Below are positions 1-64,000 of a DNA stretch of 64,000 nt, piece after piece. The notes beneath the pieces were generated by a model that worked only from the letters and a program-made list of their open reading frames with translations, searched no databases and was not told the origin of the DNA. Origin of the DNA: Eucommia ulmoides (lineage: Eukaryota; Streptophyta; Magnoliopsida; Garryales; Eucommiaceae); contig CM028334.1 of the NCBI GenBank assembly GCA_016647705.1, positions 7,659,546 to 7,723,545 of the forward strand, in the 5' to 3' direction. The translations under genes were made by a program, and so were the position numbers. The number at the start of each line of letters is the position of its first letter. The stretch's first letter is position 1.

Positions 1-1142
1 ATATAAATTTCAATTCCCTATTAAGCATCACCTTACTCTTATTCATATAATATGCGGTTATATTTATACGCAGACTCACTGTAGAATAAAAATTCTTCTG
101 TTTATTGAATTCTTAAAAAGAAATATGCATGTTGCCAAAAATATTAAGCCATTTGCGGCACAACTTATGTAGATGGCAGCTAAGGTTATTGTCCCCACAC
201 TGCTTGAGAAACTCAGAGGCTTCCTGCTCTTTATAAAATTATCTCCAGCCAAGCTTTCAAATCTACTCGTGGGGCTGCAGAACCTTCTTGTGTTTATGCC
301 TCCCTAGCCTGTCTTTCCTACATTGCCAGGGGAATACATGGAACATTTGCCAAAATACCGTGTTGAATTTTCACTTATAGGTCTTTCCAAAGAACCTTCT
401 TGTATGCACCCATCTCTGCAGGTCTCGTAAAACTAAGAGAAAATGGCCTCTAAAGCCAACGCACATGCAGGAAACGATAACCTTGTGATGCCTGTTATAA
501 CTAAAAATCTTCATCCACACATGGAAAACTTCCAACAAACAGATTAACGTGTACCTTCTTGTCGATCCATCGTTGCACTAGTGAAATCTCTTTCCCTTTT
601 TTCTTCAAATTCGTTTTATTTTTTGGCGGAGTTCTCTTTAGCTGTTCAGGCATAGAACCCCTCTTTAGGTAGTACGGGAGCTTTCAATTTCCTAATTGCG
701 TCCGTACACTCCCTGTGAACATGGGTTGTATTACCCTATTTGGCACTTCAATTCTGCAAGTTATACTAATCAAAAACTAAAAAAAGAAAACAATAAACCA
801 CCATCCGAGCACGGTTTGAGTCTTTTGGCTTGCAACTAATACTTGACCCATTTAAATTTAAATGAATGAATCCGACTTAACTCCTTTTGTCCCTTGTAAA
901 TCTTACCATGGTACCACAAAACATTAAGTCAATAAAATAGGTTCCCCCCTCTCTCTCTATAGTATTGAACTACAATCCAAATATTGAGCTTAAAAGCCTT
1001 CACTAATTTTACCACATTAACACACACCAAGCACATCATGAAAGTAAACTCATAAGAAACTGAAATCTAAGAATTTGAAAAAGAACTTTAGAATCCACAA
1101 AACAGGAAAATATCAACGCAAACATTAGAAGAAAAACACCAC
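1..1142 (-). other. Part of a MOS14 intron, no exon recognised
   Basis: This stretch lies downstream, on the minus strand, of the last MOS14 exon that I can read. The exon ends at a GTGGTG donor at 1137-1142. I searched the minus strand for the next expected block of the importin family, the part following KEQ/KEE, and found nothing convincing. The following exon is therefore probably beyond the left edge. The sequence is AT-rich with no clear repeat. Confidence 0.6.
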
Positions 1143-4100
1143 CTCCTCTTTAAGTTCATTAATATTCAAACAAGCAGTCAATATGTTGAGGGCGCACTCC
1201 ATCGAAGAAGAAAGCTCTTTCTCAAACTGGCGCCGTCTATCAGGACGAGCAGCTATCTTGTAGTTGAATGCTTCCTGAAAGAAAACAAGTAGTTCCTGTA
1301 ATTGATTTGATGAATGATTGTAACTGTATTTCTTTCCATTGAAGTCAACATAGGCAAAATCAAGAAAACTGTAGCAAACTTATACAAATTATCAGTTGCC
1401 TCAGTAGAACAATAGGGACAATTAGACAAAAATAAGTAGCCGTAAAATGAGAAAAGGACTTAAGAGCTTCTGGCATTTTTTTAAGAAATGGAATTTACAT
1501 TCCAGCACAGCTGGACAAAACTCGAAACATCCAAATAGGAGTTATTGTGTGTGTCGGTGTGTGTACATACATATGCACTAAATATCCAAACATTTTAACA
1601 AATAAACTGGTCCTGATCCTTTCAAGAAAATAAACTTCGCCTGATCTTCTCAAGATATTAGTGTAACAAAGTTGGTCTAATATTCTCACAAAAATTATGT
1701 CTCCACAGTAGTTATATGGTGGATAATTTGAACACTTCAAAAAAAAAAAATTAAAACTTTTACGAATTTTCCAACAAGACGGGCAGGAACAAAATGAAGT
1801 CTGTGACAATAAAAGGAAAGACTGAATTTTCTGTCTGAAATTATTTCCAATTAAACAACATCATTGTGAAGCATATAGCATAAAAAAATTTAAAAACAAA
1901 ATAAACAAGTAACTAAATGAATATTTTACCCAAAAAAGGCAAAAATACAATTACATAGAAGTCACCTATTACTGACATTATGCTGCAGAAGGCAACTTCG
2001 ATCTGTTCATAAGCACGATAAAAATATTTAGCCTGCTTATATTGTTTTCACACACAACAATAAACGAGCTGTATACTTTAATTGTGCTTATATTGTTTTT
2101 ACACAAGTTTTTTTTCCCAAATTGCGAAATAATATTGTTTTTGTACAACATTAAGAACATATGAAATATTGTTAGAGAATATGACATTTTGACCAACTAT
2201 TCTAACAACTCCAACAATGACTTTAGTTAAAAGAAGATAATTTTATTTGGATTAATTAAAAATCATCGCCACAGCATCATAGTTTAATAGGACTGACTCC
2301 AACTTCAAAAGGAGCCACTTTACACAAATAATACCAAGAGTTATGTGACCAAGGTTCATATTAAAAATACAGCTTTTAGAACCCATCAATGCATTGTCAA
2401 GTATCAACGCTGTATAAAGCAACAGTTACAAACAAAGGCATATTATATACTCCACAGTTAACGCTCATATTTGCATTCACTTTGCTTTGGATGGAAGTGG
2501 AACATAGAAGCAGTTTTCAGACCTAGTACAATTCAAAAATTAAGAAACAGAAGCATGATGCAAACATCTAGAACTTTTCCTATACAGCTTCTGCACACAT
2601 TTGTGTAACTGCACCTAGACTTGCATTTGTTTTAGTTAAGACTTGTACTAGTTCCATAAGGCGAGTTTTTAACAGAACTTGAATTTAGCTAGGACTACAA
2701 CCCACCTCTACCTTGACCAGTATAACGTTGCAAACAAGTTTACAGTTAACTATGATGAAATTTGCATATAATATACCTCCGGCAACACTCTTAGAAGCTC
2801 CATAAAACTTGGTATATATTCAGGATGAGAATTCATCTCGCTACTAAGCCAATTAACAATGCCACCATCTCCCCAGTCTTTTGCAGGAACATGAACAGCC
2901 AATGCGGCCACCGCAAGGCTAATCTACACATCAACAAAGTTAAGCACAATTATACTCGTATTATTTTTTTTTTAAAAAAAAAAAAAAGAGCGATGATATG
3001 GGTGGAAGTCTTAAATGAAATAAATAAATGTACCTGGGTCCTAACTTTAGGAGGGCCCTTGTGAAATGTTTTCAATAAGGTCTGCATTGGAAAACACACA
3101 TAACAACATATTAAGCATATTTCAAAGCCTCAAAAGAAATACTTGTGCCGTAGAGGTGTGTAAAAGCAAATAAAGGGGGAATAGAGGGAAAGCTCAAAAC
3201 ATGCAAGGCCAACGCAGGCCAGGTGCAGCATCGAGTTGAGCATTAAGCAGTTCAAAGTCTTGAGAATGTAAGATGCTACAATTTTTTTGAAAAATATGTC
3301 CTCTATTTAATTAGTGAAGAGATTTGGAATGAATTAAACTAAGTTATTTTGAGAGCAAATTCCTTTTTTGAAACTTGACAGTATGAATGTCAATTCATCT
3401 ACAAGCTATTTTGAGATTTTCCTTCCCTTTTTTTTATATAAAAGCAAGACAGGCCAGGGCTTAAATGGATGGAAACAAGATCCCTGTTAAATTCTCAAGA
3501 GTGTAATTTCATTTTAAGGATTCCTGCTACTAAAATTCTCACACTTCTTATATGCGGAGACAACATCAAACTACAACACATAATACCTGTTAGCATATGA
3601 GAAATCACACATGAACAAAAGCAACTTAAAATTAAGTTTCAAAATAAGATCAAGACAGAACTTCAATTCTCGTAACTACTGCTGAAGCAATTCACCTTTG
3701 TTTTTGCAACCATGTTCGGCTCAAAAGCAGAACAACGAAAAGATCACTCTATGAAGCAAAATTATGATATTAATGGTGCATTGATAAGTAAACATCTAAT
3801 CATGATGAGCATAAATTTTCAAAAGACAGCATGTTCAGATGCATAGAAGTATGAATAATAACTCACATTTAAAGAATCTCGTAATGGGCAAAAAGCTTCA
3901 GAAGGAAGTTCCTCAAAATCTCGTTGTACCTAACAGTAATACACAATGCAGTGACGCACTAAGCTTTAATTATAAAATTGAAAAAGAATATCATTGGCAT
4001 AATAAGTTGATAGGCTTAACAAACATGCAAGCATCATATACAGTAAAATTCAAGGTTCATGCATTGAAAATCCAAGTGAATCAACGGAAAAAGGCCAATA

Positions 4101-7100
4101 GAATGAAGAACAAAAAGATTACCTTGCTTCTCAGAGTTTGAGAACAGAAGATCAAAGTTTCTAGGTTACTACCAGAATCATGAAGCAAGTTATCAGCAAC
4201 CTAAAAACGAAGATTTATAATAAACTTAAAATTAATATAAAGAGTACCAGAAAAATCTCAAAGCACGATAATCATGACTAAATAAAAATTACTCAAATGG
4301 GAGGAAAATGTATTTCAGAGCAGTCTACAATTATACATGGTGTTTCCAAGTAAAGAATATGCTAGAGGCTTATAAACATATGGCCCGGCCCCGGACTCGC
4401 CAGGCCCGATACCGGGTCATTTCTGCTTCTAGGCTTGCCCATTAAATTATCATGGTTTCTATAGTGAAGATTAAGACAACAATTATTCCAGGTTCAATGA
4501 GATGCAATAAATAGAAACAAAGAAGGCACTATCAGATCAATCACACAAAAAATACACAAGGCTACGTGGTTCGCTAGGCTACGTCACAGAGTTCTGGAGG
4601 TTTTATAATATTCCGAAAGCAAAAATCTTACACTGAGTTATGATAGACGGCCAGCCTTAGTGTGTGTTTATATAATATAAATTCACAGCATACATGTGCA
4701 TTCAAATGTAGTCTACAGTTCACCAACGGGTTGGGCTAGTGTACAAAAAAAAAATCCATGGTCTGTACAAAATAGATCAGTAATAAACAGAAACGAAAAA
4801 GGCTTTCAAGATCAATCACACACAAAAAAGACACGAGACTATGTGATTCAGTGGGCTATATCACGGAGTTGTTGCAGTTTTGTTATATTTCAAAAACGAA
4901 AAATTCACATGAGTTACAGACAGCAAGTCATAGTGCGTCTATATGTATAATGAAAATTTGTGACGCACCAATATACTGTATTGATTAGCGGGCTTAGGCC
5001 AATTGTACGAAATATATCAATGGCCTTGAGCCTAATGTGCAAAATAGATCTGAAGGCTTAGGCCATAAACGAATCAATTGTCTCCTAGTCTTCATTTTCT
5101 TTCCCTTTTTTGTCTTCACCCCTTTTTACCTTCTAAAGAAGCAAAGGATATTGTAAACAACAGCAATAACTTTCATCCTTAATGACGCTTCTTTGATAAG
5201 TCAACTCAACAGTCAACTCAACAACCCTAAAGCAACAGAAAATCGAAGTAGTATTCTTGGGTAAATGGTCAACGCCACCAAGAGACTTCACAGATAGCCT
5301 CAAAGCATTTTTGTCATTCCCCCTCAACTAATCCCACACACGCTCAAGTGAAAAAAAAATAGAGAAAGAAAAACAGTATTGCTGCAGAAGTATCATTTAG
5401 ATTAACTAAAAAGTTGAGGATACCACTTTCCTGGTCAGAAATATAGCTATTCACCTAGACGACATTAAATAACTTCTTGTTAAGGGAGCACATTACCAAG
5501 TGTTAAAGGGTAATTATGTCATTCCTATATTAATTAGGGTTTTTGTATTGTTTCCTAAGTTCTATTATAAATGGAGAGAGAGATTAGCACAATTGTTAAA
5601 CCTTCTCAGTCTTTTCATATCCTCTTCTTATTTTAACAGGTATCAAGAGCAAGTTATGGCACACTAATCCCACATGTCTGTTCAACCATTATTTTAATTT
5701 TTTTCCCTTCCCTCTCTTTCAATTTTTTTCCTCACCATCCGTACGGAAAAAAAGGGTTCTGAAACCCTAGTCGCCGCCGTCAGTCTGAAGCCCTAAATCG
5801 CCGTCAACCAGCCCACAAGCCCAAACCCGCCGTCGTCCAAGCCAAATCCAGCATTTTCCGTACCGTTCCTCTGCGTTCGTGGCCATTGCTGCACCATTCC
5901 AACGCCTCTACCACCGTCGTCGATGCTCTCACTACCCACCTCCAACACCCACAGTCGCACCGTCTCTCTCCAATCTACTGCCTCCGATGATGGCTTGCAA
6001 AAACAGTTAAGTTGGTCCTTTTATTTCATTAAAAAACATAGGGAAAAAAACAATTAAAAAAATCTTATTTGATGTCTTAAATTATTTGTTTATATTAATT
6101 TATGTAAACTTTTTTTTTTGTTTTTTTTTTCTTTTGGTTCATTTCCCTCGACCATTATTGTTAGTTGTTGTATTGGAGTGTACTGTCTCATTCGTTTAAC
6201 AGGTTACTAATATCAATTGTGTCATCTCAATTTTTACACATGCGAGTTGAATGAGACCAATTACTTGCAATGGTCAAAAGTTGCGCAGGTTGCCCTTACC
6301 GGTCGAAGGAAATACGCTACCAAGACAGATTCTAATGATGAGTATTTGCAGTTCCTCCAGTTTAAGGCATTCCAAATTTTCAACTGGCACCTACCTCCAT
6401 TTACTTCTTTAGTTCAACGAGGTATCTCCACTGCATGTCTTTCCTTTCATCCTTCCTCATCCACGCCCTAGGTCATAGACTCCATTGCAATTGACTACAT
6501 GTCAAGTACCTTTTCTTTATTTACGCATGTTCAATCATTTCCCTCATTCTGTTGCTGATGGTTCTACAGTCCCTATTCGTGGTATTGGCACTGTGAAACT
6601 CCCACCCTCTCTCTTTATTCTTTATCTTGTATATTCCTTTTTTTTTAATTTGATTCTCTTTATCCTTTATCCTGTATATTCCTTTTTTTTAATTTGATTC
6701 CAGTTAGTAAACTTACTCAACAACTTAATTGTTTTGTTTCATTTTTTCCTGATTTTGTCATTATCCAGGATTTGAGAACACGGATGACAATTGGCATGGG
6801 CGTGAGAAAAATGGTCATTACTACTTTTACTATCACGACGAGACACATGTTGTCCCATCCACCGTATGTCCTACTGTTGCGTCTGCCCACCGAATTCATT
6901 GTCGCCTAGGCCATCTTTGTCTTGCCAATCTCGAGGTATTTGTTCCTAGTTTACGTCGTTTGTCCTCCTTAGATTGTGAGTCTTGTCAGTTGGGAAAGCA
7001 TCATTGTACTTCCTCTGCTTCCCCGGCTCATGTTCGACCATCGAATCCTTTTAGTCTAGTTCATTCAAATGATTGGGGCCCTTCCCATGTTGCTTCGACA

Positions 7101-10100
7101 TTACGTTTTCATTATTTCATTACGTTTGTGGATGATTTTTCAAGAGTTACATGGCTCTATTTAATGAAAGATCGTTTTGAATTATTTCTATTTTCTCTAC
7201 CTTTTGTGCTAAAATTAAAACCCAATTTACTTTGTCCGTGTGTATACTCCAAAATGATAATGCTCAAGAATATTTTTCTCAGTCCTTTACTTCTTTCATG
7301 TCACAGTCTAGTCAGTCCTCTAGTCCTCACACACTGCAGCAAAATGGAGTTGCTAATCCTAAGAATCGACATCTTCTGGACGTGATTCGAACTCTAATGT
7401 TTGAGATGAATGTTTCCAAACACTTTTAGACCGATGCAGTTCTTAGAACTTACTTTTTAATAAATAGGATGTTATCTTCTACCTTGAAAGACAAAATTCC
7501 TCATTCTATTCTTTTTCCCCAATCACCCTGGTTTGCTTTACCTCCCTGTATCTTTGGATATGTGTGTTTTGTCTGTCAATTGACTCCCGATAAGGATAAT
7601 CTAGATCCTAATGCCACAAAATGTGTTTTCCTTGGTTATTCTCGCACACAAAAGGGCTATCGATGTTATAGTCCATCTCCACGTTGCTCTTTCATCTGTG
7701 CAAATATCACCTTCATTGAGTCCACCCATTATTTTTTGTGCCCTATTCTTAGAACGATCTAAATGTGATACCTGCCAAGTTTTCCAACCACTACATCTCC
7801 GTCCATTCCCGCACCTATTACACAGTCGTCTAGAACCTCATTTGCAAGTATACTCTCGTCGCCAAAAGATCACTTCCACAATTACGCCCATCATCCCCGC
7901 ATCCTTAGATTCACCCATCCTCTTCTGATTTAGACATGCCCATTGTCATCCAAAAGGGTAAGCGCTCATGTACTGATTTATTTGAATTCTGATTTCGTCT
8001 CATATGCACACCTATCTCCATCATACTATTTCTTTGTTGATTCGTTGTCCTCAATTTCTATTCCTAACTCTGTTTTAAAGGCTCTCTCTCACCCTGGTTG
8101 GACGACCGCAATGAAGGAAGAAATGCATGTTTTACATCAAAACGGCACTTGGGACCTCGTCTTGCTTCCGCGTTTTGCTTCAGCATGGGAAAACAGTAGT
8201 TGGATGCAATACACAGTCAAAGTTCATCCGGATGGAACCATTGATCAACTCAAGTTTCGCTTAGTTGTCAAAGGTTATACTCAAATATATGGTCTTGATT
8301 ACTCTGAGATATTTTCCCCAGTGGTCAAGCTCGCCTCTATTCAATTGTTCATCTCTTTTGTTGTCACCTTTCGTTGGTTGTTACATCAACTCGACATCAA
8401 AAATGCCTTCTTGAATGATGAACTCACTGAGGAAGTTTACATAGAGCAACCTCTTGGGTTTGTTGTTCAGGGAGAGTTCGGTTTGATTTGTCACATGAAG
8501 AAATCCATTTACGGTCTCAAACAATCTCCTAAGATTCAGTGACGTGATTACTGAGTTTGGTCTACTACGATATGGAGTGGATCATTTAGTGTTTTACAGG
8601 CATGGTACAAATGGGAGAATTTCATTTATTGTGTTTGCAGATATACTGATTACCACATATGACCACAATGGTATTTAAGAGCTCAAACAATTTTTGCATG
8701 GTAAGTTTTAAACCAAATATTTGGGTTAGTTGAAATATTTCTTGAGTGTTGAGGTGGCTCAATCGAGTCGAGGCAATTTCCTCTCTCAGACGAAATATGT
8801 AATTGGTCTATTAAACGAAACAAAGATGCTAGGAGCTAAACTGATTAACCTGTCCGTGAATTCAAACACAAAAGTGTTGGTAGATCAGAGAGTACCATTG
8901 ACAGATTCAGCACGCACAATACAGATGGTTAGTGTCATCAGACAGTTCATGAATCGTCCCACAACTTATCACTGAGATGCAGTGATTCGTATCCTCCGAT
9001 ATCTAAAAGGTGATCCTGGTTGTGATTTGTTGTATTGGAACTTTTGTCACACTCAAATTAAGGGATATACAAATGCAAACTGAGTCGAATCTCCCTCGGA
9101 TAGAAAGTCCACTACGGGTGTGTTTGTTGAAGGTAATCTCGTATCTTGAAAAAGTAAAAAGCAGACAGTTGTGGCCGGTCAAGTGCAGAATCAGAACACA
9201 TAGCGATGGCTCACATCACTTGTGAGCTAACCTGGTTGAAATATCTATTAGAAGAACTTGGTTTTGAACACTCTTCACCGATAGACCTTATTTGTGATAA
9301 TCAAGCAGTTCTTCACATCACATCTAATCCAATCTTCCATGAGATAACGAAACACATAGAAGTCGATTGTCACTTCATACAGGAACAATTGTTGCAGAAA
9401 CTGATTGAGACTAGACATGTGAATTCAGTGGATCAGTTAACTGATTTATTTACCAAACCATAAGGGGGCTCAAGGATAAAATCCACTTATAACAAGCTAG
9501 GAACATACAATATATATGCTCCAACTTGAGGGGGGTGTTAAAGGGTATTATGTCATTCTTGTATTATTTCGGGTTTCCTGTATTGTTTAGGGTTTTTGTA
9601 TTGTTTCCTAATTTCTATTATAAATAGAGGGAAAGAAAAGGCTAACATAATTATTAAGCATTCTCATTCTTTTCATATTCTTTTCTTACTTTAACACTAA
9701 GGTTAAGTTCAGACCTGAAAGTTGATGATATATGCCACGATATAACAATTCCCTCTTCTTCTTTCAAAGAATTACTTGCTACTTTTCAAAGCCTATGAAC
9801 AATCAATGAATTCGAAAGCAATTTATGAAGAAAAATTACACCTTAAGGTTCTACTCGTGGAATACAAAATCTGGATTAAATAACTTGGAAAAAGATTTAG
9901 AATGAACATCCAATTGATCTCTAGGTCCCCATGTCACAAGAAAGAAAAAGGACAAGAAAAAAATATTTTATCATGTTAAGACCTCCATGATTTTATCTCA
10001 TAATTGATTGTTAAATATCCATGATTTTAGCATCTCACAATTAATTGTAAATCAACCAATCGATTAGAATTAATTTAGGAATAAATTAAGGCAATAATTT

Positions 10101-13100
10101 AGGATTAATTGCAATAGTCACTCATTTGTATATTGTATAAACTGGACACTTCTCGTAAAAGAAAACAAACAGGAAATTCTTCTTCTTACATATCCTTTCC
10201 AAACAAAGGACTAGAAGCATGAAGAATAAAAGAAATCTAGTGATTTGCATGTTGAGTACCTATCAGAAAATTAATGAAAAACAATAGAGAATGAGAGCTC
10301 AAGTATGAGACAAAAGTAAAAGAACCGGAAGAATGAACAACTTCTAATTCGAGGAGCCGAGAAGGATACAACAAAACATCCTTTGTATCACCCAAGAAGT
10401 AAGTTCAGGGAATTATATGAACCCATTTATCTAAAGAGAGCACAGCAAAGCGATGCCCCTGACCAAATGTGTAAAATCAGGTTCTTCCTAACTGTCTCTT
10501 CCTAAGTTTTCGTATGTCTATTGCGTCCTTGCATAAAAATTTCATCCCAAATTAGATCAACATGTCTAAAGGTTGCGTCAGAAGTCTTTTATTCATAGAT
10601 TCAAATTATCTTGGACAATTTTCTCTGATCTCATCTTCAATAATTGAATAAATTGAAAGCATAAAATTGTCTTCTAGGCTCTAGCAAAGATAGTTGAAGA
10701 ACCTTGTCATGTAGTTTTAACAGTTCACAAGACATACCTAAATCTCTTACTACCCATCAAGAAGATACCTCAAGATCTCTCTAACCATCCAAACTCCAAC
10801 ATCAAAAAGAAAATCATCCCCCACCTTTCACTCTCCAGTCTCCACAAAAATTACCCATCTTCCAGATTTCTCTCTATATTTATATCACCCAATCTCTACT
10901 AAAGATGGAGCACAAAAGTTGTCTTAGTGGGACCATCAATTGTCAAAATGAGAAGCTGGTTGGGTGCTTCTCCCTTTCCACTTCTCTTTCTGTTCCAATC
11001 TAAGGATGGCAGAGGTCCCACGAATATGCCTTGCAAGTTGCAAACAGTTGCTAATGATTTCTTTTGCTGTACTTGAAGTAATACATGTTGTCTAATGAAG
11101 TTGGATGCAGAGCAATAATGGGAATCTTTTTAATGAATGGTGCATTTGGAAATAAAAAGATAAGATAGAAAAAAAAAAGAATCAAATCGCAAAATATGAA
11201 ATCACATAACATGAAATTACATAATATGAACATACAAGAATTATCATAGAATAAGGTAAAAACACTAAAATCACATAATATGAACATAGAAGAATAAGAT
11301 AGAAAAAAAATACAGTCAAATCACATAATATGATAGAATAAGATAGAAAAAAAAAATATGCAACCAAATCACATAATATGAACATAGAAGAATAAGATAG
11401 AAAAAAAATACACTCCAATCAAGAGGCTTGTAATGATCTTAAAATCGTTTGCACTAAGTAGGAAGAAACTGATTATTATTATGCACAAAGATAATCAATT
11501 TGGTCATTGAGATGGGACTCTATTCTGGATTTCTATAGCCCTCTTATCTATTCCTTCTCCAAGCTCTGGTTGGAATGAAAAAAGGAGACAAAGGGACCCA
11601 GAAGAATGTATCACCAACAAGTAGTTTGATTACGGGACAGCTCATGATATTCATATACCCTAACCTTTATGTAGTGCTAAATAGTTGTGCATTCAGATTA
11701 ATTTGGAGTAACTTTTTCTTCTAATAGAAATAGTAAAATATAATAAAAAATAAATGTCATTAAAATTTCAAAAGTTTCCACAAGCATAAATTTATTTGTT
11801 CAACATTCGCACGAAATAATTCAGATTCTACTTTCCATGTGTACCAAATAAAAAGCAGCCCATCAAATCTTCATTAAACTATCACATTTTTCAAATTTTT
11901 CATTTACATTAACACCCAACCCCCATTTTTTCTTACTTGACAAAGGAAACCCCAACATGATAGGCGCAGTATAACAAACTCGTGAGGGAAGCAATATTAC
12001 TACAAAAACAAACAAAACTACTCAACTTAAAACAGACTAAACAAAGGTCCTTTACAATATTTTAGATTTCTTTTGTTACAACATTAAACAAAAGTAAGTA
12101 AAAAGCGGCTTAGTGCAAGAAGGATCCCGCCATTGCAAGTTTGGGGAGGGTAATATGTATGCAACCTTACCCCTACATGCAAAGATGTTGTTTCTGAGAT
12201 TTGAACTTGTGACCTCCAAGCTACCATGGAACAACATTTACCATTGCACCAAGGTTCACCCTCATTAAACAATAAATAAGTGAATTTGCGATTTAAATGG
12301 GGATAGTGTGTATAATTTCAGGGGTCTAATTTCAATAAAATTTTAAAATTTAAATGGTCAAGGGAAAGTTTAAGGAGGGGGGGAGACTTAATTCCCCCTG
12401 GTCCTCAAGTAAATTTTCGCTGATTCTGGCCTCTCTATTATGTATTCTTTTCTTACCTCATCAGTCCTTGTACTACCATTTGTCTACCTTTAACATTACC
12501 ATTTTAACTACACATTATTATGTACATGTTTCTCATTTACCGTCTGACACTAATAGATATAAGATCATATAACATCATCAATTTACAACATTCTTATAAA
12601 GTTGTCCTACCTATTTCGATGGTATCAAATAATTAACATATGTCTCCAACTTCACTTCTACACTTTAACCAATGTGTCTTGATTCTATGGTCAATGTCCT
12701 CTTCAAATTCCCATTGTTCTAGATTGGCACCTATGTACCAGTGAGATGACTTGTAAGGCAAAATTTATAGTCTTTTGGACAAAGTACAACTAAAAGCCGA
12801 ATAACTAAAGCATTCCCTGCTAGTTAAAAAATTTGTATCGTGTATTTAAACTATAGCTTCTGGTATAATTACATGATCAAACTTCAGTTTCTAAAAATTT
12901 CTAGATGCAGGTAGATTTGTGTGGTATATTGATTGAGAAGAGGCCATTTCCTTCCCAGACTCAATTATGAAAATATAGATAATTCTCTTACCACATTCAG
13001 CTTATGGCCTCTTATACAGTAATACTTACCGACTCCCATTATGTCCTTCCTCTCAAACATCTTTACAATAGAACTTTGCCTCCTTGTTAACTTTAATAAT

Positions 13101-13932
13101 CAAACTCAAACAAGGAAAAATAGGACATGTCATTATGCCTATTTGTCAATAAATTGGCCATTACCACGTGATAAAGAAAAGTTTGCTTCTTAAAGCTCAA
13201 AAAAACAAGTTAGGGAACATCAAACTAAGTAACCTCAGCCGTGAAGGTAGGCATGCACTAGTTCATCAGATTCAATTGGAGAAGATTAAAAATAAGGCAG
13301 AGTCATCTAATGTGGTTCTAAACCTGATATGCTTTCGAGGGAAGTATCAGAAATTACCACTCAGCTAATGAACAATTCCAGCTCACCCTTTAGAACATTA
13401 TGGCAAACCAAAATTTCTCCCCGAAAAAGTAATGCAAAATAATCAAAAAAGAAAAACGAAAATTGTTTTCCATACAAAAATAAGAAGCCCATACGGCATA
13501 TTTCGATAAACAAGTAATTTAACTCCGGGAAATCCATAAAAACCTGTATTCAAGTTTTCCACCCATTCAATATATACAAACTCCCAAATTTAAATCGATA
13601 ACTCCGAGATACTAAAAACTCAAATGAATGACTAAATTAATTATTTCGTGTGACCGACCACAGTGTTTCAGTACTGAATCAGCTGTAAAAATTATATTCG
13701 AGACCCCACCCCCGCAATAAAAGTATATATTAAATCCACTCAACCTGACTATAATTCGTGTTTGGATTATATATACCGGAATCACTAGAGATCAATGCGA
13801 AACGATTACCTGCCAAGCATCGATGGTTCGTTGAAAATCCTGCAACCATCGATCGGCTTGCATACGGACGGTGTCGTCCGGGTGATGGTACAGAGCGTTT
13901 AGGGCTTCTTTCACTGTGTTCTGAAGCTCCAT
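1143..13932 (-). CDS. MOS14: Transportin-SR / importin-13-like nuclear import receptor (MOS14), 5' part, six exons
   Basis: Importin-beta family receptor; in plants MOS14 carries SR splicing factors into the nucleus with Ran-GTP, which affects splicing of immune-receptor transcripts. Six in-frame exons, all phase 0 with GT-AG ends: 13810-13932, 4123-4200, 3867-3929, 3034-3081, 2777-2923 and 1143-1274 (41, 26, 21, 16, 49 and 44 codons, 197 residues). The start ATG is at 13930-13932. The product begins [20 protein letters not shown], then has [20 protein letters not shown], a block with KGPPKVRTQ and one with [11 protein letters not shown], the order remembered for MOS14. This covers the first HEAT repeats of a protein of roughly 960 residues; the rest lies beyond the left edge. 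Intron 1 is 9.6 kb (4201-13809) and holds a copia fossil and an Au SINE. No coding damage is seen, so the gene looks active. Confidence 0.93.
4498..4955. repeat. Diverged direct repeat, two copies, in MOS14 intron 1
   Basis: Two similar blocks lie about 275 bases apart, roughly 4498-4690 and 4773-4955. Both contain AGATCAATCACACA, a block with AC(G/A)TGATTC/ACGTGGTTC, and a tail about a TATA-like stretch. The ACGTGGTTC wording recalls terminal repeats of plant retroelements, but I see no primer site or coding sequence, so I leave the class open. Confidence 0.45.
5501..5638 (+). repeat. Left LTR of the copia fossil
   Basis: 138 bases, TGTTAA...TTAACA ends, matching 9536-9696. It contains the promoter-like phrase TATTATAAATGGAGAG near its right end, and the primer-binding site follows immediately. 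Confidence 0.9.
9536..9696 (+). repeat. Right LTR of the copia fossil
   Basis: 161 bases, longer than the left copy mainly because the phrase around GTATTGTTTAGGGTTT appears twice. It follows a purine tract at about 9526-9535 and is followed by the target copy CTAAG. Confidence 0.9.
9702..11154. other. MOS14 intron 1, unique AT-rich sequence
   Basis: No exon, repeat unit or RNA gene could be supported here. It is intron sequence between the copia fossil and a minisatellite. Confidence 0.6.
11155..11417. repeat. AT-rich minisatellite in MOS14 intron 1
   Basis: Irregular tandem repetition of a unit of about 50 bases built from ATCACATAATATGAACATAG, then AAGAATAAGATAG and a run of A. Four to five units can be traced, of unequal length. 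Confidence 0.75.
12099..12264 (-). mobile_element. Au SINE
   Basis: Read on the minus strand, the sequence runs GGTGAACCTTGGTGCAATGG (A box), then a B box around GTCACAAGTTCAAATCTC. Next comes the Au-specific block CATGTAGGGGTAAGGTTGC with CATACATATTACCCTCCCC, and the element ends near a short T run. Both the order and the wording are those of the angiosperm Au SINE family. It is diverged at its 3' part. Confidence 0.85.
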
Positions 13933-14095
13933 GGCTGACGCACTCACCAAATCGAATTTCAAATCAAACACGGAAATCGAAGTCCAAGTCGAAGTCGATA
14001 AAAAGCAGATACAGATGTCTATGTAAACATATATGTGTGCATATATAGAGAGAGAAAGAGGAGAGAGAAACTACATATATATAATGTCAATTTTG
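13933..14095 (-). promoter_or_regulatory. MOS14 leader and likely core promoter
   Basis: Upstream of the ATG on the minus strand there is a CT-rich stretch (TTTCTCTCTCC) at about 14045-14070. A TATA-like ATTATATATATG lies just beyond, at about 14073-14084. The spacing to the ATG, about 145 bases, suits a plant promoter with a pyrimidine-rich leader. This is inferred from motifs only. Confidence 0.45.
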
Positions 14096-14454
14096 GTTTT
14101 TGCATAATAGATTTTCAGACGAAGGGGTTTTTGGCGCCCCAGTTGAGTGGCTATGATTATCACGTCTCGCGAGGCAAACCCCCGAAGACAGCCGTTTGAT
14201 CTATGCTTCTCTTTGACAATTGGTCAAATTTATTGGTCCATTCCATTTCTTTTGTTTGGAAAAAATTAATTACACTTTAGACCTCCAAACTTACACGTGT
14301 TTGACATTAAATTTTAAAAGACCGGAAATTGTTGTTATTTTACTTGTGTTGATTTTGGACCGAGCTGGATTTGTCGTCAAGCGAACAATGATGAAGTTAA
14401 GATTTGGCGCATACTTAAATGTGGATGTCAATCATACACCACCAGCAACACGAC

Positions 14455-14905
14455 AGTTTTGTCAAGATTTGTTCCGTTCTTCTAATTATCAAGTCAGAAT
14501 TAATATATTGAGTTTGGAGCAATTTAATACACTACCGCTGAGTATTAATGAATTCAAAATACTTCTGGGGCAAGTCGAGTGTTATTCTGTGAGCACTGGC
14601 AATACACTAGTAGTTTTCTTAGTATTTGTTCCGCTTTTCTAATGATCAAGTCAGCATCAATATATGGAGTTTGGAGCAATTTAATATAGTAATTGTAAGT
14701 ATTAATGAATTAGGAATACCTCTGAGGTAAGTTCAATGTCATTCTGTCAACACTAGCAATATACTAGTAGTTTTGTAAGTATTTGTTTTGTTCTTCTGAT
14801 AATCAAATTAGCATTAATATATTGAGTTTAGAGCAATTTAATGCAGTGATTCTAAGTATTAATGAATTCATAATACCTTTGCGGTAAGTTGAGTGTTATT
14901 GTGGA
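14455..14905. repeat. 157-base tandem repeat, about 2.8 copies
   Basis: The phrase AGTTTT(G/C)T(C/T)A(A/G) recurs at 14455, 14612 and 14769, exactly 157 bases apart each time. Each copy continues with TATTTGTTCCG, a block with TTGAGTTTGGAGCAATTTAA and AGTATTAATGAATT. The copies differ by scattered substitutions. A 140-codon reading frame starting upstream at 14220 runs into it by chance. Confidence 0.88.
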
Positions 14906-14950
14906 CCATTAGACAGGGCCTCAATTCTTGATTTTAGAGTTGCAATATGA

Positions 14951-15545
14951 TATTTTAACACTTTTATCCCAGTAATTTTACAACGGTCCTTGAGCATTTC
15001 GAGATTCTTGAACTTCGGGTGTTCTTGCTTGTGAACCTCTTTTCACGAGCTTGGGTGGAGTGCACTAGTCAATTGTGAAGCTACGCAGACACAGAATGAC
15101 ACAGACTCACATAACTTTTGAAGTAAAAAAAAAAAAAACATTTTTAACCCTTGTATTTTTATAAAAAAATCAATTAAATCGCTAAATTAACAGAAGAACA
15201 TTTACATATCTGGTAAATATAAAATAAATAAATAAATAAAACGACCATTGAGCATTTCAATATTTTAACACTTCTATCCACACTAATTTTAAAACGATTC
15301 TTAAGCATTTTGAGATTCTTGAACTTCGAGTGTTCTTGCTTGTGAACCTCTATTCACGAGTTTGGGTGGAGTGCACTTGTCAATGGCAAAGCTATGCGAA
15401 CACAAAAAGACTCAAACGCACATAAATTTAAAAAAAAAAAAAAAAAAAAACACTCTAACCCTTATATTTTTATATTAAATCGCTAAATTGACACAAGACC
15501 CCATACATATCTAGTAAATATAAAATAAATAATAAAATAAAATAG
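14951..15545. repeat. 310-base tandem duplication
   Basis: Two copies are offset by 310 bases (TATTTTAACACTT at 14951 and 15261). They share GAGATTCTTGAACTTCG, TGTTCTTGCTTGTGAACCTC and GGGTGGAGTGCACT, then an A run and an AAATAAATAA tail. The divergence looks old. Confidence 0.88.
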
Positions 15546-15634
15546 CCCCTTTCCAATTGTTTTTTTGGATCTATAGCAGCCACCAGTTGAGCATCATCGT
15601 CTTAGTTTGCAGAGTATTCCTTCACTTTTCAAAT

Positions 15635-17802
15635 GGTCTTTTTTTTTAGTCCTCTATAAGAGTAGCATAGAGTAAGCAGGCCCCCTAACACATGAAATTA
15701 AGTTTTCAGATCCCCCCAAATGTTTAGAAAAAAGTCTTTGTATTTTGACCACGCTATTCACTCATATTTATGAAACTGTCATTTTGTCACATGCAACAAG
15801 ACAAAACTAGACAGCAAATGTGTTAACGTTAATGTAAAACACTTCAAGCAATACATTTGCTTGTATTACAAATTTACATTTTGAATTCATGTCACGTTAT
15901 TTGCATTCGTTTTTTTTGTTTTTTTTTAACTCCTCCTCATCTGTTTTGGGTGTATTACATTAACGTTAATTCATTTGTGTGTGTTAGCATTTACTCATCT
16001 TTAGCAATACACCATTTATTTATTTTTTTGGTAAAATCTTGATTATGTTACAAAACTACGATTTGAAATTAATGTTAACATTAACGCATTTTATATTTTT
16101 TTTGTGTTTCACGTTGCCACATCTTTCCTCATCTATTTTGTGTACATTAAACGTTAGCGTATTTTTTACCATCGAACTGCTAGTTTTAATGTTGATGTAT
16201 TTTGTTTTTTGGAGGTTCTATGTGTTAACACATTCATGTTATTTGGAAATCTCATATATGAGAAAATCAAAAGCAAACACTGACGGCAACGTTAATGCAC
16301 ATTTTTTGGAGTTTCTTTTTATGTTAACGTTAACACATTCATATTATCCAGAAAAATATATGTGAAAAAATCACATAAAACACTAACATTAATGTAAAAA
16401 TACACATTTTTCTTGGTTTGTGTTAACGTTACTACGCATTTTTTTGGGTCTCATTTGTTAACGTTAACGCGTTCACGTTATCTAGAAACCCATTTGTGAG
16501 AAATCAAAGACAACACTAACGTTAACGTTAAAAAATTCACATTTTTTGGGTCTCGTCTATGTTAACGTTAACACTTCAAAACATTGTCTAGAAAAACACG
16601 TGCGCAAAATGAAAAATGATGTACGTTAACGTTAATGAATTTTTTCGCCCCACCGCCAAATAGAACATCAACACCGGTGTTAACGTTAAGTTTAAATCTG
16701 GCTGGTGATTGCCAGATCTGGCTAGTGGTGGCCGACAGTTCTCCGAATAAAAAATGAACATCACCACAGCCGAATAGCACCACCGAATCGAACATCAACA
16801 CCCTCGAAAAACATCATTAACATGACCAATACCACCGAATCAAACATCAAACCCAGAAGAAAAAAAGTGGGGGAGGTCCGGATCTGGCTAGTGGCCGGCG
16901 GTGGTTGCCGGATCTGGCTAGTGGTAACCGATGGTTGTCCAAAACGAAAATAAACATCACCATTGCCAACAACACTGCCAAATCGAACATCAACACTGCC
17001 AAAGAACACCACCAAAATGAACAACATCCATCACCATCAGAGTAATATATGTATATATATATAGAGAGAAATATATATATATATATATATACAAAGAGAT
17101 GAATGAGAACAAATCCACACATCCAAAACACCCATTTCACAAAAATCCGACCACTACCTTCGACACCAAATCGATTAGGGAAAAACGAGAACAAATCAAA
17201 CAAATCGATCGCTACCTTCGACACCAAATCGATCTAGGGTTCCAGATCAAATCTTGATCATCTGCTTATAGATCTGGAAAATTCTAGATTAGATTTGAAA
17301 AATGGAGAGATAACGACGAATGAACGACGATCAGTGCGATCTATTCTTCCAGATCTAGAAAATTTCAAACCATATCTGAAAAATGGATGAACAGCGGCGG
17401 AGATCTAATGAAGGTCGTTGGGAATGGGGCGCCAATCTTCCATTCTTGTTCAAGGCAAGTCGAAGATCTTGTGAAGGCGACGGCTGTGACGTTGGAGATC
17501 TTGTGGAAAGGTGTTCGAAGAAGAAGGAGCGGTGGCGGCGGCCTCCTAATCTTGCGGATGAGATTAGGGTAGAGAGAGAGTGCGATGGTTTGGGGTTTGA
17601 AAGAAACGAAATGGGTGATGGTATGTGGAGTGAGAGATGGGCTTGTTTGAGCGATATATTCGTCTTTTTACGATTTTTTTTGTCTTACCAATGACTAAAA
17701 ACTTAATTGATTGTACGGAAAGGTTCAAAGGCTGAATGAACTGTTCAAAATATTTTTTTACTACATGATCTATGGAATAAGGACTAAACAATAAAAACCT
17801 CA
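15635..17802. mobile_element. Non-autonomous Mutator-like element (MULE), 2.2 kb
   Basis: A perfect 9-base target duplication TTTTCAAAT lies at 15626-15634 and 17803-17811. The ends are diverged inverted repeats of about 100 bases: the left reads GGTCTTTTTTTTTAGTCC, and the right on the minus strand reads GGTTTTTATTGTTTAGTCC after three extra bases. Inside there is a GTTAACGTTAAC-rich minisatellite (about 16.2-16.65 kb), a block of CACCACCGAATCGAACATCA phrases, and a GC-rich coding-like segment (17.38-17.65 kb). No transposase is recognisable, so it would need help from a related autonomous element. The GC-rich part may be captured host DNA, but I could not name the source. Confidence 0.8.
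16225..16640. repeat. Minisatellite with repeated GTTAACGTTAAC palindromes
   Basis: About four irregular units of 100-130 bases. Each carries TTAACGTTAA or a one-step variant, followed by CATTCA.TTAT..AGAAA and a CACATTTTTTGG block. TTAACGTTAA reads the same on both strands, so the region is full of short perfect palindromes. Weaker copies extend left to about 15.82 kb. Confidence 0.75.
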
Positions 17803-17811
17803 TTTTCAAAT

Positions 17812-18519
17812 ATATATATATATATAACATTGAAAACACAACACCTAAAAATCTTGAATTTTTTATTAGATTATATGAGATTCCATATCAGAAGTATTTA
17901 AAAGATTGTCTGATATATAAAATATCATATAAGTTATTACTAATATCTTGACTTAAACATCATGGTCACACGGATTAAGTTACTAGGCCAATGGGTTGCT
18001 AAGGTGTTACAAATTGGATCAAAGTCACTATTGGTTTGAAAAATGGTATTTGTGGTAGTGTTGATAGAAGAGTATAAATTGCGGAGACGGATAGATACTA
18101 TGTGTTCGCCTATAGGTTGTTATATGTCTACTTATGAATTACTACCTATTCCCCCAACCAAAAGGATGAATTTGGTCAACACGATGAGAACATGACGTTT
18201 TTTAGTGGAGGATATTGTGAGATTCTACTTTGAAAAATATTAGAAAAGATAGCTCAATAACCATGTGAATTTCTATTAGTATTTTTTCTTAAGCATTTTG
18301 ACAATGTGTATTTAGTCCAAAAGTTATTAGATCAATGGATCCTATTATGCATTTTACAAGTTCATTGTTTTGCTATAATTTTAAATTTCAATTTTTAAAA
18401 TTTAAGTAAATAAAAAAAATATTGGGAGAGAAAAAAAAGGGAAAAAAATTAGAATGGAGTAGAAAATTATGGACCAAAAGGGTCGGTCAGCCCATCGTTA
18501 TTAGGTCGAACCTGGACAA
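17812..18519. other. Upstream flank of the cyclo-ligase gene, AT-rich
   Basis: Starts with a short (TA)n run after the MULE target duplication. No gene, RNA or repeat is supported, and I could not place a convincing TATA box for the next gene. Confidence 0.5.
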
Positions 18520-18561
18520 ATGGGCTCGAGCAAGAGGATTGGGAGAGTGGTTGCAGCACTC

Positions 18562-18846
18562 ATGATCCATCCGTGCACGATAGCAACGTCACCACCGAAC
18601 AACGTTCCACTCTGCTTTACCCGCTCCCTTACCGTGCGCCCACCACCATCTTCCCACGATCCTCGATCCATTTCCGCTGCCGCAGCCTCCACCACCATGA
18701 ACGCTCAAGAGACGAGCTCCGGTAACGTTTCCAATCTCGAAGCCATTTTCAAACAGAAACGGATCATTCGTTCCAGAGTTCGCAAGGATCTCAAGGCCAT
18801 GGACCCTACCCTTCGATCCCTAGAAGGTATCACTCTACGAACTCTT

Positions 18847-18881
<35 letters not shown>

Positions 18882-20970
18882 ACACTCAGATTCATCAATT
18901 CATTAAAAAAATGTAATTACTGGACTGATGAAAGCTTAATTAGTGGCAAAATTATGGCCAGTGATCATGCTAGAATTGATTGGAAAACGGTATGATTCAT
19001 GAAAATTTGTAATTTGAGTAAGCTAAAGATACGGAGTTTATGTTGATTGTGTAAATGGGAGGATATTCTTTCCATATTTGTTGTTTTTTGCTAAAATAAT
19101 TGCAATTTGTGCTGTTTCATGTGATCATAAATATTGGTCAACAACAGATTATGTAAAGATTTATCCTTCACAACATTAAGTTTTTTTTTTTCCCTCTTGT
19201 ATTGCAGATGATAAAATTCAGAGTATCATTTTGGAAGCTCCATGGTTCAAGGCTTGTAAAAGATTATGTGCTTATATAAGCTGCAGCGCTTTACGAGAAG
19301 TTGATACATCGAAACTGCTATCAGAAATTCTACAGAATCCATCCGTTGGTATGGTTATATATATATGAGAATTGCAAGAACTGTTTTGTAAAATAGGTCT
19401 TGAACGGTGAAAATAAAAATATATATATTTTTTTTTAACACCCCCCCCCCCCCCCCCCCAAATAATACGCATTTGAATTCTTAACCAAACGGCCCCTTAC
19501 CGATCGACTTTCAACTGTAGAGGGTCATGCACAGGTCGGAAAAAAGCTCTACGTTCCAAGGTTGGAGGACAAAAACAGCCATATGCGAATGCTCAATATC
19601 ACAAGTGTTGAAGATTTGATTGCAAATTCCATGAATATCTTAGAACCAGCTTCAATAGATGTTGATGGAAATGAACGTGAAGACGGTGAGTTTTGTTTTT
19701 GTTATGTGCGAGTGTCCTCATTGCTATTTAAAAATTACTCATCAAATTGAAATAGCATTGAATGAGAAGTTAGAACTAATTTTGGAGCGAAAAAAAAAAT
19801 CGTCACATGATCTGTTCTTGCAGTTATGAAGGCAACTGAACCTGTTGATTTGTTCCTATTACCTGGTGAGTACTACCATTTATTTACTGATTTCCAGGAA
19901 AAATCGAATATTTAAGCTGGATCTTTGTCAGTCTCATCATTGTTCTTGTTCTCAGGACTTGCATTTGACAAATGTGGAAGGCGCTTAGGCCGCGGGGGAG
20001 GGTAGGTTTGATATATGTTGGCCACATGGATACTTTGGTAAGCAGTAATGGAATCAGATTCTTCTGATGGAATGGAATCGAGATTTGAATTAGCGCTTAT
20101 CCAAGTTTGATTTCATTCCATCAAAATCTGATTTCATTACCGGCTTCCAAACTGAGTTTAGTTGCTAATCTCTATATAGCACTCAAGGAACAACTAATGC
20201 ACTCGATTTTTCATTATTCATTTTTTCTCATACTATTGAGTGTTTCTGTTCCAAGTTTTCTGGGAACCGAAACAGAAATTGAGAATTGAGGAACAAATAA
20301 ATCTGTTTTTTGGTTCGGTTTGCAAAGATTTGGTCTAAAAAATGGGAAGTGAACATAAACACATTTCGCTTTTCTGTTTCTGTGTTTAGAAAACTTTGAA
20401 CTGAAAGAAATTTGGGAACAATTATGTTATGTTCTCAGGAATTTGTTCCAAAAATATTGGAGCAGAACAAAAAATAGTTTTTTTTTGGTTTCCATAAATA
20501 TACGAGAGCAGAAACACGAGTAATTAGATGGGGGACACTGTCCTTTCCTCCTTTCAGTCTCTCCATATAAGTAACAACACCTTTTACATTTCCTTCTGCA
20601 TTTTTGCTGTCTTACATGCACTTCCCTTATATTTGCGACTTCTTTTCAGATACTACGATACTTTCCTGTCAAATTACCAGCAGCTAGCAAAGGAACGAAA
20701 CTGGAAACAACCCCTCCTAAGTATGTTTGTGTGCATGTGCGTGTGTGTATATATACACATATATATGTCTGTGTGTGTGTGTGTGTGTGTATATCTGTTT
20801 GACGTTAACAACAATTTTGCTTCAAATTTGTAGTTGGTCTATCATATTCGCTTCAAATAATGGAAGACGGAGTTATACCAGTTACTCCAAGTGACGTTCC
20901 TATTGATGCTCTTGTTTCCCCATCTGGCGTGATCCCTTTCAGTGCAGCGGTTTCCGAAAACTTTCACTAG
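18562..20970 (+). CDS. 5FCL: 5-formyltetrahydrofolate cyclo-ligase (methenyltetrahydrofolate synthetase), mitochondrial
   Basis: Converts 5-formyl-THF to 5,10-methenyl-THF using ATP, recycling the folate made by SHMT side activity; the plant enzyme is mitochondrial. Seven exons: 18562-18826, 19208-19348, 19521-19685, 19824-19865, 19956-20001, 20650-20720 and 20834-20970 (stop TAG 20968-20970), 288 residues, all GT-AG and in phase. Residues 1 to about 45 are rich in S, P and R, like a presequence. Blocks in order: EAIFKQKRIIRSRVRKDLKA, ILEAPWFKACKRLCAYISC, KLYVPRLEDKNSHMRML, the family signature LPGLAFDKCGRRLGRGGGYY split over exons 4-6, and PSGVIPFS near the C-terminus. An in-frame ATG at 18520 would add 14 residues; I prefer 18562 but cannot exclude it. 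Exon 3 starts after CTGTAG (AG at 19519-19520); a second AG closer to the conserved block would break the frame. It looks intact. Confidence 0.93.
18845..18881 (+). repeat. (CT)n(CA)n compound microsatellite in cyclo-ligase intron 1
   Basis: A run of CT dinucleotides passes directly into a run of CA dinucleotides, about 37 bases in all, just after exon 1. Confidence 0.9.
19440..19459 (+). repeat. Poly-C tract in cyclo-ligase intron 2
   Basis: About 20 consecutive C residues in the intron between exons 2 and 3. The length is likely variable and also hard to sequence accurately. Confidence 0.85.
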
Positions 20971-22606
20971 GAAATCTGGGAACAGTTCTGTTCTGTTCCG
21001 TTCCGACAAATTTGTTCTAAAATGCTCCTTTAGCAAACTTTTTTTTTGTTTTCCATATTTTTTTCTGTTTCCCATTTTTTAAGGAACTAAAACAGAAAAT
21101 CAGGGAATCCAAACACTAAACAATGGGCCAAAAATGCCCTTCTTTGTGGGTGTGGAAGTTATATTGGCACTCCAAAAACGTCCACTTGCACTCGAATTGG
21201 TGTGCAGGTGGGAGTTTTTAGGGAGTGCAAATAGCGTTTCTATTCTTGTATTGTACTTTTCATTCATATTAACAGTTTTGGCGCCAATACAGAATCGAAC
21301 TGAATATAAATGGGCTAAATGGTTTGGTTAGGTTCCGTGTAACGTTTTTAAGAAAGCTGAATTGAACGAGTTGAAATCGGTCAGGTTTTGTTTTTTGAGT
21401 TGGACCAATAGTTTTAGGCGTGTTCAAGTTCAAAAAAAAAAAATAGATTTTTTTTTAATTGGTCTTTTTCGTTATAATGGATTTTTCCTTTTTGGGAAAA
21501 AGTGGACTACACAATAAAAAATATACTATAGGATTAGGATATCATTGGGAAAAAAAAATTCAAAATCAAGTCATGTGGAAGTTCTAAGGTGAGTCTGAAA
21601 TCATTGATTTAAAGTACAACTTTCACTTGGTTAAATTTGATGGAATTTGAGATGTTCACAGAATCTAGATGAAGGGACCATGGATTATCCTTGATCACTA
21701 TCTCACGGTCCGAAAATGAAAATCTAAAATTTTGGTTTGGATAAGACTCTACCTACTTGTAGAGTAGTACAAACCTCCTATCTTTTTCTCCATCAATAAG
21801 GCTATTGGTAGACTCATTAAGATGGATGGCAACAGGGTGACATCCATTTGAGGGAAATTTGACCGGATTTATGTGGAGTTGGACCTTAGCAAACCCCTTA
21901 TTCCGACCTATTACAGGATAGACTATATAACTTCCGAGTGTAAAAGCCTCCACGCACTCTATTACTTGTGTGGTAGAGTAAACAATTGCACCGACTTTTA
22001 CCCCCTTGTTAAACCTTCCCGTAATAACAGTCCCAAATCAGGTCAGACCTCAGGTTCAAATCCAGAGGTCATCAGTACCAAAACTAATCAAACGATGATG
22101 AGGATGAATTAGGCAGGTGTGCAGAAATCACAAATGCTCTAACAATCCTTCCTTGCACGCTATCACCATCTCAGTGCCTGCCCACTTCGATAATCATGCA
22201 AACAATCTCCTCTCCCCCTCAAACTCTGACAGATTTGCCACTTCTTTACCCCTCTATCCATCGCTCTGTAATCCCTTACTTAGAAATTCAACAGCTCAAC
22301 CCCTTAGTATCCAACCCAAGATCCAAGCATAACGTTGTTACTAAGAAACACATTCTCCATGTTCTTGGAACAAATTGAAGAATTGATTCACCGAGTGGAG
22401 ACATTCTGGGTAGTGAAAAAGTAAGGTTAACTGCAAGGATAATAGAGAAAGGGGTCTCCCAAACCCCGTTCATGGAAATATTAATGGAACCAGTTGAACC
22501 ATGGAACCTGAGCTTACAAGGGCGCAAATTCCTTCTAAGTCTCCACGAGTCAGAACCTCTTCCTAGCCTCCCTAGTAGACGATCAAGGAAAATCTTATCC
22601 TAGAAC

Positions 22607-23129
22607 TAGGGTTGGTCATGGGCCAGGCTTTAGGTAGGATATTACAAAAAAGTGCCCAGCCCGGCCCGGCCCTAAGTTTGGGCCTTGTTTTTATTCCCAA
22701 GCCCGGCCCTATCAAAATAATTAGGGCCCTAACCCAACCCTCGGGCCGGCCCGACCCTATAATTTTTTATTTTTATTTTTTTCAAACCAAATCAACCCAA
22801 ATCAAACATAATCACATTAAAAAAAAAAAAAAAAAAAACTACAGTTGATACATTGCTACAAGATTCATCTACACAAACATATTCATTACCATGCATTTCT
22901 ACAATAAAAAAAGGCCACATTTATATATATATATTAATTTAAATCCTCGGGCCGGGCCGGGCCGGCCCTATAAAATATTGGCCTTGCCCAAGCCCGGCCT
23001 TAATTTTATTCGGGCCTAACTTTTATAGTCCAAGCCCGGCCCAAGGGCTCAAAACACATACCCAAGCCCTAAAAAATAGTGGGCGGGCTTGGCGGGCCGG
23101 GCGGGCCCCCAAGCCCATGACCATCCCTA
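22607..23129. mobile_element. hAT-type MITE inside the LINE
   Basis: A perfect 8-base target duplication CCTAGAAC (22599-22606 and 23130-23137). Terminal inverted repeats are TAGGGTTGGTCATGGGCC at the left and TAGGGATGGTCATGGGC at the right on the minus strand. The body is dominated by GGGCCGGGCCGGGC-like phrases around an AT-rich centre with an A run and (TA)n. No transposase. Confidence 0.93.
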
Positions 23130-24192
23130 CCTAGAACTGTAGAGGTACCAGAAACTCTAACTTCAAAGTTGTGTTTAAGGATCTAGTTGGGTCTCACTGT
23201 TCTAACTTGACCATCCTTCTTGAAACAAGGGTGGATCTGAACTCCATAGGAAACTTCTTTAGTGGGCAAGGCTACACGACATCCTGTCATGTGGACCCAT
23301 AGGGTAGATCCGGAGGAATCTGGGTCCTGTGGATGCTATAAAAGGTTAACGTTCAAGAAATTGCTACTAGAAACCAAGCTATCCATACTATGATAAGCTG
23401 TAACAATTTGATGACTAGATCCTGCCATCTATCTATTTCTACCCTTATCCCAGTGAAAGATATAACCTTTGGAAGGATCTAAATTGCCTCTCTGAAGGTA
23501 ACTCCTACCATCGGATGATGACTAGCAACTTTAATAAAGTTGCCTCCTAGATTGAAAAATCGAACTCCTGTAACCCTTTAAATTTGGTTAGGATCAACAA
23601 ATACATTTGCAATATTGACAATTGTGACCTGGTGGATCTAGGATCTTGTGGTCCCAAATTCACTTGGGCTGGAACTAATCACAATGGCATCAGAATTGGT
23701 AAGAGACTTGACAGAGCCATGGCCAATGAAAGTTGGTGTGAGTTCTACGCCATCGCAATCGTTGAAATTCTCCCTCATATGCATTCTAATCACTCTCCTA
23801 TTTTATTTCATTGTTTTGGTACTAATCATGTCATTAAAAACAAACCTTTATGTTTTGAAGTTATGTGGCTTACTCACGAAAACTTTAAAGACTTCATAAT
23901 GAAACACTGAGTTAAGGATGATTCCAATTTGAATATGAAACTGATGGATTTTACATCTCGTCTCGAGGAATGGAATACTAATATTTCAATAATATTTTCA
24001 AAAGAAAATGAAATATTTTATCCCATATCTTAAAGGTATCCAAAATTTTCAAAATCACAAATTTTTGGAACTTCTTAATTGCCTTGAAGTTGAGCTCCAG
24101 AAAGAACACAAAACTATCCTTAAACAGGAGAAAATCCATTTGTTCTAGAAATCTCGAATCCAGAGGCTTACTCTTGGTAAAAGGAACACTAG

Positions 24193-26667
24193 TATTGATC
24201 CTAAGATTTTGATGAACAATTAAATGTTGATATTTTTTTGTGGAACTAATGTATTTATTGAGTGTTTCAGTTTAAAGAGTTCTAGACAATATCATGAAGT
24301 AATTGTAAAAGATGCAGAGACAATACAGAAACGACAACATCATGAAGAAATTGTGAAGGATGTAGAAATTGATACTAAGAGATTGAAGATTATGAAGAAT
24401 TTAGGTGAAAACAATTTTAATCTATTTTTACTCTTAATGTATCCCGATTAGGATCACACACGACACAAAAATAATTTTATAATTATGTGTGTTTTTTGTA
24501 GGATTCTAATAAGTGAAATTATTTGCTCCTATATGTAATTGAAAAAGAAATAAAGATAATTGATTAAAATTGAATTTAAGAAGTTAGTGGAGCTAACCGA
24601 GAGAAAAAATAGGTTAAAGGGGCGAAAACGTAAAAAAAAATGATTTAAAATAAAATTAAGTAAGGAGCTCTGCATGGTCCAGTCGACAGATAAGTTGACT
24701 TATGAAAATTAAACAAAGTCCCTGAATCGTTCGGTCGACAGGTAAGTCGACCTGTGGCCAAAGAATGAACTCTCTGAATCTCTAGGTCGACAGATAGGTC
24801 GACTTGAGAAACTCTCTGAATCGTCCAGTTGACAGATGATGGATGGGCGGTCGATCGATAGGCAAAGGAATTTTGGCTTGGCTAGTATCCTAAATCGAGT
24901 GATCGACAGATGTGTAATGGTCGGTCGACTGATAAGTTTATTTCAGATTTTGTGGAATTTCGAGATTTGTTCAAAAACTAACCGTTAATTAACCATTATT
25001 TGGTTACTTGATTGAGAGATTTTAGGGATATAGATATCTTTAAAATATAATACTCTTATTTGAATATTTATGTAGATTTGGTATATGAAATTAAAATATT
25101 TTTCAAATCGGTCCTTTTAATACTTCCTATCTTATTAATTTAAGTTTGAAAATTCTTTTGAGGGACTATATTGAATATTTTGAAAGCTATAATTAAGTAA
25201 AATACACCTTAAATGAAAGGAATCAATATATGAGGTCTATAGGTAATTTTAAATGACATATTTTGTGGAAACTAGCCATGATAGGGTTTGTTTCATGTGG
25301 CTTTAAATAGACTTGCAGATTTCATATAATATTGACACCATATCAAGAATTATTTAGTTTATAAACTTTTATAAGAGTCATTATTCTGATATTATTTTGA
25401 GAGATCAAATTGTAAGATCAATTGCTAAGGACTTCTTGAGTTAAAACGCTGATTGTGTAAGCGTCACCGATTTGAGCTGTCTAGTGTTTTCAATCTTTAA
25501 TTCTTCGGTGTTATTCGGGTGAGATCTTTCTAAGCTATTAATCTTTATTGCATATTTATTTTTTCTATATTTGCTTGATTGATAAGATCTTGATAAAATC
25601 ATTTTTGAACTTTAAATCGCGTAAAATATTTTAAAATAATTTTTGGTAAAAATCTGATTACATACTTATTTGTGTGCTATTCATATTTATCATAATCAGA
25701 ATTTTTATGTTTTCTTGGTGAAAATGTTCCAAGCATATTCTTAATTGAGTTTATTGTGATCATTGCTTGCTTGGTTAATTGATTGTTGAAAAATCGTTTT
25801 TGAACTTTAAAAGTATAAAAAATCTTTTAAAATAATTTGTGTGATAATCTGATTACGTGCTTAATTTTGTGCTACTCATATTATTTTTATAATCAGATAT
25901 TTTTGTTTTCTCACTTAATTCTATCACTAGTAAATATCGGGACATTAATTGAGTTTAAATTGATTTGAGGTGGTAGAAGCTCCAAGTGGGAATAACTTAT
26001 TAATTTATTGTAATTAGTGAGTTGAGTGTCGGATTGGATACTATTGGGAGTGTCTAATCAAGGGTAGCTGGTTTCAATCTCTTCCGATAAAGAGATTGAG
26101 GTGTTAATTCTTCCTTGATTGAATTTGTGAGTGATTTTATAAAGGTTCCATCCTTACCTGGAAAAATGATAGTTGGAGTGTTTCTGTGAAATTTTGATTC
26201 TTTAACCTAAGGTATAAAAAGAATCAGGTTATTTTTTAGCCTGTAAAAAGTAGAGGTTATTCTTGAGCTTGGGAAAAAGAAGAGGTTATTCCTAAACCTG
26301 AGAAAATAATTTTTGTAAAGGTTGATTCTGAGTCTGTGAAAAGAATCATTCTGTAAAGGTTTAGTTCCTACATATTTAAAGGAATCTTAGTGATTAGTGG
26401 GTGTGAATCTCCGTGGGGCTCGGATGACTGGATTAACCAAGATTAGTTTAGTAAACTAGGATAAATTTATGGTGTGCTGTTTTCTTTACATTGTTTATTT
26501 TTGGTTGTTTGGCGTGCACCCAGTTAATAATATATTTCCGCTGCTATATAGAGATAATAATTAATTTATAATTAAAATTAATTATTTGAATTTTTGAAAT
26601 ATTTTCTCTGGTAATTTTTTATATCTACCTAATTCACCTCTCTCTTGGGTAGCTCACTGGTCCAACA
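24193..26667 (-). mobile_element. Solo LTR, 2.5 kb, inserted in the LINE
   Basis: A 5-base target duplication ACTAG (24188-24192 and 26668-26672). With this insert set aside, the LINE words RNT and RLFHT become adjacent, as in intact L1 elements. On the minus strand it begins TGTTGGACCAGTGAGCTACC and ends near ATCAATA, typical of large plant LTR elements. It contains five or so copies of a TCGACAGATAAGTCGAC-like phrase (24.67-24.94 kb) and an internal direct duplication of about 150 bases (near 25.59 and 25.79 kb). No internal coding domain is seen, so it is treated as a fossil left by LTR recombination. Confidence 0.8.
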
Positions 26668-27217
26668 ACTAGGTTATTTCATACTATGACCCTACAACAT
26701 AGATGAAGGAATAAAATTCATGCCCTAAAATATAATAATATTTGGATTAAGGATGAGAATGAATGAAATATTCTTGTAAGGAATTATTTCATTAATTTCT
26801 TTAGGGAGGACAATTTCTTTGTGCTCAGAATCAAGCTTTCGGATCTCTGTCCTAAACTAGAAACAAGTTCTTACAATTATTTGTAATTGATCCCCTCGGC
26901 TTATGAGGTTTGGAAGCTCTTAAATTTATAAAAGACCTTAAAGTTTTGGGTCCAGATGGGTATCAAACTTTGTTCTTCATAAGAAAATAGGATATTCTGG
27001 ATAGAGACTTGTGTAATTTTGTTGCCAAGTGTTTTAGGGATAGAGAAATGCCTTTTAATATTAATAGAACTCTTATTACTCTTATCACCAAATCTGATAT
27101 CCCCGAAAGTATTAATCAATTTAGGCACGTTAGCCTTTGTAATTCGACTTTCAAAATTGTGACCAAACTTTTGGTTGCTAGATTAAGATCCTTTCTCTCC
27201 GACATAGTTGGCCTTAT

Positions 27218-27779
27218 GTGAGGAGAAGATTTTTGGATTTATCCCACATCAAATGTGAAAGGGGTTGGTGGTCAGGTTATAAGTGTGAAAGAAAACCTTA
27301 CCTTATGAGCTAGTTTTTAGGTTTTAGAGAGGTCCAAGACCATCTTACATTAGTATTAGAGCTCAGGTTACAACAACTCTAGATCAATAACCACTGGTCG
27401 AGGGTTAGCCGACCAAAGACCCGATAAGTGAGGGGAAGATTATTGAGTTTATCCCACATAAGATGTTTGGCTAGTGGCAACTAGGTTATAAGTATAAGGA
27501 AAAATCTCATCTCATGAATTAGTTTTTTGGGTTGAGAGAGGCCCAAGACCACCCTATATTGATATCAGAGTCTGGGTTACAACAACTCTAATTCAATAAC
27601 CACAAAGAGATAAATTAATCGAGAGTTGGCCGACCAAATATCCGATGCTTAAGAGGGAAATTGTTGGATTTATCCCATACTGGATGTGAAAATGACTGGT
27701 AGTCAGATTATAAGTGTGAGAGAAAATATTTTTTCGTGAGTTAGTTTTTGGAGTGAGAGAAGCACAAGAGCACTCTACA
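27218..27779 (+). mobile_element. Tandem TRIM array (three LTRs, two short interiors)
   Basis: Terminal-repeat retrotransposon in miniature in LTR-interior-LTR-interior-LTR form. The LTRs are at 27231-27350, 27441-27559 and 27662-27779. Each starts near T(G/A)TTG(G/A)(A/G)TTTATCCCA and contains CTTATGAGCTAGTTTTT-like and GAGAG(G/A)(T/C)CCAAGACCA blocks. After LTRs 1 and 2 comes a TGATATCAGAGTC-type primer site and an interior of about 100 bases with GAGGGTTAGCCGACCAAAGA, closed by a purine tract (GTGAGGGGAAGAT). There is no protein-coding capacity. The copies have diverged, so this is an old fossil. A related remnant lies at 31438-31745. Confidence 0.82.
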
Positions 27780-28677
27780 AAAACATTATTTCAAATTACA
27801 TTTGCACCTAGAAAATGTTACTGTATAATGAATTTTGGAAATGTGGTAGTTGGGAAAATAAGTACGTAAAAAAAGGGGGTAAAGGTTTTTCCCCTTTCAT
27901 AGGACGGGAAAACCCACTATCACACCACACAGTGAATATAAGATGTTTATACATTATACTCCCAAAAGTTATGGATGAACATTCTCTACTTAATTTTTTT
28001 AACCTGTGTTAAGCTAAATTGAGTGGGTGATTAAACTTAGTCTCTCCTTCCCCCAATTAATTATCTTACTTTCTTTTTTAATACGATCAAAATTCATTAT
28101 TACAGTTTTTTAACAAATTTATTTTACTAACTTTCAAAATCACTCTCTTCTTCACAACACATTTAAAATTAAAAAATGGTCACTTTAAACTCCATTCTTA
28201 GTAAGTGTAATATAAATTAAGAAGTATTTAGACACTATCTAAAACTTTGTGTAAAGTCAAATGTGACAATATAATTTAGAACCGGGAGAGTACATGTTAA
28301 GCATATGTACAGATTTACTTGGGACAATTAATCCAATGAAATTTCATTATTTACAAAAATCAGGATGTGCTTATTTTTTTTTTTTATTTCATTTATTTAT
28401 TTAAAAATATACTCTCACGTTTTTTTTTTTTATTAGAATTTAAAAGAAAAAAACTTATACTTAAAAATATAAAAATCACAAGTTTAAATTTATCCAAGTA
28501 AATTTTCAATATAATTTGAAGGAACATTTGTCCCTCTATTCAATTTTTTGGGCCTGACATTACAATTAAGGTACTTATTAGAGTTTGATTTAGTTGGGCA
28601 CAAGTAAAACACAAAATATAAATCAAGCTGGGAATCCAAATCCCAAAGCAATAGCTATCACTTAGAAAGACCCAAGA
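27780..28677. other. AT-rich intergenic sequence
   Basis: No gene or repeat unit supported. Contains several T runs. The frame at 27815-28012 shows no family likeness. Confidence 0.5.
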
Positions 28678-28885
28678 GCTGTTAATTCCATCTGCAAGAG
28701 GAGGTATTCTATTTTCAATTCAACTTTTCTAGAGAACACTCTAAAAATTAAATTTTAAATTTATTTCTAAATGTACCAGACCGATGCAAGGGAATATGCC
28801 CTTCAAATTCCTAGAAAAGTAATTAGTTAAGGTGAACGTAGTAAGATAATCCAAACACACATAACACCTTACCATACAACAAAAC
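28678..28885 (+). mobile_element. tRNA-type SINE, family 1, diverged copy
   Basis: Shares with the copies at 30145, 47055, 49035 and 52660 the blocks around GAACACTCTAAAAATTAAAT, a CAGACCGATGCAAGGGAATA block, and a TAATTAGTTAAGGTGAACGT block, ending ACACCTTACC. It is the most diverged of the five. Confidence 0.65.
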
Positions 28886-29183
28886 AAATTAAAGCAAGTA
28901 GACTATTTAGATAGCATTACAATGGAGTACAATGAGTCCAGTTAGATAATACACGTATCAACTAATCAAAGACAACAAATACATTTTTCTACACAAAAAT
29001 ATGGTATTCGGACTAATCGTTTCGGGAAAAAATAAAAAAGTCTGAAGAATAGGAATTGTAGCAGTAGCAGACAGATATAAATACCCAATGCCAATTTTTA
29101 TTTTTTTTGGGGGGAGGGGGAATTGGTAAATCGATGATTAACACAATGCTTAATCTCCTAATATATATCTAACTGCCGGTCCA

Positions 29184-32100
29184 TCAGGTTGCCCGTTCGA
29201 AGCTTCCCCCAACCTGCATGTGAAGCCACTCCGGGTCACAGCCTTGACCATATTCTCTTGGCGGGTTCGAGCCAAATATCATGCCCGAGGCATCGAATAT
29301 GGGTTGCCCTAGCTGAAATATATATAAAAAATAAGATTATTCATCTCTTGAATAAACATGGTTTAATGGATATAATTATACTGCAACATGAAGCCAGAAT
29401 TAGTCTATCAATAATTTGACCCTTATATTTCACACACACACATATATATATGTGTGTGTATATTGTAGGGTGAATTCTATTTGTAATCGGTGCGAAGTAT
29501 GGTTAAAAAATCAACTAAATTAGAACAATTGTATATTCATTTACTCAACAAAGTCAGATTATTCGTAGAATAGGGTCATCTAGACATCCAAACAAGCCTA
29601 ATTACGATCCCTTTTTAAGCTGCAGGCAGTGCAGTGAAACTTACATCTTTAGATGGAAATGCTTCCACTGGGTGCTGATTCATTCTGGAATTAACAGCCT
29701 CAAGCTTCATCGACAAGAACTACAACACATGTTTCATAAAGTCGCGAGTCAGATTTCGAAACAAAAGCGTTCAACAATGAGAAAACTTGACAACCAGAAG
29801 CAAGTAATTTACCTCAACCTGATGCTGAAGTGACTGTATGTAATTAATTATTTCATCAAGAACAAGTGCCTTCCCAATGACCTAATTGTATAGAAAATAT
29901 ACAGGGCAAAAAATTATAACATGTTACACTGTAAAAAATAATTGGATTCTCGACAGGTAAGTAAGGATGTCATGAACATAATTGCAGCATTATCTTCTCT
30001 ACCATAAACCAACTTGGGCTAACTTGAGTTGGCTAGAACTTTTTGATTTTCACTAGCATATCTAGAGTTTAATGCAAACATTGAATTCTTATAGCATTTT
30101 TATTCTATAAATCAATATATCAGGTGTATACATCAATTTACTTAAGAGGTGTTAGTCTGGTTGGCAAGGGGGTGTGCCCCCTTTTCTTGTCGACCAGGGT
30201 CGACTCATGAAAAGCACTCCAGGAATTAAATCTTAAATTTAATCCCAAATGCACCGGGCAGATGTAGGGGAATGCGCTTTTAAGATCATCCGGTAAAGTA
30301 ATTAGTCGAGGTGGGCGTAAACTGACCTGGACAAAAAAGAGTTATACATCAATTCCTCCACTAATAAAAGTATTACTCCAACAAGGACAAAACAGGCTCA
30401 ATGGACCCCAAACCTACCTACTTTCCACATAACCACCCACTCCCCCTAAAAAGGGTTGCATAATCCCTTTTTTTTTTTTCCTTTTTTTTTTGAAAAATAA
30501 AAGGCTTCTAAAAGTCAATAAAACTACTTAAATGGACTTCTAATTCTATTAAATGAGCTTGTGTCCAACATGCTCTACAACACCCTTCATTTGGACTAAT
30601 TGGTCCTTTGAAATATTTGTAATTGCTGGTTCTCCTACTTGATATAGGTTTCACAATTAATTTATGTAATTATTGTTTTCATGTGTAGTATCGTGTAATA
30701 TACAGCTTCTTAGGAAAAAAAATGAAGTAATTTACCCGAGATTTCACCATGCACATAATATCATGTCCTGCACCATATAATCGATAAATAAAGTCAACAA
30801 AAAATCAACGATCTGAACCTTATTACAACCAGGGACCAAGTCCTGAAGAATCTTCATCCTCTCACTAATCTTCTCTCTTCTTGCCTGAAAAAACCGTGGT
30901 CTCAATCAGCAACAAGGTTAAAAATCTCATAGGGATAAATCGAAAAAAAGGGAAACCTGAAAGAAATTACTCTCTCAGCTAGACTATGACTATCGGTAGC
31001 TTGACCCCTTCTTGCTCTGACATGGATATAGTCTTTAGGTGGCTCACAAGGCTTGCTGTTCTGTTCAGCAGGCTTATTACCTCCCACTTCACCTTTGCCT
31101 TTTGAACCACTTGTATTGTCCATGGATTGTGCCGCTTTCAATCGTTTACCAACCGCATCACTCTGTTCAAGTTAAAATTGAAATCAAATCACAGTAATTT
31201 TGGTTCAAAGTCATACCGTGATACATAGACAAACCAAACACATCCTAATTAAAAGATTTAAAAAAAAGAAAAGAAAATTAAAATACAAGAAGCAGCCACA
31301 AACAATCCTCCTAATTATATAAACAAAAAAATTAGGATTCCACTGACTGAGTAAGCATTTTCAATGGTCCCTTTCAAATACCATGATTTCCCTCACTACA
31401 ATGAAAATCAAAGTAAAATAGTTAAAATTTAAGAATTTGTTGTATTTATCCCTCATCGGATTGTGGAATCAGTTGGTGGTATGGTTACAAGGTAAAGACA
31501 AGTCTCAACTCATGAGTTATCTTTCGAGGTTACTTTTACTTTTTGGGGTTGAGAGACCCAAAACCCCCCTACACTGATATTAGAGTTCAGGTTCTAACAT
31601 TCTGGCCCAATAGCCACACTTGTTGAGGGTTAGCCAATTAGAGCCCGAAGTGTGAGGGGCATATCACCATGATATCAGTGTGGTGATCTTGGGCCTCCCT
31701 CACCCCAAAAGCTAGAAGGTAAGATTTTCCCTCACAATTAAATTGAATTTTTGACTAAGCTATACATCACCCAAAAAAAATATAAGAAATTCAAAATAGA
31801 ATTTAAAAGAAAGATGATACTACAAAAACTTTGAATTATAAACATTTTGAAACTTGTCCTTTGTCTTTCTATCAAATGATCACCTCAAAAATCTAATCTA
31901 ATAGAGAAGTAAAAGAGAGCAGAACTAAGCATATCAAGAGTAACACTAACAGTAAGCACAAGTTCAATCAGCAAAAGAGAAGCAAATTACCAAATCATTG
32001 CCACTACTAGTTGAAACGACCTTTGAAGACTCATCCTCAGAATTTGCATCCCTCCGCTTCCTCCCACCACCACGACTGCCACTCTGCTCCGTTACCGTCG

Positions 32101-32287
32101 ATTCGTCCATGGAAACGTCTCGATTCGCGACCGCCTCTGCAAATCCAGCTAAGCTACCCATTCTCAGACCTAGCCCCCCGCTCGGCTCCCCGTTCCCATT
32201 GATCGGAAATGGCCAAATCTCCGACAAGCTGTACGACGACGGGTTCGCTACCGAGAACGAAGTCTCATTGATGATTGGAGGATCCAT
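29184..32287 (-). CDS. bHLH79: bHLH transcription factor, bHLH79-like, six exons
   Basis: A 275-residue nuclear DNA-binding protein. Exons on the minus strand: 31991-32287, 30971-31162, 30819-30884, 29813-29881, 29645-29719 and 29184-29312 (99, 64, 22, 23, 25 and 42 codons, then TGA at 29184-29186), all phase 0 and GT-AG. The start ATG is at 32285-32287 ([20 protein letters not shown]). The basic region reads [20 protein letters not shown], with the H-E-R residues expected for E-box/G-box binding. Next come helix 1 ([16 protein letters not shown]), the loop [11 protein letters not shown] and helix 2 ([20 protein letters not shown]). The C-terminus has [15 protein letters not shown], usual in this group. 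Intron 1 holds a TRIM remnant and intron 3 a SINE. The assignment to bHLH79 rests on similarity and on proximity to MOS14, as remembered for Arabidopsis; a close relative of the CIB/BPE group is possible. Confidence 0.93.
29418..29464. repeat. (CA)n(TA)n(TG)n palindromic microsatellite in bHLH intron 5
   Basis: A CA run, then a TA run, then a TG run (29432-29461), so that the tract folds back on itself. It lies in the last intron of the bHLH gene. Confidence 0.8.
30145..30345 (+). mobile_element. tRNA-type SINE, family 1, in bHLH intron 3
   Basis: A-box-like GTTAGTCTGGTTGGCAAG and B-box-like CAGGGTCGACTCATG at the 5' part. Then AAAGCACTCCAGGAATTAAA, CGGGCAGATGTAGGGGAATG, and TAATTAGTCGAGGTGGGCGT, ending before an A-rich run. 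It lies opposite to the bHLH gene. Confidence 0.8.
31438..31745. mobile_element. TRIM remnant with an inverted partial LTR, in bHLH intron 1
   Basis: An LTR (31438-31574) resembling those of the 27.2 kb array, followed by a TGATATTAGAG primer-type site, a short interior and the purine tract GTGAGGGGCAT (about 31651-31661). It is then followed not by a direct LTR but by the end of an LTR in reverse orientation (about 31668-31745; on the minus strand GGGAGGCCCAAGATCACCAC). A broken, old fossil. Confidence 0.7.
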
Positions 32288-32575
32288 TTCCAAAATTACT
32301 TCAAAATTTAGCTCGCATAAATACCAAGCTGCAGAACTGTAGAAGTGGATTGAGATTCCAGGCTCTTGATTTCAATAAATGTCGCGCTTGGGTAATTTTA
32401 GAGAGAGAAAGACAAAGTACAGTGGAGAAATTCAAGGTACAGAGATGAAAGCGAGAGAGAGAGAAAGGGCGCGGTAGAGAGAGAGAGAACAGTAGCGAAC
32501 TAAACCAGTGAGGATGAGATTAGGGGAGGGGATGGTGCGCACTGCACACATGGTGCACGTTATAAATTTATACAG
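32288..32575 (-). promoter_or_regulatory. bHLH gene leader and core promoter
   Basis: On the minus strand a palindromic TATA box, TATAAATTTATA, lies at 32561-32572. It is followed by a CT-rich leader (the plus strand shows GAGAGAGAGAG runs at 32400-32490), and the ATG is at 32287. The predicted leader is about 240 bases, pyrimidine-rich as in many plant regulatory genes. Inferred from motifs. Confidence 0.6.
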
Positions 32576-33670
32576 AAGAGAGAGTGAGGTCTACTCGCTC
32601 TGGAAGATCTAGCAGGTCGAGATCGATATCAGTTGCCGACGCTCGCGCGTGGCTAAAACTCGACACTCGCTCTCCTGGGAACCCACGTCGTGGATATTTA
32701 GAAAATGACTAAAAACGCCCATGACCCGTTAAAGATTTCCTGGGCTTTTAGGCGAGTGCATCGCGTCTACATATTCCTGCGCGTGGTGGGATGACTTCTT
32801 TTTACATCGGTTTATTTTTTAGGCTGACTAGTATGGGATCGCACGCTGCTCCATCGCAGACTTTGGGGAGTAATACTGCTCAAAATAAATAATAAATTAC
32901 AGTTTGGCCCCCTTAGCACTCCTAAAATGTCTAATTAGACTCTTAACTTTATTTTTAGAGTGTAAGTTAACATCATAGAGCGCCAATAGCATTTCTGGTT
33001 AGAAATTAATGCAATTGTTGAATTTGGGACCGTTCGAAAAATCAGTACACTAAAATTATTTTTATTATTTTCAAATAGCTGAAATTAATTGATAATTTCA
33101 TATTTTAATTGGAATCAACGGTAATTTTTCTTTCTCAAAATCACCCAACTTTTTTATTTGTTTAAAATTTTCACCCATTAATTTTAAATTTTAATTCCTA
33201 TGATGTTATAATATCAAAACTAGGTTGTTAAAAAACATATGATACTAATGCCTAATCATAGCTAATTAGTAAATTAAAATTTCAAATTAAAAATTAAAAT
33301 TAATTATTAAAATTAATGACGTATTATTTTAAACTCAAATATAAAATTAGATGTAAAATTAATTAACCCCCAAAATTATTATTTGTTATCCAACTTGAAA
33401 CCATTGTATGCTATTAAAAATAGAGTTCAAAACCCTAGAAAATTTGAGATCATTGTTATAAGAAACTACTTCAAAAAATTGATTAATACGAGCAGTTTAT
33501 CACCGTTTGTTTAGTATTTCCGCTCCCTGTTCATGTTTCTAAGATTTTGAGGTTAATGTATAGAAATGTGTTTGGTAAACATATTTTTATTTTAAAATAT
33601 TATTAAAATTTTAGGATTAACTTCGAAATTCCTCAAGAATTTGAGAAACAAAAGAATCATGATTCTTATT
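32576..33670. other. Upstream intergenic sequence of the bHLH gene
   Basis: The first 300 bases are fairly GC-rich and unique (likely distal promoter); the remainder is AT-rich. No gene or repeat is supported. Confidence 0.5.
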
Positions 33671-34464
33671 TGTTGGTATATAAAATTGGTACACACCTCG
33701 AGTATGGTCAAGTGAGGTGACAAGTGTTATTTTACTGAGGTAGAGTCGGCGGTTGAAAATTTCTCACATAAGTTGTACTGGGTCTCGGAAGGACTGACCT
33801 GCTGTGTCTAGAGTCCTGCTCTTCAGAGAGTGGTACCTACAGAAAGCTCAGGTTGGGATTTGTCCAGGTGAAACCTTTTCGGCATGAGAATAAGAGCTCA
33901 GAAAGAAGAAGTATAGAAATGCATCAAGTAAACAAATGAACTCAAAACATTTGCGTGTAAAATAAAATGTACATCGGACTTGCACAACTCCTGATATATA
34001 TAGGCGTTGGAGATAATTAGTCGTGCTTAAACACGATTAATTAGATGAAACCATGTCTTTAACCGATAATCTGGAACGTTTAGGAGATAATCACTGAGCT
34101 TAGGCTTTTGGGCTCATTTGGCCAAGACCGCGAGCTTTGTCAAGCCTGTAGTGGTGAGCTGGTGGAGGAAAGTGGAGATCCGTGGAATTCTGGAAGAAAA
34201 GCAAGTTCGAATGGGGAGCCGGTCGATATGAACGACTGAGTCCCTGAAGTTAGTCGTCTAGGGCATGGCGCGGAGCTCAGGATGACATGTCCTTGCAGGA
34301 CACCTTACTCCTTCCTGAGTGCAAAGAAGATTACAAGGAGAAGTCGTGGTCGGCGTATGTTCTAGTATGGTGCTGCGGATTTTGAAATGCGTCCATGTCA
34401 GTACGAAAACATACACGTGGTTGGGTCCTAGTTACTAACTTAGTGGTGTCCGAAAATACTCTCA
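33671..34464 (-). mobile_element. Probable solo LTR, about 0.8 kb
   Basis: TGTTGG...TCTCA ends are flanked by TTATT (33666-33670) and TAATT (34465-34469), a 5-base target duplication with one difference. On the minus strand a TATA box (CCTATATATATCAGG, about 33990-34005) is followed by a leader-like tract, the arrangement of an LTR promoter. There is no coding sequence. The composition is distinctly less AT-rich than its neighbours. The family is uncertain; treated as a fossil. Confidence 0.6.
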
Positions 34465-35470
34465 TAATTATTCACTCTCATAAAACAACTGTCAATCTAT
34501 TTCACAAGAGTAAATGTAGAGAATTGTCACCACATCAACCATTGTCCATGCAATTCTACAATCACCACTGAATATCTTTACATTATTCGTCTGTCTAAAT
34601 AAATTAGATAGTCAAATCATAAATGTGTGTGAGAGAGAGAGGGGCTAAACCGATGTCAAAATGTTTCTCTTTGTATTGGGTGACAAACCTTTGCGTTCAA
34701 CCCCAACCCATTGTGCCTAATTAAACTAACGTGCCTCAAAGAAGCATAATTTATAGTGAAACACACACAAGCACTCGAAAGTGTATTTGACACCATGTCC
34801 TTATTGGTCATTAGACCATGTGCCTCCAACAATTCATTTCTATTACAAAGTCCTCTAATATTCCTTATCACTGATGGCAACTTTGAGAGTGACTAAAACC
34901 TTCTTCCAGCGTACATTTTTTTTTTTTTAATCTTGTTGTAATTAGACATGTGCCCAATTTGTTGCCAAAATAGGGTTGTTCATGGTTTGGGTTAACACGT
35001 GCTTCATATAGTAAATTACAAGATTATTCAAAATACGAAGTAGGTCTTCAGCACCTACTTCTCAATCAAAGCACTCAAGGACAGCTTGCTCCTCTAACTT
35101 TTTTTATATATAAATTAAAAAATAATCCCTATTAGTCAAAATTCACCCAACATTAATAAACAAAACAAAACAAAGGATTTGTTGTTTTACTATTATATTA
35201 TTATATATATATATTTATTATTTTAATTAATATTGTTAAGAAATATTTCTAATACGCTCCTTCAAGATAGTGGTCGATTAGAAACACCAATTTTGGACCG
35301 CAACTTTTCGAAGTCATAGCTAACTCAGTGGATGCAATATTCTTAATACGCCTGCGCATTGTAGCTGTGGAGGCATGCTTTCTAGCACACCCAGGTCCGC
35401 TCCAGCGTGCCTCCACGAACCTTCTCCTTTTCTCCATCGTCGGCGTTACCCTCCATCTGGAAATGTCTTA
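34465..35470. other. AT-rich intergenic sequence
   Basis: Nothing firmly supported. A minus-strand frame at 34656-34880 has weak PPR-like wording (GLCNRNELLEAHGLM) but is too short and isolated to call. Confidence 0.45.
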
Positions 35471-35815
35471 ATTTTCATTATGTTGTTGCCTTATTTATCT
35501 TTGTATTTATGTTGTTACCTCATTTATTTTTGTATTTCTTTTTATTATTCATCTCTCTATTGTATAAATATTGAAGGTTGTGATTAATAAAATACATGAC
35601 CATAAGCTTTTCCTTCTTTTCTATTCTATATGGTATCAAAGCGATTGATAGAGAAATGGGTACGAGATCTTGCTTCATCGCATCCGCCGTCAGAGATCGC
35701 AGTGGAGGCAATGAAGACCGGCGGTGGCGGTTGGAAACTCTAATCCCTTCTTGATGACTTTTTCTCTCTAGTTTTTGGATCTAGGCTCTGATACCATGTA
35801 GAATAGAGAATAATT
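35470..35815. mobile_element. Copia-type LTR fragments facing each other
   Basis: An LTR-like block (about 35475-35628, ending TTCTATTCTATA) is followed by the primer-type site TGGTATCAAAGC. About 150 bases later the same end recurs in reverse: the plus strand reads GCTCTGATACCATGTAGAAT at about 35788-35807. The two ends therefore point at each other around a short interior. A broken fossil with no recognisable protein domain. Confidence 0.55.
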
Positions 35816-36935
35816 ATTACGTCTCGGGGAGGTGGCGGTGCTGGACTCCAATACCGTGGAGTGTCTTTACCCGTCGTTTGAGTCAGCGGAAGAGGTGCTG
35901 ATAATGGTGCTGTCGCCAGCCGTTGAAGTAAAAATAGTTGAATTTCACTTAAATTCTCTTTGAAAATTTGTTGGTTTGGTTTCGAATATTATCGATTTTT
36001 TTTTTTAAATAATTGAATTTTAATTGGAATTTTTGAAGTAAAAATATTTTTTATTATTAATAAAGTAAAAATATTTTTTTATTAAATTAAAAAAAATCAA
36101 ACTTAAAACTTGCTATATTAACCTCCTGGGAGTCATACTTGTTAAATCATTGATATTTGATAAACGATCATACCTAGTAACATTTAAATAAAAAAACAAA
36201 ATATTTATTTTTTATTTTATTTGATGAAAAAAAACGAAACTAAAATATTTATTTTATTTTTAAAAAAGAAAAAACGAAACTAAAAAAAATTAAGAAATTA
36301 AAAAAAAGTTTTGCTAAAAAAAGAAAGAAAAAAAAATTAACAAACAAAAAAAGTTTTCTTTATAAAAAAACAAAATTAAAAAAAAAAAAAAAAAAAAAAA
36401 AAGAGTAAAAATTAAAGAATGAAAAAAAAAATGTTTTATTTTTATTATTAAATAATAAAAAAATTAAAATTATAACAATCAAAGTGAAATAATGGTAAAA
36501 CTATAGGGGTATAAAGTGTCAAAAATCATTTGAAGTGTATTTGCATGAATTCAGGTCCCCTATCCCTCTCTCTGACTTAGTCCCAACGTTTTAAATGCCA
36601 GGACTATTTGGAAATGCAAACGGTGATACACCGTTTCGGATCATGAAAATAAAAAAAATAAAAATAAAATCTATGATCCCTGTGTTCCGAACACCAAGAT
36701 ACTCGTGTTTCATAAATGAGTTCGAAAATCCGTGTTTTCAATTTATTTTTTTAAAATTATATTTATTGTGTAAATAACTCCATCTAAATCTTTTTTTTTT
36801 TGGTTATTTCATCATCAATGTGTGGCACATATCACAAAGGGAAGATTGTTTTGGGAGTGCCCATAGTATTGCTAATTCCAATGTTGATATGGTGTCAAAA
36901 TTTTAACCATCATATTATCTTGATCTACCAAGATA

Positions 36936-37107
36936 GTGTAGTTCAAGTGATAAGACCGTTAAAGTTAAAACAATTGAGAGATTTCTGTAAGATCAAGAAT
37001 TTGAGCCTACAAAAAAATATTTGTTGGGAGAAATAACTACGCACCCCGAATGAGATTAATCTCACATCTCGTGTGGATATAACGACTCGTGGATATATAA
37101 AAAATAA
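36936..37107 (+). mobile_element. tRNA-type SINE, family 2
   Basis: GTGTAGTTCAAGTGATAAG resembles a tRNA A box and AAGATCAAGAATTTGAGCCT a degraded B box. The family body follows (AATATTTGTTGGGAGAAATA, ACTACGCACCCCGAATGAGA, TAATCTCACATCTCGTGTGG) and an A-rich tail. Other copies are at 37646, 48146 (minus) and 62526. Confidence 0.78.
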
Positions 37108-37645
37108 ATATAACAAAATAGGGTCTTAATCTCATGTGGTCCAACTCCAATTAAAATTTACACGTGGAAAACACCCAATGTGATTTTTGGGGTTATCCAT
37201 GGATGCCCTTTTACTCTTGCATCACTATATCTATATGTCATTACACAATGGGACGTGTGGTAGATGTTGGAGCTAAAAGTTGATGTAAATTAATTTAATG
37301 AAAAAGAAAGGCTTTTTGATTCTTAATATGCGTGTCAAGAAGCTATTGGGTTTTCCATGAGTTGAAAGATGAGATAAATCTTCCCCTTTATTCATAGTTT
37401 CCTAATTAGGAATGCAATTTCATAGTGCCTTCAATAGATTGCAATTTGGTGTTTGTGGAATAAATTATTCAATAATAATAATAACCTAAGTCTCACATCA
37501 TCTTTGAGGGTGGGGCTCCCACTCATGTGAAATGATGTTGGATCAAAGGTTTGTGCAATCTCTCTATTTTTTTTTCTCTAGAAGTTGCCAATTTTACATT
37601 TACATAATTTATTGAGAAAAGTGTAGATTTACCGAGAGGGAAGGC

Positions 37646-37800
37646 GCGTTTAAGTTAAGCAGTTGAAAAGTCTCGGAAAAATTAAAGATTTGAACCTGTA
37701 GAAAAATATTTGTTAGAAGAGACAAATATGGAATCTCAAACAAGATTAGTCTCACACTTTGTGCGAATGTGGGGATATTCATGGGTATACCAAAAAAAGA
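37646..37800 (+). mobile_element. tRNA-type SINE, family 2
   Basis: Shares TAAG..AGTTGAAAAGTCTC, GATTTGAACCTGTAGAAAAA, TATTTGTTAGAAGAGA and TAGTCTCACACTTTGTG with the other family 2 copies. Ends in ACCAAAAAAAGA. Confidence 0.78.
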
Positions 37801-39354
37801 AAAAGAGAAAAATGTGGATTTAAAAAAAAAAAAATTGAAATAAAAAGAGATAATTTACACATAATTATGAAATTATTGTACAAATAACCATTTAAAATTT
37901 CAATATATGACATATTTTTGATAAATTTTATTTATTGTTATAATTATGACCATTGTATATTCATATTTTAATTTTATAATCTCTTTGTACTGATTTTAAG
38001 ATTTTCAATCAATCACATCATTTATAGTAAAATTATCAAAGTTTTATTTTCAGTCTCAATATACTTTTATACTAGTTTTAGCCATGTGAGAATGTCCAGG
38101 TTAATAAAAAATAAATTTATATTAATTAAATTTTAATATTGAAACAAGAGATATTTAGGTATCATTTTATTATTTTGGTAATAATAACATAGATTTCAAG
38201 ATTTGAAATTGGGATGGTAAATGGACACATGCAATTTTTGTTGACTTTTTCAAGCTTTTATTTTTAATGTTCTCACGAAAGAGAATGATTTCAAACCATT
38301 TGTATTTTCTATTGAATATATGAGTTTATTGATAGGAGAGATTGTTCTTTCAAGTATATTCATTAAATATCTTTTTGCACAATAAAATAAGTCAAAAAGG
38401 TTGATTTGTATTTAATAAATAATAAGAAAGACCGATGATTTTAGAAAAAGTAACATTGGACTATTTTACTTTGAGATAAGATGACAGTGGAAAGAAGTGA
38501 CAATTGACAAGTACCCGATAGGGGTAATTACACCTACACAGTTACACTCCATTTACACCTTTTCAATTATAATGAAATTTTATATATATTTCCTCAACTT
38601 TTAAAATTATCACAGACACTCCTCGTCAGAATTTTTTTTTTAATGAATTATCTATTTTGCCTTTACTAATTCAAAAATAAAAAAATAATTTAAAATGACA
38701 AATGACCAAATTGCCCTTATCCCTTTCCTTCACAATTTCCTTCTTTTTTTTCTTTTTCTTTTCATCTTGGGTTAATGACACTCCATACCCATCAAATTGC
38801 GGTTTCTTTTTTTCCCTAATCTTTTTTCCTTGTTATTTCCTCTTCATCTCCGGCGGCGGGAAACCCGAACAGAACCAAAGGCTTCGGCGGCGAGGAGGGC
38901 GGCGAATCGGTTCCCGTCCCTGATTCTTTCTCTCTCTCTCTCTCCCTTCTTCACCGGAGCAAAACCCACAAACACCAAAACTGAACCAAACAACTCCACC
39001 ATCACCGAACCAAAGATAGAGACAGAGACAGAGACGAAGAGATGAGTTCAGATGAATATGGCTATCTCCATTTTCTCATCACCCAAACAACACGAAATCA
39101 CAAAGAAAGTCACCCTAACATTATATATCCACACAAAAACGAGATAGATGCAGACATATATACCATTCACAAAAAAACGATGGCGAGGAGGAAAGTGAAA
39201 GCTGGAACAAGGTTGCTGATGGGGGAATCAAGAACAATTTTGTCATGAATTAGCCAATTAAAAAGACAAGATTCTGGGGAAATTCAAAATTCAATTACCA
39301 GAGGAGAACAATTTTGCAAAGAATGGAGAAATTCAGAAGGGGAAGCACACTTGA

Positions 39355-39490
39355 TTCGTGTATGAGCTCGATTTCGCGGATGATTATTTTGATTTCGTCT
39401 TCTCCAGAGCTCTTGATAGGGTTTCTGTCCCACCTCTTATCATCCGCGAGATCGAACGAGTCTTGAGACCTAGCGGCAGCTTGATTAGGT
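39355..39490 (+). pseudogene. Captured fragment of a SAM-dependent methyltransferase gene
   Basis: The frame reads DFADDYFDFVFSRALDRVSV and then REIERVLRPSGSLIR, matching the region of class I methyltransferases (Methyltransf_11) that contains the D-x-FD strand and the ExxRVLRPGG turn. Only about 45 residues are present and the SAM-binding GxGxG motif is absent, so it cannot be active. The segment GTCAGTCTCTCTC...CTTCAG just after it may be part of an intron taken along. Confidence 0.7.
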
Positions 39491-39546
39491 CAGTCTCTCT
39501 CTTTCTCTCTCTTCAGGAGGAATAGGACTTATTTTTGGAACCCTAA

Positions 39547-39897
39547 TCACTGGGAATCAGCTTACACTTCGCCAAAACCGCTGACGATTTCGAAGAGGCT
39601 CTTAAAAACAAGGGCCAACTTCCGCTTCGAGTATGGTCCTCCCTGATGAGAGGCTTCGGCATGGACAAGCGGCTGGATTTGGTCATGATTCTTCTCGAAT
39701 GGCTGAAAAGAAATAAGAAACAAACCGGTGGTTCGATCGGACCGAACCTCTTCATATACAACAGCCTTCTAGGTGCGATCAAACAGTCCGATCAATTCGA
39801 AGAAGTAGACAAAGTGACGAACGACATGGCTGATGAAGGTGTGCTCCCCGATTTCGGTGTTCGCCGTCGGCGGTGGTGTGGTGGATTTGGGGCTTGA
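39547..39897 (+). pseudogene. Captured fragment of a PPR protein gene
   Basis: An open frame of about 115 residues: LHFAKTADDFEEALKNKGQL, then LRVWSSLMRGFGMDKRLDL, LFIYNSLLGAIKQSDQFEEV and DKVTNDMADEGVLPD. This is pentatricopeptide wording (the Y-N-S-L-L-G-A-I repeat start and the M-x-x-E-G-V-L-P-D repeat end). It stops soon after leaving similarity (RRRRWCGGFGA). Full PPR genes have many more repeats. It directly follows the methyltransferase piece, so the two probably come from different loci. Confidence 0.75.
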
Positions 39898-40278
39898 ACA
39901 AAGAACATGGCTGAAGGCCTAAAAAAGAAACCCTTTAATTACATTATGTACCCTTAAAGTTTTATTAGGTTATATTTTGAACCATCACATTTAAAACATA
40001 AAACAAAGATAATTTAGTCTTTAAAGGAAGAGAATAGGGTTAATTTAGTAAAAATAAATGTGAGTTGACTTTTCAAAAGATATTTTCGGAGGAATAAAAA
40101 ATGAATAGGGGTTTTCATTGAGCTTTGACTAAATAATTGAAGGATGTCTCATGTAATTTTAAAAATTGAAGGGATTTTCGTAATCACGGTCAATAGTTGG
40201 AGGGGGGGGGGGGGGGATGTAAGTAGAATTATTCCATACCCAATATATTCACACTAAAATTAGTAAGATTAATTATAA

Positions 40279-42016
40279 GGGGCGGTTATCAAGAAGTCCT
40301 CATACGAGGACAAAATCATCAAATACACATTTTTTAAAAAACATGTTACAAAATAGTTATTTTGACTTTTTATGACGATTTTACCCCTTATGTTATATTT
40401 AACACAAGAGTCATGTTATATTCAACACGATCTCGTGTTGAATATAACATAAGGTCGTATTACATTCTAATTTTTTCATCATTCAATACAATTTCAAATT
40501 GTGTTATATTCTATTTTTTTTATTCAAGTTGATAATTTCTCTATCCTAAATTCATATTGATATTCAACACAATCTTGTGTTATATTCAACATGATCTCAT
40601 GTTAGAATATAACACGAGATCGTATTATATTCCACTTTCATCGTGGTATTCAACACAACATCATGTTACAATCCAATTTTTTCATTCAAATTGATAATTT
40701 CTCTCTCCTATATTCATATGCTTGATTTTTACCGATACAAACTAAATCAATCTAATCAAATGAATCCTAAATTCTATTCAAATCAACCAAATCAATCCAA
40801 ATAAATTAACTAAATCAATACAAATCTTAGAAAAATCATTTTGAATCAGAAAATCGTGTCGAATCCAAGGGAAATTTTCATATTTTCTTTGTGTGAATCC
40901 AAAAGTTTTAAATTATGGCTTCTGCAATTGTATCAAATTAAGATCTGATCGATTCATCTTTTCAATTCCGCTCTCGATCCAAGCGGTGTAGCCAAGAACA
41001 AAAATTGCCAGTGTAATCAAGAAATTTTCATGGCCGTTGTGTAATCAAGAAACAAAAACACAATTCAATTAAAATCTTTCTTCAAATTGGGATTTTTATT
41101 TCTGAGTATCGAATTAATGTTTTGTGATTATTACCAGTCATGTCCGAGAACAAAATTTGGCCAGAACATTGTTCCCTGAGCAGCTCAGTAGAGCGGCCAA
41201 ACGACCCAATTGTTGAAGTAAATCGCCATTGCCATCAGTCCGAGCACAACAGCAGCATCTCTCAAAACATAACTCATGGATCTCCATGGACTCTTCACCT
41301 AGCAATGCTTGGGAATGGCAGCTCTAATCTCGGCGATTTTGAATGGCGGAAGGGCACTTGGGTCAAAATCGCCATTTTCAGTTCCGTTCACAACTTTTCC
41401 ATTAGCTTCCTTCTCTGACCATTTTGGGATCTAGGTCTTTAAATCTGTCAAGATCCATAATCGGTCATAAAACGAAGCAAGAGAATCTGCAACGGATTTT
41501 TCAAGCTTTTGATAGTGACGATCCAATCCCAACCCTAGGTCTTCAATTCGCCATCTAATGGCAATGATTGAATCAATTCACCGTCGCGGGCACCAAATGA
41601 AATCGAAGAGACGACGGCAACGAAGGCTACGACAACGAAATCGAAGCGACGACGGCGGAGGCTGGCGACGGCTAGACGACGCGATGGCAATGGATGAAGG
41701 AGAGGGACTGGGCTGGATCTGTGACGGTATGTGAGTGTGCGATGAAGCGAGCCGCCGCCATCGTTGGGTGGAAAAAAAATTGTCGTTGTCGTTGCCATGG
41801 TGGTGGTTTCGTAGGGACAGTTGCCAAGAAGGTTAGAGAGGTAGATTAGATCGTGAGGGTGTGAACAGAGAAGGGTATAATGGGCAAATCAAATAAATTA
41901 GGACTATTATGTGCAAAGTACTGCCTTTTTGGGGATTATTGTGTGCAAAAAAAAATTATGTGGGTTTATTTGGTAGATTTTGTCTTTTATTTAGATTTTT
42001 TTTTGTATTTTCCCCT
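40279..42016. mobile_element. Second non-autonomous MULE, adjacent to the Pack-MULE
   Basis: A perfect target duplication TAATTATAA (40270-40278 and 42017-42025; one more matching base allows a one-base shift). The ends are diverged inverted repeats: left GGGGCGGTTATCAAG with GACAAAATCATCAAATACAC further in, right on the minus strand GGGGAAAATACAAAA with GACAAAATCTACCAAATAAA. The interior has a palindrome-rich part (40.38-40.7 kb), a middle part with a frame at 41140-41418 of no known family, and a GC-rich coding-like part on the minus strand (41535-41798, starting MATTTTIFFPPNDGGGSLHR), perhaps a captured exon. No transposase. Confidence 0.8.
40413..40450. repeat. Perfect 38-base palindrome in the second MULE
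   Basis: ATGTTATATTCAACACGA, two central bases, then its exact reverse complement, giving 18-base arms. Partial copies of the same words (AACACGAGATCGTATTAT, TATTCAACACAATCTTGTG) recur to about 40.68 kb. Confidence 0.9.
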
Positions 42017-42174
42017 TAATTATAACTCAAATAAGCTCTTATAAGTCTTCTAATGCCAAAGTAACTTCAACTTTTATTTTCTTACCAGTTTAGATCCCAG
42101 CATTGCTCGTCCTTAGAAAAAAATTATAATAAATTATTAATGTTGAAGCATGAAATACATATGTATTATATAGT

Positions 42175-42540
42175 TACTTTGGTAACAATATTTGAGAACA
42201 GATGGATAAATTTTATTGAGTAATGATGTTTTATAAATATTGAAAATAAATATACTATTAAAAATTACATAAATAATCATAAAAGTGAAATAATACTTTT
42301 ATAAATTAACTTTTACTAATATACTATAAAATAACAAACAAATATTTATAAATTAGAATTAATTTTATCAATTTTGTCAAGTCTAACAAATTCTAATTTA
42401 ATTAATTTATGCTGTATCTAATTTCTTTCTGGGTGAAAATATTTTTTCAATCACACTTATTTTTTAAAATAATTTAAAATATGGATCAAGAAACTTAATC
42501 ATATATTTATGTATTAATTAAAAAAATTAAATTAACTAAA
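42175..42540 (+). repeat. Dispersed AT-rich repeat, copy 1
   Basis: Similar over about 370 bases to 62715-63085 in the same orientation. Shared words include TTTTATAAATATTGAAAA, CTATTAAAAATTACATAAAT and TCTAATTTAATTAATTTAT. No coding content; probably a member of an unnamed transposon family. Confidence 0.7.
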
Positions 42541-43184
42541 ATAAAAAGATAGAGAAATTGAGTGAGGCCACTTAATGATATATACAAAAACAAAAATAAA
42601 AAGAATATGTAAGAATCATCAAAAGACTTGAAAGAAATTTTATCCAACCTCATTAAAATATACTCTATTTGCACTTTTAAGTATTGCTATTAGACAATTA
42701 GATATTAGATTAAATTAGTATTAGATTATAATTTCATAGAGAGAAATAGGGAGACTGCAGCTGAGAGTGAAAATGAGAGAGAGGGCATCGCTTGTGCCTA
42801 TCTTTTTTATCTTATTATTATAATTATAGAAAATAATCAATTATTATTGGAAGGGTATCGGTTGTGGCTATTACAATTGAAAGTGCTCTATTATTATAAT
42901 TAGCTATCATAATTATTAGGGAGACTTTTTAAAAGATCCTAAGATTCCAAAAATAACTTTCTAAGAAATATTTTATGTGCAAAAAAATCACTGTTACAAG
43001 ACTCCATAAAGTGATGTTTTTATGGGATAAAATTTTTGAGAGAATTTATCTAATTATTATTATATTTATGAGTTTTCCTTCAATCTTGGCCTTTCATTAA
43101 CGGAGAATAGTATTAGAAGGATGACAAATACTTGATTGTGGTTGACTTTCAAGTTGTTTCAGCTTTTAGTATTTTTAGTTTTAG
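42541..43184. other. AT-rich intergenic sequence
   Basis: No supported gene, RNA or repeat. Confidence 0.5.
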
Positions 43185-43730
43185 ACCCGCACAACGTGTG
43201 AGTTTTTAAAAATTAAACTAAAATTTATATTAATAGTTTTTTAAATTTGACTGTTAACATTCAAAGTATTATTTCTTTTAATTTCATATTTAATAATATT
43301 TAAAATAAAATAAAATCATATAACAAAAACTAAAAGCGAAAGCCTAAACTTTCAAATGAATGAGAGCTCATGAATTCTATTTTTCTTATTTCTCATAATT
43401 TTGAGTACATTCTAATTAATAGAAGTATTTTTCAATTGATTTTATTGTCATAATTCTATCAATTTAATGCTTTTATGTGTGAGTATGTTAAAGGTTTTCA
43501 ATCATTTTATTGTCATAATTTCACTAAATTTTTTTCATTGATTTCACATAATTCCACCAATGATTTTGGAAGGATTCCAAAATATGACAACACTAGTTTT
43601 AGACCTCACAACTCACAACGCACAACGTGCGAGTTTTTAAAAATTAAACTAAAATTTATATTAATAGTATTTAAAATTTGACTGTTAACATTCAAAGTAT
43701 TGTTTTCTTTTAATTTTATGTTTAAAAATA
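43185..43730 (+). repeat. Direct repeat pair with a CGCACAACGTGCG hairpin
   Basis: Two blocks (about 43185-43310 and 43610-43730) share AACGTG(T/C)GAGTTTTTAAA, TAAACTAAAATTTATATTAA and TTTGACTGTTAACATTCAAA. The second starts with a small hairpin, CGCAC-AAC-GTGCG. The pattern recalls Helitron ends but I cannot show a CTRR end or TC start, so the class is open. Confidence 0.6.
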
Positions 43731-44696
43731 TTTTAAAAATATAATACATTTAGGGAAAAAAAATAACTTTAAATTACTCTCATTTGTTTTCACACCTAAA
43801 AATAAAGCAATAGAGAGCTAAAAAAATATAAGTAGTAAATTCCAAGAGTATATATATATATAAAATTTGTAACTTTTTAATGTGTGTTTGAGTAATAATT
43901 TTATTTATTTATTTATTTTTATATTTTTTAATTTTTAATAGCTCCCAATTTGTGGTTGTTAGTAAATATTGTTATTAAATTTTTTATTAATGATTATCAA
44001 TAAAAAAAAATGTCACAATAAAAGAGGAAAAAAGAGAAAATACAATTTTTTTGACCAATTTTATATGTCATATTTACAAAAAAAAAACTAGGCATTTTGA
44101 ATTGAAAGAAAATTAATGAACTACTTGAATAATTATTACAATGAATACAATTAATATAAGTGAAGGATTAATCTTAGCCTTTGATTTTGGTCGGAGCAAA
44201 GAGATGAGAAAAAATGACAAATATCAATTGTGATTATTTTGAAATTTTTGTTTTCCACTTTTAATATTATAATAAGACATAGAAGATATGGATATATATA
44301 TTAGATATAGACTCTAAATATGCACATTAAAAAAAAATAAAAAAAAATATATATATATTCAAAAACTATTTCTAAACACAAAAAAACTAGAATCCTGATG
44401 GTTCCTATCGTTTAGGTGAAGTTTTTAAAGAAGATATTTTGTTTTGAGATTTTTTACTTTTCAAAGAATTTTTATAAAAGAAAGTACAAATTTGTTTTTG
44501 AAATTAAATATCTCTTAAATACACTTGGAGTTTTTAGTATTTATTCCTCAAAATTAGTAGACTTTATATGAAAAAAACCATCAAAGACCTAATACAAGTT
44601 AGTCTAAAAGAACATTCATTAAATAGTCATCTCACCTTTTTATAAATCTTTGTTTTTATATTGGATCTAATTTACAATTGATGTCATTATTTTTTA

Positions 44697-45088
44697 GAAA
44701 TAATCAATCGTCATTAATGTCCCATAAAAATAAACACCGACAAAAAAAAAAACACTCATTTTTTGTAAACGTTCGTAATATATTAAATCCAAAAAAATTA
44801 CACTATTTTATTAAACATTTGATTATCTTCATTTCAATATCTATATTGATTATTTTTTAGTTAAAAAAATCAAGAACGTTTATTAAAAATGGTCAGCTTC
44901 ACTTCCTTAATAACTCATGGAAATAAATAACAACAAACAAACTTATTTACAATGTTCAAAATGTATTAAATTCATAAAAAAATATATTATTTTAATTTAC
45001 ATTTTATGTTTTTTATTTTGACATCCATATTGAATTTTTTAGTGGAAAATAAAAAAAATCAAAAGTAAACATTCATTACAAATGGTTA
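44697..45088 (+). repeat. Diverged tandem repeat, two copies of about 200 bases
   Basis: Copies at about 44697-44890 and 44911-45088 share AAACAAAC/AAACACTC, TATTAAAT(C/T)CA, ATTGA(T/A)T(A/T)(A/T)TTTTTAGT and ACGTTTATTAAAAATGGT / ACATTCATTACAAATGGTT. A third, reverse-oriented copy lies at about 45895-46030 between the two Harbinger MITEs. Confidence 0.6.
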
Positions 45089-45273
45089 GAAAGTCTTTGC
45101 AAAATTCAAAAGTATAATTGATATTTCCCAAACGAACGAATGCTATCGAATGAAATTGTCTGAGTGAGAACTAAGTAAGTAATATTTTATTGTATTGGTG
45201 GATTGATTTAGTGAATATTCACTTACAGTTTATTTGAGCTAATTGATTCAATAAACATTTACTAAGTAAATAA

Positions 45274-45889
45274 GGCCCCGTTTGGTTAGTGTTCTCAACC
45301 AAACCTAACCCAACCCAATCCAACCCAAAAATTTTGGGTTTGATTTTTGGGAATGCATTTGGCAAATACAAAATTCAACCCAACCCAACCCAAAAAATAG
45401 GAATTGATTCTCAAAATTCTAAAAAAATCAGAAACAAAAAAAAATTGTTTCTTTTTGTGTCAAAAAAACTCAACCCAAAGTTCTCAACTTCCGACTTCAT
45501 CTGCCGGCTGACCACCACCACCCGCCGCCGTCTGCCACTGCCCGGCCACCGTTCGGCGACCATCGCCAGCCGCCGCCGGCCACCGTCCGGCGACTGACTG
45601 CCGTCTCCGGCCAACTCCGGCGACCTTCCGCTGCCGCCGGCCACCTCCGGCAACAGTCCGCGCCGCCGGTGACCGTCGCCGTCCACCTCCGCCGCCGCCA
45701 CCAAATAAAAAAAAAAATTCAAAAAAAATAAAATTAGTTTTAGGATAAAATCGTTACCAAATACATTCTGTTCTCAGCACAAAATAAAAATTGTCGTTAC
45801 TAAACGTAATTCTGTTCCCAAAATTCTCAACCCAACCCAACCCATTCCAGTTAGGTTCAGAAAAGTGGGAACACTAACCAAACGCCACC
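45274..45889. mobile_element. PIF/Harbinger-type MITE A
   Basis: A TAA target duplication (45271-45273 and 45890-45892). Inverted ends are GGCCCCGTTTGGTTAGTG and, from the right, GGTGGCGTTTGGTTAGTG. The core is GC-rich with repeated CCGGC phrases; the subterminal parts are rich in AACCCAACCC. 616 bases, no transposase. Confidence 0.85.
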
Positions 45890-46049
45890 TAATTTTCTTT
45901 AACTAAAAAATAATTAATATAGATATCAAAATGAAGATGATGAAATGTCGATTAAAATTGTATAATTTTTATGAATTTAATCAATTGTGAACATTCATAA
46001 AATGAATTTGTTTTGTTAAAACTTTTTTTCATAATTGATGGGTTATTAA

Positions 46050-46660
46050 GGTGGCGTTTGGTAACTGTTTCTATTTCTATTCTAACAGTGGGATGGGAAT
46101 GGGATGAGAATTTTATTTTCTTCTTGAGAATAGAATCGCGTTTTGTAACGATATTTTTTTTTTGTTTTGGAAAAAGAATTGTGTTTGGTAATGATTTTAT
46201 TCTAAATTTTTTTTTATTTTATTTTTTTTTTTTTTCTGTTTTGGCTTGACGGCGGTGGCGCCGTCGCCATCGCCGGCGGCGTGGCGATGGCTTCGGCGCC
46301 GGCAACGCCGGCCGGAAGGCAATGGGGCCGTCGCCGGCGACGGCCGGACAGCGGTGGCGGGTGGGTGACAGTGACCGGCGCCCGGAAGTGGCCTGAAAAT
46401 TCCGGCGACGGTCGCCGGAGATGGCCAGCGGCGGCGGACGGTGGTCGGCCGGCGGGTGAACAGTAACCATGTGTTTTGAGAATGAAATGGGAATAATGAG
46501 AAACAACTTTTTTTTATTTCTCATTTTTTAAGAAAAAAGTAGGCACAATTCTTAAATAGGAATGAAATGGAAACAGAAACAAAAATTACCAAACGCTATT
46601 TCCAAAAATCTGAGAATGGAATGAGAATTTTTGAAATGAAAATGGTTACCAAACGGGACC
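46050..46660. mobile_element. PIF/Harbinger-type MITE B, opposite orientation to A
   Basis: A TAA target duplication (46047-46049 and 46661-46663). Inverted ends are GGTGGCGTTTGGTAAC and, from the right, GGTCCCGTTTGGTAACC. The GC-rich core has GGCGACGGCCGG phrases on the plus strand, the reverse of MITE A. 611 bases, no transposase. Confidence 0.85.
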
Positions 46661-46663
46661 TAA

Positions 46664-47054
46664 GAAACCACAAGGGTAGAGAGGGAGAGAGAACGAGGGT
46701 AATATAGTTCAACCGTTCACCAATCTGTTTTTACCAATCTGTTTTTACGAGGACTAAATTCAAATTCTCTAAAAAAAAAAAAAAAAGAAGGCCACTAGAG
46801 AAATTTATAAATGATGGGCTGAGAGAATTAATTATCCATGATTGGGCCCCCACATCAATGTCCATCGACATCTTCTTTTTCATCATCATGATAGATCAGG
46901 GGTCCATTTTTCTTTCTTTTCCATCTTTGTATGATAAAAGCGTTGTGGGTCAAGACAATGACATGGACTATGTCCCCACCCAACTTCATATAAGAACAGT
47001 AATATCATATCTCAATTCACACTACTCATCTTCATCTTTATGAATGAAAAATCA
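46664..47054. other. Intergenic sequence
   Basis: Nothing supported beyond an A run near 46770. Confidence 0.5.
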
Positions 47055-47275
47055 GAAGGTGTTAGTCCGGTTAGTAGAGCGAGCTGTTCTAATTTTATGT
47101 CAATTAAAATTCAATTCTTCAAAGAGCATTTCGAGAATTAAATATTAAATTTAATCTTGAATGTATTAGGCCGATGTGAGGAAGTGCGCTTTTAAAATCG
47201 TCTGGTGAAATAATTAGTCGAGTAGTGCGTAAGCTGACTCGGATACACTTTACTGTAAAACCAATAAAAAAATAG
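47055..47275 (+). mobile_element. tRNA-type SINE, family 1
   Basis: GGTGTTAGTCCGGTTAGTAG (A box region), then AAAGAGCATTTCGAGAATTA, TTAGGCCGATGTGAGGAAGT, TAATTAGTCGAGTAGTGCGT and an ACACTTTACTGTAAAACC tail with an A run. Confidence 0.8.
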
Positions 47276-48145
47276 TGGGTTTTGTTAGTATTTCTATTTT
47301 TCTCATCCCACTTTTATGAGATGAGAATTATGTTTCTTTCTGAAAATAGAATGACGTTTGATAACGACAAAATTTTGTTTCCTTATGATAACGACAATTT
47401 ATGAGAATAAAAATAAGAATCACATTTGGTTATCACGTTATTCTAAAATTGATTGATGAGAAAAAAGAAATAAAAAATTAAACAATTCGAGGAAGACAAT
47501 ATCATGGTTTGATTCTCTTTGATTAAATTTACAATAGGAAAAGAATCCAATTGAATCAATCCACTCAATGTTTTCAATATGAGAGAACAATAAACAGTTA
47601 GAGAGAGAAGATAGACAAGAAGAAGAGAGAGAAGTTGTGGGTCGAAGAAGACAGAAACAAGAAAAAAAAAAAAAAAAAAGGAAAAAAAAATAAATTATTT
47701 TTTCACCCTTAAAAGACTAGATGTGCAAGTCACATCTAAAATCCGTCAAATTCAACCTCTGTTTTTTTTTTTTTTTTTTTTAACAAAATGACTACATAAA
47801 AAAATGTGTGCAAATATGAGAGTCGCATTAAAAAATAAATAAATTAGCGAACCACATAAAAAATAAACCGCAAATAAAAAGACCAAATAAATTGCCCATA
47901 ATTTTATTATATTAATTAGTCGAGCCAGGCCAATTCGGGCCTATAATAAAAGGTTAAGTTTTAAGAGCACTCTAAAAATAACTAAGTTCAAAGTTTTAAG
48001 GCCCAAGTTTAACCCATGGGCTTAAATCTTAAGCCTAACCCCTAACCCTTGGAAAACCCTAGCTAGCTACCGGTGCTATTTGGTGTACCTTATATCTCCT
48101 CCATCTCTATTTTTTGGGTTTCCCACGAGTGTCCTCATATTTGTT
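47276..48145. other. Intergenic sequence
   Basis: A and T runs near 47660 and 47762, and a stretch (47280-47460) of MITE-like wording (ATGAGAATAAAAATAAGAATCA) without clear ends. No gene is supported. Confidence 0.45.
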
Positions 48146-48282
48146 TTTTTTTTTTTTTTTTTTATGTAAAACTAATCTCGTTCGGAATTTGATAACTACT
48201 TTTTCTAATAAATATTTTTCTGCAAGTTCGAACTTTTGACTTCGCAGAGATATCTCAACTGTTTTAACTTAAGTGTACCATG
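48146..48282 (-). mobile_element. tRNA-type SINE, family 2
   Basis: On the minus strand: TTAAGTTAAAACAGTTGAGA, AAAAGTTCGAACTTGCAGAA (B box region), AATATTTATTAGAAAAAGTA and CGAACGAGATTAGTTTTACA, ending in an A run (T run on the plus strand at about 48148-48163). Confidence 0.75.
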
Positions 48283-49034
48283 TTACATCTCCATAATAAT
48301 TCTATCTTCATCACAATATCACCTATTGCCAAACAATTTTGAGCTTTAAACTCCTCAAAAGTAGTAGTAAATCAAAGATTTGGTCATGTCTAATCTATCA
48401 TCTAGTTATCATCTCTGACTCCTGTGCAGCAGTGAAAATTTTCAAATTCTCACAAGACAAGAAGGAGATCATTATATCGTGAAAGAATCATATCTTTGGT
48501 TAGTGAACAAAATAAAAATGTTTTTCTTTTTCCTATAACGAATAATTTTTTTTGGTAAAGAACACAAAAATAGTAGCCAAACACCACCTTATGTTAAGTG
48601 ACTAATTTTAAAACTGTCAAGTGATTGTTATGAGACAAGAATCTAAGATCCACTCTTAAATACAATTTCCAATTTGCACAAATGGTTTGACTACTAGAAA
48701 ATTGTGACAAATGTGCAATGTCTTACATGAATGATTTGACTATAAAAGAATGAGAAATGAATTATCATTTTAACTTTGATATCATATTAAGAGACTTCAA
48801 GTTAAAATTATATGGTGTCAAATAAAATAACTCATTTAAATATTAGTTTGACAACTCTCTAGTGACACAAATGTCTGTGTATATGGACACCATTAATGCA
48901 AATAAATGAGTTCTATAACCTCTAAAACTTAAGAATTACATAGCCATTCCAAAAGGGTCTTCCCACAAATTTGAACAAAAAAAAAAAAAAATTACAAAAC
49001 CAATGTACAAAATACATAATGTAAAATTAGAAGA
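48283..49034. other. Intergenic sequence downstream of the dynein light chain gene
   Basis: AT-rich, with no gene or repeat unit supported. Confidence 0.5.
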
Positions 49035-49255
49035 GAAAAAAAATATTGTCCGTCCAGTTGGCAATGGAGGTGTCTCTTCTCTTATCAACCAAGATTCGAC
49101 TCTCTTGAGAAATATTCTGAAAATAAAATCTTGAATGCAACAGGCTGGTGTAGGGGAATGCGCTCTTAAGATCGTCTGGTGAAATGATTAGACAAGGTGC
49201 GTGTAAATTGTCCCGGACACACCTTACCGTAAAAATAAAATTAAAAAAAATCACC
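49035..49255 (+). mobile_element. tRNA-type SINE, family 1
   Basis: CAACCAAGATTCGACTCTCT (B box region), then CAGGCTGGTGTAGGGGAATG, GATCGTCTGGTGAAATGATT and CGGACACACCTTACCGTAAA with an A-rich tail. It lies just past the stop codon of the dynein light chain gene, so it may be part of its 3' UTR in reverse. Confidence 0.8.
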
Positions 49256-49274
49256 CTAATATATAAGAAAAATT

Positions 49275-50236
49275 TCAAGTTGAATCAGCTCTCTGTACAG
49301 TAGTTTTGAACAAGAGCACATACATCTTGCGATCCATTGAGAAATAGAGGAATCCACCCACTGAATGTGTGACAAATGATCCAAAACCTGTCCCTACAAT
49401 ACAGTGCCAGGCAGGTCCATAAACCCCATCAAATTCCTGCATTTTCACCCCTTAAAAATTAAATTAAATTAAAAAAAATATTATTATTTTTGGGTTAAAA
49501 CCAAACAGACCCTTAATTGTTTGGTTACCTTTTTGAGGGTGAATGCAAGTGCCTTGGAAGTGAATTTTTCCAAGCTATTATAAGCTTTTCTTGCACATTC
49601 CACAGCATGAGCCTGCATGAATGGTGGCATATCAGTAGTCATCACCCTCGCACCACTTCGCTTCAAGAAATCAGATAGCTCAGCTTCAAAGCTGCAAATT
49701 GACTTTCTTGCCCCTCCATCCATGGCTTCTGGCCTTCTCACTTCCCAACCTTGATGGGTTTTCTTCAATTCACTGTCTTGACGCTGAAAATCATTCTTAA
49801 AGTTGGTGTCTTTCTTGGATTGATTTGTTTTTTGGTCCCTAAAAAATGCTGTCTTGGTCCCATTTTGAGCAATTTCCTTTGTTTGGACCGCTGATTTGGT
49901 TGCTATTGTGCGCTTTTTCTCCATTTCCTTCACAATTCTTCTGCGCTGGTGGTTTGATTTGGTCAACCCGGTGGTGGAGCCGCCGGAGAAGTCCATGGAT
50001 TTTGATTGGGGAACCCCATTGGAGCCATTTGAGGAAGCGAGGAGCTTGTGAGTTGTGTACAACGTGGCAAAGTGGTTGGACATGGTTTGGATGGTGTGGG
50101 AGGCAAAAGTGGGATCTGGGTGGAACTCGGCGGTGGCTGAGGGGGCGGACTTGGGGTGTTTTCTTTGTGGGGGATCCATGGATGTGTGGAGGTGTGGACC
50201 TGCCAAGCTGCGCCAATGGGTGGTATGGGGTGCCAT
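49275..50236 (-). CDS. Dynein light chain (LC8-type) domain protein with long basic N-terminal extension
   Basis: A 289-residue protein from two exons: 49529-50236 (ATG at 50234-50236, 236 codons) and 49275-49436 (53 codons, stop TGA 49275-49277), joined in phase over a 92-base intron. About 205 N-terminal residues are low-complexity and basic (for example HQRRRIVKEMEKKR) and probably disordered. The C-terminal 85 residues form the LC8/DLC fold: MPPFMQAHAVECARKAYNSL, KKEFDGVYGPAWHCIVGTGF, GSFVTHSVGGFLYFSMDRKM, YVLLFKTTVQRA. The WHCIVG, FGS.VTH and F.YF motifs are complete. LC8 proteins are dimeric hubs that bind short linear motifs. Flowering plants lack dynein heavy chains, so the partner here cannot be cytoplasmic dynein. 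A second frame-open ATG at 50216 belongs to another frame. It looks intact. Confidence 0.93.
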
Positions 50237-50249
50237 GTATGTGGTGTTT

Positions 50250-50268
50250 GGGGGGGGGGGGGGGGGGG
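50250..50268 (+). repeat. Poly-G tract just upstream of the dynein light chain start
   Basis: 19 consecutive G residues (poly-C on the transcribed sense), 13 bases before the ATG. On the minus strand ATTCTTATAGCC lies immediately beyond, the nearest TATA-like word. The tract length is likely to vary. Confidence 0.85.
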
Positions 50269-50289
50269 CTATAAGAATGAAGGGTGGGT

Positions 50290-50965
50290 TGGTTAAGGGC
50301 GTGTTTGGGGGGTTATTTTATTTGTTGTGATGGGCCTTGGGGGGTGGGGGGGGTGGGGTGGCGTGGGGTTCATTAAATGGTGACTTGTTCATGTTTATGG
50401 GAGATCTAGTGCTCCTTCTGTTTTCTTTTCCGGTCTAAAATGCGCCAGGTGCGGAGGTAAAGGGAATGGTGGGATTTCATTTTGTTGACTTTGACCAGTT
50501 TTGGGGGGAAGCATGGGCCAAAGGAAGTGAAACTCCATTTATGCCATTGTCTAAATAAGAACAACAAAGAGAAAATGGTTCATTTTAGTTTTTTTTTTTC
50601 CATTTTTTTGTGTCAAATTTAGTTGCCGCAAGTCAAATAGAAAAGCCAAAAATAAAATAAAATTGAATAATGTTCTATTTCTGAAAAATGAAAAAAAAAA
50701 TGCATATATTTAAGAATATTCGTTGATTTTTTTTTTAATTATTTATGTAAATTATAATTCCATCAAATTCAAGATTATTTTTAAAAATTTTAATAACAAA
50801 AATATATTAATAAAATCTTGGGTTTTTCAGTATACTGTATATTAAGGTATTCTCATATTCATTTCTTTTTTCTCTTTTTTACAAAAAATATGTTTAATAA
50901 AAAATAATAATTTTGATACAATTGCGCTCCATTTGTTCCTCTCACAAACATTTACCACCCCCACA
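50290..50965. other. Upstream flank of the dynein light chain gene
   Basis: G-rich for the first 250 bases, then AT-rich. No gene or repeat is supported. Confidence 0.5.
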
Positions 50966-50971
50966 AGTCCA

Positions 50972-51056
50972 TGGCGCCATGTCGGTACAACTGAATATGC
51001 CTCGACTCGATTAGTATTCAGACTAATGCATATTCAGTTGTAGCGACATGGCGCCA
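50972..51056. repeat. Small foldback, 29-base arms and 27-base loop
   Basis: The left arm (50972-51000) reads TGGCGCCATGTCG, two bases, then ACAACTGAATATGC; the right arm (51028-51056) is its reverse complement except at the two central bases. The loop is 51001-51027. It could be a tiny transposon relic or a transcribed hairpin. No TATA box or known miRNA sequence is recognised. Confidence 0.85.
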
Positions 51057-51700
51057 CTGATTTGTTTTCAATTGGAGTATCAAGTTGTGCAAGCTATTAG
51101 TTCGTTACCATATTCTCCCTTACTATTATCATCATGGTCAATCACTACGATAAAGCCCTAGCTCAACTCAAGATATAATAGAAATCTACAACTATGTTAG
51201 ATACGATCTATACAAATCAATAGGAAATTTTGTAAGTGTTCAGCAAACTTCTTCAAATTATACAAATGTGCATCAAATTTTGAGAAATTTCATATTTGTT
51301 CCTCTTCCAATAGGAGTTTTGGAAAAAAAAAATCCATCTCGATTTTTTAGATATGAAGCGTGTGTGCACACACAGAGAAGGGAGGGTTGTGGGGTCGTTC
51401 GGTGATGGTGGTGGTTTGGGTTAGCCTTGAAATTAGAGGCCCTAAGAAAAATTTAAAAAGTGGACCCTCATTGTTTCATTTTTTTTTTGATAAAAAACCA
51501 TTCATAATTTCTTTAAAATTAAAATATCTAAAGAAAAGCTTGTTAATATGGTGAATGACCGAAATTGAGATATTTTATTTGACTTAATGTTAATAAAAAC
51601 ATCTTAAAATAAGTAATAATAACATAGGAGTTAATTTGAAAGCCGCAAAATTTAGGACCCTAAGAGACTACTTCGGTCGCCTTGCCCTTGCCCGAAAGGC
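51057..51700. other. Intergenic sequence
   Basis: No supported gene. AT-rich after 51480. Confidence 0.45.
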
Positions 51701-51707
51701 CGCCCTT

Positions 51708-51890
51708 GCTGGTGGTCTTCGTCGCGGTAGTGGTAGCATGAGGACAAAAGAAGCCGATGGCAGTGTTATTCGACGTAGTAGTAGCAACATGAGGAGAAGT
51801 CGGTGGTGATGGTGGTCTTCAATGTAGTGGTGGCAAAGTGAAGACAGGAGGAGCCGATGGTGGTGGTCTTAGACCCAATGGTGGTAGCGA
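51708..51890 (+). repeat. GC-richer minisatellite, about three units of 60-65 bases
   Basis: The unit consists of GGTGGTCTTC(G/A)(T/A)(C/T)G, GTAGTGGTGGCAA and TGAGGACAGGAGGAGCCGATG, repeated with substitutions and length changes. The local G content is much higher than the surroundings. Confidence 0.75.
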
Positions 51891-52659
51891 GAGAGCAGAG
51901 AAGGGACAGGGTTGAGAGAAGGAGAAGGGGGTGGATAGTTTCTTAGGGTTTGGGGGTTGGCGAACTAATTTTTATTTCTAAAGTAAGAATATTTTTGGAA
52001 TAAAAAAAAAAGAGTGTTATTAATTTTTTTTTTTTTTTTAGGTTTTCTTTTCCTGTGACCCATTTATAGTTGAAAGTGGAATCAACTCTAATTTTCCTAA
52101 AGCAAATTATTTATTATAGTTCACCATTAACTTAAAAATAAAATTAAGATTTACATTTAATTATCAAAATAAGTAGGATTTAATTTAGAATTTAAATTAA
52201 CTACGTATTTAAATAAAAAATTTAAACAACAGTGTCAAAATACCATTATGCTTACTTCCCCCTAATACATACTTTATTTTATTTTCAATCCTATGACGTG
52301 GTTTGTGACAAGTCTACTGCATGATAGATTACATTCAATGAACACAACATTTTCCTAATTCGGGTACATGGAGACATCCAATTTAATGTTCAAATACTTG
52401 TGTTTGGATTGCCAAAAGGTGAGAGAAAGATAACCAAACGAGACCATGTGAAATCAAATCTATTGTCCGTTCGAATTTGACCTCATAAACCATCAACCAA
52501 ACAGCTACTTATAAATAAATCCAAAATATATACTTTATATAACCAAATTCATGAAATGATATGATAGTAGCAGAAGAATGTAGAGGCTGTATATCTCAGT
52601 TTGATCACAAACATATCAACCAAACACCGGTATTACATGATCATCGACTTCACACAAGA
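51891..52659. other. Intergenic sequence
   Basis: No gene or repeat supported; AT-rich after 51970. Confidence 0.45.
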
Positions 52660-52780
52660 GGTGTTAGTTCGGTTGGTAAGGGGAGGTGCTCTTTTCCTCG
52701 TCAACCAAGATTCGACTCTCTTAAAGAGCACTCCATGAACTAAATCTTGAATTTAATTCTGCACCAGATCGATACCCTTA

Positions 52781-53960
52781 GGTTGCGTTTGAGTAAGGGA
52801 TTTGATAAATCCAAAAAATTTGTAAAATGATGAGATTTTAAAATCTAGGATTTCCAAATCCCGTCATTTACAAATCTCATTGTTTGGGTAAATTAGACAA
52901 CATTCAGAACAAAAACCATATCCATCCAAGAACAAAAACCATAGCAAAATTGAGAACAAAAACCATACCTATCCAAGAACAAATCAAAATAAAGAACAAA
53001 TTCGAAACAAGATGTTCTTTGATTTGGGAGAGATTGTGATTGCGAACAAATTCGTCGCAATTCATTTGGGAGAGATCACTGTCGTTCACCATTCGCCGTC
53101 TTTGTCATTCACCGTTCACCGTCAAACGAACCCTAAGAATGATTGTGACTAAGAAGATTGCAAAAAATTTTGATAAATCCAAAAAATTTGATAAATCCAA
53201 AAAATTTGTAAAATGATGAGATTTTAAAATCTAGGATTTCCAAATCCCGTCATTTACAAATCTCATTGTTTGGGTAAATTAGACAACATTCAGAACAAAA
53301 ACCATATCCATCCAAGAACAAAAACCATAGCAAAATTGAGAACAAAAACCATACCTATCCAAGAACAAATCAAAATAAAGAACAAATTCGAAACAAGATG
53401 TTCTTTGATTTGGGAGAGATTGTGATTGCGAACAAATTCGTCGCAATTCATTTGGGAGAGATCACTGTCGTTCACCATTCGCCGTCTTTGTCATTCACCG
53501 TTCACCGTCAAACGAACCCTAAGAATGATTGCGACTAAGAAGATTGCAAATAAATCAAACGAGAAGACGCGATTAAGAAGATCGAAAATCAAACGATCGC
53601 AATTGCGATTGGGTTTTGGGGGGTTTCAGCGACGATGATGAAACCCTAGACGACGATGAAATACCAGAAGAAAGATGACGACGACGAAATACCAGACGAA
53701 ACGCCGCCGAACAAAGAAGACGACGACTGACGAAGGTGGGTTTCAACAATGGTCATGAGTGTATGATGGGAAGAGAGGATTTGTCAAATTCCATCTCTCA
53801 AAGGGATTTCCAAATCCTCTTTTCACCCTAAAAGAGGATTTCACAAATCCCTCCCCCCTAAAACCCAAACAAACCCAAATAAGAGATTTGTCAAAAGAGA
53901 ATTTTGAAATATTTTAACCAAATGAAATCCCTCTTAGAAACCTCTTACCCAAACACAACC
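52781..53960. mobile_element. PIF/Harbinger-type element with an internal duplication, inside a SINE
   Basis: A TTA target duplication (52778-52780 and 53961-53963). Inverted ends are GGTTGCGTTTGAGTAAGGGA and, from the right, GGTTGTGTTTGGGTAAGAGG. 1180 bases, no transposase. A 386-base unit is present twice in tandem. The right part is rich in GACGACGAAA phrases. Confidence 0.88.
52801..53551. repeat. Near-perfect tandem duplication, 386-base period
   Basis: 52801-53165 and 53187-53551 are almost identical; the only difference I noticed is GATTGTGACT against GATTGCGACT near the end. The junction carries three copies of GATAAATCCAAAAAATTT. Such identity shows a duplication much younger than most repeats in the window, or a sequence assembly duplication. 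Confidence 0.92.
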
Positions 53961-54276
53961 TTAATATCACTTAGGGAGGTGATTAGTCGATGTGCGTGTA
54001 AACTGACTTGCACACAACTCACCGTTCAATAAAAAAAAAATGATCATCGTCTTCAATTTTACAATGCGACTCGCGACCATAAAACTAAGAGGATCCCAGA
54101 CTCATCATATTCAACAAACAAATATACCATAAAAATTTGCTCAAACGACTAGGCGAAACCTTAACGCTGTGCTTGGATGAAGTATCCAAAGAACGGAATT
54201 TGATTTAGAAAATGAACTTATCAAAAGCCTTTTTTTGAAATACCTCACCCAAATGCCAAAAGAGACTTGGCATGAT

Positions 54277-57200
54277 TTAATTCCATGGACTTGGAAGTCG
54301 ACTTTCCTTGAAAACCGAAGTTCCACCAGAAGCTGCAGGTGAAGGAGAGGAAGCAACGTAATTGGTTCCGGATATAGACACTGAGGGTAGATTTGAAGGG
54401 TGGCCTTGTTGATTATTGAATGCAAAGCGCGATGGACTACTGGAGGCAACACCCAAAGTTGCTCGGGAAGGGAGCGGAACCTGCATTAAGACAACATTAA
54501 TAGAAGGAAAAATACTTGACGTCAACTTGAGCACCAATCACATATTTTAGCTATTATAATGCCAGAAACAATTCATATATTACCGCGTTATGTAGAGGTC
54601 TTCGATGAGGACAATCTGAAGACGGTGAGGTACTGCTTATTCGAAGCAAATGCATGGAATGTATGTTCTGGTTTGAGACATCATCGGTTTCTGCTGCCCC
54701 CATATCACTGCCGAGGTTTCCCTCCAAGCCCATTCTTGGAGAGACATACCTTGTCATTGACCTCGACTCATTTGAAACATCCACTTGAAGTGGAACAGCC
54801 GTTCGAACCGCCAAGCCTTGAGTACTACTTTTTCTCTTCAGTTCCTCTTCTGCATTCAGAATCTGTTAAAACACCACCACCACCACAACAGCCTACTTAT
54901 CAATATTTCTAAGGTTTTTCAAATTAAACTCCAAATTTAAGTGTTTAATTAACACCAACCCATCGGGCCAAGTCCATTAAATAAAAACACATTTTTTTCA
55001 TAAAACACGGGGTCTATGTGAAATGTGGCTTCAAAATTAATTTTAACTAGTTTATTACCAGAGCAATGCGCGGGATTAGAACATGTGAAATATTTTTTTT
55101 TTATTATAATCATAAATTCATTGTAACAAATACTTTGATTAATATTGTTTAATATTGAAAGAAATAATGATATATATTATATTCCACCCAAGAAAAACAC
55201 ATTATTTAGGTTTTTCCATAAAATATGGGGTCTACGTAAAACGTGACTTCAAAATTAATTTTAACTAGCTTATTATTTGTGAAAAGCGCAGGATTGGAAC
55301 ATGTGAAATAAAATAATTTTATTATATTTGTTGTCACAAATAATTGATTAATATTTTTTTGTAATATTGAAAGAAATAATGATATATAAGTTTTTGCAAT
55401 AATAATCTGACAACTCCTATTAATATTTTATTTTACAATGTGAAATTTTCAACATTTCTTGATTTTTTTTTTAATTATATTTGTCTAAAGATATTCCTAT
55501 TAAGTTTAAATATTTATATTATATTTAATGTTCATTTTGTTATATAGTATTCTATAAAAGGGAGCGTTTTAAGCTCTCTCAACATTAATTGACAACACAT
55601 AATAATTGACAACACATAAACATATGTGGCATTAAAAATCATTTAAAAAGCACTTAAAAATTCACATAACTAATCATTAAAAAGAAGGGAAAATTATATT
55701 TTTGGTCCATAAAGTAAAAGGTGGGTGTCTATGTAGACCAGAGGTTTGTCAAATTATATATTTGACCCTCAAGTTCCACATCAATTTCGCAAAATTGAAA
55801 ACTTTATCGATGATTTAAAAATGAAAAATGAGTTGTTCTCAACACATAACTTCCTAATGGGGATATATTTGGCATTTTAACACACTACTAAACCTACAAT
55901 GTTTTTTCCTAACCTTTTTCTTAACAACGATTCTTCCGAAAAATGAGAGAAAAGTTTGAATCGCTGTCAGGAAAAAACATCTTAGGTTCAGTAGAATGAT
56001 AGAATAACAAAAATATCCTCATTAGAAAACTCTGTGTTGAGAAAAACTCATATTTTTCGTTCAAAATCATTGTTGAAATTTTTAATTTGGCAAAATTGAA
56101 ACAAATGTAATACTTGAAGTATTAAATGTTTAATTTGGCAAAACCTCAGAGTCCACATAGACACCCACCCTATACTTTAGAGACCAAAAATGTAATTTTC
56201 CCTAAAAAGAATTGAACTACCCAGAACCCAAGAAAGTAGTATTGCCCAATGTTGTAAAAGGCGTTGGCAGGGCGCGAACAAGGGCACTTGGGCGGTGGGG
56301 GGGGGGGGCGCAAAACCTGGTGGGCGTCTCCCAGGCCGTACGCCCAAGGTTTTGCAAAGAAAAAAGAAGAAAATTGAGAGGAGAAGGAAATCGTAGAGTG
56401 GAGAAGTTGACAATAGTGGCCGAGGTTGCCGGTGGTAGCTCCTCCGATCGTCGTCATAGAGCAGTAGAGGCTAGAGCTGCATGCGCCGGTGGTAGCTCCT
56501 CCGATTGATTGTCGTCGGCTAGAGCTGCGTACGCCAATGGTAGCTCCTCCGATTATCATCGTCTTTGACATCCCAATTCCCAAGTAGAAGCTCCTAGGTC
56601 TAGATCTATGTTTAATAATTAATTAAATTATACATTTGACCCTTTAGTTTTTAAATATTTCATCTTGATAAATCTATGTTTAATAATTGACTTAATTGTA
56701 CATTTGAGCCCTTAGTTTTTTTAATATTTCATGTTAATATAATATTATAAGTCATGGAGAGCTAGAATGGTAAGGTTACTCTAATTTTTTTTTAATATTT
56801 TATCGATAAATTATAACTTAATAAGTAATAATTATAATATTATCTATAATATATCCTTTTTAATTATATATAATATTTTTAAATATTACAAATTCAGGTC
56901 TCGTGGGGTGTAGGGCTTACACTCCGCCTCTCAACGCCTCCGCCTTTTACAACACTGGTATTGCCTTTGTTCCTGCCTAAGACTTCCGCTTTTAGTTACT
57001 CTATTAGATTTTTAAAATTTTAATTGGTAAAACATGACATTCAAAAAATTAATTGACGAGGCTTTCATTGGAGTAATTATATACATTTAGTATTAAGGGT
57101 GGAACGGTCTTTCACTCTTTCTTAGATCTTTTCATTATAAGTCTATATAGGTTATCTTTCCTAGGTATTTTCATCGTCACTTGCATCCATTATTTGTAAT

Positions 57201-60200
57201 AATAAACCTTATCCTCGTTTTCCTCTTCCCTTTGATTCTGTTATTAGATGATCTTAAAACACAATGGAGGTATGGTGTTCGTGTAGTAAACTATTCAGCA
57301 AAATTGCCCTATTTCTAAGATTATACTTGGGCTTCCCATTCATAAAACTGATGTATTCTTGTAAGAAATCCAAGGAAATTTACTGTTATTTTCTTCATTA
57401 GATCATCAATATTGTAATGAGGGCATCTTTAGAGTATACCGAATCAATATAGCTATCCTTCTGACACAGCAACGCAATTGGAATCAATAGCGAAAGTAAA
57501 GAAAACAGAAGATTAGAGTCACCTCGTACCTGTTTCAGCATTTGTACCAAATTATGCTTTCTTGCATTCAAAATCTTTAATTTCTCCTCAACCTCATTTT
57601 TCCTTTTCTCCTTATCAATTGATGTATCCTGTTTGTTGGTAGCCTGATAAGCAAAACATTACAGATCAAACCGTCAGTTATCAGACCTTAAAGAGGGGTA
57701 ATGTAGTTTCTTGCCCCCAAAAGAGTTATTGTTGATCAATATATCGTTGGGATCGAACTTGAGTTCCAACAACATAACAAATAAATCGAAAGCAAAGAAC
57801 ATCAAAGATTCAAGAACAAGAAGAGAAAAAACACAAGGATTGAACGTGGTGCAACGTAAATCTATTTCAAGCTACAAGAAGATATCAACTATATTAATAG
57901 AAGAGAGATTGACAAGAACAATCTCAAAGGAGGCTATACAATTTCGCACACACTTAAACCCTAGGTGTTATCTATTTATTGAACCCAACAAAACACTCCT
58001 AGCCGCAATAGGAAACAAAGGAAAAAGGGCAGAGGTGGCATTGGCAATCCGGACGCCCATTTCCAGCATCCAGAAGCACATCGTAGCCATCCAGATGCCT
58101 ATTGGGGCCGTCCGGACGCTCCTAGATCAAGGGGGCATAACCATTTGAACGTCCGATGGGGCCATCCAAATGCCTCATGTGTCGAGGGCTTTACCCTCTG
58201 CACGCCCATTTTTTGCATCCAAACAAATGCATTCTTATTACCCAGACGCATTTCTGACTTCAATTCCAACAATCCCTTAATTTGGAAGCAAACCATGTTG
58301 TCTGTAAAGTGTAAACTTTCTCTCTCCAACTCCCGCTCGATTAGAGAACTCTCTACCACCGTGATCCCCTCTTCTTGAGGTCACCTTGAAACTACCTTTC
58401 AAGGCCAACTGAAACTGCACAAAACCTCAGTTTGTCAAACATCACTGTCTTCCTCAACATGTCCCGAGGTTCTTTGGAGTATGGATTTTCTCAAGTGCAG
58501 TCGATAGGGCTGAACAAAATTACCCGTGGCCCAATTAACCCGCCCAATCCAAATGAAATCTGCACGATGTTGGTCCAAATCGTATTGTTTGCACTCAGTT
58601 TGCAAGTAGCTGATTGGGCGAACCAGATCAATCTCGGTAGGGAAACAGTTGCAAATATTGAAGCCTTCGAGTGTACCTTCCCTGCCTGATGAGGCCTAAA
58701 TTGACCACATTTTTGGAGTGAATATAAACAAAGCCCTTAGGGTTTCTCCTTCAACATTGTAAGTCGCCTCACAAAGTCACTAACCTTCCTCAATCTCTCT
58801 CTCTCAATCTGGGTTCTAATCTTTCAAGTCCTCTCTCGGCCTCTTTTTTAATTCTCAAAGAATGGAAGGGTGTAGGGAAATCAAACTTCTTCAAGGATTG
58901 AAAACGAAATTGCTGGTATAGTCCACATCATCAACTCCACTGCTCGAGACTCCATCACCCTTCTTCGTTCATCACTTTCACTTGCCACATCAGTTAATTT
59001 TTTCGTGATGTTCTATTGATGATTGTTTGTGTGCAAATTATTTTGATATTTTCTTTGTATTTTCTTTTTGAATTTCGGATTAATCTGATACCTGACGATC
59101 CGGCAGATCAATGTCCAATCAGAATCACTAAAACTGTGGTCAGCTTGCAACTTATGAGTGTTGATTTAAGGATTGTTCGGTTCGGCTGCCGGATTTGGCT
59201 CATAATCGAACCATCCAATTGTTACTTAGCCCTGAGCCTTCCTGCAACAAAGGCCGAATGAAGTTGAATTTGATTTCGATATGCTTTGTCCTCAAAAGGC
59301 AAACTAAATTCTTTCCCAAGTGTAAAGTGTTTTGACTTTTGCGATACAACTTGGGATCCTTCTGAACTTGACCCAACTCTTCCATTACATGACCAAGGAC
59401 ACCATCTCCTTTCACGTCTATGTAGCTGTAATATAGTCCGCTTCGGTTGTTGATATGACCACCACATTTGACAACCGAGATATCCAACTTACCACAACAA
59501 TACTAAAGGTAAATACGTGTCTGTGGTGCTCCTCCTGCTGTCAATGTCGCCCGCTAGATTTGAATCAACATATCCTCGAAAGCTAACAATGTCACTTCCA
59601 CAATATAACACTCAATCTGTGATATCAACAAGATACCAAAAGATCCACTTGAATGCCTTCCCGAGATCGCTCATAAATCTACTCACAACTCTTAGTACAT
59701 GAGCAATGTCTAATGCGTGCAAACTATGGTATACATAAGGCTTCCGATAGCAAAAGAATACGACACTTTAGTCATCTCCTCACGTTCTTCATCTGTTATC
59801 AGTGATTGTTCCTTGGAAAATTTAAATTGCCCAGCTAGTGGTATGACAAGTGCCAACAGATTGAGTAACTTGTCCATGAACTCCGCATGTGACAATTTCA
59901 ACATTATTTTCCCGTCCCTATGGATTCGCATCCCTAGGATATGCTTTCTAGTGCCAAGATTCTTCATCACGAACTCCTTGGACAATATCCTTTTAAGAAT
60001 AAAGATCTCATCCATGCTAGGGTCTACACCTAGCATATTATCTACATCAAGAAGGATTGGTTTCTTTGAACTAACAATAATGATTATAATTACACTTAGA
60101 AAGCCGTTGTTCTTCATAATGTCAAACTTTTTATACCACGGTGTTTGAGCTTGTTTCAAGCCGTACAAAGACTACAAGCTGAGAAGATCTCAGCTTACAC

Positions 60201-62413
60201 ACCAAATCTTCTATTCCTCAACCACAATGCCCCTGCAGTTGATGCATATAGATCGGTTCTTCAAGGTCACCATGCACAAATGCATTTTTCATCCAACTAC
60301 TCTAGGTGTAGTTCGTGCACGCGACTAGATTGAGCACTATCGAAATGGTTGTGTGTTTCACTGCTGGAGATAAGATCTCAAAGTAATAAATGTTTTTTTT
60401 TTGCTTAAAGTCATTCAACATTTTTTATGAGCACTCGACTCCTAAAAACCTAACAACACAAGAAGTAAAACTGAAAGCAAAGAAGACGAGATTCAAGAAA
60501 AGTAAGAGAAACAGCGCATGGATTTAACATGGTCCGACATAAGTCTAATCCATGCCACAAGAAGAGATCAACTTCATTGATAGAAGCAAGGTTACATGAA
60601 CGATCTCAAAAGAGGCTATACAATGTCACACATACAACTAAACCCTAGGTGTTACCTATATATAGATCCCCACAAAGCACTCCTAACAACTATAGGAAAC
60701 AAGGGGAAAATGGAAGGGATGGCATCGGCCGTCCGGATGCCTTTTTTGGTCATCCGGATGCACATAGTACAATGGTAGAACACCCAGGGACTTTACTTTC
60801 CAAACACCCATTCCTAGCATCTCAACGCTCAGTGCATTCTTCCACCCCAAAGGCACTTCTGCATTCAATTCCCAACAAACCTTCACTTCCCAACATATCT
60901 AACCTCTTTCCTTTTCTTAAAAAAAAAAAAACGAGAAGATACTAATATAGAAATACTAACTAAACTAAAAAAGGGAACATAAATGTTATAGTCCTCGTGG
61001 TCCCAAACATGTTTTGGCTAGATTATAACCCCTCCATGACGAAAAGGTCTTGATTATCTTTGTATTACTCACCAAGCTATTGATGGTTGTTGCACGCCAT
61101 GTCTGCAGTCCGTACAGTGCTCTTGAAAAAAAAAAGGTTAGTATTGGTGCCAACTATTGAAGAAAATCTCATCACCAGTAAAGCATAATACTCTGTGTTC
61201 ATCAAGGTGAGAATAAGAAAGCATAGGCATGATAAAATTCACTAGAAGGATGAAAGTGGTGAAAGAATGGGCCTAGAAAAGGAATTCTTTGAGGCATGGG
61301 AAGTTGTTTGTGTCTATTAAATGAAATGGGAATAAATAAAATTAATGGAAATATAATGAATTTAATGAAATTGTTGCTTCGTACATCAATAATATCCGTT
61401 ATGCACGAGACCAGGTAAAGGAAGGAGGGGGATATGATCTATTGATCTTTGATCACATTCATTATTGATTTTCTTTTAAGGCATCAGGAATTGATACCAA
61501 GCCAGTGATGAGACCATTTGAGAGCAATGAATATTTAGCACATCTAATAGAAAAATAACCATTTTAATTTTCCCAATCATACCTAACAAAGCAACCACTG
61601 CACGTGGCATTCTACTACTAGTATCAGTATAAACATTTGCATCGATGTTTAAGGAGATACTTGGTATCACAAGAAATCCATTTATTTACTCCCATTCAAT
61701 GAATTTTAAAAGTCTTCTCTTCCAGTTTCTATTAATAATATTGTGCTCATAAATCACAGGGAAAAAAGTAGATATACTTGAGCTAGATCCAATTTCGATT
61801 TTGATGATAAATTACACTATTATACAGGTAGACGAATACACAATTGTAAGGCATAATAATTCAAAAAATTGCAACTAAGATAATAGAGACACTTATAAGC
61901 AATGAAGCTTATGATTAAGAAAAAATCAAGTACCTCCGAGCTAGGATTCACCAGTGGAGCCTCCGCTTTCTCCTCCTGCAACTGACCATTGGCTTCCACA
62001 GGATCGGCGTCGTCATCCAAAAGAGTCTTCTCCCCAAGAGACCGTGCATCACATTCATCAACCGGTTGCTTAGTCGAACGATCACCACCGTCCAATCGTT
62101 CGTCATCTTTGAGCTCTTCTTCCAGACCTTCTCCCTTCGAAGTCCTTTCTTCTTCGGACTCGTTTCCCTTCTGCTTCTCTCCTTTGGTGAGCTGAGGGGG
62201 CTCGGAATCGGAACTATCATCGCGTTTTAAGTCATGTTCCTCTGGGTTAGGGTTAGAGGTGGCGGCAGATTGTTGGCGAGCGAGGGCTCTGGCGCGACGC
62301 TCGAGGAGGATTTTGAAGTTCTTAAGGGAGATCGTAGGGGCGGGCATCAGCCATCGACGGGGAACGTCGGGGACTCTGTGGAGATTCCCTCGGTACAGAG
62401 ATATCGCAACCAT
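54277..62413 (-). CDS. Conserved plant protein of unknown function, four exons
   Basis: A 358-residue protein that I recognise as conserved in plants but cannot name. Exons on the minus strand: 61934-62413, 57530-57643, 54584-54862 and 54277-54480 (160, 38, 93 and 67 codons, then TAA 54277-54279), all phase 0 and GT-AG. The start is MVAISLYRGNLHRVPDVPRR, followed by ISLKNFKILLERRARALAR, the best-conserved part. A long acidic, Lys- and Ser-rich disordered stretch follows (residues about 50-160), then a predicted coiled coil across exons 2-3 (EEKLKILNARKHNLVQMLKQ, ILNAEEELKRKS). The tail is Ser/Pro-rich, with ISSTSPSSDCPHRRP, YVASSPSPAASGGTS and the end LPSPWN. SP sites in the tail suggest phosphorylation by proline-directed kinases. 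No catalytic motif is seen. Intron 1 (4.3 kb) holds a copia fossil, and intron 2 a MULE MITE and a hAT MITE. Confidence 0.88.
54981..55400 (+). repeat. Direct repeat of about 208 bases, two copies, in intron 2
   Basis: Copies at about 54981-55190 and 55191-55400 share TTCAAAATTAATTTTAACTA, a GC(G/A)CGGGATT / GCGCAGGATT word, GAACATGTGAAAT and TGAAAGAAATAATGATATAT. They are diverged. The GCAATGCGCGGGATT word recalls a Helitron 3' hairpin but the end is not clear. Confidence 0.6.
55687..56202. mobile_element. MULE-type MITE in intron 2 of the unknown gene
   Basis: A perfect 9-base target duplication TAAAAAGAA (55678-55686 and 56203-56211). Long inverted ends: left GGGAAAATTATATTTTTGGT, right on the minus strand GGGAAAATTACATTTTTGGT, with similarity continuing for about 90 bases through GGTGGGTGTCTATGT. 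516 bases, no coding. Confidence 0.92.
56247..56957. mobile_element. hAT-type MITE in intron 2 of the unknown gene
   Basis: A perfect 8-base target duplication GTATTGCC (56239-56246 and 56958-56965). Inverted ends are CAATGTTGTAAAAGGCG and, from the right, CAGTGTTGTAAAAGGCG. A G run near 56299 and repeated GGTAGCTCCTCCGAT words lie inside. 711 bases, no transposase. Confidence 0.92.
57730..58271 (-). repeat. 3' LTR of the second copia fossil
   Basis: The right boundary is the TGTTGG start at 58271 (minus strand), preceded by a purine-rich AATTAAGGGA tract. The left boundary is approximate. It contains several CCGGACGC/CCAGATGC words also found in the other LTR. Confidence 0.7.
60430..60877 (-). 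repeat. 5' LTR of the second copia fossil
   Basis: The TGTTGGGAATTGAATGCAG start is at 60877 on the minus strand. It matches 57730-58271. The left boundary is approximate, and I could not see the primer site. Confidence 0.68.
60960..61930. other. Intron 1 of the unknown gene, unique part
   Basis: No exon could be supported between the copia fossil and exon 1. The minus-strand frame at 61476-61670 shows no family likeness. Confidence 0.5.
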
Positions 62414-62463
62414 CTTCTTTTTTTCTGTTATGGCAACCCCTGCTCCCCTCCCCCCCCTCTCCC

Positions 62464-62471
62464 TATTTATA
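62464..62471 (-). promoter_or_regulatory. TATA box of the unknown gene
   Basis: TATAAATA followed by GGGAGAGGGG on the minus strand, about 50 bases upstream of the ATG at 62413. This implies a leader of only about 20-25 bases if initiation falls at the usual distance. Confidence 0.65.
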
Positions 62472-62525
62472 AGTTTCCCCGGTTATGAAATAAACTAGTT
62501 TTAGATTTACAAGACATATTTAAAC

Positions 62526-62645
62526 TAAAATAGTTGAGCACCATTTGCAAGATTAAGAATTTGAGCTTGGAAAAAAAATACTTATTGAGAGGGATAACTT
62601 CGCATCCTAACGAACTAGTCTTTCACCTTGTGTATGCCAAAAAAA
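62526..62645 (+). mobile_element. tRNA-type SINE, family 2, 5' truncated
   Basis: AAGATTAAGAATTTGAGCTT, then AAATACTTATTGAGAGGGAT, AACTTCGCATCCTAACGAAC and AGTCTTTCACCTTGTG, ending in an A run. It lies immediately upstream of the promoter of the unknown gene. Confidence 0.72.
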
Positions 62646-62714
62646 ATATCCGCACAATCCACTTATAGAAAAAAAATTATAATATTAAAATATAAAACAG
62701 ATAGATATCCTTGC

Positions 62715-63085
62715 TTGTTTTGGTAACAATATCCATAAATGAATGCATAAATTTTAATAAGTAATAGCATTTTATAAATATTGAAAATTAATATGCTATT
62801 AAAAATTACATAAATAATGTGAAATAATTTCTACAAATTAATTTTTACAAATATATTATGAAATTACAAAAAAAAAAAAAAAAAAAAAGAAATCACTATA
62901 AATTATGATTAATTTTATTAATTTTTTGCAAGTCAACAAATTTTAATTTAATTAATTTATATCATATCTATTTTCCTTTGGGGTTAAAATATTTTTTGAA
63001 TTATATTAGTTATTTTTTAAAGTAATTTAAAATTTGTACCAAGGTAATTAATTATATTATATTTATGCATTAATTAAAATAAATA
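62715..63085 (+). repeat. Dispersed AT-rich repeat, copy 2
   Basis: Partner of 42175-42540 in the same orientation. It is interrupted by an A run near 62868-62888 that the other copy lacks. Confidence 0.7.
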
Positions 63086-64000
63086 TAAAACATCTTCTGC
63101 CAATTTTTCTTGAATTCAAATGTTTATATATTATATTTAAATGAGTTTTTTTTACTGATTTTCAAACACACATCTTAAATTTAGAAGATTTTATGATTTA
63201 GTTCATATATTATTTGATTATGTGATTCTTACCGTTAAAACTTATTTTGATCTTTATGGGGTATAAATGAAAATCCTTTTAGGTCTAAATCGTGAGTTTT
63301 AAAAGTTTATTTCTGGGTCAAATACTACTTATTTAAAAAGTTTTGACATGTGAGGTTTATGTATACTATTTTTTAGCATAACTTTCAAAATTAACCGTTA
63401 TAGGCATGATTTAAAATCTATATATACTGACCTGCAGATTTGTACTAAAAGGAATAAACAATACATATAATTTCAGAGTTTTAAAAGAGATATAATATCT
63501 TATTCTGATATATTTTTAAAAATAGTTTTGTGAAATATTCTTGATAAAAGAAAGCGTTGTTTTTGTTGATACCAGATTTGATTCTTGTGTTTGATCTTAT
63601 TAAAGAAAGGGAAAATTACTGGCTGAACTCACATTAAGCGGTAATCTACCAATAAAATCCGCTGATAATTACTGAACATGGGAGTCATTCGTTGGAGTTT
63701 TTATGCACAGCATAGTCTCAAAATCGTCGTCCGTACACTTCTTGGTGACAAATTTGCCCTCGCATTATATGCGGCAATGAAGATTGTATAATAGAGATTG
63801 AGAGTTTCCATATGTAGCAAAATTATTTATTAAAATGAAAATAATTATTGTTATACACATTTTTTTATTATATAATTATATATTCAGATTCATCTAAACA
63901 AGATCTTCAAAATGATATCAAATTCACTATTTTTTTGTATTAGTTTCAGTTTTCACATTAATGTTATATTCCATATGGTACTTCCAGATTTTTAAGTTTT
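63086..64000. other. AT-rich intergenic sequence
   Basis: No gene, RNA or repeat supported up to the right edge. Confidence 0.5.

Follow-up and report, generated by a model that had tools for sequence, protein, structure and literature searches.

A Mutator-like transposon of Eucommia ulmoides carries fragments of at least four host genes, and part-built relatives suggest its stepwise assembly

The element at positions 38521-40235 of the 64,000-nucleotide stretch of Eucommia ulmoides DNA analysed here (the window, part of contig C10 in a genome of 946.7 Mb) is very probably a non-autonomous Mutator-like DNA transposon, a Pack-MULE, in which at least four unrelated host genes are represented by DNA-level fragments. 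It would have been moved in trans and, having spread in roughly one burst, decayed without detected selection. It looks to have been assembled stepwise, partly from earlier gene-carrying elements, and part-built relatives suggest the order in which some of its parts came together.

The element measures 1,715 bp and is bounded by imperfect terminal inverted repeats. The sequence and a scripted comparison place the target-site duplications at 38512-38520 (TACCCGATA) and 40237-40245 (TACCCAATA), identical at 8 of 9 bases, with one additional A at 40236 between the element end and the right duplication; a match of at least 8 of 9, small offsets allowed, has a chance of 0.275% among 20,000 random pairs of window positions. 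The 5' arm (38521-38760, forward strand), consisting of the terminal inverted repeat and a subterminal region, is common to other MULEs of the genome according to alignments and the terminal-motif search, and alignments show that the 3' arm (39857-40235, forward strand), with its own terminal inverted repeat, is common to other elements from about 39869 on. The family ends read GGG.TAATT; searched with up to 3 mismatches, the terminal motif has 159 matches in the genome versus none for the reversed pattern used as a control, so that further copies of the ends are plentiful. To the right, the element adjoins repeat DNA of near-palindromic AACACGA..TCGTGTT units (40280-40720), including a 162-bp unit present in 1.9 copies at 40414-40719; the stretch from about 40270 has at least 38 further relatives in the genome among the matches listed. 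Elsewhere in the window, at 6753-8542 and 59710-60171, frames resemble, by eye, Ty1-copia integrase and reverse transcriptase fragments.

Searching the genome with the element at the DNA level gave at least 47 matches (40 of 670 candidates scored), and six near-complete copies besides that of the window lie on C8, C5, C69, C11, C4 and C15. Both ends can be aligned across all seven copies, which occupy six independent sites, each with a 9-bp duplication: AAATTGAAT at C5 and C4, CCATAATTT at C11, TGAAACCAT at C15, GTATATAAT/ATATATAAT at C69 and, read by eye, CCTATCCAA on both sides at C8. Scripted scores were 9 of 9 at C5, C11 and C15 and 8 of 9 at C10 and C69; the score of 5 of 9 at C8 reflects a right boundary placed 2-3 bases too far out, and C4 was not scored apart from C5, with which it has its site in common. 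The six other copies thus confirm the imperfect inverted ends and the 9-base duplication that an initial annotation had claimed from the window alone. Since C4 and C5 have in common not only the insertion site but also the left flank (95% over 1,478 columns, the whole flank fetched) and the right flank as far as column 387 (94%), they represent one insertion that was copied by segmental or genome duplication. In the C15 copy (L025, C15:8142000-8150500), about 5.5 kb of nested inserted DNA interrupts the element. A genome search with the joined flanks (40 of 322 candidates scored) turned up no empty site and no match over their full length; its two best rows are the flanks of the window itself, and the rest stem from an unrelated repeat within the right flank.

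Pairwise identity among the seven copies is 87-94%, and the K2P distance between copies is 0.099-0.145, with the exception of C4 and C5 (0.063). The tree of copies pairs C10 with C15, and likewise C4 with C5, but is otherwise nearly a star, with two of its four inner branches well supported and two open. This tree fits a spread in roughly one burst, from which we infer that the family expanded in this manner, some 4-9 million years ago if a rate of 0.7-1.5 x 10^-8 changes per site and year is assumed.

The interior is more composite than the initial annotation had it, namely two fragments in the same orientation behind a leader-like segment. The methyltransferase and PPR fragments are both real, and they do lie in the same orientation, but the source genes number at least four: sequence of an F-box gene and of an EamA gene, both in reverse orientation, had gone unnoticed in the leader. 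From left to right, a leader segment (38917-39062, forward strand) with relatives also at C2 and C4 is followed on the reverse strand by 39066-39175, of which 39066-39174 matches at 90% a region beside an exon of an F-box gene on C17 (L063; F-box 34.6 bits, cut-off 20.5). By eye, we read this region as an intron, and likewise see in the exon of the C17 gene a LysM-like stretch, for which Pfam reports no LysM. Next, also on the reverse strand, come parts of exon 3, intron 2 and exon 2 of an EamA-type transporter gene (39174-39355), of which about 75-79 bp are missing inside. The parent-type genes, of the WAT1 type, form a cluster on C15 at 1.88-2.17 Mb (two genes fetched, L059 and L060); exons 1-3 of one of them, joined at splice sites chosen by hand, score 32.3 bits for EamA (cut-off 28.2). 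The methyltransferase fragment (39353-39514, forward strand) lacks about 40 bp inside, ends in a (CT)n tract and scores 31.8 bits for Pfam Methyltransf_11 (cut-off 21.2). Its parent on C5 (C5:33444081-33445448), a 456-codon frame that scores for Methyltransf_11 and DUF7870, is 87% identical over 39353-39478 and 85% over 39474-39514.

The PPR part (PPR_2, 33 bits, cut-off 30) is genuine as well, but it consists of two forward-strand pieces, 39515-39547 and 39548-39856, joined out of frame across 205 bp that are absent relative to the parent. They correspond to C15:790814-790846 and C15:791052-791360 and are 94% and 89% identical to positions 4315-4347 and 4553-4861 of L032; the parent is a 723-codon frame with eight PPR_2 stretches. 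All four parents are separate loci, those of the PPR and EamA pieces lying about 1 Mb apart on C15, and the methyltransferase and PPR parents, on C5 and C15, are at different loci as the initial annotation had expected. Protein searches (13 matches among 89 scored candidates, and 9 among 12) returned no single host gene that contains both parts; only copies of the family hold both.

Should the element have any effect on its host, the most plausible one, judged from sequence, would be to supply RNA that matches the parent genes. The window copy has perfect 21-mers in common with all four parent loci (32 with the PPR gene, 3 with the methyltransferase gene, 19 with the EamA locus and 10 with the F-box locus; shared 21-mer and 24-mer counts exclude low-complexity words), and whichever end transcription started from, the RNA would be antisense to two of these loci, because the pieces are oppositely oriented. 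That the element acts through small RNA against its parents, as proposed in the initial annotation, nevertheless seems unlikely: three of the seven copies have no 21-mer in common with the methyltransferase gene, three have none with the F-box locus and one has none with the EamA locus, and the F-box part would be intron.

The fragments were taken up as DNA. At first the gaps in the PPR part (205 bp), on the F-box side (about 270 bp) and in the EamA part (about 75 bp) resembled introns, as if spliced RNA had been captured. This reading is rejected: the 205 bp are coding in the PPR parent, and the EamA gap straddles an intron-exon boundary, the remainder of that intron being kept. Since part of the EamA intron is retained and the missing stretches cut exons, capture was from DNA. 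The fragments may have entered by repair or template switching, in part perhaps by exchange with older gene-carrying elements in which the F-box and EamA pieces were already joined and trimmed.

It is from relatives of the element that some of the order of these events can be read. In alignments of 39066-39355, the element L058 on C6 (26.04 Mb) joins F-box and EamA sequence and has neither of two deletions, L031 on C2 has only the one in EamA exon 3, and L030 (C6:1.03 Mb) and the window copy have this deletion plus one of about 270 bp on the F-box side, with identical endpoints. The family, which has the methyltransferase and PPR pieces in addition, comes last in this series. Homology to the F-box gene is confined to the first part of the 270-bp stretch, beyond which lies, among other sequence, an LRR-like segment below the cut-off (Pfam LRR_1, E=0.027). 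L030 has sequence in common with the family only over 38603-39345, and its right end was not identified in alignments with the family. L058 (752-2560 of C6:26041500-26045000) carries the F-box-side and EamA pieces between long inverted ends of a different family, and its subterminal repeat, the homologue of 38924-39001 in the leader, is present at both ends in opposite orientation.

The methyltransferase piece has a relative of its own in L035 (C15:43942000-43950000, element at about 3069-4762), in which about 670 bp of this gene lie between arms that distantly resemble the family's (66-74%); inspection of its ends revealed no clear duplication. When the gene, the family and L035 are compared with 3 columns skipped, the family and L035 agree against the gene at 11 sites, the family and the gene agree against L035 at 5, the gene and L035 agree at 1, and 106 sites are the same. 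Such a pattern at the 11 sites could also stem from changes that the gene underwent once the piece had been captured, the paralogues of the methyltransferase (27-38% identical) providing no outgroup close enough to polarise them.

On the right side, four elements, here termed B, have the 5' arm and approximately the last 117 bp of the PPR piece in common with the family and a different interior. Three of them also have the right arm in common, the one on C3 being without it, and duplications of 8-9 of 9 bases flank three of the four. The 3' breakpoint of the PPR piece is identical in B elements and family. Over the overlap, columns with weak majorities being dropped, 13 differences from the parent are common to family and B; a second PPR locus agrees with the parent at 6 of these, with the family at 5 and with neither at 2. 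The family and the parent agree against B at 1 site, B and the parent agree against the family at none, all three differ at 1, and 100 sites are the same. This pattern makes a single capture of the PPR piece the most likely history, with the elements diverging afterwards in their other parts, possibly through exchange, nested insertion or repair.

It is possible that multi-gene Pack-MULEs can arise by exchange between earlier gene-carrying elements, even those of different end families, rather than by repeated gene capture, and we put this forward tentatively. The left interior would then derive from an L058-like element and the methyltransferase piece from an L035-like one, the PPR piece and right arm are those also found in B, and much of the path would survive in one genome. 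An alternative is a single complex repair event that took every fragment straight from the genes, with the partial relatives arising afterwards by deletion from the full element. Loss of internal parts is common among elements, replacement of the left interior of the full element could have produced the B elements, and L030, taken alone, could be a deletion product of the full element. However, L058 and L031 retain F-box-side and EamA sequence that is absent from the family and therefore cannot descend from it. Furthermore, the deletions are nested, with L031 having one of the two and L030 both, and L058 has different inverted ends. A single capture event thus appears improbable.

Our reading of the coding frames is that they have decayed since the family spread, with no selection detected. 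The chimera does not hold up as a protein, since a joined methyltransferase-PPR frame exists in none of the seven copies; stops or frame shifts interrupt it in all seven, and two stops (39523-39525 and 39544-39546) separate the two frames in the window copy. The PPR frame of about 115 residues that had been reported is indeed there, as 116 codons from stop to stop at 39547-39897, but its first ATG is residue 34. Substitutions among the copies are dominated by C-to-T changes. Set against the element's own non-coding spectrum, the nonsynonymous share reveals no departure from neutral decay, either for the PPR frame (67 nonsynonymous versus 42 synonymous changes, p=0.22) or for the methyltransferase frame (28 versus 14, p=0.74). 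NG86 ratios relative to the parent are 0.25-0.33 for the PPR and 0.13-0.51 for the methyltransferase piece, values that include the parent's own constraint; among the copies, the methyltransferase ratio is 0.60.

It is very doubtful that the PPR frame is used, with some copies making a short protein under weak selection. The frame is open in five of the seven copies, its NG86 dN/dS among copies is 0.43, and it contains 2 stops where the non-coding rate predicts 8.9, or about 6 if scaled to the 109 changes seen in the PPR piece (154 are expected from the non-coding part). The other two frames have 6 stops versus 11.8 predicted and 18 versus 16.2. Moreover, alignment of the seven copies leaves the PPR (309 columns) and methyltransferase (126 columns) pieces free of gaps, whereas the EamA piece (188 columns) has 3 gap runs and the F-box piece (124 columns) has 7. 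Given the fewer changes, gaps and stops, there may be weak constraint on the frames. However, the nonsynonymous share of the PPR frame is not below what the mutation spectrum predicts, a TAG lies within the frame of the C8 and C4 copies, an ATG is absent from the first 33 residues in the window copy, and mutational causes may account for fewer indels in coding DNA with few simple repeats.

The reading as a Pack-MULE, given in the initial annotation, is supported: besides its terminal repeats, duplications, seven copies and parents at other loci, it has no long frame other than the host-gene pieces. The longest frame measures 116 codons, and in Pfam searches with four frames only host-gene families scored above cut-off, so that no transposase is encoded; mobility is evident from seven copies at six sites, one of them doubled in a duplicated segment. 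A MULE transposase acting in trans would have moved the element. Matches to such transposases are abundant in the genome (at least 150 listed of 2,936 candidates), yet no autonomous element with the same ends was found among 100 of the 159 terminal motifs and 150 of the 2,936 transposase candidates; in the closest listed pair, 9.5 kb separate motif and transposase and the motif faces away, and in the next the distance is 80 kb. Among the listed matches, at least 15 MULE transposases have a 757-codon frame and an equal score of 67.5 bits, perhaps belonging to a recently active MULE family. MULEs make target-site duplications of about 9 bp (8-11), CACTA elements of 3 bp, hAT elements of 8 bp, and Helitrons none. 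The duplications at the six family sites and at three of the four B elements, together with the inverted repeats common to many copies, are those of MULEs. Although the available text of PMC8903248 describes Pack-TYPE elements from every main plant superfamily that has inverted ends, and Helitrons likewise carry gene pieces in that of PMC13317346, the 9-bp duplications at six sites and the ends GGG.TAATT make it extremely unlikely that this is a CACTA, hAT or Helitron element carrying gene fragments.

The element is otherwise ordinary and of a known kind. How inverted-end transposons combine fragments of unlinked genes is still an open question, and a 2026 review allows, in the part available to us, for 'an alternative, yet undiscovered mechanism' (PMC13317346). 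A family with surviving nested-deletion relatives makes part of the event order readable from sequence and suggests that origins be sought in older gene-carrying elements, not in genes alone. In the literature searched, outside which most subscription papers fall, we found no report of a Pack-MULE assembled from other Pack-MULEs, and no absence is claimed. The Pack-MULEs of rice (Jiang et al., 2004, as cited in the accessible portion of PMC13317346) are likewise non-autonomous MULEs with host-gene fragments from elsewhere, while in the present element at least four genes have contributed fragments, and a stepwise order shows in its surviving relatives. Among MULE-derived putative genes of Oryza, about 5-10% draw on two or more parents and the majority are said to evolve neutrally, as the text available of PMC4858842 has it; here, in contrast, there is no joined frame, there are four parents, and the relatives suggest exchange between elements. 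PM-ZIBP of tomato, as described in the excerpt consulted (PMC3310237), is likewise a multi-copy Pack-MULE family with its parent gene elsewhere, but it carries a fragment of one gene and has tandem terminal repeats in most copies. Fork stalling and template switching combined with transposition, which the available part of PMC8277862 proposes for multi-copy elements in animals, would by analogy suit the present family too. The Pack-CACTA hybrids of Arabidopsis, so far as PMC13317346 could be consulted, are likewise hybrids of two elements, but these belong to another superfamily and are closely spaced, whereas the parts of the present element match elements at distant loci, one of which has different ends.
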